Shown piece by piece: positions 1 to 64,000 of a stretch of DNA of 64,000 bases. How positions within the stretch are numbered: position 1 is the first letter of the stretch; each line of letters starts with the position of its first letter. Location: positions 945,068-1,009,067 of the forward strand of contig NZ_FREX01000001.1 in assembly GCF_900143565.1 (NCBI RefSeq), written 5' to 3'. A model generated the notes under the pieces. The model ran no database searches. It saw only the letters and a program-made list of their open reading frames with translations, and had not been told where the DNA came from. The DNA comes from Pseudovibrio sp. Alg231-02. Lineage in GTDB: Bacteria; Pseudomonadota; Alphaproteobacteria; Rhizobiales; Stappiaceae. Position numbers and translations under genes: made by a program.

Positions 1-1
1 C

Positions 2-706
2 ACCAAGATCCTGTTGCTGTGCAGCCCTCACAACCCGGGTGGCCGTGTTTGGACTGCAGAGGAACTGACCCGCATTTGCGAGTTCTGCCTTGAGCACAAC
101 ATCTTGATCATCTCTGATGAGATCCACCACGATCTCATTCTGGATGGCTCCAAGCATGTGGTCACCTCGACCCTGTCTGAGGCGATTGCAGAGCGGACGA
201 TTACATTTACATCTGCCTCCAAGACCTTCAATCTGGCCGGTTTTGCGACAGCTGCGTGCATCATCAGCAACAAAGAGCTGCGTGATCAAATCCGCAAGGT
301 CTTTACTGCTTGTGGAGTTCACGCCACCCCGCTCGGCTCGCAGGCCACAACTGAGGCTTACAACCATGGCGATGAATGGCTCACTGAGGCTTGCGATTAC
401 ATTGCGGCTAATCAAGAGCTGCTGATTGAGGGGCTGGAAGCTGCTATCCCCGGCGCTAAAGTGATGCGCATGGCGAGCACCTATTTGCAGTGGGTCGACT
501 TTAAAAATGTTGACCTGCCGTTTGATGAGATCGTCGCTCGAATCCAGAAGCAGGCGAAGGTCGCTGTCAACATCGGCAGCACATTTGGAAAAGGCGGAGA
601 AACGTTCCTGCGGTTCAATCTGGCCTGTCCAAAATCGACCGTTGAAGAGGCTATCAAACGTTTGGAGGATGTTTTTGCAGATCTTCGCATCCAAACAAAC
701 GCTTGA
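2..706 (+). CDS. PatB/MalY-type PLP-dependent C-S lyase / aminotransferase (5' end cut off)
   Basis: C-terminal part of a fold-type I pyridoxal-phosphate enzyme. The reading frame is open from base 2, so the N-terminus lies outside the window. Visible motifs are SPHNPGG, SDEIHHDL (the Asp that contacts the PLP ring nitrogen) and SASKTFNLAG, which carries the Schiff-base lysine. SDEIHHDL with SASKTFNLAG is typical of the MalY/PatB subgroup, usually cystathionine beta-lyases that release homocysteine or H2S from cystathionine or cysteine. The C-terminal arginine motif FLRFNLACP should bind substrate carboxylate. About 234 of roughly 390 residues are present. A strong terminator follows within 30 bp, so the gene ends its operon. 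Substrate is uncertain. Confidence 0.88.
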   Translation, partial: TKILLLCSPHNPGGRVWTAEELTRICEFCLEHNILIISDEIHHDLILDGSKHVVTSTLSEAIAERTITFTSASKTFNLAGFATAACIISNKELRDQIRKVFTACGVHATPLGSQATTEAYNHGDEWLTEACDYIAANQELLIEGLEAAIPGAKVMRMASTYLQWVDFKNVDLPFDEIVARIQKQAKVAVNIGSTFGKGGETFLRFNLACPKSTVEEAIKRLEDVFADLRIQTNA

Positions 707-735
707 TTTCAAAGCTATATTTTGAGTTATCAAAG

Positions 736-764
736 ATACGCCCATTTCTGGGCGTATTTTTTTG
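736..764 (+). terminator. Rho-independent terminator of the PatB-like gene
   Basis: Perfect 9-bp stem (736-744 with 749-757), tetraloop TTTC, then a run of seven T. It sits 30 bp after the stop codon. Confidence 0.92.
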
Positions 765-771
765 TGGGGGC

Positions 772-801
772 GTGACAATTATCACACACACATGCTATAA
801 A
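772..801 (+). promoter_or_regulatory. Sigma-70-like promoter with no protein gene downstream
   Basis: GTGACA at 772-777 (5 of 6 to TTGACA), an 18-base spacer, and TATAAA at 796-801 (5 of 6 to TATAAT). It lies directly after the preceding terminator and points into a stretch whose only plus-strand content is two hairpins, followed by the 3' end of an opposing gene. It is read here as the promoter of the candidate small RNA at 808-940. Confidence 0.55.
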
Positions 802-807
802 ATGAGT

Positions 808-940
808 CATATTGAATTTACAGAGTTCAACGGCTTCCCCGGCTTCAGAACTCTCTGAGTTTCGCGATAGCCTTAAAGCGGTACTCGTTGTTCACGCAAG
901 CTTTCATAACCAGTGCTTCCCCGGCGCTGGTTATGTCGTT
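808..940 (+). ncRNA. Candidate small RNA with two hairpins sharing a GCUUCCCCGGC motif
   Basis: The 11-base sequence GCTTCCCCGGC occurs at 833-843 and again at 915-925. The first copy lies inside a 7-bp stem (822-828 with 848-854). The second lies in an 11-bp stem (906-916 with 924-934, one G-U pair) whose loop reads UUCCCCG. Tandem hairpins with C-rich, anti-Shine-Dalgarno-like loops are the hallmark of alphaproteobacterial small RNAs of the alpha-r14/alpha-r15 and CcsR (cuckoo RNA) type, although those loops usually read CCUCCUCCC. A good promoter lies just upstream. No clear T-tract terminator is visible, so the 3' end is a guess. No convincing open reading frame explains the stretch. Confidence 0.45.
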
Positions 941-1012
941 TCTGGGCCTGCTTTTATCTCCGGATCATACTCTACCAAACTGGCAGCAGCTCCTTTGACA
1001 GGTGCAGGCAGT

Positions 1013-1948
1013 TTACTGTGCAGGCTTTTGTGAGGGAATTGGCGCGGTCCCACGCTCTTTCAACATGGATGCAATTGAAGGTGGCAGTTCTAGCGGAGCT
1101 TCCAGCAGTGGCACGCTCTCTGAGATTGTTAGCCGAGGCGGCTCCTCAGCCTCGTCCTGCAGGACCAGCTCTGGCTCTTCAACCCGGGCTGTGATGCCGT
1201 AGTTTTGCAAGAGCACTTTATCCAGACTTGCCAGAAATCCTCTTATACGGCGGGCATTGGTGCCAAAATCATGACTGCCGAAGCGGGACGCAGAGCGGAT
1301 ATCCAAAAGTGTACCGACCCTATCCGGCTGGATGCGAATGGCGACATCATCCTTCAAAGAGAAGTATGGCATGCGTGCTTCCATGAGCAGGTAGGTGGGC
1401 TCGTCCGGGAAACCCGCGGGTAACTCGTAAATCACCTTCCACCCCATGCTGGAGGCGACGCTGGAAACAGCGTTATGCAGCTCAGGAGGAGGCAGGCGGA
1501 ACCGGCGCGGGACGATGTCTGGATAGCTGGCCTTTTGCATGAGCTGCTTGTCCTGCCCGATTTCATCATCAATACGATCTCCGGCAATCAGCGCAGGCGG
1601 CTCATCCATATCTGTTGAGACATCATTGAGTGGCGGGAACAGGTAGAGCCCCAGTGTGGCGATGAAAAGCGGGGCGAGGACGATGGCACCATAAAACGTG
1701 CCCAGAAAGCTGTTGCCAAACCCTTTGCCGCCGTTGTTCCACAGATCAACCACGGCCATGGCGGCCAGCACAATGGCAGCAGCCCCCATGAAAAAGCCGA
1801 TCACGAAGAGAACGAGCAGCACCTCTGTGTTGAACAGCTCGAAGTAATGGCCTGCAACGGAGAGAATAAGAAACGGAATCGCAATTGCGCCGATACGACG
1901 ACTGCGCAAGGCAGTGCGGGAATGTCTTAAGGGCAATTGCAGGGTCAT
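1013..1948 (-). CDS. DUF1499 family membrane protein
   Basis: 311 residues. Three hydrophobic helices lie in the first 110 residues (about 20-37, 43-67, 84-105). A soluble DUF1499 domain spans roughly residues 140-255, recognised by the family block around SRFGSHDFGTNARRIRGFL. The C-terminal 60 residues are proline- and glutamate-rich and look disordered. The family is common in alphaproteobacteria and plant plastids and has no established biochemical role. The gene is transcribed alone. The start ATG has a GTGGGA-like ribosome site 4-9 bases upstream. Confidence 0.8.
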   Translation of the reverse strand: MTLQLPLRHSRTALRSRRIGAIAIPFLILSVAGHYFELFNTEVLLVLFVIGFFMGAAAIVLAAMAVVDLWNNGGKGFGNSFLGTFYGAIVLAPLFIATLGLYLFPPLNDVSTDMDEPPALIAGDRIDDEIGQDKQLMQKASYPDIVPRRFRLPPPELHNAVSSVASSMGWKVIYELPAGFPDEPTYLLMEARMPYFSLKDDVAIRIQPDRVGTLLDIRSASRFGSHDFGTNARRIRGFLASLDKVLLQNYGITARVEEPELVLQDEAEEPPRLTISESVPLLEAPLELPPSIASMLKERGTAPIPSQKPAQ

Positions 1949-2105
1949 TCTATCCCACTCTCTTCAATCTGCAGCTCAGAGTTTAACGTAACCATTCAGC
2001 ATGAAGGTTACAGCTCTTTACTTTACGATACCAGATACTAGCAGTTCAGAATTACCGAGGGTTGAATACTGCTATTATTTTCGCGCAGATTTTAGGAGAG
2101 GGAGT

Positions 2106-2126
2106 TGCGGCGGATGAACCGCCGCA
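2106..2126 (-). terminator. GC-rich hairpin after the HAD phosphatase gene
   Basis: Perfect 8-bp stem TGCGGCGG/CCGCCGCA with a 5-base loop, 15 bp beyond the stop of the minus-strand phosphatase gene. There is no T-run, so it may stall polymerase or protect the 3' end rather than act as a classical terminator. Confidence 0.4.
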
Positions 2127-2140
2127 TTCAGGAGACGCTA

Positions 2141-2866
2141 TTAAGCAGCAGCGCCCTCGCCTGTCGCCTTCAGGCCAACCAGGTTCACAAGATCAGTCAG
2201 GCTGTCGAGCAGGTGATCACAATGGTCCTTCAGCTCTTCAGCGGTCAAAGCGCCGGTTGTTACGGCGACCCGCACCATGCCCGCGTTTTGGGCTGCATGC
2301 ATATCGTGAAGGCTGTCACCCACCATGGCGATGTGCTGAGGCTCGATACCTGTGTGCTCTGCAAATCCAAAAAGCTGGCCCGGTTCTGGTTTTTCACCAT
2401 GTCCGCTGTCGTAGCCCACAACGAAAGTGAAGTAGTCGAGAATACCAAGGCGCTTCAGCTGTGCAACGGCACTTGCTTCTGTGCCATTTGTCGCCAGACC
2501 GATCGGCAAACCAGCTGCAGCCAGAGCCTTGATCGATGATGCTGTATCATCAAATGCTGCAACACAGTCTGCCGCATGGTCCAGGATAAGGTCTTCAATA
2601 CGGTCCAGGAACGCGCGGTTAAACTCAACACCAAGATGATTGGCCCATGGTTCGCTGTAATCGCTTGGCGGATTGGTCAGAATTGGGCTACCTGGTTGGC
2701 AGGCACAGCTGGCGTAATCAAACTTCACGAGATGGCCAAGCTCAGTGGCCAGTTTCAGATTTCCATCTGCCAGGTCCATCAGAACATGTTGGAGCACCGT
2801 GCCCCATGTCCTATTGAAATCAATGAGAGTTCCATCGCGATCAAACAGTACGGCGCGCACGTTCAT
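2141..2866 (-). CDS. HAD-superfamily phosphatase, phosphoglycolate phosphatase-like
   Basis: Haloacid-dehalogenase hydrolase. Motif I is FDRDGTLIDF (nucleophile Asp and acid-base Asp), motif II is ATNGTEAS, motif III is the lysine near GEKPEPG, and motif IV is MVGDSLHDM. A helical cap is inserted after motif I (subclass C1), as in Gph/PGP enzymes that dephosphorylate 2-phosphoglycolate. The substrate cannot be read from sequence. The start at 2866 is preferred over 2872 because AAGGAAA then sits 9 rather than 3 bases upstream. It is a single gene; the next 500 bp upstream hold no protein gene. Confidence 0.85.
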   Translation of the reverse strand: MNVRAVLFDRDGTLIDFNRTWGTVLQHVLMDLADGNLKLATELGHLVKFDYASCACQPGSPILTNPPSDYSEPWANHLGVEFNRAFLDRIEDLILDHAADCVAAFDDTASSIKALAAAGLPIGLATNGTEASAVAQLKRLGILDYFTFVVGYDSGHGEKPEPGQLFGFAEHTGIEPQHIAMVGDSLHDMHAAQNAGMVRVAVTTGALTAEELKDHCDHLLDSLTDLVNLVGLKATGEGAAA

Positions 2867-3362
2867 TGTCATTTTCCTTCAGCGCATATGACGGTTTATA
2901 TGGGAGACCGTCGTCGGGCGATTACCCGAGCAGAATAGTTCTTATGCAAGCGGCTCAATCTACGCACTTATACAGAGCATTACGAGCACCAATCACTATG
3001 AGCGATGCTAATCATTCGGCCACAAGCTTCTTGGCACACTAAATACACAGTTTTTTGTCAGTTTCGCAGTCTGGGAAATCGCGGCCAAATGTCACTCAAA
3101 ATAGCCTGATACATTAATGGTTTAGTCGCGATAATTTTAACTAGCTCACAACCTGAGATCCTATCCTTTTGTATAATAATAATAATTTCCGGAAAGCCTG
3201 CTGAGCAATTAGTTAACGTCATGTTTCATGCATTCAAATTGCTGAGTTTATTGGGAAATTCCCCCCTCGAAATTAGATTGGCTTTTTTAGTTTTTTTGGC
3301 GCTAACATATTCATGCCCGATTTGAGTATCACTCCTGCATATGAGCTGACGCTTATATCGGG

Positions 3363-3387
3363 TTATCCGGCTACTCATTCCGGATAA
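3363..3387 (+). repeat. Inverted repeat in the long leader of the short-protein gene at 3435
   Basis: Perfect 8-bp arms TTATCCGG/CCGGATAA around a 9-base loop, 47 bp upstream of the short-protein start. The surrounding stretch 2940-3434 is AT-rich, has no supportable protein gene, and contains a TATAAT at about 3169-3176. The hairpin could be a leader structure or an operator. Confidence 0.4.
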
Positions 3388-3434
3388 GCATCGCGATTTC
3401 TGCAACACAACTTGTCCCAAGGGGACGGACTAAA

Positions 3435-3605
3435 ATGGCCTTCGGAACGACTGAGCAACAAAAGAAAAACGCTAAACCTGATCTGGACAAACTTTATCGT
3501 CCAGTGGGCATTCAGGCTGTCAATGCTGCGAACTGCTGTAACGGCAAGCAGAAAGAGGCATATCAGCCTAAGGTTCAGGAAGAATATCCTCTTCCGACGG
3601 ACTGA
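3435..3605 (+). CDS. Short conserved-looking hypothetical protein, 56 residues
   Basis: Open frame of 56 codons starting MAFGTTEQQKKN and ending EEYPLPTD. It has an excellent ribosome site, AAGGGGA, ending 8 bases before the ATG. The product is hydrophilic and lysine/glutamate-rich, with an ordered-looking centre LYRPVGIQAVNAANCC that includes a Cys-Cys pair. It lacks a signal peptide or membrane segment. The ribosome site, amino-acid composition and isolated position support translation. The centre vaguely recalls a family of very short alphaproteobacterial proteins with a YRPIGI.AV.AA core, but I cannot name a function. Longer overlapping frames on either strand here have poor composition and no ribosome sites. 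Confidence 0.6.
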   Translation: MAFGTTEQQKKNAKPDLDKLYRPVGIQAVNAANCCNGKQKEAYQPKVQEEYPLPTD

Positions 3606-3776
3606 TGCGTCAGGGCTACAAATCAGAGATTCCAGCTTGTTTTTCAAGAACTGAATTGCTTGATTATGTATTCCAATCACATTGATGACTGCTTCAATGC
3701 GTAAGCCACGCCTTATTAGGGCATGGCTTTACAGAGACTTGATGACCTGAACGGGCGTCTGGTTATCTGAACAAAG

Positions 3777-3815
3777 AAGGCGACCCGCAGGATTGCGAGC
3801 CGCCTTATTTCTTGC
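3777..3815. terminator. Likely terminator between the short-protein gene and pdxH
   Basis: Stem AAGGCG/CGCCTT (3777-3782 with 3801-3806) with a long, partly paired loop. T-rich tails follow on both strands (ATTTCTT on plus, CTTCTTTG on minus). It lies between convergent genes and could serve both. The stretch 3606-3973 otherwise holds nothing I recognise. Confidence 0.45.
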
Positions 3816-3973
3816 CGAGCCTGTAGAAGCATCAACCGTTATGTCTTCTGCATGACGATCCCACGGCCCTGCCCCATATCTAATTTTGCTTTCAATAGCG
3901 GCTCATGTTCTAGCGCTGATAAATGACCAAGCGCACCATGTTTGTGATGCGCTCTGCCTTCATCTGAAATGCA

Positions 3974-4612
3974 TTATGGATACAGACGTACCTTATCCCA
4001 CTGGTCTTCTGCACTGTCTCTTTTGAAGACAAATCTGTCATGTAGGCGGAAGGCACGATCGTGCCAGAATTCGATTTCCAATGGTTGCAAAATGCAACCG
4101 CTCCAATACCCAGGACGCGGAATATCACCAACAGCATATTTAGCAGCGTATTTGGCAACTTCTTTTTCAAGCGCGAAGCGGCTTTCCAATGGGCGGGATT
4201 GTTTGGACGCCCACGCACCAATGCGGCTTTTTCGTGGCCGTGAGTTGTAGTATTCGTCAGCCTGGTCTTCAGTTACGTGGATAACATTGCCACGTACCCG
4301 GACTTGCCTGCGCAAGCTTTTCCAGTGAAAACACAAAGCAACCTTAGGGTGAGCAAGAATTTCGCGGCCTTTTGTGCTTTCAAAGTTTGTATAAAACACA
4401 AAACCCTGTGGACTGTAACCTTTAAGGAGTAACATCCGTACATTGGGCATGCCATTCTCATCTACAGTCGCAACTGACATGGCATTAGGATCATTGGGCT
4501 CGCTCTTTTCTGCAAGCGCAAGCCATTCACCAAATAGTTGAAAAGGAACCTCTACGCTTTCAGAGTAACTATTTGTAAACTTTTCTTCCAGATTTTGGAT
4601 GTCACCATTCAT
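3974..4612 (-). CDS. pdxH: Pyridoxine/pyridoxamine 5'-phosphate oxidase
   Basis: FMN-dependent oxidase that makes pyridoxal 5'-phosphate from pyridoxine- or pyridoxamine-phosphate. The 212-residue product shows the family blocks: [17 protein letters not shown] (FMN phosphate binding), [33 protein letters not shown] and the C-terminal RLYP that shapes the active site. The start at 4612 (MNGDIQN) is preferred to an upstream GTG at 4639 because AAAGGGA lies 8 bases before it. It is divergent from the lipoprotein gene at 4700. A pdxH-dnaJ-fabI-aroC-ribB neighbourhood is common in this group; here its members are scattered through 4-33 kb. Confidence 0.95.
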
Positions 4613-4699
4613 AGTTAATAGTCCCTTTAGGATCCTCACACTGTGGATGAACCGGAATTCGTTAAAACAACGGATTCAACCTGAGGCTCTAGTAGTAAT

Positions 4700-5188
4700 A
4701 TGGCAGTTTTGTATAGCAAGAAAACCCGTTTACGCCAGTCGTGTTCTGTCTCGGCTGCGCTCTTGCTGACACTTCCTGCCTGCACTCAAATGTCCATATC
4801 TGTGAACAACAGTGAGTATCAAGAACCTCTGAACCTGACAGAAGCAGTTGATACCAAGCAAAAGGTCGCGGATAGCGAGATTCATCGCACCGACCGTACG
4901 GTTATTACGAATACCATTGAGGAAGCTCTGAACGAGAGCGGGCAAACCAAGCACCGGTTTGCACCTATGGCCTGGACCAATCCTGTCAGCGGCAATAGCG
5001 GCACAATCACCTCTCTCATGTCTGTTGATAAAACAGAAAGCATTGCGGGTTGTACCGATTTTGTGACCAGCGCGAACACTGTTGGCGGTGTCAGAGCCTA
5101 TCAGGGGCGCAGCTGCCCGGATACCAATCGTAAAATGAAGATTGTCCAGCTTGCTCCGTTCCAAACCGATGCAACTGTCACTGAATAA
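4700..5188 (+). CDS. Surface-antigen-type lipoprotein (RT0821/Lpp0805-like)
   Basis: 162 residues with a type II signal sequence: charged start, hydrophobic core ALLLTLPAC, and a lipobox cysteine near residue 28. The mature part ends in a domain with PMAWTNPVSGNSGTIT and a Cys pair (AGCTDF, GRSCPD), as in the alphaproteobacterial 17-kDa/RT0821 surface-antigen family. The protein is expected on the inner face of the outer membrane or at the surface. Role unknown. It is commonly found next to pdxH and a dnaJ-like gene in related genomes, as here. Confidence 0.78.
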   Translation: MAVLYSKKTRLRQSCSVSAALLLTLPACTQMSISVNNSEYQEPLNLTEAVDTKQKVADSEIHRTDRTVITNTIEEALNESGQTKHRFAPMAWTNPVSGNSGTITSLMSVDKTESIAGCTDFVTSANTVGGVRAYQGRSCPDTNRKMKIVQLAPFQTDATVTE

Positions 5189-5352
5189 CTCTTCCTCGCT
5201 TCAGTTTCGCAAATGCGACGTGTCCTACTAGATTAAAACCACTGAAATACTCACGTCTGATTAGCTAAGTTCGGCTACGGCTGCTTGCGCCCCATCGAAC
5301 TCAAGGTTATGTAATGGGTGAGTTATAAACTGCCCTTATTTCAATTTGATGG

Positions 5353-6348
5353 ATGACGATGAGAGATCCCTATTCTGTTCTTGGTGTTAGCAAAAATGCC
5401 AGTGAGGCAGAGATCAAGAAAGCGTTTCGCAAACTGGCCAAACAGTTCCACCCAGACCAGAATGCAGACAATCCAAAGGCTAAGGAGCGCTTCTCTGAAG
5501 CGAACCAAGCCTATGAAATTTTGGGCGACAAAGATAAGCGCGGACAGTTTGATCGCGGTGAGATAGACGCGGATGGCAAACCCAAGTTTTATGGCGGCCC
5601 GGGTGGCGGCGGTGGCTTCGAAGGTTTCCGTAATTCAGGGCGTCGTGGTGGTTTCCGGTTTGAGCAGGGCTTTGGCGAAGGCCACGGCGGTGCCGGCGGC
5701 CCTCAGGATGCTGGCGGTTTTGACGATATCCTCAATGATATTCTTGGTGGCTTTGGCGGCGGCAAACGCCGCAGCGCAGGCGGTGGAGAATCTCATTTCC
5801 ATGCTGGCCCTACCAAGGGAGCTGATGCCAACCTCATTGCACGGGTGACACTTGAAGACCTTGCCCACCATGGCAAGGTTCAGGTGAAGCTGCCAAGCGG
5901 CAAGACTGTGAATGTAAAAATTCCGGCTGGCACGCAGAGCGGCGACAAGATCCGCCTGAAAGGGCAAGGTTTTGCCTCTGCCAAGAGTGGTCAGGCTGGG
6001 GATGCGCTGGTGGAAGTTCGCATTTCCACACACAAGCTCTTCAAAGTGGATGGAGAGGATGTTCGTGTAGATGTCCCCCTCACCCTTTATGAAGCCGTTC
6101 TTGGTGGCAAAGTACGCATTCCAACTCTCAGTGGTGCGGTTAACCTGACAATTCCTGCCAACACCAGCAGCGGAAAGACCATGCGCCTGAAAGGCAAGGG
6201 TCTGCCGAAGAAAGAAGGCGGTCACGGTGACCTTCTTGTTGGGCTTGAGATTGTCTTGCCAGAACAGACAGATGAAGAACTTGAAAATCTGATGCGCGTC
6301 TGGAAAGAAGTGAAGCCGTATTCGGCACGCGGTCCAGAGTTCGACTGA
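5353..6348 (+). CDS. CbpA-type J-domain co-chaperone (class B DnaJ)
   Basis: 331 residues. The J domain (about 1-70) has the HPD signature in KQFHPDQN, which stimulates DnaK ATPase. A Gly/Phe-rich linker (about 75-150) is followed by the two DnaJ C-terminal peptide-binding beta domains (about 160-325). The CxxCxGxG zinc-binding region of true DnaJ is absent, making this a class B protein like CbpA. The start ATG lacks a strong ribosome site; an in-frame ATG two codons on (5359) is an alternative. A clean terminator follows 14 bp after the stop, so this is the end of the transcript. Confidence 0.92.
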   Translation: MTMRDPYSVLGVSKNASEAEIKKAFRKLAKQFHPDQNADNPKAKERFSEANQAYEILGDKDKRGQFDRGEIDADGKPKFYGGPGGGGGFEGFRNSGRRGGFRFEQGFGEGHGGAGGPQDAGGFDDILNDILGGFGGGKRRSAGGGESHFHAGPTKGADANLIARVTLEDLAHHGKVQVKLPSGKTVNVKIPAGTQSGDKIRLKGQGFASAKSGQAGDALVEVRISTHKLFKVDGEDVRVDVPLTLYEAVLGGKVRIPTLSGAVNLTIPANTSSGKTMRLKGKGLPKKEGGHGDLLVGLEIVLPEQTDEELENLMRVWKEVKPYSARGPEFD

Positions 6349-6362
6349 TCATTACCAATGAG

Positions 6363-6390
6363 AAAGGCGGGTCACCCCGCCTTTTATTTT
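6363..6390 (+). terminator. Rho-independent terminator of the J-protein gene
   Basis: Perfect 9-bp stem AAAGGCGGG/CCCGCCTTT, 4-base loop, then TTATTTT. Confidence 0.88.
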
Positions 6391-6436
6391 GCCACGCTTT
6401 GAATTTCTCAAAAGCTATGTGCTTCAACTAGCAAAG

Positions 6437-7303
6437 CTAAGCTTCGATTGCAGCTAAGCTGACTGGCGCTACGCTGTCATCTGGAACAAAGAAATCTGGC
6501 TGCAGATTCACTTTCGGATTCACGCGGTACTTGTCAAAATCGGTCATACCGTTTTCCGCCAGCAATGTATCATCAATGAAGAAGTTGCCGGTGGTGTCTG
6601 CTGCCGGTTTTGTGAAGATCAGATGCGCGGCATCTGCCAGAATGTCTGGTGTCCGGCTTGCCTGAACCATCATATCGCCGCCAAGCAGATTCTGAACAGC
6701 AGCCGTGGCAATGGTCGTGCGCGGCCAAAGAGCGTTTACAGCAATCTTCTTAGAGCGCAGTTCTCCGGCAAGTCCCAGTACAACAAGGCTCATGCCGTAT
6801 TTGGCAATGGAGTACGGTGTATGGTTCTTAAACCACTTCTCCTGCATATCCAGCGGCGGAGAAAGCATCATGATATGCGGGTTTTCTGCTTCTTTCAGAT
6901 ACGGGATCGCCAGCTTAGAGCAGAGTAAGGTGCCGCGCGTGTTGATCTGGTGCATCAGGTCAAAGCGCTTCATGTCGATTTTCTGAACCGGTGTCAGGTT
7001 GATCGCACTGGCATTGTTGACCACAATATCGATGCCACCGAACTTTTCAGCCGCCGCCTTCATTGCATTCTCAACGCTCTCTTCGCTTCGCACATCAACC
7101 ACGAGCGGGAGCGCCTGACCTCCGGCATCCTCAATCTCTTTGGCTGCTGTGTAGATCGTTCCTTCCAGCTTAGGATGCGGTTCTGCCGTTTTTGCAGCGA
7201 TCACAATGTTCGCACCATCTTGTGCTGCCCGCTTGCCAATCGCGAGGCCAATTCCACGAGATGCACCGGTAATGAACAGTGTTTTACCCTTCAGACTTCC
7301 CAT
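6437..7303 (-). CDS. Short-chain dehydrogenase, HSDL2-like
   Basis: 288-residue SDR. It has the nucleotide-binding TGASRGIG near residue 14, NNAS in the NNAG position, and the catalytic YSIAK (Tyr-x3-Lys). The long insert after the first helix (AKTAEPHPKLEGTIY) and the segment DDTLLAENGMTDFDKYR mark the hydroxysteroid dehydrogenase-like 2 group. This group is often linked to fatty-acid metabolism. It is the last gene of a minus-strand operon with an enoyl-CoA hydratase and an acyl-CoA dehydrogenase, so a role in acyl-chain or branched acid oxidation is inferred. Ribosome site TTGGGGGA precedes the ATG. The exact substrate is unknown. Confidence 0.85.
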   Translation of the reverse strand: MGSLKGKTLFITGASRGIGLAIGKRAAQDGANIVIAAKTAEPHPKLEGTIYTAAKEIEDAGGQALPLVVDVRSEESVENAMKAAAEKFGGIDIVVNNASAINLTPVQKIDMKRFDLMHQINTRGTLLCSKLAIPYLKEAENPHIMMLSPPLDMQEKWFKNHTPYSIAKYGMSLVVLGLAGELRSKKIAVNALWPRTTIATAAVQNLLGGDMMVQASRTPDILADAAHLIFTKPAADTTGNFFIDDTLLAENGMTDFDKYRVNPKVNLQPDFFVPDDSVAPVSLAAIEA

Positions 7304-7358
7304 GTTTCCCCCAAATTCCTGAATTGAGATGCGGTGCTGAACACCGCATCTGAACGAG

Positions 7359-8096
7359 TTAAGCTTTGCTCATGAACTTCATGAAGGCTTCGCGGGCCTC
7401 ATCAGACTTAAGCAGTTCAGCAAAGAGGCCGATTTCCTCAAAAATGCGCTTTTCAAGCGGCTCACGCTTGCCACGCAGCAGCTCTCTGGAAATGCGCAGG
7501 GCGTTTTGAGGCTTGGATGCAACCTTCTGCGCGATCGCAAGCACACGGTCTTCCAGCTCATCAGGAGAGACCACGTGATTTACGAAGCCTGCTTCCTTTG
7601 CCATCTCGGCGGTGAAGCTCTCACCCAGTGCCAGCAATTCGAACGCCTTGTGGTAGCCCATTGTCTCTGGGCCGATCAGCGTTGAGCCCGCTTCTGGAAT
7701 GATGCCAAGGTCGGTGAACGGCGTTTTGAAGAGCGCGTTTTCTGTCGCAAACACCATATCGAAGTGGAACAGCATGGTGGTACCCACGCCGATAGCAGGA
7801 CCATCAATGCCTGCGATTACAGGTCTGGATGGTTCATGAAGTGCGCCGAGGAATTTGCCAACACCGCCAGCTTCCAGGCCTTCGCCTGACATTGCTGCCT
7901 TGAGGAAATCTGCGATGTCGTTGCCTGCGGTGAATACGCCTGGGCGGCCAAGCATGACATGGCAGCGGATGCTTTCGTCTTCTGTCTTCAACGCATCTGC
8001 CATATCCATGTACATGGCCTGTGTCAGTGCGTTTTTCTTTTCTACGCGGTCCATGCGGATGATCTGGACTGCGCCGTTCCGTTCAATACTGATCAT
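7359..8096 (-). CDS. Enoyl-CoA hydratase/isomerase family protein (crotonase fold)
   Basis: 245 residues from the start at 8096, which has GGGAGG about 6 bases upstream; the frame extends to 8138 but without a ribosome site. The oxyanion-hole block is GVFTAGNDIADF and the second block is PAIGVGTTMLFHFD. The typical DLGIIPEAGST segment carries one acidic residue where hydratases use Glu. It is probably a hydratase of beta-oxidation or a delta-3,2-enoyl-CoA isomerase (Eci-like). It sits between an acyl-CoA dehydrogenase and an SDR on the same strand with gaps of about 55-70 bp, consistent with an operon. Confidence 0.86.
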   Translation of the reverse strand: MISIERNGAVQIIRMDRVEKKNALTQAMYMDMADALKTEDESIRCHVMLGRPGVFTAGNDIADFLKAAMSGEGLEAGGVGKFLGALHEPSRPVIAGIDGPAIGVGTTMLFHFDMVFATENALFKTPFTDLGIIPEAGSTLIGPETMGYHKAFELLALGESFTAEMAKEAGFVNHVVSPDELEDRVLAIAQKVASKPQNALRISRELLRGKREPLEKRIFEEIGLFAELLKSDEAREAFMKFMSKA

Positions 8097-8167
8097 GTGT
8101 CCCTCCCAAACTGATTGGTGAGGCCTGTTCAACCTCACCTTTTAAATACGGTTGACTGCCTCTTGGA

Positions 8168-9946
8168 TCAGGCAAGTTCAGCAGCGTCGAATGCAAGGAT
8201 TGCTTCAGCTGCGCGTGTTACGTCGTCTTTCAGCGGTGCGCTCTCACCCAGAACAGTTTCTGCAAAGCTGCGCGCCATCAGGTAGCGTGGCTTCTTCAAC
8301 GTCTCTGGTGCATCTTTGGATGCCAGAGCACCTTTTGCCAGTAAGCCAGCGCCCAAAGTGATGCCTGCCAAACGCAGATATGGTGTCGCACCTGCAAGCG
8401 CTTCCGGGATTTTCCCGTCAGCCTGTGCGCTCAACATCCATTCGGTGGCGGTTTCCAGATCAGCAACAGCTGCATCCAGCTTGGCACCAAGATCACCCAG
8501 TTCACCGGTGTTGTCTGCGTTTACACTTGCAGCGATCTCTTTGATCTCAGCGATGAGGCTGCGGACCTGATCACCACCAGACATTGGCAGCTTGCGCATC
8601 ACCAGATCGATGGACTGAATGCCGTTGGTGCCTTCATAGATCGGAGCGATGCGCGCATCACGCAGATGCTGGGCTGCGCCGGTTTCCTCAATGAAGCCCA
8701 TGCCGCCGTGGATCTGGATACCAAGAGAGGCCACATCGACACCAAAATCAGTGGAGAGGGCTTTTGCAATTGGTGTGAGCAAGCCAGCACGCTCTGCCCA
8801 GAACTTCTTCTGATCCGCATCCGGCGCGACTTTCGCCATGTCCAGTGCATGTGCGCAGGCATAACAGATTGCGCGGGCAACCTGTGTCTGCGACTTCATG
8901 GAGAGAAGGGTGCGTTTAATATCCGGATGAACTGCGATCGGGTCCATACCATCGGTCTTAGATCCGATACCGCGGCCCTGCTTGCGATCCAGTGAGAACG
9001 CCAGAGACTCCTGGAAGGCACGCTCTGCGATGCCGAGACCCTGCACACCCACTGCAAGGCGGGCGTTGTTCATCATGGTGAACATGCAAGCAAGGCCTCT
9101 GTTTTCCTCACCAATGAGCCAACCGATTGCACCGCCCCTATCACCAAAAGACATGGTGCAGGTTGGAGAGCCATGGATGCCGAGCTTGTGTTCCACACCA
9201 GCTACGGTCACGTCATTCTTCTCGCCAAGGCTGCCATCGTCATTGACGAAATACTTTGGCACTGCAAACAGTGAGATGCCACGTGTTCCAGCAGGCGCGT
9301 CCGGCAAGCGAGCCAGCACCAGATGGACCACGTTGTCTGTCATATCGTGATCGCCATAGGTGATGAAAATCTTCTGACCAGAGATTTTGTAGGACCCGTC
9401 TCCCACAGGTTCTGCTTTGGCACGTAGAGCGTTCAGGTCTGAGCCCGCCTGTGGCTCAGTCAGGTTCATGGTGCCTGTCCACTCGCCGCTAATGAGCTTC
9501 TCGAGGTACTTTGCTTTGAGTTCCGGGGAGCCGTGTTTCTCGATAGCCTCTACAGCACCTGTGGTGAGTGTTGGGCACAAGGTAAAAGCCATACTGCCCG
9601 CATTCCACATTTCGAACACAGCGACGTGGAGCATGTTTGGAAGGCCCTGTCCTCCGTACTCCGGATCACCTGTCAGCGCGCTCCAACCGCCCTGACGCCA
9701 ACTGGTGTAAGCCTCTTTCCAGCCCGGTGAGGTTTTGACGCTTCCATCGATCAATTGTGCCGGATTTTCATCTCCAACCCTATTGAGAGGCGCGATCTCT
9801 TCCTCAGCAAACTTTGCGGCCTCGCCCAGAATAGCTTCGATCAAATCGTCTGAAAGCTCTTCCTGTCCCGGCTGCGCCTGAAGCTGCCCTAAACCGGCTA
9901 CTTCTTTCAGCGTGAATACAATTTCACTCAGTGGTGCACGATACAT
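8168..9946 (-). CDS. Acyl-CoA dehydrogenase, DmdC-like long form
   Basis: 592-residue FAD-dependent acyl-CoA dehydrogenase with N-terminal, beta (MNLTEPQAGSDL) and helical domains. The catalytic glutamate is in YEGTNGIQS. An extra C-terminal domain of about 130 residues defines the long subgroup that includes 3-methylmercaptopropionyl-CoA dehydrogenase (DmdC) as well as fatty acyl dehydrogenases. Electrons should pass to ETF and then to the ETF-quinone oxidoreductase encoded at 55.5-57.2 kb. It is the first gene of its operon, with ribosome site GGGGAGG. Sequence reading alone cannot separate a DMSP-catabolic from a general fatty-acid role. Confidence 0.9.
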   Translation of the reverse strand: MYRAPLSEIVFTLKEVAGLGQLQAQPGQEELSDDLIEAILGEAAKFAEEEIAPLNRVGDENPAQLIDGSVKTSPGWKEAYTSWRQGGWSALTGDPEYGGQGLPNMLHVAVFEMWNAGSMAFTLCPTLTTGAVEAIEKHGSPELKAKYLEKLISGEWTGTMNLTEPQAGSDLNALRAKAEPVGDGSYKISGQKIFITYGDHDMTDNVVHLVLARLPDAPAGTRGISLFAVPKYFVNDDGSLGEKNDVTVAGVEHKLGIHGSPTCTMSFGDRGGAIGWLIGEENRGLACMFTMMNNARLAVGVQGLGIAERAFQESLAFSLDRKQGRGIGSKTDGMDPIAVHPDIKRTLLSMKSQTQVARAICYACAHALDMAKVAPDADQKKFWAERAGLLTPIAKALSTDFGVDVASLGIQIHGGMGFIEETGAAQHLRDARIAPIYEGTNGIQSIDLVMRKLPMSGGDQVRSLIAEIKEIAASVNADNTGELGDLGAKLDAAVADLETATEWMLSAQADGKIPEALAGATPYLRLAGITLGAGLLAKGALASKDAPETLKKPRYLMARSFAETVLGESAPLKDDVTRAAEAILAFDAAELA

Positions 9947-10072
9947 TTTGTTTTCCTCCCCTTCTAAAGCCGCCTACCTTCCATATAGGGCCAGCAAACC
10001 GCCTTAGATATGTATTTACGCGTAGTCCTCACCGACACCTGGCGGCCACTCCTCGGAAATACGCGTATATTT

Positions 10073-10119
10073 GCGCATACTCTCATCCGAAAACCGACGC
10101 TCACGTCTCGGGAATACGC
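10073..10119. repeat. Hyphomicrobiales-type interspersed repeat, degenerate copy A
   Basis: Contains the core ATCCGAAAACCG followed by GGGAATACGC. The same core occurs at 37785-37828 and 43891-43931. It lies in the 320-bp gap between the acyl-CoA dehydrogenase operon and tsaC, which has no gene. Such elements are common intergenic palindromes in this order. Confidence 0.6.
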
Positions 10120-10267
10120 TATAGCGACTTGACGAATTGGCTTTTGCCCATCAAAAGGCCGCTACAGAATTTTTCCTGTTTGGGACAGTAGTGTGATTAA
10201 CCTATACGTCAAGCATCCCTTAGAGGCAGGTAGCCCCCTACATTCGTCTTAGTAAGAAAGAAAAGGT

Positions 10268-11257
10268 ATGAAACTCTGGCGCTTACACCCATCTGACACC
10301 CAGTTGGAAGACACGCAAATTTTCCAGGATATTTGCGATGCGCTGAGCGATGGAAAACTCGTCGCGATACCTACTGAGACGGTATATGGATTGGCTGCAG
10401 ATGCAACCAATGGCAAAGCCTGTGCGAGTATATATGAGGCGAAAGGGCGTCCAAGTTTCAACCCCTTAATTTCTCATATAGACAGTCTGGAAGCAGCACA
10501 AACCCACGCTTTTTTTGATGACCGCGCTCTCAAGCTGGCCGAAGCCTTCTGGCCGGGGCCGTTGACTCTTGTGTTGCCGAAGCGGCCAACCAGCCCGGTC
10601 TCTGATCTTGCTGTGGCAGGTCTTGAGACAATCGCACTTCGGGTGCCTCGCTCCGATGTGATGCGGGCATTGTGCAAGCATACCGGGCGCCCGCTGGCGG
10701 CACCTTCGGCCAACCTTTCCGGGCGGATCAGCGGCACGACTGCAGAAGATGTTATCAACGATCTTAAAGACCACTTGTCTTACCTCATCGATTCCGGGGC
10801 GACATCTGTAGGCGTTGAATCAACAATCGTCTCGCTTGTGGGGAAACGCCCAACACTTCTGCGACCGGGTGGTCTGGCCCGTGAAGACATTGAAGCTGTG
10901 CTTGGTGAAACACTTGTGCGTGCGGGAACAGACGACAGCGCCCCAATGGCACCCGGGATGCTGACATCCCACTACGCTCCCAACTCCCACATTCGCCTGA
11001 ATGCAGAGGATGTGGCGGAAGGGGAAGCGTTGATTACCTTTGGTGCTAATCTGCCCAAAGGCTCCGATAAAGCTGCCAAGCTGGTTCCTCTCAGCGACTC
11101 AGAAGATCTGACCGAGGCTGCTGCACGCTTGTTTACTGCATTGCGTCAGGCCGACCTTGGAGAAAACGGAAAAATTGCAGTCATGCCAATCCCTCATCAT
11201 GGACTGGGGGAAGCTATTAATGACCGGCTCGCCCGTGCTGCTGCTCCCCGCGATTAA
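10268..11257 (+). CDS. tsaC: L-threonylcarbamoyladenylate synthase (TsaC/Sua5)
   Basis: 329-residue Sua5-type enzyme. It makes threonylcarbamoyl-AMP from threonine, bicarbonate and ATP for t6A37 of ANN-reading tRNAs. The YrdC domain (about 15-205) shows TETVYGLAADA, the KGRPSFNPL loop and APSANLSGRISGT. The C-terminal Sua5 domain starts with MAPGMLTSHYAPN. A purine-rich AAGAAAGAAAAGG lies just before the ATG. It is a single gene; the hairpin at 11402 may be its terminator. Confidence 0.94.
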   Translation: MKLWRLHPSDTQLEDTQIFQDICDALSDGKLVAIPTETVYGLAADATNGKACASIYEAKGRPSFNPLISHIDSLEAAQTHAFFDDRALKLAEAFWPGPLTLVLPKRPTSPVSDLAVAGLETIALRVPRSDVMRALCKHTGRPLAAPSANLSGRISGTTAEDVINDLKDHLSYLIDSGATSVGVESTIVSLVGKRPTLLRPGGLAREDIEAVLGETLVRAGTDDSAPMAPGMLTSHYAPNSHIRLNAEDVAEGEALITFGANLPKGSDKAAKLVPLSDSEDLTEAAARLFTALRQADLGENGKIAVMPIPHHGLGEAINDRLARAAAPRD

Positions 11258-11401
11258 ACGCTGTTCAGAACGCTGAAAACAGGCCGCGCCTTGCCTTCTT
11301 CTTTGTATTTTCCCAAGACCTCTCTGCCGCAACCCGTTGAGAGCACAGGATAACTACCCCTGAATACTTTGGGCTTATTGTAGAATTCCTTGTATTTATG
11401 C

Positions 11402-11434
11402 AACACCTAAAGAATAGGTGTTAACCTTTTCTCT
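11402..11434 (+). terminator. Possible tsaC terminator
   Basis: Perfect 8-bp stem AACACCTA/TAGGTGTT with a 5-base loop, followed by a pyrimidine-rich AACCTTTTCTCTTT. It is 145 bp past the tsaC stop, so read-through of tsaC or an independent leader are both possible. Confidence 0.45.
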
Positions 11435-11509
11435 TTCCGCTCAGTATGAATTCAAGGAGTGGGGGAATAATCAGCGTGCAAATTTAAAGAATTGGCCCAA
11501 TATTACAGT

Positions 11510-11612
11510 CATGTATTTCTTAGAGATGCAGCGGACCTCCCCCACGAGCAACACAGATTGCTCGCACCTTTAATCCGGGGTTGCGTGTTATACACGCACT
11601 CCGGATTTTTCT
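11510..11612 (+). ncRNA. Candidate small RNA ending in a strong terminator
   Basis: A structured, non-coding stretch between tsaC and the deacetylase-like gene. From 5' to 3' it has an unpaired GGACCTCCCCCA (anti-Shine-Dalgarno-like), a perfect hairpin CGAGCAA/TTGCTCG with a 6-base loop (about 11545-11564), and a bulged terminator hairpin. The terminator pairs 11573-11578 with 11601-11606 and 11583-11588 with 11592-11597, followed by TTTTTCTT. The terminator belongs to no annotated gene. The 5' end and promoter are unclear; the 97-codon frame that overlaps it has poor composition and I do not accept it. Confidence 0.5.
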
Positions 11613-11891
11613 TGTCTTACTCACGGGACAGCTGGGCATTCCACGCAGGCATAACCACTGAGATTTATCAGCACCTCATCCCAATTACCGAGATAAACTG
11701 GAGGGGTGTACAATTGACAGACTGCTCGGCAATGTGGACTTGTATATGTAATTCGCCCAATTTTTCACAGGATTGGATTTAGGTGCCATCACACTAGAGT
11801 AAGTGTGCTCACTTCACGCTCCAACTTCGCTACTGGAACGAGCTCTAAAATTGGCTGTGTATCTGACTTCATTTTTAACGGGTTCAATATC

Positions 11892-12821
11892 TTGAGTACT
11901 TTGCTGCTGCACCATCAGGCTTTTTTAAATCATCTTACTCCGCTTGGTCATCCAGAACGTCCCGACCGTTTGCGGGCTATTGATCGTATGCTGGAGAACG
12001 AAAGGTTCTTCATGCTGGATCGCGATATTGCACCATTTGGAACGTTTCAGGATATTGCCCGGGTTCACAGCTCTGACTACATCAACTCTATCCACAATAT
12101 TAACCCTGAAGAGGGCCTTATCGACTTTGCGCCAGACACCAATCTGTCTCCGGGCAGCTGGGAGGCGGCGATGCGGGCTGTTGGCGGCTCAACACGCTGT
12201 GTCGATGAAGTGATGAGTAAACGCGTTTCCAACGCTTTTGCGGCATGCCGGCCTCCAGGACACCATGCAGAGTCAGCTCTTACCTCTGGTTTTTGCCTGT
12301 TTAACAATGCGGCAATTGCAGCCCGCTATGCACAGGACGTTTATGGGCTTGAGCGTGTGGCGATCATGGATTTTGACGTTCACCACGGAAACGGCACTCA
12401 GGAAATCTTCTGGAACGACCCAACCGTGATGTACACCTCCACTCACCAAATGCCGCTGTTTCCAGGCACCGGTGCAGTGAATGAAACGGGTGAGCACAAC
12501 AACATTGTCAACTCCCCACTCACGGCAGGCGATGATGGAACTCAGTTCCGCGAGGCCCTTGATTACGCGATTTTGCCGCGCATCCGTGAATTCTCACCGG
12601 ATCTGATCATTATCTCCGCGGGCTTTGATGCTCATGAACGTGATCCACTTGGCGGCCTGCGCCTCACAGAGCTGGACTTTGCGTGGGCGACCCGCAAACT
12701 CATCGAAATTGCGGATGATTGTTGTCAGGGACGTGTCGTTTCCCTTTTAGAAGGTGGGTATGATCTGGAAGGTCTTGCGCGATCTGCCGCCGCTCATGTA
12801 ATGACATTGATGGATTACTAA
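11892..12821 (+). CDS. Histone deacetylase-family amidohydrolase (acetylpolyamine/acetoin-utilisation type)
   Basis: 309-residue zinc amidohydrolase. Visible motifs are HPERPDRL near the N-terminus, CRPPGHHAE (tandem catalytic His), [12 protein letters not shown] (zinc Asp and His), [14 protein letters not shown] (second zinc Asp) and [11 protein letters not shown] with the glycine-rich end. The start is taken at TTG 11892 ([11 protein letters not shown]), which matches the usual N-terminus and length; the frame runs open a further 29 codons upstream without a better ribosome site. Bacterial members deacetylate small acetylated amines or proteins; the substrate here is unknown. xseB follows 40 bp downstream, a frequent pairing in alphaproteobacteria. 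Confidence 0.88.
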
Positions 12822-12861
12822 TTGGGAGTGCACCTACTCCCGACTGAGCGAGGACAGTTTG

Positions 12862-13113
12862 GTGACAGAAGAAGCAGCCGGTTCCATTGAAAACCTTTCC
12901 TTTGAGCAAGCATTAGCTGAGCTGGAAACCATTGTTCGCAATCTGGAGCAAGGCAACGTGCCTCTGGAAAAGAGCATTGAGCTTTATGCTCGGGGAGAAG
13001 CCTTGCGTGAAAAGTGCGATGGCTTGCTCAAAGCTGCTGAAGAGAAGGTAGAGAAAATCCAGATGAACACATCTGGAAACGCAGTTGGCACAGAAGCGCT
13101 GGACGAGCAATAA
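12862..13113 (+). CDS. xseB: Exodeoxyribonuclease VII small subunit
   Basis: 83-residue, acidic, all-helical protein with the XseB core [36 protein letters not shown] and [15 protein letters not shown]. It partners XseA in the nuclease that degrades single-stranded DNA; xseA is not in the window. The GTG at 12862 is the likely start (GAGG 8 bases upstream); a TTG one codon earlier is the alternative. It follows the deacetylase gene closely and ends in a good terminator. Confidence 0.93.
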
Positions 13114-13134
13114 ATTCAGCCAATATGGAATTGA

Positions 13135-13165
13135 AATTCTAGTTCTAAACACAATAACTAGAATT
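13135..13165. repeat. Perfect 10-bp inverted repeat after xseB
   Basis: AATTCTAGTT (13135-13144) pairs perfectly with AACTAGAATT (13156-13165) around an 11-base loop. It lies between the xseB stop and the xseB terminator. Function unknown; it may be an RNA 3' stabiliser. Confidence 0.4.
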
Positions 13166-13198
13166 CTCTCTCCAGTACACGCGTTCATTTTTTCAACA

Positions 13199-13226
13199 GA
13201 CCCCGCCTTGAGCGGGGTTTTTGTTT
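13199..13226 (+). terminator. xseB terminator
   Basis: Stem ACCCCGC/GCGGGGT with a 5-base loop and the tail TTTTGTTT. Confidence 0.9.
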
Positions 13227-13514
13227 GCACCTGATTCAACAGGAACGCTGTTTTACTTAAATGATAAAAATTTCGTGATAATTTATTATTTAGCCTACTA
13301 AATAAAACTGGACAAAAACTATTGAGCACATAGCACACCCGTTATTCTATTGAGCCGATAAGTTTTAATTGGAACAATACTTAACCGGAGATATTTCACA
13401 GAATATTATTTCGAGGCAGAGAATACAAAGCACTGGATAGATCGTATAACCGACCGGACGGTCTAGTTTAAATCGACAAGTATTCTTCATTTATCGCCGG
13501 ATATTGGTATAGGC

Positions 13515-13546
13515 AAAAAAAAGGGGGCTACGAAAACCGTAGCCCC
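13515..13546 (-). terminator. Strong minus-strand terminator with no minus-strand protein gene upstream
   Basis: 9-bp perfect stem (13524-13532 with 13538-13546), a 5-base loop (GTTTT read on the minus strand), then eight uninterrupted T on the minus strand (A-run 13515-13522 on plus). Both flanking genes are plus-strand, so this is direct evidence for a minus-strand transcript here. Confidence 0.85.
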
Positions 13547-13615
13547 AAGTCGATCACTGTGCACGTGGCCCCATCGACCACACATTCGACATAGGACGTT
13601 TCGTCGCAGATTGCA

Positions 13616-13631
13616 TCACCCCATGGGGTGA
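13616..13631. repeat. 16-bp perfect palindrome
   Basis: TCACCCCATGGGGTGA reads the same on both strands. It lies just upstream of the candidate minus-strand RNA's 20-codon frame and about 125 bp upstream of the dxs promoter. It could be an operator or an RNA hairpin. Confidence 0.5.
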
Positions 13632-13754
13632 CAAAAGCGCAATTAATACTAGCAAATGAAAAAAAATACGTTCTCATCCCCTATTGACACAGGTTTTGAA
13701 GAGGCATCCCTACAAAAGGACCTAGCATAAACGATCAATTATTCATGACAGGCA

Positions 13755-13782
13755 ATTGCACAGAGGGCAGGCTTGCTATAAT
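13755..13782 (+). promoter_or_regulatory. Probable dxs promoter
   Basis: A perfect TATAAT at 13777-13782 with an ATTGCA/TTGCAC element 15-16 bases upstream (13755-13761). The start codon chosen for dxs is 110 bp downstream. The -35 match is partial. Confidence 0.55.
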
Positions 13783-13892
13783 CGTGGTCAATTACGGAAG
13801 ACAGTCGTTTCGGCCATAATTTAGAACATATGCCATGGTCGGGTCGTTCTGTGTTAAGCTGCCAAATAGTCAAAAGACTTAAGAAGACCCTG

Positions 13893-15794
13893 ATGTCCCT
13901 GCTAGATCAAATTCAAAACCCATCTGATCTCAAAAAGGTCCCCGAGGACCGCCTTCAACAAGTTGCTGAAGAGCTTCGAGAGGAGATGGTTGATGCTGTT
14001 TCTGTTACAGGAGGGCATTTAGGAGCTGGATTAGGTGTTGTTGAACTCACCGTTGCGCTCCACCATGTCTTCGACACGCCCAAAGATCGGTTGATCTGGG
14101 ATGTAGGACACCAGTGTTACCCGCACAAAATTCTGACTGACCGCAAAGAGCGTATTCGCACACTGCGTCAGGATGGCGGCCTGAGTGGCTTCACCAAGCG
14201 CTCCGAGAGTGATTACGACCCATTTGGTGCCGGACACTCTTCCACTTCTATTTCAGCTGGCCTTGGCATGGCTGTGGCCCGCGACCTTGCTGGCGGCGAT
14301 AACAATGTGATCGCTGTAATTGGTGATGGTGCGATGTCCGCTGGCATGGCTTATGAAGCCATGAACAATGCAGGCGCGCTGAACTCCCGCCTGATCGTTA
14401 TTTTGAACGACAATGACATGTCAATTGCTCCACCTGTTGGTGCCCTTTCCGCGAGTCTTGCGCGTCTTGTTTCCGGCAAGACTTATAAGGGCTTCCGCGA
14501 GGCAGCTAAGCAGGTCGCAAGCGCATTGCCAAAACCGCTGCAGGAAAAAGCAGCGCAGGCAGAAGAGTTTGCCCGCAGCTTCTTTACCGGCGGCACTTTG
14601 TTTGAAGAACTTGGCTTCTACTATGTTGGCCCCGTTGATGGGCACAATCTGGATCACCTTTTGCCTGTCCTGAAAAACGTTCGGGACGCTAAAGAAGGTC
14701 CAATCCTCGTTCATGTGGTAACCCAAAAGGGTAAAGGCTATCTGCCTGCTGAGAACGCCAGCAACAAGTATCACGCTGTTGCCAAGTTTGATGTTGTGAC
14801 AGGTGAACAGTCCAAACCGAAACCGAATGCACCTGCCTACACTCGCGTTTTTGCCAATGCGTTGATTGAAGAAGCAAACAAAGACGAGAAGATCGTTGGC
14901 ATCACAGCCGCGATGCCGGACGGAACTGGTCTGGATGTGTTTGAAAAAGTTCACCCAACCCGCATGTTCGATGTGGGTATTGCTGAACAGCATGCTGTGA
15001 CATTCGCCGCTGGTCTTGCCTCTGAGGGCTTCAAGCCGTTCTGTGCAATTTACTCGACCTTCCTTCAGCGTGGCTACGATCAGCTTGTCCACGATGTTGC
15101 GATCCAGAAACTGCCTGTACGCTTCCCGATTGATCGCGCTGGTCTCGTTGGCGCGGATGGTGCGACTCACGCAGGTTCATTTGATACTGCGTTCCTCTCT
15201 TGCTTGCCGGGCATGGTTGTTATGTCACCGGGTGATGAAGCAGAGCTGGTCCATATGGTTTCCACCGCTGCTGCTTATGATGAAGGTCCAATTGCCTTCC
15301 GTTACCCGCGTGGTGAAGGCATTGGCATTGATCTGCCGGAAGTTGGCATGCCTTTGGAGATCGGCAAAGGCCGCATCGTTAAAGAAGGTTCCCGCGTTGC
15401 TCTGGTTTCACTGGGTGGCCGCTTGCAGGAAGCCTTGAGGGCTGCTGATACGCTTGATGCGGCCGGTCTTTCAACAACAGTTGCCGACGCACGCTTTGCC
15501 AAACCGCTTGATACTGAGATGATCGGGCGCCTTGCCAAAGAGCACGATGTGCTGGTCACCATCGAAGAAGGTTCCATTGGCGGCTTCGGAAGCCAGGTGC
15601 TTCAGTTCCTCTCTGACAACGGCTTGCTTGATGGGTCTCTTAAAGTTCGCAGTATGATCCTGCCGGACGTTTTCCAGGACCATGCGAAGCCGGAGACGAT
15701 GTACAAAGATGCGGGACTAGATGCATCAGGGATTGTGCGCCGTGTCTTTGAAACCCTTGGTAAAGCAGAGGATTTGCCGTTAAGGCTGGTGTAG
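13893..15794 (+). CDS. dxs: 1-deoxy-D-xylulose-5-phosphate synthase
   Basis: First enzyme of the MEP isoprenoid pathway: condenses pyruvate and glyceraldehyde 3-phosphate using thiamine diphosphate. The 633-residue product shows [11 protein letters not shown], the ThDP motif [26 protein letters not shown], the catalytic-Glu block [16 protein letters not shown], and [18 protein letters not shown]. The start at 13893 ([10 protein letters not shown]) fits the family and has AAGAAGA upstream; the frame extends 21 codons further without support. dxs is usually followed by tlyA and a TrmA-type methyltransferase in alphaproteobacteria; here an MFS gene and a copper module intervene. Confidence 0.97.
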
Positions 15795-15834
15795 AACATT
15801 GTATTTGTGTTCATAACTCATCAAAAAATTAAAT

Positions 15835-15871
15835 GAGGGGCAGCTTTCGCTGCTCTCCTTATTTTCTTTTT
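15835..15871 (+). terminator. Probable dxs terminator
   Basis: Imperfect stem GGGGCAGC/GCTGCTCTC (G-U pairs) with a TTTC loop, followed by TTATTTTCTTTTT. Confidence 0.6.
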
Positions 15872-15922
15872 GCATATGATATGTAGTGTGAACTCAGTTT
15901 TACATCGTTGGCTGGTGCGCGC

Positions 15923-17308
15923 ATGATACTGCTGCTTGCAACCTTTGCGTCCTTGATGCTGTCCACCGCCCTGATTCTTGCAGGGCATGGACTTTCTTCG
16001 ACGCTTATCCCCCTCAAAGCTGATTTGGCCGGATTTGGAGACCTCCAGATTGGTCTGATCTCGTCCAGTTTTTACATTGGCTTTGTGATTGGGTGTCTGT
16101 TTGGTCCGTTTCTCATTCTACGGGCCGGTCATATCCGTGCATTTGCTGCACTGGTTTCTTTGATGTCTGGCGCCGCGCTGCTCCACCCTATTCTGGTGGA
16201 CCCTTTGGCGTGGGCACTTTTCCGCATCATTACTGGTGTGTGTTTTGCTGGCATCGTTTTGGTTGTCGAAAGCTGGTTGAATGACCGGGCAACTAATGAG
16301 AACCGTGGCACAGTCATGTCGCTTTACATCATCTGCTACCTGGGTGCGACCATGGGTGGCCAGCTGATGATTGTTGGCTTTGACGTTAGTACCTTTGTGC
16401 CATTTGCAATTGCATCCATTTTTGTCAGCGTTGCCGTGGTTCCCGTTGTGCTCACCAAAGCAGTACAGCCAGCTCCTATTACGCTAGTGCGCTTCCGCCC
16501 GATCAACCTTTATCAGACCTCCGCTGTGGCCCTGATTGGTTGTTTGCTGATTGGTCTTGCCAACAGCTCCATGTGGGCGCTGGCTCCGCTTTATGCCAAG
16601 CAGATCGGTTACAGCACCAACGAGGCAGCATATTTTGCAGCGGCCATCGTTTTGGGTGGTGCGATTACGCAGTGGCCGATTGGTCGTCTGTCTGACCGTG
16701 TTGACCGTCGTATCATTATTTTGCTTTTGGGCTTCGCCGCGGCAGCGGCAGCTCTAGTGCTCTTTACGCTTGAGAGCGGAAACTTCTGGACTACATTCAC
16801 CGTATTCCTGATCCTGGGCATGGCCAGTCAGCCGACATACGCGATTGTTGCTGCCCACGCCTTCGACTATGTGGAAGCAGAAGACTACGTCGAGACATCT
16901 TCTGGTGTTCTGATGTCGAACGGAATCGGGTCGATGATTGGACCGACCGTTGCAGCAGGCCTGATGTTCAGTATCGGCCCTGAAGGGCTATTCATATGGG
17001 TGGCACTTGTTGAAGTCGCTCTTGCGCTCTTCGTTGTCAGCCGCCTGGTTATTCGCCCTGCGGACGAGGATCTGGAGAAGACAGACTTCGAATACGGTGC
17101 AACATCCAACATGGGTGCCGTGCTTACGCCTGATCCGCTAGATATCGAAGATCCTTACGTTATTCCGCCTGAAGAGTTCCCTGCCTACGAGCAGGATGAG
17201 GGCATGGCCTCAGAAGAAGTGGGTGATTTGCCAAATCGCAATGATGAGGATGAGAATCCGCCTACAACTGATGAGACTCAGGATAATTCCAGATTCCCTT
17301 CTGGCTGA
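15923..17308 (+). CDS. MFS transporter, YcaD-like
   Basis: Twelve predicted membrane helices in about residues 1-385, with the MFS loop motif GRLSDRVDRR after helix 8. The repeated GHGLSSTLIPLKAD and ESWLNDRA segments recall the YcaD/COG0477 subgroup. An acidic, probably disordered C-terminal tail of about 75 residues (many Asp, Glu, Pro) is unusual in length. Substrate unknown. The start is set at ATG 15923; a TTG at 15908 is possible, neither with a strong ribosome site. The stop codon lies inside a perfect hairpin (17305-17324). Confidence 0.83.
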   Translation: MILLLATFASLMLSTALILAGHGLSSTLIPLKADLAGFGDLQIGLISSSFYIGFVIGCLFGPFLILRAGHIRAFAALVSLMSGAALLHPILVDPLAWALFRIITGVCFAGIVLVVESWLNDRATNENRGTVMSLYIICYLGATMGGQLMIVGFDVSTFVPFAIASIFVSVAVVPVVLTKAVQPAPITLVRFRPINLYQTSAVALIGCLLIGLANSSMWALAPLYAKQIGYSTNEAAYFAAAIVLGGAITQWPIGRLSDRVDRRIIILLLGFAAAAAALVLFTLESGNFWTTFTVFLILGMASQPTYAIVAAHAFDYVEAEDYVETSSGVLMSNGIGSMIGPTVAAGLMFSIGPEGLFIWVALVEVALALFVVSRLVIRPADEDLEKTDFEYGATSNMGAVLTPDPLDIEDPYVIPPEEFPAYEQDEGMASEEVGDLPNRNDEDENPPTTDETQDNSRFPSG

Positions 17309-17324
17309 GTGTAGACACACTCAG
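17305..17324 (+). repeat. Perfect hairpin over the MFS stop codon
   Basis: CTGAGTGT (17305-17312) and ACACTCAG (17317-17324) pair perfectly with a 4-base loop and enclose the TGA. There is no T-run. It may limit read-through into the copper genes. Confidence 0.45.
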
Positions 17325-17346
17325 CGGAAGCAACTAAGAAAGACCC

Positions 17347-17760
17347 ATGGTCAAGCCGAGTAATACATTACATGTACTCAGAAGCGAGCGGCATCCGCTC
17401 GTTTTGCTTGCTGGCGTTGCGATGCTGGCCCGAGTGCTGTTGCTTGTCCTGAGTTTTTCCAGCGCAGCTGTTGATCCTTCAGCCGCTGCGCTCATGCAGT
17501 TGTGTGCCCCTTCGGGCGGCTCACAGATTGCAAAGATTGAAGGCTCCACGCATACCGAAAATCCGCTGGGAATAGGCTGCGATTGCACGTTCATGTGCCC
17601 GCATACGTCCAAACAGGCGACTTATTTTTCGATAGAGCCCGAGAACTGGCAGAGTCCTACCCTTGTGGTTGCTGGTTCTCTCTCCCTTGATAGTGCTCTC
17701 GTAATTGACAGAAGCCTCCGTGGTCATAATTTCCTCATCCGAGCTCCTCCAGTCGCCTAG
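17347..17760 (+). CDS. Cys-rich membrane-anchored hypothetical, DUF2946-like, next to copper genes
   Basis: 137 residues. A hydrophobic segment (about 18-38) serves as signal or anchor, then a short export-side domain with C53, and C78, C80 and C84 in GCDCTFMCPH. The size, position and Cys/His cluster resemble DUF2946-type proteins found beside copper genes, but I cannot confirm the family. PCuAC and Sco genes follow on the same strand, so metal binding in the periplasm is a reasonable inference. Start ATG is preceded by AAGAAAGA. Confidence 0.6.
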   Translation: MVKPSNTLHVLRSERHPLVLLAGVAMLARVLLLVLSFSSAAVDPSAAALMQLCAPSGGSQIAKIEGSTHTENPLGIGCDCTFMCPHTSKQATYFSIEPENWQSPTLVVAGSLSLDSALVIDRSLRGHNFLIRAPPVA

Positions 17761-17836
17761 GTTTTCCCTTGATCAACAAAACCTGATTTGACTGATCTCA
17801 TCTGCCTGAGTTTACAGGTAGGGAGCTATTCCTTGG

Positions 17837-18319
17837 ATGATTATTATGAAAACACGTGCTCTTCTTGTTGCAGCAGCTCTTGTTGCATTCACCGGTTCTG
17901 CTGCTCTTGCGGACAGCATTCAACACGGTGATCTGACCATTAAAGATGCCTGGACACGCGCTACTCCACCAAAAGCAAAAGGTGGCGGGGCTTTCGTTTC
18001 TATCACCAACAATGGCAGCGAAGATGCGCGCCTGACAGGTGCAGTTTCCGGCTATGCCAAGCGCACTGAAATTCACGAAATGGCTGTGAATGATGGCATC
18101 ATGAAAATGCGTAAGCTGGACGATGGCGTAGTTATTCCTGCCGGCGAAACACTTGAGTTGAAGCCTGGCAGCTACCACGTCATGTTCATGGGCCTGAACC
18201 AAGCATTCAAAATGGGCGAAGAGCTCAAAGTTACTCTGGAATTCGAAAAAGCCGGTCCAGTTGAAGTAACATTCCCAGTTATGAAAATGGGTGCAAAATC
18301 CGGCAAAATGCACCACTAA
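17837..18319 (+). CDS. Periplasmic copper chaperone PCu(A)C
   Basis: 160 residues with a Sec signal peptide (cleavage after SAALA, near residue 28). The cupredoxin-like domain carries the copper motif: H and M in TEIHEMAVNDGIM, then the second pair in SYHVMFMGL. The His/Met-containing tail MKMGAKSGKMHH is also typical. PCuAC delivers Cu(I) to the CuA or CuB site of cytochrome oxidase together with Sco. The sco gene starts 30 bp downstream in the same direction, so they are likely one operon. Confidence 0.92.
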   Translation: MIIMKTRALLVAAALVAFTGSAALADSIQHGDLTIKDAWTRATPPKAKGGGAFVSITNNGSEDARLTGAVSGYAKRTEIHEMAVNDGIMKMRKLDDGVVIPAGETLELKPGSYHVMFMGLNQAFKMGEELKVTLEFEKAGPVEVTFPVMKMGAKSGKMHH

Positions 18320-18348
18320 CCAATTGAACTGTGCACGGGTGGATTAAG

Positions 18349-18954
18349 ATGAACGTTGCGAAAACAATTCGATATGGAGCGTGGGCTGCAGTCGCATTGC
18401 TCGTTGCCGCAGTTTCTGCTGTAACAGTAATGAAGTTTGTGAAAGAGGATGTCCCGCAGGCTGCTACTGTGCAGATCGGTGGCCCGTTTGAGCTGGTTGA
18501 TGGCAAGGGGCAAGTCTTTACAGACAAAAACCTTGATGGCAAACCAACTCTGATGTTCTTCGGCTTCACATACTGTCCTGATGTGTGCCCAACAACCCTC
18601 TCTGATATGCAGGGATGGATTGATAATCTGGGTCCGAAGGCAGATGACCTGAACTTCGTTTTCGTCAGCGTTGATCCTGAACGCGATACACCGGACGTTA
18701 TTGCAGATTATGTTGCTGCGTTTGGGTCTCACGTCGTTCCACTGACTGGCTCCGTCGACCAGGTTAAAAAAGTCGTTAAAGACTACCGCGTTTATGCGAG
18801 AAAAGTACCATTGGAAGACGGTGATTACACCATGGACCACACCGCAGCGGTTTATATGCTGAATGGTGACTTGGATTTCGTGGGAACCATCAGCTATCAA
18901 GAACCTGAAGAAACAGCGCTTCCAAAAATCAGAAAGTTGCTTGGTAGCTCATAA
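18349..18954 (+). CDS. SCO1/SenC/PrrC family thioredoxin-fold copper protein
   Basis: 201 residues: N-terminal membrane anchor (about 8-30), then a thioredoxin fold with the copper/thiol motif CPDVCPTTLSD and the distal His in MDHTAAVYML. It acts on the periplasmic side in cytochrome c oxidase CuA assembly, or as a thiol reductase. The start at 18349 (MNVAKTIRYG) is preferred over GTG 18331 because GGGTGGA lies about 7 bases upstream. Same operon as PCuAC. A terminator follows immediately. Confidence 0.93.
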   Translation: MNVAKTIRYGAWAAVALLVAAVSAVTVMKFVKEDVPQAATVQIGGPFELVDGKGQVFTDKNLDGKPTLMFFGFTYCPDVCPTTLSDMQGWIDNLGPKADDLNFVFVSVDPERDTPDVIADYVAAFGSHVVPLTGSVDQVKKVVKDYRVYARKVPLEDGDYTMDHTAAVYMLNGDLDFVGTISYQEPEETALPKIRKLLGSS

Positions 18955-18960
18955 AAGTTT

Positions 18961-18992
18961 AGGGTGTCTGAGAATTCAGGCACCCTTTTTTG
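18961..18992 (+). terminator. Terminator of the copper-chaperone operon
   Basis: 11-bp stem AGGGTGTCTGA/TCAGGCACCCT (one G-U pair), 4-base loop, seven T. Confidence 0.9.
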
Positions 18993-19001
18993 GATGAAGA
19001 T

Positions 19002-19148
19002 ATGAAAGATCATGCAGCTCTCTATGCTGGCACAGCTGCCGTTGGACTTCTGCTGATCGCAGCCACCGCATTCCTTTGGATGCGTTATGGCAATTTGCTT
19101 TTCTCAGACAAACTGTTAAATGCACTGGCTGGTTGCTTCGGCCTTTAG
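19002..19148 (+). CDS. Single-pass membrane miniprotein, 48 residues
   Basis: Open frame MKDHAALYAG...ALAGCFGL. A central hydrophobic stretch (about residues 9-26, GTAAVGLLLIAATAFLW) is followed by a basic residue, then a short amphipathic tail containing one Cys. It has the composition of a real membrane protein and lies between the sco terminator and tlyA. The ribosome site is weak (GGATGAAG). It may be translated from a transcript that escapes the sco terminator or starts within it, and it ends 34 bp before tlyA. Not recognised. Confidence 0.5.
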   Translation: MKDHAALYAGTAAVGLLLIAATAFLWMRYGNLLFSDKLLNALAGCFGL

Positions 19149-19182
19149 GCTAAGCTTGATCCATATTCCAGTCAGGTGACAT

Positions 19183-19917
19183 ATGCGGCTTGATCAATTC
19201 CTCGTCGAACATGGCTATTTTGAAACGCGTGCCCGTGCTCGTGATGCAATCTTGCGGAACACGGTCGTTATAGATGGTACGCCTGCAAAGAAGCCTTCGC
19301 AGAAGATCTCAGGCAAACCCAACATCACTGTCGATGATCCGGCCTCTGACTATGTATCCCGCGCCGCTTTGAAGCTCATCAAAGGCCTGGAGCATTTTGA
19401 GCTCGACCCTGCTGGTAAGGTTTGCCTCGATATTGGCGCCTCGACAGGAGGCTTCACGCAGGTTCTGCTGGAGCATGATGCTCAGATCGTTCATGCCATT
19501 GATGTTGGGCATGATCAGCTGGCAGATAAGATCTCCAACAACCCACGCGTTGTCCGTAAAGACGGCCTGAATGCCCGTGAGCTGACGCTTGAGCATCTTG
19601 AAAGCCAGCATCCGGCATTTTTGGTTTCCGACGTGAGCTTTATCTCTCTGAAGCTTGCCCTCCCACCAGCTCTTGAGCTGGCTGCTGATGGTGCCTTAGG
19701 GGTCTTCCTCGTCAAGCCACAGTTTGAAGCTGGGCGTGAGCGGATTGGGAAAGGTGGTCTTGTTGCACCAGAGATTGCGGAACAGATCTCTGTAGAGCTG
19801 CAAGAGTGGATGAATACACAGCCGGGCTGGTCCGTGCTTGGTATTACTTCCTCCCCGATCAAGGGTGGTGATGGAAATGCAGAGTACCTGATGGCCTGCC
19901 ATAAAACGCAATTATAG
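19183..19917 (+). CDS. tlyA: TlyA family rRNA 2'-O-methyltransferase / hemolysin-like
   Basis: 244 residues. An N-terminal S4 RNA-binding domain (MRLDQFLVEHGYFETRARAR) is joined to an FtsJ-like Rossmann methyltransferase with CLDIGASTGGFTQ (SAM binding), IDVGHDQL and SDVSFISLKLALP. K-D-K-E-type catalytic residues are seen in SRAALKL, SDVSF and VKPQFEAGR. TlyA methylates ribosomal RNA (C1409/C1920 in mycobacteria). dxs and a TrmA-type methyltransferase nearby match the conserved alphaproteobacterial order. Confidence 0.93.
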   Translation: MRLDQFLVEHGYFETRARARDAILRNTVVIDGTPAKKPSQKISGKPNITVDDPASDYVSRAALKLIKGLEHFELDPAGKVCLDIGASTGGFTQVLLEHDAQIVHAIDVGHDQLADKISNNPRVVRKDGLNARELTLEHLESQHPAFLVSDVSFISLKLALPPALELAADGALGVFLVKPQFEAGRERIGKGGLVAPEIAEQISVELQEWMNTQPGWSVLGITSSPIKGGDGNAEYLMACHKTQL

Positions 19918-19924
19918 TTTTCGT

Positions 19925-19969
19925 GAACACCTTCTCCCGAGGCACAGAGGTGCTCGGGAGAAGGTGTTC
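19925..19969. terminator. Long-stem hairpin between convergent tlyA and chemoreceptor genes
   Basis: Perfect 17-bp stem (19925-19941 with 19953-19969) and an 11-base loop. The tail is CTGTGTGCTTTT on plus and lacks T on minus. It probably ends tlyA and may block transcription from both sides. Confidence 0.75.
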
Positions 19970-19984
19970 CTGTGTGCTTTTAAG

Positions 19985-22051
19985 TTATGTGCGTAGCTGA
20001 GACACGAAGCCTTCCACGCGATCTTTGAGTTCATCTGCTAGATCCGTGAGATCCACAGACGCCTTTTTCACACTCAAAGCAGAGTTGCTGGTGTCTTCAG
20101 CCGCTTTGCCAATGTCATTCACGCTGGCAAAAACCTCTTTGGTCCCATTGGATGCAAGCTCAGCGCTGCGGGCAATTTCACTGGTTGCCACGCCTTGCTC
20201 TTCAACTGCAGCGGCAATATTGGATGCCACTTCATCTAGCTCGCTGATGGTTTTGGAGATCCCTGCGATCTCATCAACAGCTCCCTGCGTTGCTTCCTGA
20301 ACGCCGCTGATCTGTTCAGCAATGCTTTGGGTTGCCCGCCCTGTTTGATTGGCCAGATCCTTCACTTCATTGGCAACAACGGCAAACCCTTTGCCAGATT
20401 CCCCTGCTCGGGCCGCTTCGATGGTTGCATTCAAGGCGAGAAGGTTGGTCTGATCGGCAATCGCATTGATGATGTCAATCACTTCGCCAATTTTCAGCAC
20501 GGCCTCGGAAAGACCACGCACGGTGATGTTGGTTTGTTCAGACTTAGAGACAGCCACCGCAACCGTTCTTGAGGCCAGGTCGACCTGCATCCCAATTTCG
20601 CGAATGGATGCTGTCAGCTCCTCCGCAGCAGAACTCACGGTTTGTACGTTAACAGAGGTCGCCTCAGCTGCATTTGCCCCCGCCTGGGCACGCGACTGTG
20701 CTCTTGAGGCAGCTGGCTCCAGCACCTCTGCATGTGACTTCATGCCTGTGGCAGCAGATGAAACAGTTTGAACAACGCTGCCTACACTCTTTTCAAAATC
20801 AGAGACAATCTTCGTGCGTGTCGCCTTTTCTTCAGCTATGCGCTTGCTTTCCTGCTCTCTCTTGTCTGCCTCCATCTCCTTGACTTTGATGGCGTTGTCT
20901 TTGAACACACGCACCGCTGTGATCATGTCAGAGATCTCATCTTTCTGGCGGCGCTCCGAGATATCAACCTGCAGATTTCCTGATGCCAATTCCCCCATTA
21001 CCCGGGTCAGAGAAGAAATTGGCTTGCTCAACGAACTGGCAAATATCCATGCGCCCAGAGCTGCAAGGAGCGCGAGTACAACGCCCAAGACAGAGACAAG
21101 TGAGAACATCTGATTAGATGCCTCAAGGATTTTGCTGCGTGGGATGGTTATGACCAGCAGCCATGGCTCTTCGGTTTTTGCGATGCTGATTGGAACACCC
21201 ACTTGTAGCATTTCAACATCACCGACTTGCGTGTTGGTTAGAATGCGCGTTTTTCCAGAGGTTAACGGCTCAAGAATTGCTTTTGAAAACCCAGCGCTAC
21301 CTGCAGCTTTGGACACAAGCAGACTGTCTGGATTGGAAACAATTGTTCCGGAAGAGCTGATCAGCGTGAGGTAGCCTTCCTCATAAGGATGCATTCCATT
21401 CAGCCGCTCCTGAATGTCAGAAAGAGCAATATCGACACCAGCAACACCGTCTCTGGCTCCAAAGCCATCCACTGGCACAACAAGAGACGTGATTAGGGTA
21501 TCGACGCCGCCAACAGAATAGATGTAGGGCTCGAGGATGATCTCATCGCCACTTCTTTGAGCAAGCAAGTAGTAGTCACCTGCACCATCTTTTTCATAAT
21601 CGACGAGTGCTTCCCGGCCTATCTGTCCACCTGAGCGGAACCAATATGGGATAAATCGTCCAGTCTGGTCATGAAACGGCTTGTTGGCCCAGTCCTGATC
21701 CTTGCCATCAAACGCATCAGGTTCCCAAGCGGCCCAGCTGCCAATCAGCTGCTCGTTGCTCTGAAGGACACCTTTGAGGATCTCAGCTGAAGCTGCGCGA
21801 TTGGCGTCCCCGCTTTTTCTGAGTGCGTCCAATGCATTGGCTGTATTGCGCGCAACAGCAAAAGATTGATCCAGTTCAGCTTTAACGACGGCTGCACTTT
21901 CCTTGGCAATTTCGTTTGAGAGCCTGATTGCTTGTTCTTCGATAACTCCTGCCCCAATGAACAAGACAGACCCCGATGAGGCAACCATCGACACCAGTGC
22001 AATCACGACAACCCAAAATGTCAATTTCCCTTTTAATTTTAAAGACGGCAT
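19985..22051 (-). CDS. Methyl-accepting chemotaxis protein with dCache sensor
   Basis: 688-residue chemoreceptor. Membrane helix 1 is about residues 9-31. A periplasmic double-Cache domain of about 270 residues contains [16 protein letters not shown] and similar. Membrane helix 2 is about 307-331, with HAMP about 332-385. The long cytoplasmic signalling hairpin has its tip around [20 protein letters not shown], which binds CheA/CheW. dCache domains usually bind amino acids, amines or organic acids; the ligand here is unknown. No CheR-tethering pentapeptide is at the C-terminus. AGGAG precedes the ATG. The upstream 350 bp are AT-rich with no gene. Confidence 0.93.
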
Positions 22052-22407
22052 TGAAAACTCCTACAGAACATCGCCGATTTTTTTGGGAAAGTTGCAGCCA
22101 TAGAATGTATCACCATACGCATGCAACCCGCATATTCCGTTGGGAAATCGATCAAATAGACAAACAAAAAGTTTATTTCAGAGAACATTTTAAATAGATC
22201 GGCAAAATCTATTCAGAAACTCAGTATAAAGTGTCGCACAGCACACCTATACAGTAATTTTCCACATTACCTTTGCGTCACAGACGATGGCTTCCCCTAG
22301 ATCAAATCGAAGACTAAACATCGCTGCTCAATCACGCTCCAACGGAATGCCAAACTTCGCGACATCAAGCATTGCATGTATCGGAGCGGCGCTGTAAACG
22401 CAGTGCC

Positions 22408-23673
22408 ATGTCTAAGAAGCCTGAAGCCACTGTAGAAACCCTCCGTATTGCACGCCTTGCCCATAAGGGTGATGGTGTTGCTGAGACCGATGCCGGACAG
22501 ATCTTTGTTCCCTATACACTGGAGGGCGAGCTTGTCAGCGCCCAGGTGCAAGGCGCACGTGCGGAACTTAACGAGATCATCGAGCCGAGCCCGCATCGCA
22601 TTGCGTCCGTATGCAAGCATTTCAGTACATGTGGCGGCTGCTCTTTGCAGCATATGGATGAGGCTTCCTACAAGGACTTCAAGCGCCAACAAGTGGTTGA
22701 CGCTCTGGCCTCCCGTGGCATCGAAACGCCAGTGGAAGATGTCGTGGTTTGCGGCAAGGGCAGTCGCCGCCGTGCAGTCTTTGCAGCTGTGAAGGCAAGC
22801 CATAAAGTGCTGTTTGGCTATCACACAGCCAAATCCAACCGCCTTGTCGACATTGAAGAATGCCCAGTGATTGCGCCTGAGCTCATGAAGGCTGTACCAG
22901 GACTTCGCAAGCTTGCTGGTGAAATTCTGCCGCGTAAGGGCGAACTGAAGTTCACCGTGACGACAACACAGAGCGGCCTTGATGTTGCTATTGGTGGGTT
23001 GGGCAAAAACAAAGACAAGCATTACCTTGAACTCTCACAGGCTGCTGTTCAAAATAACTTTGCACGCCTGACTGTCGATGGTGAAACAATTATCGAAATC
23101 CGCCCTCCCCTGCTGGATATGAGTGGTGCGGCTGTTCCAATTCCGTCAGGCGGGTTTATTCAGGCAGCCTTGAGCGCCGAAAAAACCATGGGTGATCTTC
23201 TTTCAGAAGGTCTGAGTGGTTGCAAACGCGTGGCTGACTTGTTCTGCGGTGCGGGTACTCTGACTTTCAAGATCGGGCAGTTTGCCAATGTGCATGCGGT
23301 GGAAGGTGAAGCAACTTCACTGAAAGCGCTTGATCTTGGGCTGCGCCGTGCCAAGGGCCTTAAGAAGGTTACGACTGAACGCCGGGATCTGTTCCGCCGA
23401 CCAATTGTTGCTAAAGAGCTCGATAACTTCGGCAAGGGGTTTGATGGCGTGGTGTTTGATCCACCGCGTGCTGGTGCGCTTGCCCAGGCACAGGAACTTG
23501 CGAAGTCTCCAGTCAAGAAGATCGTTGCTGTTTCGTGTAGCCCTGCCAGTTTTGCTCGTGACATTCGAGAGCTGCTGGACGGTGGCTATCAGATCAAGCG
23601 CGTAGTACCGATTGATCAGTTCCTCTATTCCCCTCATGTTGAAGTGGTTGCCTTGCTGGAGCGCGGCGCATAA
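22408..23673 (+). CDS. TrmA/RlmD-type RNA (uracil-5-)-methyltransferase with Fe-S motif
   Basis: 421 residues. TRAM-like N-terminus (LRIARLAHKGDGVAET), four-cysteine iron-sulfur ligand set (CKHFSTCGGCSLQHMD plus a later Cys in EECPV), SAM-binding FCGAGTLTF and the catalytic FDPPRAGA with SCSPASFARD carrying the nucleophilic Cys. In alphaproteobacteria this protein next to dxs and tlyA is usually called class I SAM-dependent RNA methyltransferase; m5U formation in 23S rRNA or tRNA is expected. The start at 22408 gives the usual N-terminus; the frame is open 12 codons further up. Confidence 0.88.
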   Translation: MSKKPEATVETLRIARLAHKGDGVAETDAGQIFVPYTLEGELVSAQVQGARAELNEIIEPSPHRIASVCKHFSTCGGCSLQHMDEASYKDFKRQQVVDALASRGIETPVEDVVVCGKGSRRRAVFAAVKASHKVLFGYHTAKSNRLVDIEECPVIAPELMKAVPGLRKLAGEILPRKGELKFTVTTTQSGLDVAIGGLGKNKDKHYLELSQAAVQNNFARLTVDGETIIEIRPPLLDMSGAAVPIPSGGFIQAALSAEKTMGDLLSEGLSGCKRVADLFCGAGTLTFKIGQFANVHAVEGEATSLKALDLGLRRAKGLKKVTTERRDLFRRPIVAKELDNFGKGFDGVVFDPPRAGALAQAQELAKSPVKKIVAVSCSPASFARDIRELLDGGYQIKRVVPIDQFLYSPHVEVVALLERGA

Positions 23674-23813
23674 GCGGTAATTATGCAGGCGACAAGTTGC
23701 GAGTAATTTGCAGTCTTCCCTGAATTTTCAATATTTGCCCTAAGTTTGGAAGCCCGTGTTACGTAAGTTTCACGAGTACTGAATATACTCTCACCTGTTG
23801 TTAACGCGAACAG

Positions 23814-24149
23814 GTGGCCGAGCTATTGATCAAGGGCCTTTCGGTTTTTGCAGCTATCATTTGCATTGTGCTGGGCCTGCTGACGGTCTGGACGCCTATT
23901 CCTACCGGCGTACCGCTGCTGGCGCTGGGGACGGTTCTGCTGATCGCTACAAGCCGCAGGTTTGCCAAGTTCGTGCGGCGGCATCGGAAAAATTTTGTTT
24001 GGCTCAATCAGGCTCTGCATTGGATTGAGGTGCGTTCCAGCGGGCGGTTTAAGAAGATCATCAGACGAACGCGTCCACGCTATTTCAGGAAGCGTCAGGG
24101 TAAAGGTCAGCCTTCGCCTAAAGATAACAATACTAAGTCCGCTGCATAA
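23814..24149 (+). CDS. Small membrane protein, PGPGW-like
   Basis: 111 residues starting at GTG. Two hydrophobic stretches (about 8-25 and 31-46) are separated by TPIPTGVPLLALGT, similar to the PGPGW putative transmembrane family, followed by a strongly basic cytoplasmic tail (RRFAKFVRRHRK, FKKIIRRTRPRYFRKR). The basic tail suggests contact with nucleic acid or acidic lipid, but no role is established. Overlap of the ribosome site with the start is poor, so the start is uncertain. Confidence 0.62.
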   Translation: MAELLIKGLSVFAAIICIVLGLLTVWTPIPTGVPLLALGTVLLIATSRRFAKFVRRHRKNFVWLNQALHWIEVRSSGRFKKIIRRTRPRYFRKRQGKGQPSPKDNNTKSAA

Positions 24150-24202
24150 TTTCCCAGAGCAAGCAAATCAGATAGGATCTTTTCCAATTACAGGAGAAGT
24201 AT

Positions 24203-24493
24203 ATGCCGGCTTACGTCATTGTTGATACAAAAATTGAAGATCCTGTCGCCTATGAAGATTACAAGGCTCAGGCTCGTCCTATTGCAGAGAGCTATGGCGG
24301 CGTTTACAGAGCGCGTGGCGGTGATATGGATGTGGTCGAGAGTGACTTATGGACACCACGCCGTCTCGTCATCGTGGAATTTCCAAGCATGGAAAAGGCA
24401 CAGGCGTTTTTGAACTGCCCTGAATATGCACCTGTCGCCAAAATCCGTCATGGTGCAGCTAAGTGTAGCCTGACAATTATCGATGGGGTGTAA
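24203..24493 (+). CDS. DUF1330 family protein
   Basis: 96-residue ferredoxin-like alpha/beta barrel protein with the DUF1330 pattern: PAYVIVDTKIEDPVAYEDY, ARGGDMDVVE, RLVIVEFPSMEKAQAF. It is a dimeric small-domain family related to antibiotic-biosynthesis monooxygenases and stress proteins, without a known reaction. AGGAG lies 7 bases upstream of the ATG. Convergent with the methyltransferase gene that follows after 12 bp. Confidence 0.9.
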   Translation: MPAYVIVDTKIEDPVAYEDYKAQARPIAESYGGVYRARGGDMDVVESDLWTPRRLVIVEFPSMEKAQAFLNCPEYAPVAKIRHGAAKCSLTIIDGV

Positions 24494-24505
24494 GTTCTGG
24501 GAGCA

Positions 24506-25243
24506 TTAGGTGCTCAGGCCGCCACTGACGATAATGAAAGGTGCGGCATCATTCAGGTTGAGTGCTGACCAATCTCCATAGGAGGCTGTTGCCCGCAGGC
24601 CGACGGCTTCCAACAGGTCGCGGATATGATCGCGATGCACGAAGCGGCGCATGTTGTTTCTGGAGTAATGCTGGCCGTCGCTGTCGTAGTGGGTCTGCAT
24701 GGACACGAGACCGTTTTTGTCTGGCCCTGCTGTGTCCTGCCACAGCGATACTCTTTGCCCTTCAACCGAGCGCACCAAAAGCGGTTTGCCTTTTTGACCC
24801 CACTTCTCCCATGGGCGCGCTTTCGGGTTTTCCATGCCGAATGCGAATTTGCCATTTGGTTTGAGGTGAGCAGCGATGGTTTGGAGGACGAGGATCTGGT
24901 CCGTGTTGGTTGCGAAGGCCTGGAAAGCATTGCCAGTGATGATGATGCGGTCGAATTTCTGATTGAGATGCACCGTACGGGCATCTGCCTCCAACCACGT
25001 TACTGTCTCTGATCGTTTAACAGCTTGCGCAATTTTCTTCGGATTTCGGTCAACACCAACAGTGTTTACACCTTGTTTGGAAAGCGCGTTGGACAGCGCA
25101 CCTGTGCCGCATGCAATTTGCAAAACGCTTCCACCCGGCGTGCAAGCGAAGTTGAAAAGATAGTCATCATCTGCCCCCCAATCTTTATCCAGACTGGTAA
25201 AGCTGCATGTGTTTCCCTTTGTCTCCGTGCGGTTCAGCTGCAT
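24506..25243 (-). CDS. Class I SAM-dependent methyltransferase
   Basis: 245 residues. The Rossmann motif I is LQIACGTGALSNAL, motif II is VGVDRNP, an acidic loop WLEADART follows, then FDRIIITGNAF (motif IV). The C-terminal part GLRATASYGDW resembles small-molecule methyltransferases of the Methyltransf_25 type. Substrate unknown. The start at 25243 has GGAAGG 8 bases upstream; the frame extends to 25333 without a ribosome site. No conserved partner next to it. Confidence 0.82.
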   Translation of the reverse strand: MQLNRTETKGNTCSFTSLDKDWGADDDYLFNFACTPGGSVLQIACGTGALSNALSKQGVNTVGVDRNPKKIAQAVKRSETVTWLEADARTVHLNQKFDRIIITGNAFQAFATNTDQILVLQTIAAHLKPNGKFAFGMENPKARPWEKWGQKGKPLLVRSVEGQRVSLWQDTAGPDKNGLVSMQTHYDSDGQHYSRNNMRRFVHRDHIRDLLEAVGLRATASYGDWSALNLNDAAPFIIVSGGLST

Positions 25244-25398
25244 GATAATTGCCTTCCGGGTGCTGTCCTTCCTAATAAAAGTTAGGTTAAGAGTGTTAAC
25301 GTCTTGTAACAGGATAAGCGGATTTGCGGCCAAACAAAGAATTCTGAGGTATTTAATCTGCCCAATGATTGTTTATAGATCAGTGTTGCAGAGAAACA

Positions 25399-25947
25399 TC
25401 ATTGGCCCCGCCAGAACTGTCTAGTTCTTTGCAAGAGGATCTCAGGGTCACACGCAAGGAGATGTAAATCCACTTCAAGTACTGGTGCGTTCGACTTGGC
25501 TTGCTTCAAGCGCCAGTTCTTTCTCATGGCCCGTCGCGGCATAGACTGGGGCTCTCGCTTTACGAGGCAGTCATCAATCGGGTCTTTGAGTTTGATGTGC
25601 AGCTGGTTGAATTCCATGGTGCGGACAGCTGTTTTGTAAAGGGAAAGCTCAGCAATTGCTGACCAGCGCAGAACGCCAAGCCTTTCCAGATAGAGCCCGG
25701 TCTCATTGGCTGCGATTTGAGGCCGTTTATCGACGAAAGGGTAATGCCAGTGAACGCTGAGAAAAACGGGTAGTGATGCCAATGCAGGGATCAGTGAACC
25801 ACTTACAATGCCCGTACCAAGAAGAGCTGCCCCGAGCAGCAGACTGCCGTAGACAACGGGCTCGCCCGTCCCTTTTCGATAGCCCAGTGTGAATGGTTCA
25901 GCCGAGCTTTGCTCTTCCTGCCATGGATCAAGATCAAACTGAGACAT
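25399..25947 (-). CDS. Hypothetical membrane protein with PH-like soluble part
   Basis: 182 residues. Two adjacent membrane helices (about 33-50 and 52-68) are followed by a soluble domain with NETGLYLERLGVLRWSAIAELSLY, which looks like the first strands of a bacterial PH-like domain, and a basic helical end. I do not recognise the family with certainty. It starts 40 bp after ribB on the same strand and is probably cotranscribed with it. The GGCGGGGG before ATG 25947 decides the start. Confidence 0.6.
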   Translation of the reverse strand: MSQFDLDPWQEEQSSAEPFTLGYRKGTGEPVVYGSLLLGAALLGTGIVSGSLIPALASLPVFLSVHWHYPFVDKRPQIAANETGLYLERLGVLRWSAIAELSLYKTAVRTMEFNQLHIKLKDPIDDCLVKREPQSMPRRAMRKNWRLKQAKSNAPVLEVDLHLLACDPEILLQRTRQFWRGQ

Positions 25948-25986
25948 GCCCCCGCCACTTTCCATATTGCGCCGGGGGCCTGTTGA

Positions 25987-27306
25987 TTAGTCCGCCGGAG
26001 TTTCTGTTGCTTCAACTTTCAAGCCGAAGCCTTCAAGGCCAACATAGTGGCGCTCACGCGATGCAATAACCCGGATGGAATTGGCTCCCAGATCTTTCAG
26101 GATCTGCGCACCGAGACCAACTTCGCGCCAGTCTTCAGACCGGCCTTGAGCGGAATCGTGTTGCTCATGCTCAGCAGCTTCCAGATTATCACGATGACGG
26201 TTGGACTTGCTTGCGACGCCTACCGCACCTTCACGCAGGTAAACAATAATGCCTCGGCCTCGTTCCGCAAAGTCTTCCATGATTGCTTCCAGAGGTTTGG
26301 TTTGCCCAAACACATCATCTAGAACGTTTTCCAGATGGAGCCTGACCGGAATATCCTGACCATCACGCACGTCGCCGTAAACCAGCGCCAAGTGGCCAAC
26401 ATTGTCGAACGGAGTAGAATACACGATGGCACGTGCCTTGCCTGCTGTTGTCTCTACATCGAACTCGTCGATACGGCTCACAAGGTTTTCATGACGCTGA
26501 CGCCATGCGATGAGATCCGCGACAGAAACCATTTTCAGGTTATGCTCACGGGCGAAGTCTTCAACCTGCTCACCGCGCTTTACGGTGCCGTCATCGTTGA
26601 CCAACTCACTGATGACGCCAACTTCCGGCAGACCAGTCAACTTACACAGATCGACTGCAGCTTCCGTGTGACCGGAGCGCATGAGGACGCCGCCCTCTTT
26701 TGCGACCAATGGGAAGATGTGGCCCGGACGGACGAAATCAGCTGCGCCAGCATTTGGATTGGCAAGGCCACGAACTGTTGCACAGCGCTGCTCAGCTGAA
26801 ATGCCTGTTGTCAGGCCTGGCGCATAGTCAACGGAGACGGTGAACGCAGTCGCCAGTGGAGCGTCGTTGTTGGCGACCATCGGCTCAAGGTGCAGGCGCT
26901 TTGCTTCTTTCAGCGTCATTGGAGCACACACGATCCCGGAGGTGTGACGGATGATGAATGCCATCTGCTCAGGGGTGATCATGTTGGCTGCTACAATGAG
27001 ATCACCTTCGTTTTCGCGATCATCATCGTCGGTTACAACAACCATCTCGCCGTTTTCGAAAGCGCGCAGGGCTTCGGCTACTCTTGTTTGAGACACGACG
27101 TACTCCTTGTTTTCTTTTAGTCCGAGAAAATCGTTGGGGGTCACCTGATGGCCCGTCGCTTCAGCGATTTTTTGGGCCATTTCTCGAGAAATCCATGCGC
27201 TTGGGTCATTGCACAGAGCCGTTACAGATGCAGGAGACAAACCAGCGCGGCGTGCAAAGGCACTCCTGCTTTCACCAGCGTCTTCTAACCATTCAGTCAA
27301 GCGCAT
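25987..27306 (-). CDS. ribB: 3,4-dihydroxy-2-butanone-4-phosphate synthase with N-terminal HTH and degenerate RibA domain
   Basis: 439 residues in three parts. Residues 1-62 form an Xre-like helix-turn-helix (SRSAFARRAGLSPASVTALC). Residues about 72-275 are RibB, making the 4-carbon riboflavin precursor from ribulose 5-phosphate: DDDDRENEGDLIVAA, RHTSGIVCAP, RPGHIFPL and MRSGHTEAAVDL hold the acidic and His catalytic residues. Residues about 285-435 match GTP cyclohydrolase II in fold (FAERGRGIIVYLR), but the zinc cysteines of the ECxxGDxxxSxxCDC region are gone (LENVLDDVFGQTK), so it should not be a cyclohydrolase (RibBX type). Start ATG 27306 has AAGGGG upstream. No FMN riboswitch is visible. 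Confidence 0.9.
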   Translation of the reverse strand: MRLTEWLEDAGESRSAFARRAGLSPASVTALCNDPSAWISREMAQKIAEATGHQVTPNDFLGLKENKEYVVSQTRVAEALRAFENGEMVVVTDDDDRENEGDLIVAANMITPEQMAFIIRHTSGIVCAPMTLKEAKRLHLEPMVANNDAPLATAFTVSVDYAPGLTTGISAEQRCATVRGLANPNAGAADFVRPGHIFPLVAKEGGVLMRSGHTEAAVDLCKLTGLPEVGVISELVNDDGTVKRGEQVEDFAREHNLKMVSVADLIAWRQRHENLVSRIDEFDVETTAGKARAIVYSTPFDNVGHLALVYGDVRDGQDIPVRLHLENVLDDVFGQTKPLEAIMEDFAERGRGIIVYLREGAVGVASKSNRHRDNLEAAEHEQHDSAQGRSEDWREVGLGAQILKDLGANSIRVIASRERHYVGLEGFGLKVEATETPAD

Positions 27307-27434
27307 AATCCTAGCCCCTTGGCCTTGCAATTTTCAGTGATACTGAAATCGCGCTTTTGAACTCGGAAATCAAGGGGCAAATCGAAAAAAGCTTGCCGCT
27401 TTCTACCTAGGTCGTATCTGTGGGTGATCTTGAG

Positions 27435-27617
27435 GTGAATAAACGGTTTGCGGCTTTGTACGAACACGCTCGATTGCATGCTTTGGGCCTGCCCCGAGTT
27501 CGCAAACTGATCAAAGAAGCACTTAAAGCACCACATGGCCTTCCATGCAGTGTTGAACCAGAGTTCCCGATAGTCGGGATGAGCAAGGCGGCAGGCAATA
27601 CCTGCGCTGTTTGTTAA
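27435..27617 (+). CDS. Possible small hypothetical protein, 60 residues
   Basis: Open frame from GTG 27435 (or GTG 27420) encoding a helical basic start, RFAALYEHARLHALGLPRVRKLI, and a C-terminus with three Cys ending TCAVC. It is divergent from ribB and may share the 130-bp promoter region. The ribosome site (TTGAGG) overlaps poorly and no family is recognised. It could instead be a fragment of a decayed gene. Confidence 0.3.
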   Translation: MNKRFAALYEHARLHALGLPRVRKLIKEALKAPHGLPCSVEPEFPIVGMSKAAGNTCAVC

Positions 27618-27907
27618 GTTAGTTTCTTCGGCATTGGCTACACGCCTTGCCCGGGCTTTCTTGTAATGAACAACGTCGCCTCTTTTGCCTATAAGGCACG
27701 ATAGCCGGTTTCCCGGAAAGAAAGTGGCTTATCCAGACACGTTTCCATGCCCAAACAGTTCCTCCGTCTTTGACAGACACATCTGCAAAAGTGGATTTCT
27801 CCATCCGGTACATCTGCATCCGTCGCCGCGTGATACCCTATAGTCCTGGGCCCTTCCCCTCAAACCATGCGGTCACGTTTGAAGTTCGGTTCACCGGACC
27901 ACTGAAA

Positions 27908-27945
27908 GGTGCGTTACGTCTCCCAATAGCCCAACCCAGCCTACG
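27908..27945. repeat. REP-like element GGTGCGTTACG...CCCAACCCAGCCTACG
   Basis: The paired phrases GGTGCGTTACG and GCCCAACCCAGCCTACG are typical of short REP-like sequences scattered in many proteobacteria. It sits in the 450-bp non-coding part (27618-28064) of an islet between ribB and aroC. I see no gene in the rest of that stretch. Confidence 0.4.
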
Positions 27946-28064
27946 ACAAACTGACGGTCGCTCCGCCAGCAGCCCGTTACGTAGGCATAAGTTCAGAATA
28001 TGGGATGAATTCAGGAGGGGAATAAGTTTTATGGAGACAGCTGCATGCTTGAAGCTCTTAAAAA

Positions 28065-28433
28065 TTAAGCCTCAACATGCAGCTCAGCATGGGCTTTCTT
28101 AGAAGTTGTTGCAATCTCTAAGCTTGTCAGAGCACTCAGCGCTTGCTTCGCTTCAGCTACGGTTTCGGGGTCATCCTCATGGAGATCAATGATTTCTTGT
28201 AGTTTTTTCTTTGATTTAGAGATCTTCCAATCAGCAATTTTATCTCTGAAAATCGCTCCTAGCACCTCCCAAAGTTGAGCCAATAAGATGGTAATAGCCG
28301 GGGCAAATATGAGAAGGATAGATTTGACTGTGCCGTCTCCGATCAGGCTAAACAATGAAGCTAAAATCGTACCAGTCCCGGCTGCACCAGCAGCGGTGGC
28401 TTTATTTTTCAGCCCGGCCTGCTCATCAGCCAC
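28065..28433 (-). CDS. Hypothetical membrane protein, downstream member of an overlapping pair
   Basis: 122 residues. Ala/Gly-rich start, one long or two short membrane helices (about 16-32 and 36-62, ILLIFAPAITILLAQLWEVLG), then a charged helical tail with SKSKKKLQEIIDLHEDD and a C-terminal stretch. Start is GTG at 28433, inside the end of the upstream gene (GTGGCTGA overlap of 8 bases), with GAGG 8 bases before it. This overlap implies translational coupling and a joint product. No family recognised. Confidence 0.55.
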   Translation of the reverse strand: MADEQAGLKNKATAAGAAGTGTILASLFSLIGDGTVKSILLIFAPAITILLAQLWEVLGAIFRDKIADWKISKSKKKLQEIIDLHEDDPETVAEAKQALSALTSLEIATTSKKAHAELHVEA

Positions 28434-28671
28434 CAGGTCGCCTCACATCCAGCTCGCCGCTCGCCGTTCCTAGAGTAGTCAAAATCTCCTCAATTTCTGC
28501 TTTTGTGATCTTATCAATGTTTTGAATCGCCAAGCGCTTATCTCCAAGCTCTTTCCCGAATCTCACATCGATAGCCCGGCTTTCAGCCAGACCTCGCAGA
28601 CTTGTAAAAACAGAAAAACTCAAGCCGAGGAGTCCAATTGCCAATCCTGACACTGGAATAAACAATTCCAT
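28426..28671 (-). CDS. Hypothetical membrane protein, upstream member of an overlapping pair
   Basis: 81 residues: a single N-terminal membrane helix (about 4-24, IPVSGLAIGLLGLSFSVFTSL) and a soluble helical part with DKITKAEIEEILTTLGTASGEL. A strong ribosome site, GAGGAAG, lies 3 bases before the ATG. The soluble part loosely resembles the tail of its partner (both have a short acidic helix followed by a T/S-rich helix). Unknown function; the pair lies between riboflavin and chorismate genes with which it has no evident link. Confidence 0.55.
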   Translation of the reverse strand: MELFIPVSGLAIGLLGLSFSVFTSLRGLAESRAIDVRFGKELGDKRLAIQNIDKITKAEIEEILTTLGTASGELDVRRPGG

Positions 28672-28784
28672 ATTCTTCCTCGCGACTAGGTCAATTCATA
28701 AAACTATGGAGTAAACCTAGTTAACGTAAGGGAAAAATACAACCCAAGGTAATTGGAGGTATAATCGGCCCGCTTTCCGGCCTC

Positions 28785-29876
28785 TTAGCGTTCGCCGCAC
28801 TGGCCTCTGTCACGCAGGACATGGTCAGCCAGAACACAGGCCATCATGGCTTCTCCAACCGGGACTGCGCGGATGCCAACGCAAGGGTCGTGACGACCTT
28901 TGGTCATTACATCCACCTCTTCCCCGCTGCGAGTGATGGATTTGCGTGGTGTCAGGATGGAAGAGGTTGGCTTTACAGCAAAGCGCACGACTACCGGCGC
29001 ACCGGAAGAGATGCCGCCCAGCACGCCGCCTGCCTGATTGGACAGGAAGTCAGGCTTGCCATCTTCGCCCATACGCATCTCATCAGCGTTTTCTTCACCA
29101 GTCAAACATGCTGCTTCAAAACCGTTGCCGATCTCAACACCCTTCACGGCGTTGATGGACATCATGGCTGATGCGAGGTCCTGATCAAGCTTGCCGTAAA
29201 GCGGAGCACCGAGCCCCACCGGGACGTGCTCAGCTACCACTTCAATCACGGCACCAATTGAAGAGCCTTCCTTGCGGATGCCATCGAGGTATTCTTCGAA
29301 GAACTTGGCAGCTTCCGCATCCGGGCAGAAGAACGGGTTGTTGCCCACCTCGTTCCAATCCCAGTTGTCGCGATTGATCTTATGCGGGCCCATCTGGACC
29401 AGAGCGCCGCGGATCAGGATGTTTGGAATGACTTTGCGCGCCAAACCACCAGCAGCTACACGGGATGCTGTCTCGCGTGCTGATGAGCGACCACCACCGC
29501 GATAATCACGAATGCCATACTTGGCATCGTAGGCGTAATCTGCGTGGCCCGGACGGTAGCGCTCTTTGATTTCGGAGTAATCCTTGGAGCGCTGATCAGT
29601 GTTCTCGATCATCAGAGAGATGGGCGTGCCGGTCGTACGTTGTACGCCGTCTTCATCCACCATCACACCGGAGAGAATTTTGACCTGATCCGGTTCGCGG
29701 CGCTGGGTCGTAAACTTGTTTTGCCCCGGCTTGCGCTGGTCCAGATACACCTGAATCTCTTCTGCTGTGATTGGAAGCAGAGGCGGACAACCATCGACAA
29801 CGCAGCCAAGCGCTGGTCCGTGGCTTTCGCCCCATGTTGTTACGCGAAACAGATGACCAAAGGTGTTGTGGGACAT
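28785..29876 (-). CDS. aroC: Chorismate synthase
   Basis: 363 residues. The enzyme converts EPSP to chorismate using reduced FMN. Signatures are [48 protein letters not shown] and the C-terminal [15 protein letters not shown] with the conserved His, Asp and Arg. Length and ends match the family. It is transcribed alone or with upstream FabMG-like gene after a terminator; no aromatic-pathway partner adjoins. Confidence 0.97.
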
Positions 29877-29930
29877 GTTCTAGCAGTTCACTTTTAGAGC
29901 ATGAGCACGCCCTGTCCGGCTGACTCTCTT

Positions 29931-29951
29931 CAATCAAACGGAACGCGCTCT
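29931..29951. repeat. Interspersed repeat half-element CAATCAAACGGAACGCGCTCT
   Basis: Nearly identical to 39073-39100 (ATCCAACCAAACGGAACACGCTCT). In Hyphomicrobiales this sequence is one arm of longer palindromes that often precede the ATCCGAAAACC core. It sits in the 355-bp gap upstream of aroC, which also holds the terminator at 30144 and no gene. Confidence 0.55.
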
Positions 29952-30143
29952 GAGAATTCTAGTGGTTTTAGGTGGGTTCAGGCGAGAGGTCAATTGAGAG
30001 CCTTGCAGCACTTGCGTAATTTTCCCGAATGAACAAACTGGATTTAGGCTTGTTCCCAGATTCAGGACTGTAAATGGGGGATCTCAAGGCGTGAAAAGCG
30101 CATTCAGGCACCGCCATTTTAATGCGTAAGCTCAAATTCATAC

Positions 30144-30182
30144 AAAAAGCCCGAGCAACGTGGTGGTCACGTCCCCGGACTT
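30144..30182 (-). terminator. Terminator of the FabMG-like gene
   Basis: Bulged stem (30148-30153 with 30176-30181, and 30058-type inner pairs 30158-30162 with 30168-30172), then CTTTTTG on the minus strand. It is 50 bp beyond the stop at 30232. Confidence 0.7.
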
Positions 30183-30231
30183 TCCTCATTCATTCAAACT
30201 TTTCATAGAGAACGTTGGCCCTGGATAAACC

Positions 30232-31551
30232 TTAGGCGCCGTGTTCCTGAATAAGTCTTTTTGCAACCAGATCATGGTCCAGCCACAGAGCCGGGCCTTC
30301 TGGCTGGCTGGCTTCGCCAAACATGAGCATGCCAGTTGCTGCAACAACATGCTGGCTGAGTTCATCGCTGACCAGAACGTTGCGCTCTTTATGCAGGTCT
30401 ACGATTTCCTGCGAGGTGCCAACAGTCTTGTCTACCTGCTCCGCTGAGTTTGGCATTGGCCAAGCTTCGAAGTTGTAGAACGGCTGCATTGCCTCACTGG
30501 TCTGGTAGTCGGATACCTTTTGCAGCACCTCTTCCAGAGACGCTTCCGGCTTGAGCATGCCTTCGCACTTCTGCCAGAGTGCATCCACCCATGCGCCACC
30601 ACCTTCTTTCTTGAAGGCTTGCAGCAGTGGCAGGAGAGACAGCTCGATGCCAGCAAACACGTCTGAAGAGTTGGTGCGGATTTCAGGGCAGTTGAACACT
30701 GTTGCCTTCACGCCGTCTTTCCACGCGTCTTCAGCAAACTTCTCCAGAGCCATTTTAGCGTAGCCCTGCGTGTAGTTGGTGTAAGTCTGCCAGCGATACT
30801 CGTCCTCGATCAGGATGCGAGTGCCGTGATAGCCATATGCGGTGTAGCGCACTTCGCCGCCAGCAGCTTCCACGCGGTCGCGGAGCGTCTTACTGGCTTC
30901 CAGCAGGTAACCGAAGCTGTTTGCGGTGACTTCCTCGAAGTTTTGCAGGATCAGTTTGCCCAGATCACTCTCGATAAGAGACTGAGACGGCATGTAGCGT
31001 GCACCGCGGCCTTTATAGATGCGGTTCGCGATTGCCATAAACACTTTTGCACGCGGAATACCGCCTGCCATTGTGTGGGCGAAGAAGACGTTCTTACCCG
31101 CTGGGATCATGGTATCCAGCTGGTCCATGACCTGAGAAAGAGCGTCTTTAAACCGGTTGGAGCCAAGACCGCGGCAGATCTCAACATGATCCCAGTCGAG
31201 CTTGTGGTCCTGCCAGTCTTTAATGGTCATTTCGTTGACCAGATCAGTCGGCGTCGCTGTGCCTTCCGGTGCATCCAGTTCAAAACCCGCACGCAGAGGT
31301 ACGTTGATGATTTTGCCGCCCAGATTGGCTTCTGCTTCAGTGAGCTCTTCTGGTGTCAGGGCGCGTGGCTTGTTGTTTTCATCGGGACGACCGACAGTAA
31401 TGCCGATCACAGTCATCCCGGCTGCCTTTGCCTGATCGATCAAGCCAGTCGCATATCCGCGACCAAAAAGTTCGCCGAAGAGTACGAAGACATCGCCCTC
31501 TCCAAAAACGGTATTGCTGCTGATTGCCTTGAGTGGTCGAGACGTCTTCAT
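30232..31551 (-). CDS. FabMG-like enoyl-reductase family protein (putative)
   Basis: 439 residues. The N-terminus has a Rossmann-like start (GDVFVLFGELFGRGYATGLI, TVIGITVGRPDENN). A family block KIINVPLRAGFELDAPEGT and EICRGLGSNRFKDAL follow. I believe this matches the family named after the metagenomic triclosan-tolerant enoyl-ACP reductase FabMG, but I recall it only moderately well. A classical Tyr-x6-Lys motif is not obvious to me. The true fabI gene lies 1.2 kb upstream on the same strand, separated by a histidine phosphatase. Start ATG 31551 has GGAAG 8 bases upstream. The 350 bp upstream (31552-31901) hold no gene. Confidence 0.6.
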   Translation of the reverse strand: MKTSRPLKAISSNTVFGEGDVFVLFGELFGRGYATGLIDQAKAAGMTVIGITVGRPDENNKPRALTPEELTEAEANLGGKIINVPLRAGFELDAPEGTATPTDLVNEMTIKDWQDHKLDWDHVEICRGLGSNRFKDALSQVMDQLDTMIPAGKNVFFAHTMAGGIPRAKVFMAIANRIYKGRGARYMPSQSLIESDLGKLILQNFEEVTANSFGYLLEASKTLRDRVEAAGGEVRYTAYGYHGTRILIEDEYRWQTYTNYTQGYAKMALEKFAEDAWKDGVKATVFNCPEIRTNSSDVFAGIELSLLPLLQAFKKEGGGAWVDALWQKCEGMLKPEASLEEVLQKVSDYQTSEAMQPFYNFEAWPMPNSAEQVDKTVGTSQEIVDLHKERNVLVSDELSQHVVAATGMLMFGEASQPEGPALWLDHDLVAKRLIQEHGA

Positions 31552-31901
31552 CAAGATCTTCCAAAAAGTTTAAGAGTGTCGAGATTTCATAGGTGAGCGT
31601 TCTGCTCTTGTTGCCTAAAAATAACGAGTTACAACTGATTTAGGTAGCCTGTTTAGCTGGTCTTTATGCAGATTGTAGCAAAGCACTCCAAAATGTCGTG
31701 GACTGCCTTTGCTGTAGTATTCACTTTATGTGTCACAGTTTATCGCTGACGCAAAAACCTGATCAATTTAACGACCAGGAAATGCGTTGTAAGCCCCCAA
31801 TCTTAAAGGCTTGGTACAGCGCTGGACGTGAGAGCACGCATTGATGCGCCCATTAATCAGAATGGACCTGCGTGTCTGCGAGGTCTTTTAGACAGCGAGC
31901 T

Positions 31902-32528
31902 TTAGATCCACGCCTCAGAACCATCTCGCCAGAGAAGGAACTGGTCTTGTGGCGTCTCCAGATCCGGGATTTCTGCGGGTGCATATCCGCAGAGCAAACC
32001 ACGCAGTACCCGCATGACCACGCCGTGTGCAACGATGATCATGGGATCCTTTTGCTCTGACATCCAATCGAAGATGCGATCAGAGACCATTTTGTAGCTC
32101 TCCCCTTCGGGATGCACATAGCCCCATTTATCTTCGCGCCGCATGCGAACCACTTCAGGACGCTCAACCATCATTTCAGGAACCGTCATTCCCTCCACGT
32201 TGCCAAATGTGATTTCACGAAGGCGTTCATCCACTTTGTAGTCGTATGGGTCGAGCCCCATTTCCTTGCGCAGAATTTCCATGGTCTCCCGCGCGCGGAT
32301 CATGGGTGAGCTGACAAAGATGAAATCATCTGCGGTCTTGCCAAGGTCTGGGAGGAAGTCCTTCATCACCATACCGTTGCGCCGGGCCTGCTTGCGACCG
32401 GTGTCGTTGAGCGGAATATCCTGACCGCCCTGCATACGCCCTTCCAGGTTCCAGTCTGTTTGTCCATGACGGACATACAGAAGCGGAGTTGGTGTGGTTT
32501 TCGCAAGGGGCATCAACGAGCCAGTCAT
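31902..32528 (-). CDS. Histidine phosphatase family protein (phosphoglycerate-mutase-like)
   Basis: 208 residues. RHGQTDWN holds the phosphorylated His and its Arg, SSPMIRARETMEIL the second Arg, FGNVEGM the proton-donor Glu, and VAHGVVMRVL the second His. This places it in branch 1, including GpmB- and CobC-like phosphatases. The substrate is not readable from sequence. ATG 32528 is preferred (AGAAGG upstream) over 32561. In related genomes a member of this family stands between fabI and aroC, as here. Confidence 0.88.
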   Translation of the reverse strand: MTGSLMPLAKTTPTPLLYVRHGQTDWNLEGRMQGGQDIPLNDTGRKQARRNGMVMKDFLPDLGKTADDFIFVSSPMIRARETMEILRKEMGLDPYDYKVDERLREITFGNVEGMTVPEMMVERPEVVRMRREDKWGYVHPEGESYKMVSDRIFDWMSEQKDPMIIVAHGVVMRVLRGLLCGYAPAEIPDLETPQDQFLLWRDGSEAWI

Positions 32529-32674
32529 TCCATGGGCCTTCTGCAGGAGATTAGTCGGCAACCGTTTTGTAGCGGCTTCTTACGAGGTACATGTGTCATT
32601 CCTCGTTAGAAAACAACAGTTATGCACACATTCTTGATTTAAGTCATATGTACCTTTACCAGCCTCTTAAGCGC

Positions 32675-32701
32675 AAAAAGGCGCTCCAAGAAGCGCCTTT
32701 T
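32675..32701 (-). terminator. fabI terminator
   Basis: Perfect 10-bp stem (32676-32685 with 32692-32701), 6-base loop, TTTTT on the minus strand. Confidence 0.9.
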
Positions 32702-32725
32702 CTCAAACCTAATTGCTGAAGCAAT

Positions 32726-33538
32726 TTAGACGACGGAGATATCCGGGGCGTCTACTGCCTTCATGCCAACCACATGGTAGCCGCTGTCAACGTGGTGAGT
32801 TTCACCAGTGACAGAGCGGGACAGGTCGGATGTGAGGTAGAGAGCAGAGTTTCCAACATCATTGATGGTTACGGTTTCACGCAGTGGTGCGTTGTACTCG
32901 TTCCATTTGAGGATGTAGCGGAAATCGCCGATACCAGCTGCTGCCAATGTTTTGATTGGACCTGCAGAAATCGCGTTCACACGGATCTTCTTAGGACCAA
33001 GATCAACCGCGAGATATTTGACGCTTGCTTCCAATGCAGCCTTTGCAACGCCCATGACGTTGTAGTTTGGCATGACCTTCTCAGCACCGTAGTAGGTGAG
33101 AGTTACAATGGAACCACCTTCGGTCATCAGCTTTTCTGCACGGCGGGCAACGGATGCCAGCGAGTAGCAGGAAATCTGCATTGTCTTTGCAAAGTTGTCT
33201 GCGCTGGTATCCAGATAACGGCCAGTCAGTTCTTCTTTGTCAGAGAAAGCGATCGCATGAATGACGAAGTCGATCTTGCCCCATTTTTGCTCCAGAACTT
33301 CAAATGCTGCATCAATGCTTGCTTCGTTCGTAACGTCACAATCACCTACAACAAGTGCATCGAGCTTTTCTGCTAATGGTTCAACACGCTTCTTCAGCGC
33401 TTCACCCTGATAGGTGAGTGCGATTTCAGCTCCGGCATCGTGTAGTGCTGTTGCAATACCCCAAGCGATGGACCGATTGTTGGCCAGTCCCATGATGAGA
33501 CCACGTTTGCCGGCCATCAATCCTTGCGCTTCTGCCAT
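32726..33538 (-). CDS. fabI: Enoyl-[acyl-carrier-protein] reductase (NADH)
   Basis: 270-residue SDR-fold enzyme of fatty acid elongation, the triclosan target. Motifs are GLANNRSIAWGIA (cofactor loop), DVTNEASID, HAIAFSDKEEL, and the active-site Tyr-x6-Lys, Tyr in PNYNVMG and Lys in AKAALEAS. Substrate-loop AGPIKTLAAAGIGDF is intact. Start ATG 33538 (MAEAQGL) has CAGGAG 6 bases upstream; the frame is open to 33562. Transcribed alone. Confidence 0.96.
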   Translation of the reverse strand: MAEAQGLMAGKRGLIMGLANNRSIAWGIATALHDAGAEIALTYQGEALKKRVEPLAEKLDALVVGDCDVTNEASIDAAFEVLEQKWGKIDFVIHAIAFSDKEELTGRYLDTSADNFAKTMQISCYSLASVARRAEKLMTEGGSIVTLTYYGAEKVMPNYNVMGVAKAALEASVKYLAVDLGPKKIRVNAISAGPIKTLAAAGIGDFRYILKWNEYNAPLRETVTINDVGNSALYLTSDLSRSVTGETHHVDSGYHVVGMKAVDAPDISVV

Positions 33539-33712
33539 GTTTTTCTCCTGAGTGAATATCACTTAATCTAGTGAACAGCCCCAAAATGCTATGGCATACT
33601 GTTCATTTGGCTTCAAGCCGTCGAAAAAAGTCCAATCAGACATGGACGTGTTCTTGCGCTCCCATTATCTGATAGTTAGAGCCAGATCAACTTCCAACAC
33701 TGCGACGGAAAC

Positions 33713-35125
33713 ATGACTATTCCAAATTTGGTGAACGCGTTTCAAAAGATCATTGGGGACGCAAATGTGCTTGTCAGCGACCATGACAAGGCCCCATTTC
33801 TTGTTGAGTGGAGGGACAAATTTCGAGGCGCCACTCCCATGGTGCTGCGGCCCGGTTCCACATCAGAGGTTGCAGAGTGCGTGAAGCTTGCGGCTCAGCA
33901 CGGTCTTACTGTGGTTCCACAGGGTGGCAACACGGGTTTGGTTGGGGGGCAAATCCCTAATCCAGATGGTAGCGAAATCGTGCTATCCCTTTCTAGATTA
34001 AATAAAATTCGCCACATCGACCCTGAAGGTTATACGATGGTAGCAGATGCAGGCGTTACGCTGCAGGCTGTTCATGACGCGGCTGAAAAGCATGATCGAT
34101 TGTTCCCTTTGACGCTCGCTTCGCAAGGTTCCTGTGAGATTGGTGGCAACATTGCAACCAACGCCGGAGGCACTGCCGTCCTGTCCTATGGGAACACGCG
34201 AGATCTTGTTCTCGGGCTTGAAGTTGTGCTCGCAAATGGTGAGGTCTGGGAAGGGCTTCGGACCCTGCGCAAAGACAATACCGGTTACGATTTGAAACAA
34301 TTATTTATCGGCTCAGAGGGCACTTTGGGGATCATTACGGGTGCCAGCCTCAAATTATACCCAGCTCCGGCGTCGGTGGAGGTGGCTCTGGTCGCGCTAG
34401 ATTCGCCTGCTAAGGCACTTTCACTGTTTTCATTGGCAAAAAGTCACGCCGGGAACATGCTCACTGGATTTGAATTGATGCCGCAATCCGGCATGCAGTT
34501 CGTTTGTGAGCATATGGAACAGTCGCGCTATCCGTTCGAAGAACAGCATCCATGGTATGTGCTCATCGAGATCTCAGCGGGTACAAAAGACATTGACATT
34601 GTCAGCCTGACAGAGACCATCTTTACTGAGGCTTTTGAGGCTGATCTGCTGCGTGACGGATTGCTGGCGCAGAGTAAAGCGCAGGCTGCTGACTTCTGGC
34701 GGTTGCGGCATGGGCTTTCTGAGGCACAGAAATTTGAGGGCGGATCCATCAAGCACGATGTCTCTGTGCCTGTTGCAAAGGTTCCCGAGTTTCTGGAAGA
34801 AGCGATCGCCGCTGTTAAAGAGGCTGTGCCGGGATGTCGTCCGGTTCCGTTTGGCCATATGGGCGATGGCAACATCCATTTTAACATCACCCAACCGAAG
34901 GATGCCAACAAAGCCGAGTATCTTGCGAAATGGGATGATGTGAACCGTGTCGTGCATGGGATTGTTGCCAGTTACAACGGCTCAATCTCTGCAGAGCATG
35001 GCATCGGCATTTTGAAGCGTGATTTGCTGGCAGAGGTAAAGAGCGCCACAGAGATGAACATGATGCGCTCTGTTAAGAAGGCTCTCGACCCGACGAACAT
35101 GTTCAATCCGGGCCGCGTTCTCTAG
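33713..35125 (+). CDS. FAD-linked oxidase, D-2-hydroxyglutarate/D-lactate dehydrogenase type
   Basis: 470 residues. FAD-binding PCMH domain with VVPQGGNTGLVGGQ and EIGGNIATNAGGTAVLSYGNTRD (FAD pyrophosphate loop), and a C-terminal FAD_oxidase_C domain ending with SAEHGIGILKRD and DPTNMFNPGRVL. The GHMGDGNIHFN block holds the metal/His site. These enzymes oxidise D-2-hydroxyacids (D-2-hydroxyglutarate, D-lactate) and pass electrons to ETF or quinone, so the ETF-QO gene at 55-57 kb may be its outlet. Convergent with the following SDR gene with only 3 bases between. Confidence 0.9.
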   Translation: MTIPNLVNAFQKIIGDANVLVSDHDKAPFLVEWRDKFRGATPMVLRPGSTSEVAECVKLAAQHGLTVVPQGGNTGLVGGQIPNPDGSEIVLSLSRLNKIRHIDPEGYTMVADAGVTLQAVHDAAEKHDRLFPLTLASQGSCEIGGNIATNAGGTAVLSYGNTRDLVLGLEVVLANGEVWEGLRTLRKDNTGYDLKQLFIGSEGTLGIITGASLKLYPAPASVEVALVALDSPAKALSLFSLAKSHAGNMLTGFELMPQSGMQFVCEHMEQSRYPFEEQHPWYVLIEISAGTKDIDIVSLTETIFTEAFEADLLRDGLLAQSKAQAADFWRLRHGLSEAQKFEGGSIKHDVSVPVAKVPEFLEEAIAAVKEAVPGCRPVPFGHMGDGNIHFNITQPKDANKAEYLAKWDDVNRVVHGIVASYNGSISAEHGIGILKRDLLAEVKSATEMNMMRSVKKALDPTNMFNPGRVL

Positions 35126-35128
35126 ACA

Positions 35129-35902
35129 TTACTGCTCAGGTGCTTCCAGTCCTTCCGGGAGTACCTGTCCTCCATCAACGACAATCTGCTGTCCGGTGAT
35201 GTAGCCAGCCTCCTCGCTGGCGAGGAAGAGCACAGCACTTGCCACGTCTTGTGGCGCACCCAATCGGCCAAGTGGAATAGTCTGCCCCATCTTCTTCAGA
35301 TACTCATCACCGAGGTCATCCAGCGCTTCTGTCCTGATATTGCCGGGCAGAACCGAGTTCACTGTGATCTTGTGCGAGGCCAACTCCAAGGCGGCTGTTC
35401 GCATGAAGCCCAGTTGCCCCGCTTTGGAGGCTGCATAATGAGACCAGCCAGCATCCCCTGTAATTGGGCCCGTTATTGACGAGATAAGGATAATCCGCCC
35501 GTGCCCTGCTTGTTTCATATGCGGGAGGGCTGCCTTTACGCAGTAGAAGGAGGAGCGCAAGTTTGTCTCAAGCACATGATCCCACTGCTCGGGCTCCATC
35601 TCCTTAATCGTCTGCTTGGGGAAGATGCCTGCGTTGGCGCATATAATATCCAGCCCGTTTTCTTCTGCGGTCTCATCGACCATGGCCTTTACCGCTTGCC
35701 ACTGGGTGACATCACATTGAAGGAATTGCCCTGCTCCGCCAGCCAGTGCGATTTCCTCCACAGCATTAGCGCCAGCTTCTTCTCCGCGCGCTGCAATGGT
35801 GACAAAGGCTCCGGCGCGAGCAAAAGCCAGCGAGATGCCCAAGCCGATCCCCTGGGAACCACCCGTCACAATGACAGATTTACCTTTAAGCGACGCCAGC
35901 AT
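35129..35902 (-). CDS. SDR family oxidoreductase, FabG-like
   Basis: 257 residues. Cofactor motif TGGSQGIGLGI, ANAG, catalytic Ser in ILISSITG, and YAASK (Tyr-x3-Lys). C-terminal segment GYITGQQIVVDGGQVLPE is typical of classical tetrameric SDRs. The gene could encode a 3-oxoacyl reductase or a sugar/polyol dehydrogenase; the neighbours do not decide. It overlaps no other gene and ends 3 bases from the opposing dehydrogenase. Confidence 0.88.
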   Translation of the reverse strand: MLASLKGKSVIVTGGSQGIGLGISLAFARAGAFVTIAARGEEAGANAVEEIALAGGAGQFLQCDVTQWQAVKAMVDETAEENGLDIICANAGIFPKQTIKEMEPEQWDHVLETNLRSSFYCVKAALPHMKQAGHGRIILISSITGPITGDAGWSHYAASKAGQLGFMRTAALELASHKITVNSVLPGNIRTEALDDLGDEYLKKMGQTIPLGRLGAPQDVASAVLFLASEEAGYITGQQIVVDGGQVLPEGLEAPEQ

Positions 35903-35954
35903 GCTTGATCCCTCATCGTCTCATCATGTTGGTGTCCAGTATGTTGCTCAGAGG

Positions 35955-36722
35955 CTAAAACAAGTCTAACTGCCCGTTGTTTCTTGAAGAGCCACCTGCA
36001 ACCTTCTTTTGAGGTTTTGGCTTGGCAGGAGGTTTGACTGGCTCAGGAGGAACTGGAATGACCTCTCGTTCCCACAATGACGGGTCATCATTGGCAACGC
36101 TGTTCACCCGCGTTGAAACAGGCGTGGTGATTAACAGTCCCTCATCTGCAGGTTGTAAGAGCTTTATAGCGTCTCGAGCCATGATTGTGCCGTTGCTCAA
36201 CCAGTCGTCAAAATGCTCCGGCGCGATGATTGCGGGCATCCGGTGGTGAACCGGTTTCACTGTCATATTCGACTCGACGGTGATTACAGCAGCGGTATCA
36301 ATGTCTCCGCCATCAGGATGGGAATAAGTTTCCCACAGGCCAGCGAAGGCCAGAAGGCGTCCATCCGCTGGGGCAATCCAATAGGGCTGCTTTGCCGCAC
36401 CTTTGCGTTGCCACTCGTAAAAACCGTTTGCAGGTATCAAGCATCTACGGTGACGCACCGCTGCACGAAACGAGGGTTTCTCCTCCAAAGTTTCGGCTCT
36501 GGCATTGAGCAAAAGCGTGAAACTTGCTGGGTCTTTGACCCATGACGGGACCAGGCCCCATCGTGCTAACCCAAAGTGGCGCCCACCATTTTCGTGTTTT
36601 ACGAGTGCAATTGGCTGAGTCGGTGCTATGTTGTATCTCGGTGGAAAATTTGGCTGTTCGATATAATCAAACAACGCTTTGACTTCTTCCGGAGACGCTG
36701 ACAGGCTATATCTACCACACAT
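35955..36722 (-). CDS. SOS response-associated peptidase (SRAP/HMCES, YedK-like)
   Basis: 255 residues beginning MCGRYSLS; after Met removal Cys2 forms a thiazolidine with abasic sites in single-stranded DNA. Other family residues are seen in NARAETLEEKPSF (Asn, Arg, Glu), RRCLIPANGFYEW and HHRMPAII (active His). A proline/lysine-rich tail of about 30 residues follows. It shields abasic sites during replication. Divergent from the hypothetical gene at 36809. I saw no clear alphaproteobacterial LexA box in the 86-bp gap. Confidence 0.95.
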   Translation of the reverse strand: MCGRYSLSASPEEVKALFDYIEQPNFPPRYNIAPTQPIALVKHENGGRHFGLARWGLVPSWVKDPASFTLLLNARAETLEEKPSFRAAVRHRRCLIPANGFYEWQRKGAAKQPYWIAPADGRLLAFAGLWETYSHPDGGDIDTAAVITVESNMTVKPVHHRMPAIIAPEHFDDWLSNGTIMARDAIKLLQPADEGLLITTPVSTRVNSVANDDPSLWEREVIPVPPEPVKPPAKPKPQKKVAGGSSRNNGQLDLF

Positions 36723-36808
36723 GCAGATTACTCTGTTCGCATTTTAGTAAAATTGCAACCAATCGAGAGATAGGTTCCGCGCGACAGATAGGAAGCTGGG
36801 AGGCTGCA

Positions 36809-37318
36809 ATGGATATGTACTGCGATAAAATCGGCGTAGGAGAACTTTCTCCTGAGCTTTTGACGCATGCAAACATCAATCCATCCACGGGCCTTGCAAC
36901 TGACTATCTTAATCATTTCAATGAGGTTGTTATGCTTCTTGAAATGCTTCCTGATATTCCCGATTGCGCAGAAGATGTTCTGGCCTGGGAACCAGCTGAC
37001 TATATCACACATTTCAGTGCCTCTAAATTCTCAGCAAAAGAATTGGCGATCCGTGCATACGGAGCTGTTGATTTACCGCTGCGGAATGCTCTGGAGAAGT
37101 GTATTGGCGAAGTTGATCAGGAAGTTATCTCCTTACAAAAAATGCTAGGCTCCGCTGAAGTAACAGGTGAACTGCTGCAAATCGTTCAGGATAAAGCCGT
37201 TACCGTCATCAGGCCCCTGCTTTCGCAAGCCGGGTCAATCATCCATGGACATCTACCGGATGAGACAATCAGCACTGAGGAAAGCACGCAAGCGGACGTT
37301 GACGCCCTGTTCTCATGA
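36809..37318 (+). CDS. Conserved alphaproteobacterial hypothetical protein
   Basis: 169 residues, soluble, mostly helical. The block NPSTGLATDYLNHFNEVVML followed by LEMLPDIPDC looks highly conserved. The C-terminal nine residues ADVDALFS resemble the (S/T)QxDIDALL motif used for CheY or FliM-type contacts. I do not know its function. The gene overlaps the following NUDIX gene by 4 bases (ATGA), so the two are cotranscribed. Confidence 0.72.
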   Translation: MDMYCDKIGVGELSPELLTHANINPSTGLATDYLNHFNEVVMLLEMLPDIPDCAEDVLAWEPADYITHFSASKFSAKELAIRAYGAVDLPLRNALEKCIGEVDQEVISLQKMLGSAEVTGELLQIVQDKAVTVIRPLLSQAGSIIHGHLPDETISTEESTQADVDALFS

Positions 37319-37728
37319 GCAAAAAAATTATTCCGGAATACATTGAGGCAACCAGTGTTGCCTGTGTGCAGAACGAAAAAGTTCTGCTCGTAATACGAGC
37401 CCAGTCGCCCTCCAAAGGCCTTTGGAGTTTTCCTGGCGGTAAGGTTCTTCCCAGTGAAAACCTTAAGGATGCCGCACAAAGAGAGTTTAAAGAAGAAACA
37501 TCTTTGTGCGCCTCAGACCTGAAGGAATGGACGGTGTCCTACCCTTCTGCGGAAGACTGCAAGGAGCAATATCGCATCCATGTCTTTCGCTGTACGCAGG
37601 TCAAGGGTGAGGAAGAAGCACGCTCTGATGCTGCTGAACTGGGATGGTACACTTGGGAAGAGGCTATGAACCTGCCTCTCGCACCCGGCATGCAACAGCA
37701 CATTCTGAATCTTCTAAGATGTAGTTAG
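37315..37728 (+). CDS. NUDIX hydrolase
   Basis: 137 residues with the Nudix box G-x5-E-x7-REFKEE between residues 40 and 62 (GKVLPSE, REFKEETSL; Ser replaces the usual Gly). The box coordinates Mg2+ for cleavage of nucleoside diphosphate-X compounds. Start overlaps the end of the preceding gene (ATGA). In Hyphomicrobiales a similar NUDIX gene often precedes a TIGR02301 gene, as here. Substrate unknown. Confidence 0.9.
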   Translation: MSKKIIPEYIEATSVACVQNEKVLLVIRAQSPSKGLWSFPGGKVLPSENLKDAAQREFKEETSLCASDLKEWTVSYPSAEDCKEQYRIHVFRCTQVKGEEEARSDAAELGWYTWEEAMNLPLAPGMQQHILNLLRCS

Positions 37729-37784
37729 AGCAGAACCTGTGCATTTACATTGACGCCTCAAGCTCTGACTTCTTAATTTTTACA

Positions 37785-37828
37785 CGTGTTCTTATCCGAA
37801 AACCGGAACTACTTTTTTAGAATACGCA
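37785..37828. repeat. Hyphomicrobiales-type interspersed repeat, degenerate copy B
   Basis: Contains TTATCCGAAAACCGG and AGAATACGC; compare 10073-10119 and 43891-43931. A preceding GAGCAGAAC at about 37727 may be the remains of the left arm. It lies between the NUDIX and TIGR02301 genes. Confidence 0.6.
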
Positions 37829-37948
37829 CAAGCATCAGTCCTGCAGCCTGCTGTGCAACAAGGGAAAACCGGAAATCCCCAAGGTTCCATAGTGGACAGA
37901 GTGCCGGGAGACGGCCATCCTTACAGAATCTGAAGCAACCAGCATGCT

Positions 37949-38440
37949 GTGGGATGTAGCTTGACTGACATTGCAAGACTTAAAGCTTGGACACGTAACT
38001 TCGCGAAACCTGCCTGGCCGACAGGCCGGGGGATTTGCCTTGGTCTGATGCTTTTGAGTGTTGCGGCGGCCCCTGCTGCATTTGCTCAGAGTTCCCCGCA
38101 ATCTCCGGGTCAACCTGTACAGCCAGAGTTGAAAGAACCTCCCTACGAGCAACAGCTTATTCGCCTCTCAGAAATACTTGGTGCCCTCCATTATTTACGC
38201 CCGCTTTGCGGTCATGATGAAGCAGATGAATGGCGTCAGCGCATGTACTCCTTGCTGGGTGCAGAAGTGCAGAATGAGCTGAGACGCCGGCGTCTTGTTG
38301 AGCGGTTTAATCAGAGCTATCGGGGGTTCGCATCGGTCTATCAAACCTGCACTCCGGCGGCTATTGAAGCCTCCCGCAGATTCGCCGATGAAGGTGTAAT
38401 TATCACCCAAGAAGTAACGGGCAAGTACAGCCGCGATTGA
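37949..38440 (+). CDS. TIGR02301 family periplasmic protein
   Basis: 163 residues with a signal peptide (hydrophobic LGLMLLSVAAAPAAFA, cleavage near residue 46). The mature family block is PYEQQLIRLSEILGALHYLR, followed by LCGHDEADEWRQRM, RRRLVERFNQSYRGFA and TCTPAA. Two conserved Cys (LCG, TCT) probably form a disulfide. Known only as a conserved alphaproteobacterial family. Start GTG 37949 is uncertain; a TTG four codons later is possible. Confidence 0.85.
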   Translation: MGCSLTDIARLKAWTRNFAKPAWPTGRGICLGLMLLSVAAAPAAFAQSSPQSPGQPVQPELKEPPYEQQLIRLSEILGALHYLRPLCGHDEADEWRQRMYSLLGAEVQNELRRRRLVERFNQSYRGFASVYQTCTPAAIEASRRFADEGVIITQEVTGKYSRD

Positions 38441-38703
38441 TAGAAAAGCCGGTTGCAACCGTTTTCCACAGACAATTATTGCGTGTTTTTTGGATAACTC
38501 GGCTTCGCCACAAATATTAACCATAACTTACAGAAGCTCTGGACGAGTTTACCAAAACATCAGTGAGTCGGTTGTTCCTGCCGTTTTGCGTGTTAACTTC
38601 CGTTTAACAGATAAGGCATGCGACGCTTCATTTGTTTTCGTTTGCCCGTTACATGTAACGGCAAATAACAAGAAGCAGCACATAGAGGGACATGAGAGCC
38701 AGC

Positions 38704-38979
38704 ATGATCAAGGACGACGCTATCGCCGGCGAATTCACAGAAGAGATCGATGCATCTGATGCAGACATCCGCCGACTGGCTCTAAGCTTCATTCAGGAAG
38801 CTTGGGAGGATGGTCTTTCCCACGGCATCGACAGTACAGCTCTTGCGCATGCAGCGCTGTTCTCAGCAATGATGGATCTGGTTTCTCTTTATGGAGAAGA
38901 AGCTGTTTCCAAATTTGCGCAGGAATTGCCACAGCGCGTTGAGCGCGGTGACTACTCTTTGGAACGTCGTCTGCACTAA
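38704..38979 (+). CDS. Conserved hypothetical helical protein
   Basis: 91 residues, acidic, all-helical: EEIDASDADIRRLALSF, QEAWEDGLSHGIDSTALAHAALFSAMMDLVSLYGEEAV. No signal or membrane segment. The pattern resembles small alphaproteobacterial proteins of unknown role. The frame starts at 38692 as well; AGAGGGA lies 1 base before that ATG but 13 before 38704, so the start is ambiguous. A clean terminator follows. Confidence 0.65.
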   Translation: MIKDDAIAGEFTEEIDASDADIRRLALSFIQEAWEDGLSHGIDSTALAHAALFSAMMDLVSLYGEEAVSKFAQELPQRVERGDYSLERRLH

Positions 38980-39003
38980 TTTCAGCACTGCTGTTTTTCA
39001 AAG

Positions 39004-39028
39004 AGCCCCGATTGATCGGGGCTTTTTT
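39004..39028 (+). terminator. Terminator of the 91-residue hypothetical gene
   Basis: Perfect 8-bp stem AGCCCCGA/TCGGGGCT, TTGA loop, six T. Confidence 0.92.
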
Positions 39029-39072
39029 GATTCCGGCCCGGTGTTTTGGAGCGACTTCTTGTCGTTTGCTTG

Positions 39073-39100
39073 CATCCAACCAAACGGAACACGCTCTAGA
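39073..39100. repeat. Interspersed repeat half-element supplying the LysE stop codon
   Basis: CCAAACGGAACACGCTCTAGA, nearly the same as 29931-29951. The CTCTAGA end overlaps the minus-strand LysE gene and provides its TAG stop (39096-39098). Confidence 0.55.
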
Positions 39101-39728
39101 AAATCAAATCACTTGCAACCTTGGCAAGGATGAGCGCTGCAAAGAGCAGCAGGATAATGCCTGCCCCATGGTTGATGGTGGAAAGCCAGTTGTCATTCAT
39201 GCGATTTCGCAGCTTGGACACAAGCGCAGACAGGCAAGCCCACCATAGAAGAGCACCACTCAACACGCCCAGCACGAGTGCCAGAGCGCCGACATAGTCC
39301 CCCTTCTCGGGCGCATGCTCTCCCAGTGAACCGAAAATAGCGATAAAGCCAAGAATTGCTCCTGGGTTGGTCACAGTCATGGCGAAAGAGACAATCATCC
39401 CACGCCAAATCGTTGGACCACCATCGCTGCCACCTTTTAAATGTGGGTGAGACCGGAACACGACGATGCCGAAGATGATCAGAAGAAACCCGCCTATCGT
39501 CTGGATATAGAACTCATGGCGTTCAACGAACTCCGATATTGCCGTCACACCAAAGGCAGCAGCGGTTGCAAATACACCATCGGCCAGAACTGCCCCGAAG
39601 CCTGCGATGAGGCCCGGAAGGAAGCCGTAATGCACTGCCCTCCTAATCGCCAACACGTTTACAGGGCCAATCGGAGCAGACGTGACGAGCCCGATAATCA
39701 TGCCTGTAATGAAGAGTTCAATATTCAA
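39096..39728 (-). CDS. LysE family translocator
   Basis: 210 residues with six membrane helices. The N-terminal family motif is TSAPIGPVNVLAIRRAVHYG, and helix 4 contains TVTNPGAILGFIAIFG. LysE/RhtB exporters remove amino acids or related metabolites; the substrate is not evident. It is a single gene on the minus strand, convergent with the 91-residue hypothetical; an interspersed repeat supplies its stop. Confidence 0.88.
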   Translation of the reverse strand: MNIELFITGMIIGLVTSAPIGPVNVLAIRRAVHYGFLPGLIAGFGAVLADGVFATAAAFGVTAISEFVERHEFYIQTIGGFLLIIFGIVVFRSHPHLKGGSDGGPTIWRGMIVSFAMTVTNPGAILGFIAIFGSLGEHAPEKGDYVGALALVLGVLSGALLWWACLSALVSKLRNRMNDNWLSTINHGAGIILLLFAALILAKVASDLIF

Positions 39729-39898
39729 CGCTTTAATCCATACTTCCCAACTGCGCAGAAGACCTGTCAGATCTTCCTATAAATTTTCTAAAGGCTCTCT
39801 AGCTTGTGCATAGGTTAGGGTCCGTTTCTTCCTTGATTCCCAACAAGCCCTTAAACTAAGTGCAAAGCACGCGCCTCATATCCGTTTCGGAGCACTTC

Positions 39899-40564
39899 AT
39901 GTATTTTCGCCTACTCATCATAGGGTTACTTTGCACTACAGCTCCGGCTATGGCTGCAACACAGGCAATCAAGACCGAAACGATTCGCATCCAACGCCCC
40001 AAGGCTGAACAATTTCCTCTGCTTGATGAAGGTTTCAACAGAGATACCAGCAGTGAAGATGCGCTGGACAGTGAGTTTGCAGAGGAACCTCCGCTGCCAA
40101 AGCTGGACGTCTTTTATGACGATACAGAATTGCCGGAGGCTGTCAGAGCAACCCGTGCGACGCTGATCAAGATTGCTCGCAGCGGCAATGTTGCTGCGTT
40201 GGCGCCTTTGTTTGCCAAGCAAGAGCAACCACCGGAACTCTCGTTCACACCTGTGCGCGATCCGGTCAGCTTTTTGAAAGACAGCTCTGGTGATGGTGAA
40301 GGGCACGAGATCCTTGCGATCCTACTGGATATTGTGACAGCCGGATATTTGCGGCTCAATGAGGGAACGGAAGAAGAGACTTACATCTGGCCTTATTTTG
40401 CCCGCTACCCTTTGCATGACCTGACGCCTTCGCAGAAGGTTGAGATGTACCAGATCGTCACTGCAGCCGATTACTTTGAGATGCTGGATTATGGCGCATG
40501 GACCTTCTATCGCCTTGGCATTTCCAAGGATGGGGATGTGCGGAGCTTTATTGCCGGAGACTAA
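39899..40564 (+). CDS. Exported hypothetical protein
   Basis: 221 residues with a Sec signal peptide (MYFRLLIIGLLCTTAPAMAA, cleavage about residue 20). The mature protein is acidic with a disordered start and a folded part containing LPEAVRATRATLIKIARSG, FLKDSSGDGEGHEILAILLD and YLRLNEGTEEETYIWPYFA. It looks like a conserved alphaproteobacterial periplasmic family without a known role. CGGAG lies 8 bases before ATG 39899, which decides this start over GTG 39860. Confidence 0.75.
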   Translation: MYFRLLIIGLLCTTAPAMAATQAIKTETIRIQRPKAEQFPLLDEGFNRDTSSEDALDSEFAEEPPLPKLDVFYDDTELPEAVRATRATLIKIARSGNVAALAPLFAKQEQPPELSFTPVRDPVSFLKDSSGDGEGHEILAILLDIVTAGYLRLNEGTEEETYIWPYFARYPLHDLTPSQKVEMYQIVTAADYFEMLDYGAWTFYRLGISKDGDVRSFIAGD

Positions 40565-40588
40565 GTTGTCTTCAGTGACCGATTGATG

Positions 40589-40622
40589 AAAGCCCATCAG
40601 ATGCTCTGGTGGGCTTTTCTTT
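40589..40622 (+). terminator. Terminator between the exported protein gene and btaB
   Basis: 12-bp stem (40589-40600 with 40606-40617, one G-U pair) and TTTTCTTTG. It lies between convergent genes and may act on both strands. Confidence 0.85.
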
Positions 40623-40628
40623 GCTCAG

Positions 40629-41369
40629 TTACCCCGCCTTGCGGATTTCACGGTGGCTTTCGTTTTCCGCTTTCAGCAGGTCCATCTGCTCAGGCTTTTC
40701 CATGAAGCGGGTGTAAAAGCTGCTGTCGAGTTCCGCGTAATAGGCATAACCGCGGTACAGAGGCAAGAACCGCAGTTTGGCTCTGTTGTCGTCGGCCAGC
40801 CCTTTCATGACGTCATGAAAGTTCTCACGCGGTAAAACATGGAACCTGCCGAGCCACTTTTTGAGCATCAGCTTGAACAGGCCGGGCAGTTTTTCCTGCT
40901 GACCAAAATCAACAACAGACAACTGACCGCCTTTTGCCAGAAGCTTTGTCCCGTTGCGCAGAGCGTCTTCCCATGGCGGGATCATTGAAACGCAGTAGGA
41001 CAGGAAGACACGGTCGAAGGTGTCGATGCCGAACTTCTCAAACGGATCAAAGCTCGTTGCATCGCCCTGAGCCAGATGAATCCGGTGAGACAGGTCCGCT
41101 TTGTGAATGTTGGCCTCTGCGGTCTTCAGCATTTCTGCCGAGATATCGACGCCAAAGAACTGGCAAGTTGGGTAAGCCCTTGCTGCCTCAATCAGATTGC
41201 GACCAGTGCCGCAGCCGAGCTCCAGCACTGTGCTGCCACGCGGTGCTGCCAAATGTTTGATCAAATGATCCCGGCCAAGAAGGTAATGCTTTCTGGTCAG
41301 ATCATAAAAATGCCGTTGGTTCTTATAGAGTTTATCCATCAGTGAGGCTGAGGACTTTACATTCGCCAT
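40629..41369 (-). CDS. btaB: BtaB-like SAM-dependent N-methyltransferase of betaine lipid synthesis
   Basis: 246 residues. SAM-binding VLELGCGTGRNLIEAARAYP, FGVDISAEML, QGDATSFDPFEKFG and LSYCVSMIPPWEDALRN. In the DGTS pathway BtaB adds three methyl groups to diacylglyceryl-homoserine. The identification rests mainly on position: it is directly downstream (28 bp) of a clear btaA on the same strand. GTGAGGGAAG precedes the ATG. Alone, the sequence would be called a PmtA-like methyltransferase. Confidence 0.88.
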   Translation of the reverse strand: MANVKSSASLMDKLYKNQRHFYDLTRKHYLLGRDHLIKHLAAPRGSTVLELGCGTGRNLIEAARAYPTCQFFGVDISAEMLKTAEANIHKADLSHRIHLAQGDATSFDPFEKFGIDTFDRVFLSYCVSMIPPWEDALRNGTKLLAKGGQLSVVDFGQQEKLPGLFKLMLKKWLGRFHVLPRENFHDVMKGLADDNRAKLRFLPLYRGYAYYAELDSSFYTRFMEKPEQMDLLKAENESHREIRKAG

Positions 41370-41397
41370 TTCACTTCCCTCACATACTTATTCTTGT

Positions 41398-42660
41398 TCA
41401 GTTATAGATGTAGAGGTGGAAACCACCGTAGATAGAGGAGCGGTCCAGCTTGTTGAGGCGTGCACTTTCAGCCGCCTCATAGGTCCACTGCCCCAGTATT
41501 TCGTTATTGACCCGCCCCGGCAGAATGCTTGGCTCGCCAGCCGTTCTGAAGATGACGCGCGCTCCTTGCCGTGCCGTTCGGGATATTCCTGCCCATAGAT
41601 CGTTCAGCTGCCTGTCTGTCATCCAGTCCTGCGCATCCAGCAGGACGTAGGCATCAAGGCTGTTTGCATCCTGATTATCCAGATGCTCTGTGAAAGACCG
41701 ATTAACAACGCGCACATAAGAGGCTCTTTTCCGAATTTCCGGGAAGTGTTGCGGCTTCAGATAGGGCGGCAAAGGGCCGGAAAGACCGGTTCCGCTGTGT
41801 GTATGAGAGGGCGCGTATCCGCGAGTGAAAGCTTGCCAGGCGAAGTAGTTGTCTTCCATTGGAAAGTCGCAGGCCAGCTTTTCCAGGCGTTGTTTGAGAA
41901 CGCCTGCCATGTTGCCACCGCCTTCTGCGGCGAGGCTCTCATATTGCGTTGGGGGGATGCCGAGGCCGTAGAGCGACATCTTTTTAGAGGTCGCCCAGCG
42001 GATCAGGCGTTTATCAAAGAGCGGCGCCAGAACCTTGTCGAAATATGATCGCTGTTCGTTCAGGTCACGTGCGTCTGCCATTTTGCTCAGGTCAACGCCG
42101 TAGATTTTTGCAAGGAAGTGACCAAGACCGATAAAGTAGCCGAGCATTCCGTGGTGGTAGAGGTCTCGTGAGAACAGGGTGATGCGCTTGCGGCCCCACG
42201 CCGTCATGTCCCGCCCTTCCCAGTAGGCCATGGTTTCCGGATCGATGGCGGGCTTCAGATACTTCTCATAGGCGGCAATATTGGCTTTTTCATCAGCCTC
42301 ACCAAAGAACCGATAGAACGTCTCGTAATCGGGGAACTCTTCCAGCGCGGTCAATTTCAGGCGGTTCAAAGCCACGTGCGCGCGGTTGAGGTCGACTGCC
42401 GTAATCTCCTGCGGGTCTGCTGTGAGGTAGGACATGACATTGCAGCCACCAGAAGCGATTGTCACCATTTTCGAATGGGGTTTGAGTTGCAGTGCCTGCA
42501 TATCCACCTCCGGATCCTCCCAGATCTGCGGATAAACCAGCCCCTTAAATGCGAAGGTGAACAGACGCTCCAGCACGCCTTCCATGGAGATCAGTTTTGA
42601 ACGATGTACTGCACGATCCAAACGTTTCTTTGACTGCCTGATAGTTGATGTCACGTGCAT
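41398..42660 (-). CDS. btaA: BtaA, SAM:diacylglycerol 3-amino-3-carboxypropyltransferase
   Basis: 420 residues of the DUF3419/BtaA family, which transfers the aminocarboxypropyl group of SAM to diacylglycerol to start betaine lipid (DGTS) synthesis. Recognisable blocks are GLVYPQIWEDPEVDM, IASGGCNVMSYLTADP (SAM), VDLNRAHVALNRLKL and LLDAQDWMTD. DGTS replaces phospholipids when phosphate is scarce. The start is unclear: TGGAG is 0 bases before ATG 42660 but 6 before GTG 42654, so GTG may be the true start. A CTGTCGT half-site resembling a PhoB box lies at 42712-42718. Confidence 0.93.
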   Translation of the reverse strand: MHVTSTIRQSKKRLDRAVHRSKLISMEGVLERLFTFAFKGLVYPQIWEDPEVDMQALQLKPHSKMVTIASGGCNVMSYLTADPQEITAVDLNRAHVALNRLKLTALEEFPDYETFYRFFGEADEKANIAAYEKYLKPAIDPETMAYWEGRDMTAWGRKRITLFSRDLYHHGMLGYFIGLGHFLAKIYGVDLSKMADARDLNEQRSYFDKVLAPLFDKRLIRWATSKKMSLYGLGIPPTQYESLAAEGGGNMAGVLKQRLEKLACDFPMEDNYFAWQAFTRGYAPSHTHSGTGLSGPLPPYLKPQHFPEIRKRASYVRVVNRSFTEHLDNQDANSLDAYVLLDAQDWMTDRQLNDLWAGISRTARQGARVIFRTAGEPSILPGRVNNEILGQWTYEAAESARLNKLDRSSIYGGFHLYIYN

Positions 42661-42982
42661 CTCCAGAATCAAGAACTGAAATCAATCGAGAGAAAGAGTT
42701 AGTTCACGCACACGACAGTTTTGCGACGTCGAAACATTGATTGTAATTGCAGAAAGATCTTGAAAACGCGGCAATACTGGAATGTTCTGGTAAACAACTC
42801 AGTGCACTTACATTTCTATTTACCTGCCTCATATTTTGCGATTTTCCTCCCACATACAGGTGTCAGGGCGCAGGCGAGGAGTTGCCTCGTCACCCACAGA
42901 AACTATTCTTTTTCCGTGGTGTGCGCATAGCTGATGGGTTATGAAACACTCTTGTTGTTTTATTCATTGGAAGGACGGACCC

Positions 42983-43825
42983 ATGGCATCACAACGTACC
43001 ATTCTCACTTCGCGTCGGCTCGTGAAGGTTTTTGGCGAAGATGCCAAGGAGTTTCTGCAAAATCTCGTGAGCTGTGACATCAGCGAGATTAGTGCGACCT
43101 CCAGCGCATTTGGTGCTCTTCTTACGCCTCAGGGGAAGATCCTCTGGGACTTCATTGTTTTTGCAGATGAGAACACGGGTGGCTTCCTGATTGATGTGAG
43201 CGCCGATGAACTTGATGCGTTTGCCAAGCGTCTTGGTTTTTACAAGCTTCGCGCCAAGGTGACTGTGGAACCTGCTGATGAGACCATGCATGTGATCGCA
43301 GAATGGGGAGATGATTTGCCAGCGGATAAACCGCGCGATCCTCGCCATGCTGACATGGGTGTTCGTTATGTTTCCTCCGGCGAAGTTGCAGAGACTGCCT
43401 CAGAAGCTGACTATCATGCGCATCGCATCAAACTTGGCATTCCGCAGAGTGGGCTGGACTTTCAGCTGGCAGACGTCTTTCCGCATGATACAGACATGGA
43501 CAGTCTCAATGGAGTGGCTTTCTCCAAAGGCTGTTTTATCGGGCAAGAGGTTGTTTCCCGCATGAAGCACCGCGGAACGGCCCGCAAGCGCATCATCAAA
43601 GTTTCCGCTGAAAGCGCGCTGCCCGCCGCTGGTAGCGATGTTTTGGCTGGAGAGAAGAGCGTTGGAACATTGGGCTCTTCGCAGGATACCGATGGGCTCG
43701 CCCTGCTGAGACTGGACCGTGTGAAAACTGCGATGGATGCAGGTGTATCGCTGACATGTGATGGTGTTGCCCTCACCCCTTCCATTCAAGAATGGGCAAG
43801 TTTCAACTGGCCTTCATCTGATTAA
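42983..43825 (+). CDS. ygfZ: YgfZ/GcvT-like folate-binding Fe-S cluster assembly protein
   Basis: 280 residues in the folate-binding GcvT fold. The signature KGCFIGQEVVSRMKHRG (K-G-C-x-x-G-Q-E) with its essential Cys is present near residue 190. Early motif LVSCDISEIS with FGALLTPQGKILWDF is typical. YgfZ/IBA57 proteins help repair or assemble [4Fe-4S] enzymes with tetrahydrofolate. Start ATG 42983 has AAGGACGG upstream; the frame is open 14 codons further. In this window it could serve NadA, ETF-QO and the RNA methyltransferase. An interspersed repeat follows. Confidence 0.92.
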   Translation: MASQRTILTSRRLVKVFGEDAKEFLQNLVSCDISEISATSSAFGALLTPQGKILWDFIVFADENTGGFLIDVSADELDAFAKRLGFYKLRAKVTVEPADETMHVIAEWGDDLPADKPRDPRHADMGVRYVSSGEVAETASEADYHAHRIKLGIPQSGLDFQLADVFPHDTDMDSLNGVAFSKGCFIGQEVVSRMKHRGTARKRIIKVSAESALPAAGSDVLAGEKSVGTLGSSQDTDGLALLRLDRVKTAMDAGVSLTCDGVALTPSIQEWASFNWPSSD

Positions 43826-43834
43826 GAGATACAG

Positions 43835-43931
43835 CTAAAGCAGTTCGCATTTAAGCTGGAACACATGAACTGCTTTAGTCTTTGTTTTGCGTATCTTTAT
43901 CCGAAAACCAGTTTCCACTTTTCGGAGATAC
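43835..43931. repeat. Hyphomicrobiales-type interspersed repeat, intact copy C
   Basis: Two adjacent hairpins: a perfect 12-bp stem CTAAAGCAGTTC/GAACTGCTTTAG (43835-43846 with 43867-43878), then a second with arms TCCGAAAA/TTTTCGGA plus GTATC/GATAC (43891-43931). The best preserved copy in the window. It may double as the ygfZ transcript end. Confidence 0.75.
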
Positions 43932-43975
43932 ACTGTAGACATCACCTTAACCTTGACGACTGGCTTGATTGACTA

Positions 43976-44617
43976 ATGTGTGCAGAGCTTTCCTCATCTT
44001 CCCCCCGTGCCTGGCAGCGGATGCTTTCTGGCAGACGACTTAATCTTCTTGATCCGTCTCCGTTGGATGTGGAACTCTCTGATATAGCGCACGGCCTGGC
44101 GCGGGTTGCGCGGTGGAACGGGCAAACAATTGGCGATCATGCGTTCTCTGTTGCCCAGCATTGTGTGGTGGTGGAAGAGATTGCGCTGATGCTCAAGCCT
44201 GATCTTGATATTCAATGGCGTATGGCAATCTTGCTGCATGACGCGCCTGAGTATGTGATCGGGGATATGATCTCCCCTTTCAAGAACGTGATGGGTGGCA
44301 CCTACAAGGCCGTTGAAGAACGGCTGCACCATGCCATTCACAGAGCATTTAATCTGCCCCCCGACTTGCCAGTCAGCATTGCCAAGCTTGCCAAGAAGGC
44401 TGACATTATCAGTGCCTATCTGGAAGCAATCCATCTGGCGGGCTTTAGCAAGGACGAAGCAGACAAGATTTTTGGTAAGCCTGCAAAGGTTACTGCGGAG
44501 CAACTGGACACCTTGGCAGCAAGCATTGAGCCGCTGCCAACCAAGGATGCGCAAGAGGTCTTTCTGGCCCGGTTTGCTGAGCTTGATGACGCTCGCAAGA
44601 AAGTTGGAGGCCGCTGA
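43976..44617 (+). CDS. HD-domain phosphohydrolase, YfbR-like
   Basis: 213 residues. Metal-binding motif H...HD...D: GDHAFSVAQHC, LLHDAPEYVIGD and a later Asp in KKADIISAYL. Similar to 5'-nucleotidase YfbR, which acts on deoxynucleoside monophosphates. First gene of an operon with a tyrosine phosphatase (TGATG overlap) and nadQ (ATGA overlap), a cluster I regard as conserved in this order. No good ribosome site is visible before ATG 43976. Confidence 0.86.
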   Translation: MCAELSSSSPRAWQRMLSGRRLNLLDPSPLDVELSDIAHGLARVARWNGQTIGDHAFSVAQHCVVVEEIALMLKPDLDIQWRMAILLHDAPEYVIGDMISPFKNVMGGTYKAVEERLHHAIHRAFNLPPDLPVSIAKLAKKADIISAYLEAIHLAGFSKDEADKIFGKPAKVTAEQLDTLAASIEPLPTKDAQEVFLARFAELDDARKKVGGR

Positions 44618-45141
44618 TGTTGCATGTCTGTCCACTTTCCAAGCTGGAAGACACGTTGACCTCAGCAAGGCCGAGCCATGTGCTTTCTCTCGTTTCTCCG
44701 GGAACAGAGGTGATCTTGCCTTCTGAGACAAAGCCTGCTCACCATCTGGTGCTGGAGTTCAACGACATTACTGAGGCGCGTGAAGGTTTGCTTGCCCCCA
44801 ATAGGACGCATGCAGAGCAACTGCTGGATTTTTCCCGTGATGCTGCACGCAACGGCTCTTTACTGGTGCATTGCTGGGCCGGTGTCAGCCGGTCGACAGC
44901 TGCTGCCTACATCATTGCCTGTGCGATTATGCCGGATACAGATGAACGTGCGCTGGCCCAACATTTGCGCAAGGTTTCTCCTGTAGCCACACCCAATCCG
45001 CTGCTTATCTCTTTGGCAGACACTCTTTTGCAGCGAAATGGGCGCATGATACAATCAATCATCGAGCTTGGTCGTGGTGCAGAGACTTTTGAGGGCAACC
45101 TGTTCTCGCTTGATCCTGCCGCACTTGTTGAACTGGCATGA
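44617..45141 (+). CDS. Tyrosine/dual-specificity phosphatase family protein
   Basis: 174 residues. P-loop HCWAGVSRSTAAAYIIAC has the C-x5-R signature with Cys nucleophile and Arg. The general acid Asp is probably in FNDITEA. The start overlaps the stop of the HD gene (TGATG). Probable small-molecule or protein phosphatase; the operon partners point to nucleotide or NAD metabolism. It overlaps nadQ by 4 bases. Confidence 0.88.
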   Translation: MLHVCPLSKLEDTLTSARPSHVLSLVSPGTEVILPSETKPAHHLVLEFNDITEAREGLLAPNRTHAEQLLDFSRDAARNGSLLVHCWAGVSRSTAAAYIIACAIMPDTDERALAQHLRKVSPVATPNPLLISLADTLLQRNGRMIQSIIELGRGAETFEGNLFSLDPAALVELA

Positions 45142-46187
45142 CGGATACGGAGCAAACATTGATGAGCAATGCAGTGGAAACAGGAAATGCAGCCCAACGC
45201 GGTGCTGACATGGAGCCTGTCCAGCTTGGCATTGGTCTGAGTGCTGTCATTGTTTCCGTAAAAGACAAAGTGCCCTTTGTTTTGACTGTGCCGCAAAAAG
45301 TGCCTGACGAGTTGTCTGGCCTGCCCTCCGGCCCGTTTGACCCACGCGTACATCGCACCTTTGAGTTGGGTTTGCGTGCGTTTGTTGAAGAACAGACTGC
45401 CCTTCATATTGGCCATGTGGAACAGCTTTACACCTTTGGTGACCGCGACAGATATTCTCTGGCGCGGATTGGTGAGCCGCATATGGTTTCTGTCGGCTAT
45501 CTGGCGTTGACGCGTCAGACACCAGAATCTGAACGGCTGCTTGCCAGACAAGGTGCTCGCTGGCGTCCCTGGTATGACTTTTTTCCCTGGGAAGACTGGC
45601 GTGGCGGTCAGCCGAAGATGCTGGAAGAGATTATTCATCCCAGCATGGAGACCTTCAGCAAGGCCCCGGACGATGATGCCAAGACCTACCATGAGCTGAG
45701 CCGGAAAGATCGTTACCAGCTCGCCTTTGGTGTGGGCTCTCTGAAATGGGATGAGGAACGCGTTCTGGACCGTTACGAGTTGCTTTATGGCTCCGGTCTT
45801 ATGCGTGAGGCCTTGCGCGATAAGCAGCCAACTGCGCTGGAACGCAGCACCTTGCCAGACCTTGGCGAGGGCCTTGCCCATGATCACCGCCGTATTCTGG
45901 CAACGGCACTTTCCCGGTTGCGGGCAAAACTGAAGTATCGGCCCGTTGTCTTCGAATTGATGCCACCTGAGTTTACCCTGACCGATCTGCAGCAGACGGT
46001 AGAGGCGATTTCTGGCCGGCATATTCACAAACAGAACTTCCGCCGTCTGGTGGAAACGGGACAGCTGGTTGAGCAGACGGGCAGAACTTCAACCGCGACG
46101 GGCGGGCGTCCAGCGGCTCTTTACCAATTCAGAAGAGACATTTTGAAAGAGCGCCCGGCCCCGGGATTGCGCGTTAGCTTGCTCTGA
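45138..46187 (+). CDS. nadQ: NadQ-type NAD biosynthesis regulator (NUDIX-like domain + winged helix)
   Basis: 349 residues. The N-terminal half is NUDIX-like without a full catalytic box (FVEEQTALHIGHVEQLYTFG); the C-terminal half is a winged-helix DNA-binding domain (LTDLQQTVEAISGRHIHKQN, FRRLVETGQLVEQ). This is the architecture proposed for NadQ (COG4111), the alphaproteobacterial repressor of nadABC. nadABC lies 5.5 kb downstream with a matching palindrome over the promoter. Cotranscribed with the HD and phosphatase genes. The identity is recalled from regulon work, not computed here. Confidence 0.78.
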   Translation: MTDTEQTLMSNAVETGNAAQRGADMEPVQLGIGLSAVIVSVKDKVPFVLTVPQKVPDELSGLPSGPFDPRVHRTFELGLRAFVEEQTALHIGHVEQLYTFGDRDRYSLARIGEPHMVSVGYLALTRQTPESERLLARQGARWRPWYDFFPWEDWRGGQPKMLEEIIHPSMETFSKAPDDDAKTYHELSRKDRYQLAFGVGSLKWDEERVLDRYELLYGSGLMREALRDKQPTALERSTLPDLGEGLAHDHRRILATALSRLRAKLKYRPVVFELMPPEFTLTDLQQTVEAISGRHIHKQNFRRLVETGQLVEQTGRTSTATGGRPAALYQFRRDILKERPAPGLRVSLL

Positions 46188-46695
46188 TTCACATTTTCGC
46201 CTTAAGTGACGTAAGGTTATCTACAATTTTTTTGAGTTTTTTCTCGGCAAAAATTCATAGGAAAAACGGAGTTGTGGATTTAACAGGGAGCCTTATGGTT
46301 AATCTTGTTAAGATTTTGATTGTGTTGATATCCTACAGCCACACCAAGATATCACAGGTGTCATTTCCTGCATGAAGCCTTTTGTTTCCTATGATTTTTG
46401 GCCAACTGAAAAATCCACCCAGACATGAAATAGCCCTAGTTTTTTGGTGAGTACCGTCCCTGCATATTAACCATATGCTGGCTGTCAGCGGCGTGAACTG
46501 TGGCAGAATAACTGGGGTTTTGGCGGGCTTAACTTTATATCAAGGTTAAAAGCGAAAAATGCACTCATCCGGAAAAGTGACGGGCGGGAGTGTTTTATCG
46601 GGCTTCTTCATCCTGTCGATCTCAGAGTTTGGGGTTCCCTTTTCAGGGAGTGAGAGACGCTGAGTTTTTGGGCGTTGATTTGGAGTAGATTGCGT
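46188..46695. other. 500-bp intergenic stretch before the SleB-like gene
   Basis: AT-rich, no tRNA or clear terminator. It contains TTAA-rich segments (46299-46313, 46468-46472, 46529-46548) that might include CtrA half-sites, but none has the full TTAA-N7-TTAA spacing. A 26-codon frame at 46295-46375 (MVNLVKILIVLISYSHTKIS) has GGGAG 5 bases upstream and a hydrophobic start; it could be a micropeptide or chance. Confidence 0.35.
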
Positions 46696-47853
46696 ATGTC
46701 GGGCCATGGGATGAAGAAGAATGCAGGACGCCGTGCTGTCCTCATGTACTTTAAGTACCCAATTCTAGCTGCAGGGCTTGCAGTTGGAACCTTTGCTGCA
46801 TCTCCAGTAGCGTTGCAGGATATTCCGGCACTGACCGGAAACCTCGACGAGGAAACGCCGCGATGGATGCAATCTGTCTCCGCACGGGATAGCCAGAAAT
46901 TTGCAAAGTACTTCGTAGCCCCTGAGAAGAAAACTCCACAGCGCCATGCGGTGAACCGCACTGGCAAGAGTGACATGCTCGTCACTACTCTGCCGAGCCG
47001 TGTTGTGGCTTTCATTCAAAATGCAGGCAAACCGAAAAGCTCCGACAGATTTGTTTCCCAGCTGCCGCAAATGGCTTTCAACGGCCATTATGGTGGGGAT
47101 GCGCTGGCCGGTCTTGCCGACAACAATGGGCAGGCGGACACGTCTCCACTCGGCGAAGCGGCACGCCGTGCAGCACTTGCTGCCCGCAAGCAAATTGCGC
47201 AGAAGACAGTTAAGCCAGCGACCCTTTCCATCGCCAAGCAAAACGAGATTGCTTTGGCAACTGCTTATGCTCCAGCCACACCGCAAACCAACAAAGCACC
47301 GTTTGATGCGCTGTTGAGCAAGCCTAAAGTTTCGATTACGCCTTCCGGCAAGCCAACTCTTTCAGACAAGGAGCTGGCCTCGACTTCAGAGACCAATCCG
47401 CACTGGTGGTACATGCGCCAGTTGCCGAGCTCTGTGAGAAAATCCAAGAAGGAAATGCGCTGTCTGGCTGAGGCTATCTATTTTGAAGCACGCAGTGAAC
47501 CGCGTGACGGGCAGATTGCTGTTGCGCAGGTTGTTCTCAACCGTCTGAAGAACCCAGCTTATCCGAACACAGTGTGTGGTGTGGTTTATCAGAACAAAGG
47601 CATGAAGAACGCCTGCCAGTTCTCGTTTGCTTGTGATGGCATTCCAGAGCGCGTGACTGAAGCTGGTCCATGGGCCAAAGCGAAGAAGATCGCGCAGCAG
47701 ATTGTAAAGGGTGAGGTCAGCATTCCGGCTGTTGATGCCTCTACTCATTACCATGCAACTTATGTTCGCCCGAACTGGGCACCAACCATGCAGCGTAAGA
47801 AGCGCATTGGTAAGCACATCTTCTACAAGACCTACCGAGGTGGCTGGAGCTAA
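46696..47853 (+). CDS. SleB-like cell wall hydrolase
   Basis: 385 residues. N-terminal signal or anchor (YFKYPILAAGLAVGTFA), a long low-complexity linker (about 45-240), and a Hydrolase_2 domain at about 255-370: CLAEAIYFEARSEPRDGQ with the catalytic Glu, QVVLNRLKNPAYPNTVC, CQFSFACDG, and YHATYVRPNW. It cleaves peptidoglycan as a lytic transglycosylase or amidase. The start at 46696 has GGAG 9 bases upstream; TTG 46675 is also open. It is likely tied to growth or division. Confidence 0.88.
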   Translation: MSGHGMKKNAGRRAVLMYFKYPILAAGLAVGTFAASPVALQDIPALTGNLDEETPRWMQSVSARDSQKFAKYFVAPEKKTPQRHAVNRTGKSDMLVTTLPSRVVAFIQNAGKPKSSDRFVSQLPQMAFNGHYGGDALAGLADNNGQADTSPLGEAARRAALAARKQIAQKTVKPATLSIAKQNEIALATAYAPATPQTNKAPFDALLSKPKVSITPSGKPTLSDKELASTSETNPHWWYMRQLPSSVRKSKKEMRCLAEAIYFEARSEPRDGQIAVAQVVLNRLKNPAYPNTVCGVVYQNKGMKNACQFSFACDGIPERVTEAGPWAKAKKIAQQIVKGEVSIPAVDASTHYHATYVRPNWAPTMQRKKRIGKHIFYKTYRGGWS

Positions 47854-47904
47854 TCCACGACCTCATATGTGAGAAGAATTTGGTGGCCTGACCGCTCCAA
47901 TTTT

Positions 47905-47945
47905 AACCCCGCACCGGCGACTGGCTGATGCGGGGTTTCTTTTTG
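47905..47945 (+). terminator. Terminator of the SleB-like gene
   Basis: Perfect 9-bp stem AACCCCGCA/TGCGGGGTT with a 15-base loop and TCTTTTTG. Confidence 0.88.
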
Positions 47946-47967
47946 TCTAAACCTGCTTGTTGTGGCG

Positions 47968-48963
47968 TTATTCGACTTCCACGATGGTACGACCGCGTAC
48001 TTGCCCTTTCATCAGTTTGGCAGCGCGTTCTTCCACATCTGCCAGTTTGATTGTCTCAGACAGAGTGTCCAGCTTGGCTAGATCGAGATCCTGCACCAGT
48101 CGGCGGTAAGCCTGCTCGCGCAGGGCCATTGGCGCCATAACGGAATCCACACCGAGCAACGCTACACCGCGCAAAATGAACGGCATAACCGATGTAGGCA
48201 GGTCCATGCCCTGCGCCAGACCACACGCAGCAACAGCACCGCCGTAGTTGGTCTGTGCCAGCAAGTTTGCGAGTGTATGACTGCCTGCTACATCAACCGC
48301 ACCAGCCCAGCGTTCCTTGCCGAACGGTTTGCCCTTTTCGACCAACTCAGCCCGATCAAGTACTTCTGTTGCGCCGAGGCTCTTGAGGAAGTCAGCTTCC
48401 TCGGTGCGCCCTGTGAAGGCGATGGTCTCGAAGCCGAGTTTGGACAGCAGGCTGATGGCAACGGACCCAACACCACCGGATGCGCCGGAGACTGCGATTG
48501 GTCCGTGGTCAGGTGTCAGGCCGTATTTCTCCAGCGCCATAACGCAGAGCATGGCGGTGTAACCTGCGGTGCCAATGGCAGCTGCGCGGGCGGCAGAGAT
48601 TTCTTCCGGGCGATGCAGAAGGCACTCGGACTTCAAGCGGGCGACTTGCGCGTAGGCACCGGTGTGGACTTCACCAACACCATAGCCGTTGAGGAGGACC
48701 TGATCACCCGGTTTGAAGCGGTTGCTTTCGCTGGTGAGAACTTCGCCAACGACGTCAATGCCCGGCACCATCGGGAACTTGCGGGTGATGCCCGGTGCGC
48801 CTGCAAGGGCCATCCCATCCTTGTAGTTGATGGTGGTGTGCGTGACTTTGACCGTCACGTCTCCTGCAGAGAGCTGATCAACACTGACTTTGTTCCACTT
48901 GGCAGGCAGTGGCTTGCGGCCGCTTTCATCTGCTTCAATCCAGAGGGCATCAAACTCGCTCAT
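47968..48963 (-). CDS. acuI: AcuI/YhdH-type NADPH-dependent acrylyl-CoA reductase
   Basis: 331-residue zinc-free medium-chain reductase. Motifs are INYKDGMALAGAPGI near the N-terminus, SGASGGVGSVAISLL (NADPH) and the domain end VRGRTIVEV. The YhdH/AcuI group reduces acryloyl-CoA to propionyl-CoA, detoxifying acrylate from DMSP cleavage. Start ATG 48963 has GAAGGA 7 bases upstream. Alone on the minus strand; the DmdC-like dehydrogenase at 8-10 kb hints at DMSP metabolism, but the loci are 38 kb apart. Confidence 0.82.
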   Translation of the reverse strand: MSEFDALWIEADESGRKPLPAKWNKVSVDQLSAGDVTVKVTHTTINYKDGMALAGAPGITRKFPMVPGIDVVGEVLTSESNRFKPGDQVLLNGYGVGEVHTGAYAQVARLKSECLLHRPEEISAARAAAIGTAGYTAMLCVMALEKYGLTPDHGPIAVSGASGGVGSVAISLLSKLGFETIAFTGRTEEADFLKSLGATEVLDRAELVEKGKPFGKERWAGAVDVAGSHTLANLLAQTNYGGAVAACGLAQGMDLPTSVMPFILRGVALLGVDSVMAPMALREQAYRRLVQDLDLAKLDTLSETIKLADVEERAAKLMKGQVRGRTIVEVE

Positions 48964-49094
48964 GGCCAATCCTTCTCGCCAATTCATGTTGCATGAAAGC
49001 TGGCAGAAGGAGGGCCATAAGGCAAGAAAATAACGCTAGGCAATATTCCGGTGTAACACACTGACAAACCTAGCTAGTTCACCTAATAGGCGTC

Positions 49095-50357
49095 TTACGC
49101 AGGCTTGGCGACCAGACGCCCTGCGGTGGCGGACTGTTCGCGGATTGGCCAGTGCACGATGGCTGCGAAAATGCCGAGCGCGATTCCGAGCCACCAGATG
49201 GCATCGTAGTTGCCGCTGCGCTCATAGAGCACACCGCCCAGATATACTCCCAGGAAGGAGCCGATCTGGTGAGAGAAGAACACGATGCCAAACAGCGTTC
49301 CCATATAACGTGGGCCGAACATGACAGCGACGAGCCCTGATGTTGGTGGCACGGTGGAGAGCCACAGAATGCCCATGGTGGCCGCGAAGATCAGTGTCGA
49401 CATCTCTGAGATTGGCAGTGTGATGTAAAGCGTGATGGCGATGGCACGGGCAATATAGATAAATGACAGCAAGTATTGTTTCGGAACGCGTGACCCCAAC
49501 ACACCGGAGGACATGGAGCCAACAATGTTGAACAGGCCGATCAAAGCCAGCGCCCATGCACCCACGGAAACGTCAAAACCCTGATCCACGATGAAGGTCG
49601 GCATGTGCACGGTGATGAACGCCACGTGGAAACCACAGACGAAGAAGCCGAAGACCAGCAGGATGTAGTCTCTGGTTTTGAAGGCCAGACCCAATGTTTG
49701 AGAAAGGGTCATGCTGTCCTGCGGGTTCGCAGAGTTGCCAGCAGCTGGAGCTGCGGAACGGCCACGCAGGATATAAGCGAACAGGGGTACGATGGCGACG
49801 ACAGCTGCCATATAGATCAGCGCGCTGGACCAGCCATAGTTTTCGATCAGGCCCAGGCCCAGCGGTGCAAAGAGAAACTGGCCGAAAGAGCTGGCAGCTG
49901 TGCCCATGCCAAAGGCGATGCCGTGGTATTGGGGCTGAACAGACCGGGCGAAGGCAGCCAAAACAAGCGAGAAGGATGTGAAGGCGACACCCAGACCGAT
50001 CAAAACACCTGCGGAGACCTGCAGTAAGAGCGGCGTGTCTGACAGGCTCATAAGATAGAGGCCGATGGCGTAGATGATCGCACCGAGCACCAGAGTTCTT
50101 CCTGTGCCGAATTTATCTGCCATCATCCCAGCGAAAGGTTGCGCAGCACCCCAAACAAGGTTTTGAAGTGCCAGCGCAAAGGCAAACACATCCCTGCCCC
50201 AGCCAAACTCTGAGGACATAGGCGTCAGGAACAATCCAAGGGTTGCCCGTGGTCCAAACGAGAGAATGCCGATGATACATCCGCTGATGATTATGAGCGG
50301 GACGTTGGGGCCCCGCCGGACAGAGGATTGGTTCTCGACCTGGGTCGCTTGAGACAT
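49095..50357 (-). CDS. MFS transporter, OFA/monocarboxylate-like
   Basis: 420 residues, twelve membrane helices. N-terminal GCIIGILSFGPRATLGLFL and the loop DKFGTGRTLVLG after helix 2 fit the oxalate/formate antiporter or MCT-like subgroup. No neighbouring catabolic genes suggest a substrate, although it follows acuI on the same strand after 130 bp. The start has AGGAAA upstream. Confidence 0.86.
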   Translation of the reverse strand: MSQATQVENQSSVRRGPNVPLIIISGCIIGILSFGPRATLGLFLTPMSSEFGWGRDVFAFALALQNLVWGAAQPFAGMMADKFGTGRTLVLGAIIYAIGLYLMSLSDTPLLLQVSAGVLIGLGVAFTSFSLVLAAFARSVQPQYHGIAFGMGTAASSFGQFLFAPLGLGLIENYGWSSALIYMAAVVAIVPLFAYILRGRSAAPAAGNSANPQDSMTLSQTLGLAFKTRDYILLVFGFFVCGFHVAFITVHMPTFIVDQGFDVSVGAWALALIGLFNIVGSMSSGVLGSRVPKQYLLSFIYIARAIAITLYITLPISEMSTLIFAATMGILWLSTVPPTSGLVAVMFGPRYMGTLFGIVFFSHQIGSFLGVYLGGVLYERSGNYDAIWWLGIALGIFAAIVHWPIREQSATAGRLVAKPA

Positions 50358-50675
50358 GCAATTTCCTTTCCTGCATCCGGCAGAGAATTTCGGCCAGACG
50401 CTGGACCAATGGTGTCCGTTTTTCGCTGAGCAGCGGGGAATAATCAGGTTTAATCTAATTTTCCGTTCTGCAATAATTGAAATTACTTAGGTCATCCATC
50501 AGCAATTGGAATGAGTCTTTATCCCTAAGGCATTTTGCTGGAAAGCTCTCTCTGATCAAATGCAGGCATATGTGAGAATACTAATATATTTCAAATTGCT
50601 AGCGAAACTGGCGGAGTCGCTTGACTTTGATTTGGGTCCTGACCTAATTCCCCCGTCAACATTTAGGGGCCAACC

Positions 50676-51368
50676 ATGACCTACTCATTTTCTTTCGGAA
50701 AAACACTCGCTGCAGGCCTGCTTGCCTTTGCTGTAAGCGCACCTTTGGCAGCTTCTGCGCAGGACGATGTGCAGAGCCAAGCTGAGCTGACTGCACGCGT
50801 TGAAAAGCATGCACCTGCCAAAGAGCTTTACATCAAGGACCGCCCAATCCTCGGCTGGAAGATTATCGGCGACACACTGGCAGACCTGCCAGAAGCGATC
50901 CGTGGCCCGTTGGGTTCTGTAGATTCCACCAGCTACGATGATGCTTACATCGCCAAGAACGTTGGTTCTGTGGTTGCGTTGCAAATGAGCAAGACCGGCC
51001 CTGATTTTTACGTGATTGGCAAAGAGACGTTCACCTCCAAGTACGAGATGGTTGGTCTGGAAGACGTCGCTGCCAAAAACACCCGCCTTGTAAAGCGTTT
51101 GGATATGGTTCCGGAAGTTCTTGCGCTGTTTAATGCAAAAGACGCAGGCCTGACGGGAGCACTGAAGACCGTTCCCGTTGAGATGGTTCGCATGTCTGCC
51201 ATCGGTTATGCCCCAGCTGCTGAAGTGATCATTCAATCTCCATGGGGCACACAGACCAAGCCTGCTGATCAGGATGGCTTCCTCGTGTTCGACAGCGGTG
51301 AGAACCAGTACTACATGGTCAATCAGGGCGCTGATGGTAACCCATCCAGCTACGTCCCAGCCAAGTAA
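50676..51368 (+). CDS. Exported hypothetical protein
   Basis: 230 residues. Sec signal peptide with cleavage after ASA (about residue 28). The mature protein has KDRPILGWKIIGDTLADLPE, LGSVDSTSYDDAYIAKNVGS, FTSKYEMVGLEDVAAKN and a C-terminal DGFLVFDSGENQYYMVN. It has no Cys or membrane segment. It looks like a soluble periplasmic protein; not recognised. AGGGG lies 7 bases before the ATG. The 318-bp gap upstream is non-coding and AT-rich. Confidence 0.72.
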   Translation: MTYSFSFGKTLAAGLLAFAVSAPLAASAQDDVQSQAELTARVEKHAPAKELYIKDRPILGWKIIGDTLADLPEAIRGPLGSVDSTSYDDAYIAKNVGSVVALQMSKTGPDFYVIGKETFTSKYEMVGLEDVAAKNTRLVKRLDMVPEVLALFNAKDAGLTGALKTVPVEMVRMSAIGYAPAAEVIIQSPWGTQTKPADQDGFLVFDSGENQYYMVNQGADGNPSSYVPAK

Positions 51369-51396
51369 GAGCCCTTTTCTGCTCTCAAGTGATTTG

Positions 51397-51440
51397 AGCC
51401 CGGCGTTTCCTCTGATTAAGCGGAAATGTCGGGCTTTTCT
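51397..51440 (+). terminator. Terminator of the exported protein gene
   Basis: Stem AGCCCG/CGGGCT (51397-51402 with 51430-51435) plus inner pairing TTTCC/GGAAA, then TTTTCT. Confidence 0.85.
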
Positions 51441-51568
51441 CATTTGTACCCTGCAAATTTAGGAAATTAAGTGATTACTCAGTAAGGCTAAATCGAGCTT
51501 AAACGCAGCAATCATATGCATCCGGCAAAAGAATAGGTTGTCGACGCGAGGGAAGAGGTCTATAAAAA

Positions 51569-51579
51569 CTCAAAATGAG
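51569..51579. promoter_or_regulatory. Possible second, weaker NadQ-like site
   Basis: CTCAAAATGAG: the same CTCA-N3-TGAG core as the main palindrome 58 bp downstream. Confidence 0.35.
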
Positions 51580-51618
51580 CATAAGGGTTGGCATCGGCAT
51601 TGTGGCCGTGTTTTTTTA

Positions 51619-51648
51619 TGGACCCCTTATACTCACATTGAGTATAAT
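51619..51648 (+). promoter_or_regulatory. nadA promoter
   Basis: Perfect TATAAT at 51643-51648 with a TGGACC -35-like element at 51619-51624 (18-base spacer). The -10 box lies inside the right arm of the palindrome at 51627-51647. Confidence 0.6.
51627..51647. promoter_or_regulatory. Probable NadQ operator overlapping the nadA -10 box
   Basis: Perfect palindrome TTATACTCA-N3-TGAGTATAA (9+3+9). It covers the space between -35 and -10 and five of six bases of TATAAT. Bound protein would block polymerase. NadQ is encoded at 45.1-46.2 kb. Confidence 0.68.
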
Positions 51649-51681
51649 CCGGTTTCAGGCCGGCAGAATAAGGGATAGCGC

Positions 51682-52803
51682 ATGTCCGCCACGACTACAT
51701 TCGCTGAAGCAGACAGCCTTGCTGTCAATGACATTACTGCCGGCATTGAGGGTGCTGCTGTTCAAGCTGGCGCACCAGCGCCCAAACAGTATGCCCCTTT
51801 GGAGCGTCCAGACCTTGCCTACACGCCTGAGGTCGCAGAAGCGACAGCAGAGGCCTATGAGAAGGTAAAGGACTTCGTTCCTGCGATTGAATGGGCTGCT
51901 CTTGCTCCGTTGATTTTTGCGATCAACAAAGTGAAGAAAGAGCGCGACGCCGTTATTCTGGCGCACAATTATATGACCCCGGATATCTTCCACGGCGTGG
52001 CTGATATTGTTGGCGACAGCCTGCAGCTGGCGAAAGAAGCTGCGAAGACTGAATCTCAGGTTATCGTTCAGTGCGGTGTGCACTTCATGGCTGAGACCTC
52101 CAAAATCCTGTCTCCGGAAAAGACCGTTTTGATCCCGGATATGGATGCAGGTTGCTCCCTTGCAGAATCCATCACAGGTGCAGATGTACGAAAGCTGCGT
52201 GAAGCCAATCCAGGCGTTCCGATCATCACTTATGTAAACACTTCCGCCGATGTGAAGGCTGAGTGCGATATTTGCTGCACCTCTTCCAACGCAGTTCAGG
52301 TTGTTGAAGCCATGGGCACTGACAAGGTGCTGCTGATCCCTGATCAATACCTTGCAGCCAATGTGAACAACCAGACTGATGTTGATGTGTTGACCTATGC
52401 CGGCTCATGCGAAGTCCACGAGCGCTTTACGGCGGAAGAGCTGCGCGACTACCGTGCCATTGACCCTGATGTGAAGATCATTGCGCACCCTGAGTGCCCG
52501 CCGGAAGTTGTTGCAGAAGCTGACTTTGCTGGCTCAACCTCTCATATGATTGACTGGGTGAAGGACAACAGCCCTGAGAAGGTGATGATGATCACCGAGT
52601 GCTCCATGGCGGACAATGTTGCCTCCTCCACACCTGGCGTGAACTACATTCGCCCTTGCAACCTGTGCCCACACATGAAGCGTATCACCCTCACCAAAAT
52701 TCTGGACTGTTTGCTCGATATGTCTGGTGAAGTGATTGTTGATGAAAGTGTGGCGGATCGCGCTCGTGCCTCCGTAGAACGCATGATCAACTTGAAGAAC
52801 TAG
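51682..52803 (+). CDS. nadA: Quinolinate synthase
   Basis: 373 residues. Condenses iminoaspartate with dihydroxyacetone phosphate to quinolinate, using a [4Fe-4S] cluster. Blocks include [31 protein letters not shown] (Cys ligand), [11 protein letters not shown] (ligand Cys), AHPECPPEV and NLCPHMKRI (Cys ligand). First gene of nadABC under the likely NadQ-controlled promoter. Start gives a 30-residue acidic N-terminal extension. Confidence 0.96.
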
Positions 52804-52845
52804 AGGCTTTCGTGTAGCTGGCATATTGAAAAGTCTTCAGTGCAC

Positions 52846-52876
52846 CCTGCTGCCTTTAACGGCAGCGGGCCTTTTA
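52846..52876 (+). terminator. Hairpin between nadA and nadB
   Basis: 9-bp stem CCTGCTGCC/GGCAGCGGG (one T-G pair), 6-base loop, then CCTTTTAG. It may reduce nadB expression relative to nadA; not a full terminator. Confidence 0.5.
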
Positions 52877-52910
52877 GATCAGGTCCCCATAGTCTGGAAT
52901 AATCTCTGAA

Positions 52911-54545
52911 ATGTCTCAGTTCGGTTCTTCTCTCGCCCCTGCTGTTGCTCTGAACGGCGTGGATGATGTTGTTATCTTAGGTGGTGGCCTTGCTGGCCTG
53001 TTTTGCGCGCTCAAGCTTGCGCCGCGGCCAGTGACCATTGTGACCAACGCGCCCATTGGCGGTGGCACCTCTTCTGCATGGGCACAAGGTGGCATCGCTG
53101 CTGCTGTGGCCGAGGGTGATCACCACTCTGCCCATACGCAGGATACGCTGACAGCAGGTGACGGCATTTGCGAAGAAGCCATTGTTGAAGGCATGACCCG
53201 TGAAGCGTCTGACCGCATTCACGATCTGCTGGGCTATGGCGTACCCTTTGACAAAGACCTTGCTGGCAAGCTGGCCCTTTCCCGCGAAGCTGCCCACTCC
53301 AGCCACCGTGTTGTGCGTGTGCGTGGTGACATGGCTGGTGAAGCCATTATGCAGGCGCTTGTTGATGCCGCCTACAAGACACCGTCTATCCGCATCATCG
53401 AAGGGTACATCGGCTGTCAGCTGATCGCAGAAGGCCGGTATGTCACCGGTATTACTGCGCGTCGCCGTGGTGGGACGCAGCGCATTACCATTCCTGCAAA
53501 AGCTGTTGTTCTGGCCTCCGGTGGTGTTGGCCATCTTTATTCAACAACCACCAATCCAGGTGAAGCAAACGGACATGGCCTTGCGATGGCTGCCCGTGCA
53601 GGCGCGCTGGTTTCTGATGCCGAGTTTGTTCAGTTCCACCCAACAGCTCTCAATGTTGAGCAGGACCCTGCTCCGCTTGCAAGTGAAGCAATCCGCGGTG
53701 ATGGCGCGATCCTCATCAATAATGACGGTCATCGCTTTATGGATGGCATCCATCCTGATCTTGAGCTGGCCCCTCGTGATATTGTTGCGCGCGCGATCCA
53801 TACAGAACTTGCGGCTGGCCGTGGTGCTTTCCTTGATTGCCGCGAGGCCATTGGGGCAAGCTTCCCTGAGCACTTTACCCGCGTTTATGCAGCCTGCGAG
53901 AAGGCTGGTATTGATCCGATCAATGGTCTGATCCCTGTTGCTCCGGCGGCACACTATCACATGGGTGGTGTGCTGACCGATGCCTCTGGCCGGACCTCTG
54001 TCGACAACCTTTGGGCGGCAGGTGAAGTTGCGGCGACGGGGGCCCATGGTGCCAACCGTCTGGCATCCAACTCTTTGCTTGAAGCTGTTGTGTTTGCAGG
54101 TCGCATTGCAGAAGACATTCAGGCCCTCATGCCGCATCACCGGGTGCATCATTGGGCTGAAATCGATGATGTTGATGATCAGGCCTCCACACGCAACCCG
54201 CAAGAACGTGCCGTTGTTTCCATGGTTCGCTCTGCTATGTCCCGCCATGTTGGTGTGGTTCGTGATGCAGAAGGGCTGACAAGGACGCTTGCACGGTTGC
54301 AGAACGCTGAGACGCTGTGCCGCCGCGACTCCATTCTCAACATGGTGATTGCAGCCAAGCTGATTACAGGGTCTGCTCTGCTTCGCGAAGAAAGCCGAGG
54401 CGGTCATTTCCGTTCTGACTTCCCGCAGAAGGCGGAGGCTGCCAAGCGCTCTTTTGTGAAGCTTGCACAAATTGAGAAGCTGGCGAGCGAGGCTGCTGCC
54501 AGCGATGTTGGCCAGCAGGCTGTTGAAGAGGAAGATATGCTATGA
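52911..54545 (+). CDS. nadB: L-aspartate oxidase
   Basis: 544 residues. FAD-dependent oxidase that makes iminoaspartate for NadA. N-terminal VVILGGGLAGLFCAL, substrate loop GGTSSAWAQGGIAAA, catalytic region AEFVQFHPTAL, RDIVARAI and AHYHMGGVLTDASGRTS with the active His/Arg. C-terminal helical domain present. It overlaps nadC by 4 bases (ATGA). Confidence 0.96.
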   Translation: MSQFGSSLAPAVALNGVDDVVILGGGLAGLFCALKLAPRPVTIVTNAPIGGGTSSAWAQGGIAAAVAEGDHHSAHTQDTLTAGDGICEEAIVEGMTREASDRIHDLLGYGVPFDKDLAGKLALSREAAHSSHRVVRVRGDMAGEAIMQALVDAAYKTPSIRIIEGYIGCQLIAEGRYVTGITARRRGGTQRITIPAKAVVLASGGVGHLYSTTTNPGEANGHGLAMAARAGALVSDAEFVQFHPTALNVEQDPAPLASEAIRGDGAILINNDGHRFMDGIHPDLELAPRDIVARAIHTELAAGRGAFLDCREAIGASFPEHFTRVYAACEKAGIDPINGLIPVAPAAHYHMGGVLTDASGRTSVDNLWAAGEVAATGAHGANRLASNSLLEAVVFAGRIAEDIQALMPHHRVHHWAEIDDVDDQASTRNPQERAVVSMVRSAMSRHVGVVRDAEGLTRTLARLQNAETLCRRDSILNMVIAAKLITGSALLREESRGGHFRSDFPQKAEAAKRSFVKLAQIEKLASEAAASDVGQQAVEEEDML

Positions 54546-55408
54546 GCCGCCCGTCTTCATTGCCCGAGCTTTCGTTGATCATGGTGGATGATGCCGTCAA
54601 AGCTGCTTTGCTTGAGGACTTTGGCCGCGCAGGTGATATCACCTCGCAAGCAACCATTCCGGCTGATGCTGTTGCAACGGGTGTGATTGCGGCTCGTAAG
54701 GATGGCGTGCTGGCTGGCATTGATCTGGCTCTTTCCGCATTTCGTCAGGTTGATCCTACTCTCGATGTTACCGTGCTGGCGCAGGACGGGGATAAGTTGG
54801 AGCCGGGTACCATCATCGCCCGCATTCACGGTCCCGCTCGTGCACTGCTGCAGGCGGAGCGTGTGGCCCTGAACTTTTTGAGCCACCTTTCGGGCATTGC
54901 GAGCGCTACGAACGCATTTCAACGCAAAATTTCACATACCAACGCAAAAGTGGTTTGCACCCGAAAAACCACTCCGGGACTGCGTAGTTTCGAGAAGTAT
55001 GCGGTGCGCTGTGGCGGCGGTATGAACCACCGGTTTGGTCTGGATGATGCGATCCTGATTAAGGACAACCACATCGCTGTTGCAGGCGGAGTTGTCCCCG
55101 CTATTGAGAGTGCTCGTGCTTTCGCCGGACACCTTGTGCGCATTGAGGTTGAGGTGGATACACTCGATCAGCTGAAGGAAGCCCTCACAGCCAAACCTGA
55201 TGTGGTGATGCTGGACAATATGGGGCCTGATCTTTTGAGGCAGGCAGTTGAGATCAACAAGGGTCAAGCTGTGCTGGAAGCGTCTGGTACGATTACGCTT
55301 TCGACCATTCAGGCGATTGCCGAAGCTGGCGTTGATATCATCTCCTCCGGCTGGATCACGCACTCCGCTCCTATTCTGGATCTTGGGCTCGATATTGAGA
55401 TCGGCTAG
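54542..55408 (+). CDS. nadC: Nicotinate-nucleotide pyrophosphorylase (carboxylating)
   Basis: 288 residues. Converts quinolinate and PRPP to nicotinate mononucleotide. Blocks include LLEDFGRAGDIT, ERVALNFLSHLSGIA, CTRKTTPGLRSFEKYAV, HRFGLDDAILIKDNH, VEVDTL and MLDNMGPDLL; the C-terminus ends ISSGWITHSAPILDLGLDIE. Last gene of nadABC. Confidence 0.97.
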   Translation: MSRPSSLPELSLIMVDDAVKAALLEDFGRAGDITSQATIPADAVATGVIAARKDGVLAGIDLALSAFRQVDPTLDVTVLAQDGDKLEPGTIIARIHGPARALLQAERVALNFLSHLSGIASATNAFQRKISHTNAKVVCTRKTTPGLRSFEKYAVRCGGGMNHRFGLDDAILIKDNHIAVAGGVVPAIESARAFAGHLVRIEVEVDTLDQLKEALTAKPDVVMLDNMGPDLLRQAVEINKGQAVLEASGTITLSTIQAIAEAGVDIISSGWITHSAPILDLGLDIEIG

Positions 55409-55429
55409 AGCGTTTGGAAAATTGAAATG

Positions 55430-55461
55430 AAAAAGGCCCGATCTGATGACCGGGCCTTTTT
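55430..55461. terminator. Bidirectional terminator between nadC and the ETF-QO gene
   Basis: Perfect 11-bp stem AAAAAGGCCCG/CGGGCCTTTTT, 10-base loop, T-runs on both strands. Confidence 0.92.
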
Positions 55462-55485
55462 CTTGTTCTGATCTTATCCAACACC

Positions 55486-57165
55486 TTACATGTTTGGATA
55501 GTTCGGTCCGCCTGTGCCTTCCGGAACGGTCCAGGTGATGTTGCCGTTCGGGTCTTTGATGTCACAGGTCTTACAGTGAACGCAGTTTTGAGCGTTGATT
55601 TGGAAGCGGGGTGGTTCGCCGTTTTCTTCTACCCACTCATACACACCAGCGGGACAATAACGGTTCGACGGACCAGCGTAGACATCGTGCTCGGAAAGCT
55701 TCTGCAAAGTCTCGTCGCGCAGCTTCAGATGGATCGGCTGGTCTTCCTCGTGGTTGGTGTTGGAGAGGAAGACAGAGGACAGCTTGTCGAAGGAGATCTT
55801 CCCGTCTGGTTTCGGGTAATTGATCTTCTTGCATTCCTTCGCCGGCTTCAGGCTCGCAGCATCGGTTTTGCCGTGCTTCATGGTGCCGAAGAAAGAGAAG
55901 CCCATCAGCTCGTTGGTCCACATGTCGAGGCCACCGAAGACCATACCCAGCAAGCTGCCGAACTTGGTCTGCAATGGTTTTACATTGCGTACCTTCCAGA
56001 GATCCTTGCCGATTTCGGAATTGCGCCATGCACCATCGAACTGATCCAGCTCTTCGTGTGCTTCACCACGGCCCAGCGATTCAACGACCATATCCGCAGC
56101 CAGAATACCGGAGAGAACAGCGTTGTGAGAGCCTTTGATGCGCGGAACGTTGACGAAGCCAGCGGAACACCCGATGAGAAGACCACCTGGGAAAGACAGC
56201 TTCGGTACGGACTGATATCCCCCTTCGGAGATGGCACGTGCACCGTACGAAATGCGCTTACCGCCTTCAAACACGTCCTTTACACCCGCATGAGTTTTGA
56301 AACGCTGGAACTCATCAAACGGAGAGATATACGGGTTCTGGTAGTTGAGGTTCACAACAAACCCAACAGCAACCTGATTGTCTTCCAGATGGTAGAGGAA
56401 AGACCCGCCCTGGGTTTTACCGTCCAACGGCCAACCCATGGAGTGCTGAACCAGACCCGGTTTATGCTTGGATGGGTCTACTTCCCACAGCTCTTTGATA
56501 CCAATACCGAATTTCGGATGATCACTGTCGCGATCAAGATCAAACTTGTCTACCAGCGTCTTTGCAAGCGAGCCACGGACACCTTCGGCGATCAACGTGT
56601 ACTTGCCGAGCAGCGCCATACCACGCATGTAGCCGTCTTTGTGAGATCCATCACGCGCAACGCCCATATCACCCGTTGCAACGCCGATCACCTTGCCGGA
56701 ATCGTCGTAAAGCACTTCAGCTGCTGCGAAGCCTGGATAGATTTCCACGCCGAGCGCTTCTGCTCTTTCTGCAAGCCAGCGACAGACATTGCCCAGAGAC
56801 ACAATGTAATTGCCGTGGTTGTTCATGAGCTTCGGCATCAGGAAGTTTGGCAGACGAAGGGAACCCGCAGGGCCAAGCAGATTGAAATGGTCTGCTGTGA
56901 CAGGTGTCTTGATCGGAGCACTCTCGTCTTCACGCCAGTCAGGGATCAAGCGATCAATGCCAATTGGATCAATCACAGCACCAGACAGAATATGAGCGCC
57001 AACTTCAGAGCCCTTTTCGAGCACGACGACGGAGATTTCCTCTCCCTTCTCCGCAGCCTGCTGCTTAATCCGGATTGCCGCTGATAGACCTGCAGGACCT
57101 CCGCCTACAATCACAACGTCGAATTCCATGGATTCGCGCTCTGCCAGAGTTTCCCCTTCAGACAT
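55486..57165 (-). CDS. Electron transfer flavoprotein-ubiquinone oxidoreductase
   Basis: 559 residues. FAD motif DVVIVGGGPAGLSAAIRI, membrane-associated ubiquinone domain, and C-terminal ferredoxin segment with [4Fe-4S] Cys in CPAGVYEW and NAQNCVHCKTCDIKDP. Takes electrons from ETF (fed by acyl-CoA dehydrogenases such as that at 8-10 kb) to ubiquinone. The minus-strand start is followed by a 384-bp divergent gap. A 502-codon frame on the opposite strand is an artefact of its codon use. Confidence 0.96.
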   Translation of the reverse strand: MSEGETLAERESMEFDVVIVGGGPAGLSAAIRIKQQAAEKGEEISVVVLEKGSEVGAHILSGAVIDPIGIDRLIPDWREDESAPIKTPVTADHFNLLGPAGSLRLPNFLMPKLMNNHGNYIVSLGNVCRWLAERAEALGVEIYPGFAAAEVLYDDSGKVIGVATGDMGVARDGSHKDGYMRGMALLGKYTLIAEGVRGSLAKTLVDKFDLDRDSDHPKFGIGIKELWEVDPSKHKPGLVQHSMGWPLDGKTQGGSFLYHLEDNQVAVGFVVNLNYQNPYISPFDEFQRFKTHAGVKDVFEGGKRISYGARAISEGGYQSVPKLSFPGGLLIGCSAGFVNVPRIKGSHNAVLSGILAADMVVESLGRGEAHEELDQFDGAWRNSEIGKDLWKVRNVKPLQTKFGSLLGMVFGGLDMWTNELMGFSFFGTMKHGKTDAASLKPAKECKKINYPKPDGKISFDKLSSVFLSNTNHEEDQPIHLKLRDETLQKLSEHDVYAGPSNRYCPAGVYEWVEENGEPPRFQINAQNCVHCKTCDIKDPNGNITWTVPEGTGGPNYPNM

Positions 57166-57549
57166 ATTATTCTCCCTCTACACTTTATCCACTTCATTTC
57201 GCGTCAAATGATGTGGCAGCGCATTATTTTCCAGCACCTCAAGTGTCAAAACTTTATTTAGTCTCTGTGTAATTGAGCGGATACTATAGCGCAATGCGTT
57301 TTAAGGTGCATTCCGTCAGGTACCCCAGCAAAAAAACTATCTACACCTTAAGGAATTATTGTAATTTCCCCAAGTTAACGTGAACCACTTTACACTGTTC
57401 CCCACTGAGTTAGCCCATTCTCGTTTTTCTATTGGACAGTTGCGCTTTCATAATGAATATAGGGCGGACTGGGCTGCTGCCCATCCATGGTGCATTGCAA
57501 AAGAGTTATTCCCTTTCGCCTGTGCCGACCTGTGTGCCACAACTAGTAA
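57166..57549. other. 384-bp divergent intergenic stretch
   Basis: Lies between the divergent ETF-QO and uracil-DNA glycosylase genes. It contains an 8-bp inverted repeat TTAAGGTG (about 57302-57309) and CACCTTAA (about 57345-57352), and no gene I accept. Confidence 0.35.
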
Positions 57550-58557
57550 ATGGCTATGTCTGAAGTTCCTGTCGCAAATGCCGCCGAGCTGGAGGCTTAT
57601 CTGGAGTTTTTAAGCGCCGTCGGCGTCGACTGTGCGTTGGAAGATGCTCCAGTGGACCGCTTTGCGCAAACTCAGAGCCAGATGGAAAAGCAGGTGCAGA
57701 GCCGCCCTGCTCCGCAGCAGAACATCGCTCCAGTCAGCTCGTTCAGCGCACCAGAGCCAGCGCCGTCACAGTCCAAAAATCTCAGTGTTTCACCTGCTGA
57801 AATGGCACGTAACCTGCGCGAGAATGGCGTCTCCGCAGATGCCAAGCAGGAAGCGAAGAAGATTCTGGAACGGCAGCGCGCTGCCAAGGAAGCGGCTATT
57901 ACGACGTCTACACCAACTGCGGAGACAGACGCGAATGCTGTTATTCCGAATGCGGAAACAGTTGGTTCGGCCAGAACCGCCGCAGGTTCGGCGCAGTCAC
58001 TTGATGAGCTACGGAAAATCCTTGCAGGGTTTGAGGGCTGTAATCTGCGACTGACAGCAAAGAACCTTGTGTTTGGGGATGGAAGTTCCAAAGCACGCAT
58101 CATGTTTGTTGGGGAAGCTCCGGGACGCGAAGAGGACATTCAGGGCGTGCCGTTTGTGGGGCGTTCGGGTCATCTGCTGGACCGGATGTTGAAAGCTGCC
58201 GGACTTGATCGTTCCATGGTTTACATTGCCAACGTGGTTCCATGGCGTCCACCGGGAAACCGCACCCCTACTCCGCATGAAACGGAAATTTGCCGTCCGT
58301 TCATTCAGCGGCAGATTGAGCTGGTTGATCCGGAGATTGTTGTTTTCCTCGGGGCGGCCTCTGCCAAGACGCTCAGTGGTGCCCGTGATGGCATACGCAA
58401 GCTGCGCGGGAAGTGGCTGAGCTATGGCGGCGACGGCACTCAACGCAAGGCGATTGCGACTTATCACCCTGCTTATCTTTTGCGCAGTCCTGCTGAGAAA
58501 AGATATGCTTGGCGAGACATGCTCCAGATTCGTGCCGAGCTTGAAACAACCGAGTAA
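57550..58557 (+). CDS. Family 4-type uracil-DNA glycosylase with missing Fe-S ligands
   Basis: 335 residues. An N-terminal disordered extension of about 155 residues (rich in Ala, Gln, Ser, Pro) precedes the glycosylase: GEAPGREEDIQG (uracil pocket), PFVGRSGHLLDRML, RPPGNRTPTP, and HPAYLLRSPAEK. Of the four cysteines binding the family-4 iron-sulfur cluster, two are present (C164 in EGCNL, C248 in EICRPF). The other two positions hold F161 and W232 (VVPWRPP). No good ribosome site is visible. Confidence 0.88.
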   Translation: MAMSEVPVANAAELEAYLEFLSAVGVDCALEDAPVDRFAQTQSQMEKQVQSRPAPQQNIAPVSSFSAPEPAPSQSKNLSVSPAEMARNLRENGVSADAKQEAKKILERQRAAKEAAITTSTPTAETDANAVIPNAETVGSARTAAGSAQSLDELRKILAGFEGCNLRLTAKNLVFGDGSSKARIMFVGEAPGREEDIQGVPFVGRSGHLLDRMLKAAGLDRSMVYIANVVPWRPPGNRTPTPHETEICRPFIQRQIELVDPEIVVFLGAASAKTLSGARDGIRKLRGKWLSYGGDGTQRKAIATYHPAYLLRSPAEKRYAWRDMLQIRAELETTE

Positions 58558-58752
58558 TCCCCACTGTTTTGATGAGGCTCTCTGAGTTCTCAAGGTGTAG
58601 ATTTGTTATGAGGATCACACTGTTGCGTTTTATTGCGTAAATTGCCATTTCTTTTGGCAAAAGCTCTTCTCTCCTGATGATTGCTGCCTATATTGGATGA
58701 AGTTGGTTACCCCAACGACATACAAGTTATCGACGCAAAGGAGAATTTTGAG

Positions 58753-59613
58753 TTGTTGAACAAGCTGCGCAGCTACCTTCCGGGCAAATTGGGCAAAGTA
58801 AGACCTATCGTACCCGTCGTCCGTTTGCATGGTGCTATTGGTGCTGCATCTCCATTGAAATCAGGTTTGAACCTGAGCAGTGTTGAAGACGCGCTAGAAA
58901 TAGCTTTCAGCTTTAAAGAAGCTCCGGCTGTTGCCTTGTCCATCAACTCACCTGGCGGTTCGCCGGTTCAGTCTCATCTCATCTTCAAACGCATTCGTCA
59001 GCTGGCTGATGAAAACAATAAGCAAATCCTTGTTTTTGTAGAAGATGTTGCTGCATCTGGCGGCTACATGATTGCACTGGCTGGTGATGACATCATTGTT
59101 GATCCGTCCTCTATCGTTGGATCCATCGGTGTCGTATCTGCCGGGTTTGGCTTTACGGAGCTTCTGGAGAAAACCGGCGTTCAGCGCCGTGTTTATGCAA
59201 GTGGAGACAAGAAGGTCACACTGGACCCGTTCTCACCGGAAATAAAAGAGGACATTGAGCACCTCAAAACATTGCAGCACGAAATCCATGAGATGTTCAT
59301 CGACATGGTGAAGAGCCGCCGCGGTGACGTGCTGAGCGATGACGAAAACCTATTTTCCGGCTTGTTTTGGACTGGAGCCAAAGCGCGTGATCTGGGCCTC
59401 GTAGATGGTCTGGGCGATCTTCACTCCACGATCCATGAACGGTACGGCAAAGAAACCAAAGTGAAATTTGTTGGCACCAAAAAGCGCTTTCTTAGCCGCT
59501 TTATTCCCGGTGCGAACCTTCAGGGAGGTCTGAATGAGGCTGCTGGCACATTGCCTGCTGCTACACTTGCGACCCTGGAAGAAAAAAGCCTTTGGGCAAA
59601 GTTTGGTCTTTAA
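58753..59613 (+). CDS. S49 family peptidase (SppA/SohB-like)
   Basis: 286 residues from TTG 58753, which has AAAGGAG 9 bases upstream; the frame is open from 58681. Motifs are VVRLHGAIG, SINSPGGSPVQSHLI, catalytic Ser in VAASGGYMIALAGD, and catalytic Lys in SGDKKVTLDPFSPE. It has no signal peptide, unlike SppA, so it may act on the cytoplasmic face or be an enzyme of the SohB type. A small membrane protein gene follows after 72 bp. Confidence 0.9.
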   Translation: MLNKLRSYLPGKLGKVRPIVPVVRLHGAIGAASPLKSGLNLSSVEDALEIAFSFKEAPAVALSINSPGGSPVQSHLIFKRIRQLADENNKQILVFVEDVAASGGYMIALAGDDIIVDPSSIVGSIGVVSAGFGFTELLEKTGVQRRVYASGDKKVTLDPFSPEIKEDIEHLKTLQHEIHEMFIDMVKSRRGDVLSDDENLFSGLFWTGAKARDLGLVDGLGDLHSTIHERYGKETKVKFVGTKKRFLSRFIPGANLQGGLNEAAGTLPAATLATLEEKSLWAKFGL

Positions 59614-59685
59614 GTAATCTCCATAGGATTGCCTAAATTGCCAGAAATAACAATGCTTCACATAAGTGATGGAAGGAAAATGCAG

Positions 59686-59886
59686 ATGACTGAGGTATTA
59701 GGAACTGTTGCTTTGATTGCAGGTGGATATGCTCTTTACAAAGCCGTAAAGAAAGAAATTTCCAATATGGCATTCAAGAAACAGCCTGCCTATGCAACTG
59801 CTCGCAAGCGTCCGGTTGACCCAGCATATACGCGTCTGGTTGAAGATCCGGCCACTGGCAAATACCGCCCTGTAAGCAACTACTAA
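59686..59886 (+). CDS. Small membrane protein next to the S49 peptidase
   Basis: 66 residues. N-terminal membrane helix (VLGTVALIAGGYALYKAV) followed by a basic tail with KKQPAYATARKRPVDPAYTR and LVEDPATGKYRPV, which looks conserved in related genomes. GGAAGGAAA precedes the start; ATG 59680 is an alternative. It may work with the peptidase; function unknown. Confidence 0.65.
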   Translation: MTEVLGTVALIAGGYALYKAVKKEISNMAFKKQPAYATARKRPVDPAYTRLVEDPATGKYRPVSNY

Positions 59887-59916
59887 GAGCCGTGCTCTAG
59901 TCTTTGACTGACAGGT

Positions 59917-59942
59917 GCCCGCATGACGTTTGGTCTGCGGGC
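59917..59942. terminator. Hairpin between convergent genes
   Basis: Perfect 7-bp stem GCCCGCA/TGCGGGC with a 12-base loop between the convergent genes at 59886 and 59973. No T-run on either strand, so a weak terminator at best. Confidence 0.35.
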
Positions 59943-59972
59943 CTGGCGTCGTGGTAATATTGCACGTATTCC

Positions 59973-61598
59973 CTATTTAACAGGAATAGACTGCGCGCTA
60001 GCAAACCAGTTTTGCGGATTCCAGTTTGATTTTATTGTCCGCAGGTTTCGATCTGCCGGACCTATATCGTAATTTTCCAGAAAATAGAGATACATGGCAT
60101 GATCTATGCCCGGTGAGTTCTCCCCATTTACTCCCAAACATGAATCTGGATAGTTGAAGTAACAACCGTCGACAATGTCGTCCGGATCGTTTCGTGGATC
60201 AGGAAAACCGTCATATTTGGCATAAACGTCAGCATACATTTCGTTGATCCAGCCAACATGGGCTTTCTCAAGCTGCTTGTTATCTTGTCCAATTGCCGCA
60301 TCATTATCCCAATAGGTTTGGTATTGCAGTTTCATGATTGAGCTGCGTTGTGCGATTGGCGTTGCTGTGCTGGAGACCTGATTTATTGCACAGCCGTAAC
60401 TGTCAATCTGGCACAGGCTCTGGCTCATATCGCTCAATGACACTCCATCCGGGACCTTCTGCAGATGTTCATGAAGCGCGGCGACCATGTCGTCAGTGAA
60501 GCCTTTCTTCATATAAGCTGATTTGTATTTTCCAAACTGATTTGGGCCAGAACCATTTGTGTTTTGAACGCCTTCCAGAAACGTAAAACGGCGAAGCTGG
60601 GCCGTTGCACTCACAGGACTGATAGCCTTTGCAGTGCCGTGCCATGGATGTCCGTTTATGGGACCCGGCTCGGTTGATAGTCTTGTTATCTCGCCCAGTG
60701 TTCTTTTTTGATCCTTGATCCTGTCATTCAGATAGGCCTCATACTCCTGACCTTGAACCCCGAGTGATGGGGCATCAAAATAATAGGATGCGAAAACCAT
60801 TTTCCCAGCAGCAAGATGGTTCGCATGGAATATGCCAAAGCTGGGCCACTTGGATTTGTCTCCGTCCTGCCCTTCCTGTGAGAACCGGGTGAAGATGTCC
60901 AGCAGTTGCCTGAGGACAGGTTCTGTGATGAGCAGGTTTCCATTTTCATCCTGCCAATCAAATGAAAACGCGGTGGTGTAAAGATATTGCGGTGCTTTCG
61001 GAGTGTCCTGGAAATAGTAGCGGGTGATAATGCCGAAGTTTCCTCCGCCACCGCCACAGACCGCCCAGAACAGATCCGGGTGGTTCACGGGAGAAACTTT
61101 CTCATAGAGTTCAGGCGTTGGAGCCCCTTGAGGCATGATCACCACGTCCACTGCAGACAGGTAATCAACGGTCAATCCAAATGCGCGGGAAAAGAGACCA
61201 TACCCTCCGCCAGTGATGTGCCCGCCTAGTCCGACTGAATAGCAGCTGCCTGCTGGTAGTGTGGTATCAAACATGTTGTTGAACATGCGATACATATCCC
61301 AGTTTCCAAAGCCGACATCGATGTAATACCCGTAGTTTGGATCACTGCCCACACCGCGTAGCCCGGTCAGATCGATGATGTATTTTGTGCCCGCATTGTA
61401 GACGAAGTTCTCATAGCAGTGGCGACCACAGGTGATTTGCAGTTCGCCTGCTTTTGCTCCTGACGCAATCACCTCTCTCCAAGCGGCTGTTACTTCTGCA
61501 GCTGAGGCAGGGGCGTAGACGCGTTTCAGACTTGGCGCATACCAGCGGCGGTCAAATCCTTGACGATCACTCAGAACAGGCAGGCGGGACATCACCAT
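59973..61598 (-). CDS. BBE-type FAD oxidase with likely bicovalent flavin
   Basis: 541 residues. FAD-binding PCMH domain and C-terminal berberine-bridge domain (YDIGPADRNLRTIKSNWNPQ). The N-terminal His in GRHCYENFV and the Cys in PAGSCYSVGLGGHITGGGYG match the His and Cys that carry the flavin by two covalent bonds in glucooligosaccharide oxidase and aclacinomycin oxidoreductase. No export signal. CTGGAG precedes ATG 61598. It has no pathway neighbours, so the substrate (sugar or natural product) is open. Confidence 0.85.
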   Translation of the reverse strand: MVMSRLPVLSDRQGFDRRWYAPSLKRVYAPASAAEVTAAWREVIASGAKAGELQITCGRHCYENFVYNAGTKYIIDLTGLRGVGSDPNYGYYIDVGFGNWDMYRMFNNMFDTTLPAGSCYSVGLGGHITGGGYGLFSRAFGLTVDYLSAVDVVIMPQGAPTPELYEKVSPVNHPDLFWAVCGGGGGNFGIITRYYFQDTPKAPQYLYTTAFSFDWQDENGNLLITEPVLRQLLDIFTRFSQEGQDGDKSKWPSFGIFHANHLAAGKMVFASYYFDAPSLGVQGQEYEAYLNDRIKDQKRTLGEITRLSTEPGPINGHPWHGTAKAISPVSATAQLRRFTFLEGVQNTNGSGPNQFGKYKSAYMKKGFTDDMVAALHEHLQKVPDGVSLSDMSQSLCQIDSYGCAINQVSSTATPIAQRSSIMKLQYQTYWDNDAAIGQDNKQLEKAHVGWINEMYADVYAKYDGFPDPRNDPDDIVDGCYFNYPDSCLGVNGENSPGIDHAMYLYFLENYDIGPADRNLRTIKSNWNPQNWFASAQSIPVK

Positions 61599-61889
61599 CG
61601 GTACGCTCTCCAGCTTTTATGCAGACTACAATGACCCTGCCACTAAATAAGCTTTTTCCCGGGCTCAATATCCCTGATATTGTGGGGTATGGGCCTGCGC
61701 CGAAACACAGCTGCGATTCCGGAAATGAGCATGAGAAGAGTAATCCGCCTTACTCCCCGTCTTTTTCACAAAATATCTTTGATTTTTCAGGAATGCTTGA
61801 CCTTCCCTGTTTGACGTGGCACCTGTGCCTCAACTTGGATTTTGCGCCGTTTCGGTGCAGTACATTTTGGATTTTCAGGAAACACTCCC

Positions 61890-62846
61890 ATGTCTAGTGA
61901 AGCCGTTCCGGCACATATGCAGCCAACCAAGTCCTTTCAGGGTCTCCTCATGACTCTCCAGAGATTCTGGGCCGATCAGGGCTGCGTTATTGTGCAGCCA
62001 TATGACATGGAAGTCGGCGCGGGCACATCCCATCCATCAACAACACTGCGTTCGCTCGGACCTCGTCCATGGAAAGTGGCGTATGTCCAGCCATCTCGCC
62101 GTCCTACCGATGGTCGCTATGGCGAAAATCCAATGCGCTTGCAGCACTACTATCAGTTTCAGGTTATGCTGAAGCCTTCTCCTGCGAACCTTCAGGAGCT
62201 GTATCTGGCTTCCTTGCGTGCAATCGGCATTGATACAGAAATCCATGACATTCGCTTCGTTGAGGATGATTGGGAGAACCCGACACTTGGCGCATGGGGT
62301 CTTGGTTGGGAATGCTGGTGTGACGGCATGGAAGTTTCTCAGTTCACATACTTCCAACAAGTAGCTGGTTTTGAATGTAAGCCAGTTGCTGGTGAGTTGA
62401 CTTACGGTCTTGAGCGCATTGCCATGTATGTTCAGGGTGTCGACAATGTTTACGACTTGAACTTCAATGGCCTTGAAGGCGACGAGAAGGTCACGTATGG
62501 CGATGTGTTCTTGCAGGCCGAGCAGGAATATTCCCGTCATAACTTCGAGCATTCCGACACTGAAATGCTGTTCCGCCACTTTGCGGATCATGAGCGCGAG
62601 TGTAAGCGCCTGCTGGTAGCAAGCGCAGAAGCGATGGAGAAAGCTGGCGATGGCCTGCAGAAGGTTGTTATGCCTGCTTATGACCAAGCGCTTAAATGTT
62701 CCCACGTGTTCAACCTGCTTGATGCGCGCGGTGTCATTTCCGTAACTGAGCGGCAGAGCTATATTCTGCGTGTGCGTGAACTTTCCAAAGCTTGTGGTGC
62801 AGCCTTCCTGCAGACCGAAGCTGGTGGTGTGGGCTACAAAGGCTAG
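61890..62846 (+). CDS. glyQ: Glycyl-tRNA synthetase alpha subunit
   Basis: 318 residues. Class II core: [69 protein letters not shown], and LEWEC-like [21 protein letters not shown]. Start ATG 61890 ([11 protein letters not shown]) fits the family and has CAGGAAA upstream. Unusually, the beta subunit glyS does not follow directly: a terminator and a GH3 gene come next. The upstream 290 bp contain no gene. Confidence 0.96.
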
Positions 62847-62872
62847 TCCCAGTCAACATGATGAATTCTTAG

Positions 62873-62902
62873 TGCCGGGGCAGAAATGCCTCGGCATTTT
62901 TT
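62873..62902 (+). terminator. glyQ terminator
   Basis: 10-bp stem TGCCGGGGCA/TGCCTCGGCA (one G-U pair), GAAA tetraloop, six T. Confidence 0.92.
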
Positions 62903-63093
62903 GTTGTCACTTCTCTGCCCTACGACTCCTTGAAAGATGCCTGCTGATAATCAGTAGGTTTTCAGGACTGCAATCAAACGGATATTTTTAAAGCGATATC
63001 CTGTTTGATTTGCAAATCACTCCCCCATTGCCAGCTGCCTGCGTATCTATGCGCTGATCCAAATTGGGGTGCATTCGCGGAGTTCTCTGTTCC

Positions 63094-64000
63094 ATGACTG
63101 TCGAAAGTACCGAAGCGCATGAAGATGGCACTGCAGCAGCCTCTTCCGTCCCTCCACCTGAGATGACTGCTCAACCTTCCTCCACGCAAAACCTGAGTGA
63201 TGAGCAGATCGCCAATGCGATTGTTTCGCGGTTGAGCCGTGATGACAAACTGGCCATGCGAGACGGTGATCAGGCCTTCTGGCCGGGCGTTCGGGAGATG
63301 ATGAAGAGCGGCTCTCAATCAGGTCCGTGGGCAGCGGGGGCGTTGCCAGAGCATCACTTGCCGGGTGTTCATTACACAGAAGGCTCACGCGGGATCGTGC
63401 TGAAGGGCGCCACAACGTTTCCTACAGTGATAGCAAGAGCGGCAACCTTTGACCCTGAGTTGGAAGAACGGATTGGCGCAATCATTGGATATGAGATGCG
63501 CGCCTTTGGTGGCACGTTGTTTGGGGGCGTGCCACTTAACCTGATGCGCCATCCGGCATGGGGACGAGCACAGGAATCTTATGGTGAAGACAGCTTCCTG
63601 ATCGGCGCAATGGGCTCAGCCCTCGTTCGCGGTGTTCAGCAACATGGCATGGCATGCATCAAAAACTTTGCTCTGGCATCCATGGAACACTCCAAGCTTT
63701 CCCTCAATGTTACAGTGGGACAGCGAGCACTCTATGAGGTGTATCTTCCTCACTTCAGGAAGGCGGTTGAGGCAGGTGCTGCGGCTGTCATGACGTCCTA
63801 CAGCTCCATCAATGGCGAGCTTTGCGGACACAACAAAGAGCTTCTCACCCAACTGCTGAAAACAGATTGGGGGTTTAAGGGGTTTGTGCTGAGTGACTTC
63901 CTGTTCGGCATACGCAATGCGAGGGAGGCTGCTCTTGCCGGCATGGATCTGGAGATGCCGTTCCAACTGCACTTTCACCAGCACCTGTCAGAGCTGATCG
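63094..64000 (+). CDS. Glycoside hydrolase family 3 protein (3' end cut off)
   Basis: First 302 residues. Low-complexity N-terminus of about 45 residues, then an (alpha/beta)8 barrel: GVPLNLMRHPAWGRAQESYGEDSFL, KNFALASMEHSK (in place of the usual KHF), AVMTSYSSING and WGFKGFVLSDF with the nucleophilic Asp. Beta-glucosidase-like; no signal peptide, so cytoplasmic. GCGGAG precedes the ATG. Runs off the window. Confidence 0.85.
   Translation, partial: MTVESTEAHEDGTAAASSVPPPEMTAQPSSTQNLSDEQIANAIVSRLSRDDKLAMRDGDQAFWPGVREMMKSGSQSGPWAAGALPEHHLPGVHYTEGSRGIVLKGATTFPTVIARAATFDPELEERIGAIIGYEMRAFGGTLFGGVPLNLMRHPAWGRAQESYGEDSFLIGAMGSALVRGVQQHGMACIKNFALASMEHSKLSLNVTVGQRALYEVYLPHFRKAVEAGAAAVMTSYSSINGELCGHNKELLTQLLKTDWGFKGFVLSDFLFGIRNAREAALAGMDLEMPFQLHFHQHLSELI

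Follow-up and report, generated by a model that had tools for sequence, protein, structure and literature searches.

A putative family of sibling small RNAs in Stappiaceae, with one copy encoded between xseB and dxs

Introduction

OmrA and OmrB of Enterobacterales are sibling small RNAs (sRNAs) of 82–88 nt whose sequences do not diverge until about nucleotide 21; they pair with their targets through a 5′ seed and differ from each other in expression (PMC12692685). AbcR1 and AbcR2 are alphaproteobacterial sibling sRNAs that act on mRNAs in trans (PMC5461406). Most species were described to carry one copy of the aR8 family (suhB/MmgR; SisA–D in Caulobacter) at a fixed locus, and the differing promoters of SisA–D were proposed to feed different signals into the same response (PMC12559287). 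The Sinorhizobium RNA rnTrpL functions as a trp attenuator, and its 5′ end carries a leaderless ORF (PMC7298713).

The locus described here lies in the window, by which we mean the whole 64,000-nucleotide stretch of Pseudovibrio sp. Alg231-02 DNA that was analysed, and it is most likely a member of a new sRNA family whose siblings act in trans, probably with the help of Hfq. The predicted family resembles AbcR1/AbcR2 and aR8 in consisting of alphaproteobacterial siblings, and further resembles aR8 in combining unrelated promoters with a common core and a terminator. Like OmrA/B, its members share a common 5′ end, but the 3′ ends of OmrA/B are also common whereas the terminators of the Stappiaceae sRNA differ between loci; to our knowledge, the two are unrelated in sequence. 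With rnTrpL/peTrpL it has in common that a small RNA is closed by an intrinsic terminator, but it has neither a conserved ORF nor a biosynthetic gene on the same strand. Stappiaceae are marine, often host-associated bacteria, and neither a described sRNA for Stappiaceae, Roseibium, Pseudovibrio or Labrenzia nor the core sequence was found in the main texts of the open-licence part of PubMed Central. The predicted RNA would add an unnamed family-wide sRNA to this family.

The terminator between xseB and dxs

In the window, xseB (ending at 13113) and dxs, both on the plus strand, flank an intrinsic terminator on the minus strand (13515–13546). It was identified by terminator scan, fold and covariation and consists of a 9-bp stem with a pentaloop (13546–13524), a single C and eight T at 13522–13515 (U8 in the RNA). 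An earlier reading made from the sequence only (the sequence-only reading) had pointed out this eight-T terminator, had stated that it cannot serve xseB or dxs and had found no minus-strand structural gene after it. All of this was borne out, as the orientation is wrong for both plus-strand genes and the gene reached next, xseB, is itself encoded on the plus strand. A plus-strand terminator-like site is present downstream of xseB at 13198–13220. The dxs protein showed 96% identity to the homologue of Pseudovibrio japonicus, family Stappiaceae. The start of dxs is probably the ATG at 13893 and not that at 13830 (plus strand), since for many relatives the alignment does not begin before residue 24 of the longer frame.

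Conservation and fold of the predicted RNA

The RNA gene was placed at 13515–13581 on the minus strand from the conservation boundary, the fold and the family-wide presence of the core, which gives an inferred transcript of 67 nt with its first base at 13581 and its last U at 13515. A search with a 22-base core allowing up to three mismatches detected the core in 87/87 genomes of the family and in 7/7 genera, with two matches in the set for the reversed control; the presumed assignment of these genomes to Stappiaceae was based on the dxs protein match and on named Roseibium loci carrying the core. From the matches, 65 distinct copies were gathered, 42 beside dxs and 23 elsewhere, after a three-mismatch match from another family (L111) had been dropped. 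The alignment of dxs-linked copies, and the model built from it, comprised 34 of the 42 distinct copies, the alignment of the other copies 23/23 and a third alignment 16/65.

Positions +1 to +28 were invariant (28/28) in the 42 distinct copies linked to dxs, which represent seven genera, and together form an identical 5′ core, GTGGTCGATGGGGCCACGTGCACAGTGA (13554–13581, minus strand); a stretch of 28 nt that is unchanged over such a sample is unusually rigid. Upstream of the core, the mean major-base frequency in the same 42 copies was 0.45–0.49 in four of five blocks and 0.63 in the block from −45 to −30. The transcript start was inferred at 13581 because this background changes to identity there, 7 nt past a −10-like hexamer.

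The core begins with a 5′ hairpin of 6 bp with the loop GAUGG (13565–13581), followed by a mostly unpaired linker, GUGCACAGUGAUCGACUU (13547–13564), around GUGCACA, which is a candidate seed. GUGCAC was present at +18 to +23 in 65/65 distinct copies, and a T run of at least five lay downstream in 65/65 as well. The fold of the 67-nt RNA was better than that of 200/200 of its own shuffles (z −3.3), and the arrangement of hairpin, linker and terminator was common to 10/10 copies folded. The hairpin was invariant in the dxs-linked alignment (34/42 copies), and 12 changed hairpin cells among the 23 other copies all retained a standard pair; as these were one-sided changes without any two-sided compensatory change, the shuffle control was uninformative for the hairpin. 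In the terminator, two-sided changes occurred in 9/10 pairs compared to 4.9 in shuffles (34/42 dxs-linked copies aligned), and 47 cells showed such changes compared to 12.1 in shuffles (33 distinct rows of that alignment). The sequence-only reading would have been contradicted by the A-run or the stem missing in close relatives; a T run of at least five followed the core in 42/42 distinct dxs-linked copies.

Terminator-like sites in the region exceeded those in shuffles only modestly (5 compared to a mean of 2.1, and 2 compared to 0.8, in two region scans), which would be in line with a terminator and a frame having met by chance with no gene present. This explanation is practically excluded by the family-wide invariance of 28 nt and by the copies elsewhere; besides, the core motif was found in 0/100 shuffled windows and is not a chance expectation. 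The existence of the RNA gene itself, with a predicted transcript, is regarded as nearly certain. The proposal of a stand-alone RNA made in the sequence-only reading is strongly supported by the family-wide conservation, the terminator of its own, the promoter-like layout at a fixed distance and the extra copies.

Reading frames

A frame of 20 codons, MQSATKRPMSNVWSMGPRAQ followed by a stop codon, is located at 13616–13554 on the minus strand and ends 7 bases before the terminator stem. The frame directly before the terminator had thus been read correctly from the sequence, except that the gap is 7 and not 8 bases, but the survey of copies indicates that it is fortuitous and not a gene. Its ATG belongs to the GGTGATG element of the promoter and precedes the inferred start by 35 nt. 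Among the 42 dxs-linked copies, 21 were open to the common end MGPRAQ-stop, 12 crossed the core in another frame, seven stopped earlier and two contained no ATG, and the residues upstream of the core were dissimilar between genera. The frame was rejected as a gene on its ATG within the promoter and its common end in just half of the copies.

The last six codons (13574–13554) form a shorter frame, MGPRAQ-stop, that was exact in 51/65 copies. A short peptide message, from either this frame or the 20-codon frame where the latter remains open, might be read from these numbers. However, no synonymous change was found in the six codons in any of the 42 dxs-linked copies, which matches the expectation for RNA constraint, and 14/23 other copies differ: in ten the stop after codon six is missing, one lacks the ATG and three show one-residue changes. 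The AUG at +8 leaves little space for a ribosome-binding site, and the longer frame begins before the inferred start and shifts with the promoter spacing. The six-codon frame was therefore also rejected, and we consider a peptide message of either kind very improbable.

The locus looks like a short regulatory RNA gene rather than a leader peptide, to which the sequence-only reading had likened the frame, since the ORF is unconserved and no regulated same-strand gene follows. Its comparison with a small trans-acting peptide such as that of the rhizobial TrpL system is not sustained either, given the position of the ATG ahead of the inferred start.

Promoter region

A putative −10 element, CTATGT (13589–13594, minus strand), was placed by its position 7 nt before the first base and was not called by the consensus scan. 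A weak putative −35 region, GATGCA (13612–13617), lies 17 nt from it and was placed by position and by the conservation of GGTGATG, which, or a close variant of which, starts at −38 to −40 in 42/42 dxs-linked copies. A palindrome, TCACCC-N4-GGGTGA (13616–13631), is centred at −42.5 and is a candidate activator site; it was perfect in 29/42 copies and imperfect in 13/42, mostly in the left half. We take its centre to be close to the usual position of class II activators. In the genome of the window this was the single perfect site; the reversed control also had one there. In a search of 12 genomes, 13 perfect sites were detected (at least one in 9/12), of which six were located at the sRNA promoter by coordinates, compared to two sites for the reversed control.

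The weak −35 region and the palindrome centred at −42.5 suggest that the dxs-linked copy (copy 1) is probably activator-dependent. The promoter scan called no minus-strand sigma-70-type promoter in this region; together with the weak −35 region, this fits activator dependence, yet speaks against a strong constitutive start.

Relation to known RNA families and distribution

No family of Rfam 15 reached its gathering score over the window. The suhB family (RF00519)/aR8 scored 19.7 bits compared to a cut-off of 41, and its core as given in PMC12559287, UUUCCUCCCU, was absent. It was rejected, as were ncS54 and SorY, which also gave weak matches below the cut-off. These three matches were mainly on the terminator, and those of suhB and SorY also on the GACUU preceding it. 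A separate suhB/aR8 sRNA (L246; G000:C16:155537-155617) was found in the same genome with 56.8 bits, above the Rfam cut-off. The Rfam family of AbcR1/AbcR2, which we take to be ar15, did not appear among the matches, which were listed up to E 10.

A 221-base query matched 37/61 genomes, namely every one of the 37 drawn from the family of the window (its own genome included), and 0/24 from other families. The gap between xseB and dxs could be read in 52/80 alphaproteobacterial loci, 28 being excluded because xseB was not in order or the gap exceeded 2,500 bases. The core was present in 4/52 gaps, all from Stappiaceae, and a simple rule detected a minus-strand terminator in these four core-bearing gaps and one more. 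A model search within the order covered 297 genomes, 285 of them from other families; 107 gave a match with E ≤0.1, including 12 members of the family, and the best eight outside matches were on the G+C-rich terminator and not on the core, with no convincing relative among them. A class-wide pattern search matched 6/289 genomes, one being that of the window and the other five without a T run >3 within 90 downstream bases. The core had no match in the viral contigs, plasmids and phages searched, and an origin from phages or plasmids is unsupported by those collections. As far as sampled, the predicted sRNA family appears to be confined to Stappiaceae.

Proposed mode of action

Within the predicted family, copy 1 is best explained as a stand-alone sRNA acting in trans by seed pairing on Hfq, and we hold this explanation with moderate confidence; the same reservation applies to base pairing as the mechanism. 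The promoter between the sRNA and dxs would fire leftward, probably in dependence on an activator, and an RNA of about 67 nt would end at the U8 terminator. Its 5′ hairpin and GUGCACA linker would then act in trans, most likely by short-seed pairing with mRNAs on Hfq. U8-type terminators are of the kind bound by Hfq, and an hfq gene was found in 3/3 genomes examined. The locus shows what is expected from sequence for an Hfq-dependent sRNA, i.e. a short stand-alone RNA gene with an intrinsic terminator and a U-run.

Searches for conserved long complementary targets gave none. For complements of 12–15 bases, a first search in nine genomes yielded six non-self sites compared to three for the reversed control, a second in nine genomes yielded one site compared to two, and a third allowing G-U pairs in 11 genomes yielded three compared to 12; no site was conserved in any of them. 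Because long complementary targets were not found, either pairing through a short seed or a partner protein has to be assumed. The same RNA gene could accordingly carry in its conserved 5′ hairpin a protein-binding site, acting as a decoy or cofactor RNA instead of through an mRNA seed. Both strands and the loop of the hairpin are frozen in 42/42 dxs-linked copies and nearly so in the 23 others, unlike a stem in which only pairing matters. A seed by itself would not require so much conservation, which counts against pairing. On the other hand, the unpaired linker and U-rich terminator give an ordinary sRNA layout, and sRNAs with many targets may also have a common 5′ end, as described for OmrA/B (PMC12692685). 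We consider a protein site possible but unlikely, and seed pairing is preferred.

Copies away from dxs

At least two matches per genome were found in 48/51 genomes of three genera (42/45, 1/1 and 5/5 in g2, g3 and g4, respectively) and in 0/36 genomes of four other genera; linkage to dxs was judged on the retrieved loci, a subset of the matches in the 87-genome search. The 23 copies not linked to dxs retained the 5′ core, had terminators that varied from locus to locus and did not match that of copy 1, and often had different promoters, with upstream sequences that also differed in several of them. Counterparts of the −10 element such as TAGAGT, TAAAGT and TATACT were seen by eye at a similar position, and the −35-like hexamer ATGACA was present in 15/23, with a TAGAGT-like −10 typically following after 17 nt (spacing by eye). 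AACTT often followed the core in these copies, and [AG]ACTT was found in 47/65 of all copies. In the variants L163, L164 and L165, the core was altered and the hairpin retained.

The dxs-linked copy, encoded on the strand opposite to dxs, is separated from it by 223–409 bp (median 270; 116 loci, with genomes repeated), a constancy that might suggest a cis element of dxs or xseB, either an antisense RNA or a by-product of a divergent promoter. Other copies, however, are unlinked to dxs, and in G062 and G083, both nearly complete genomes, such a copy is the only one, the dxs-linked copy being absent by both pattern and model search. On these grounds cis control of dxs was rejected, and a cis element in general seems most unlikely. 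In G062 and G083 it is as if the copies can replace each other, and for the preferred trans-acting siblings, copies with different promoters would route different signals into one response.

It is also conceivable, although doubtful, that the conserved part is a portable module of 25–28 nt, frozen in the family and re-used across loci with other promoters and terminators, whose main role would be that of a hairpin binding protein or RNA and not that of a classical seed. Independent inputs would in that case converge on one common output. One core with varied promoters and terminators offers a natural experiment on where in an sRNA the function resides and why siblings persist.

In the loci inspected, a common second copy adjoins genes that we presume to be rlpA-like and GGDEF genes, and a photolyase-like gene mostly lies downstream (ORFs assigned by eye). 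The L164 copy (1983–2061, minus strand) lies among ORFs that, by eye, resemble tail genes of phages or gene transfer agents.
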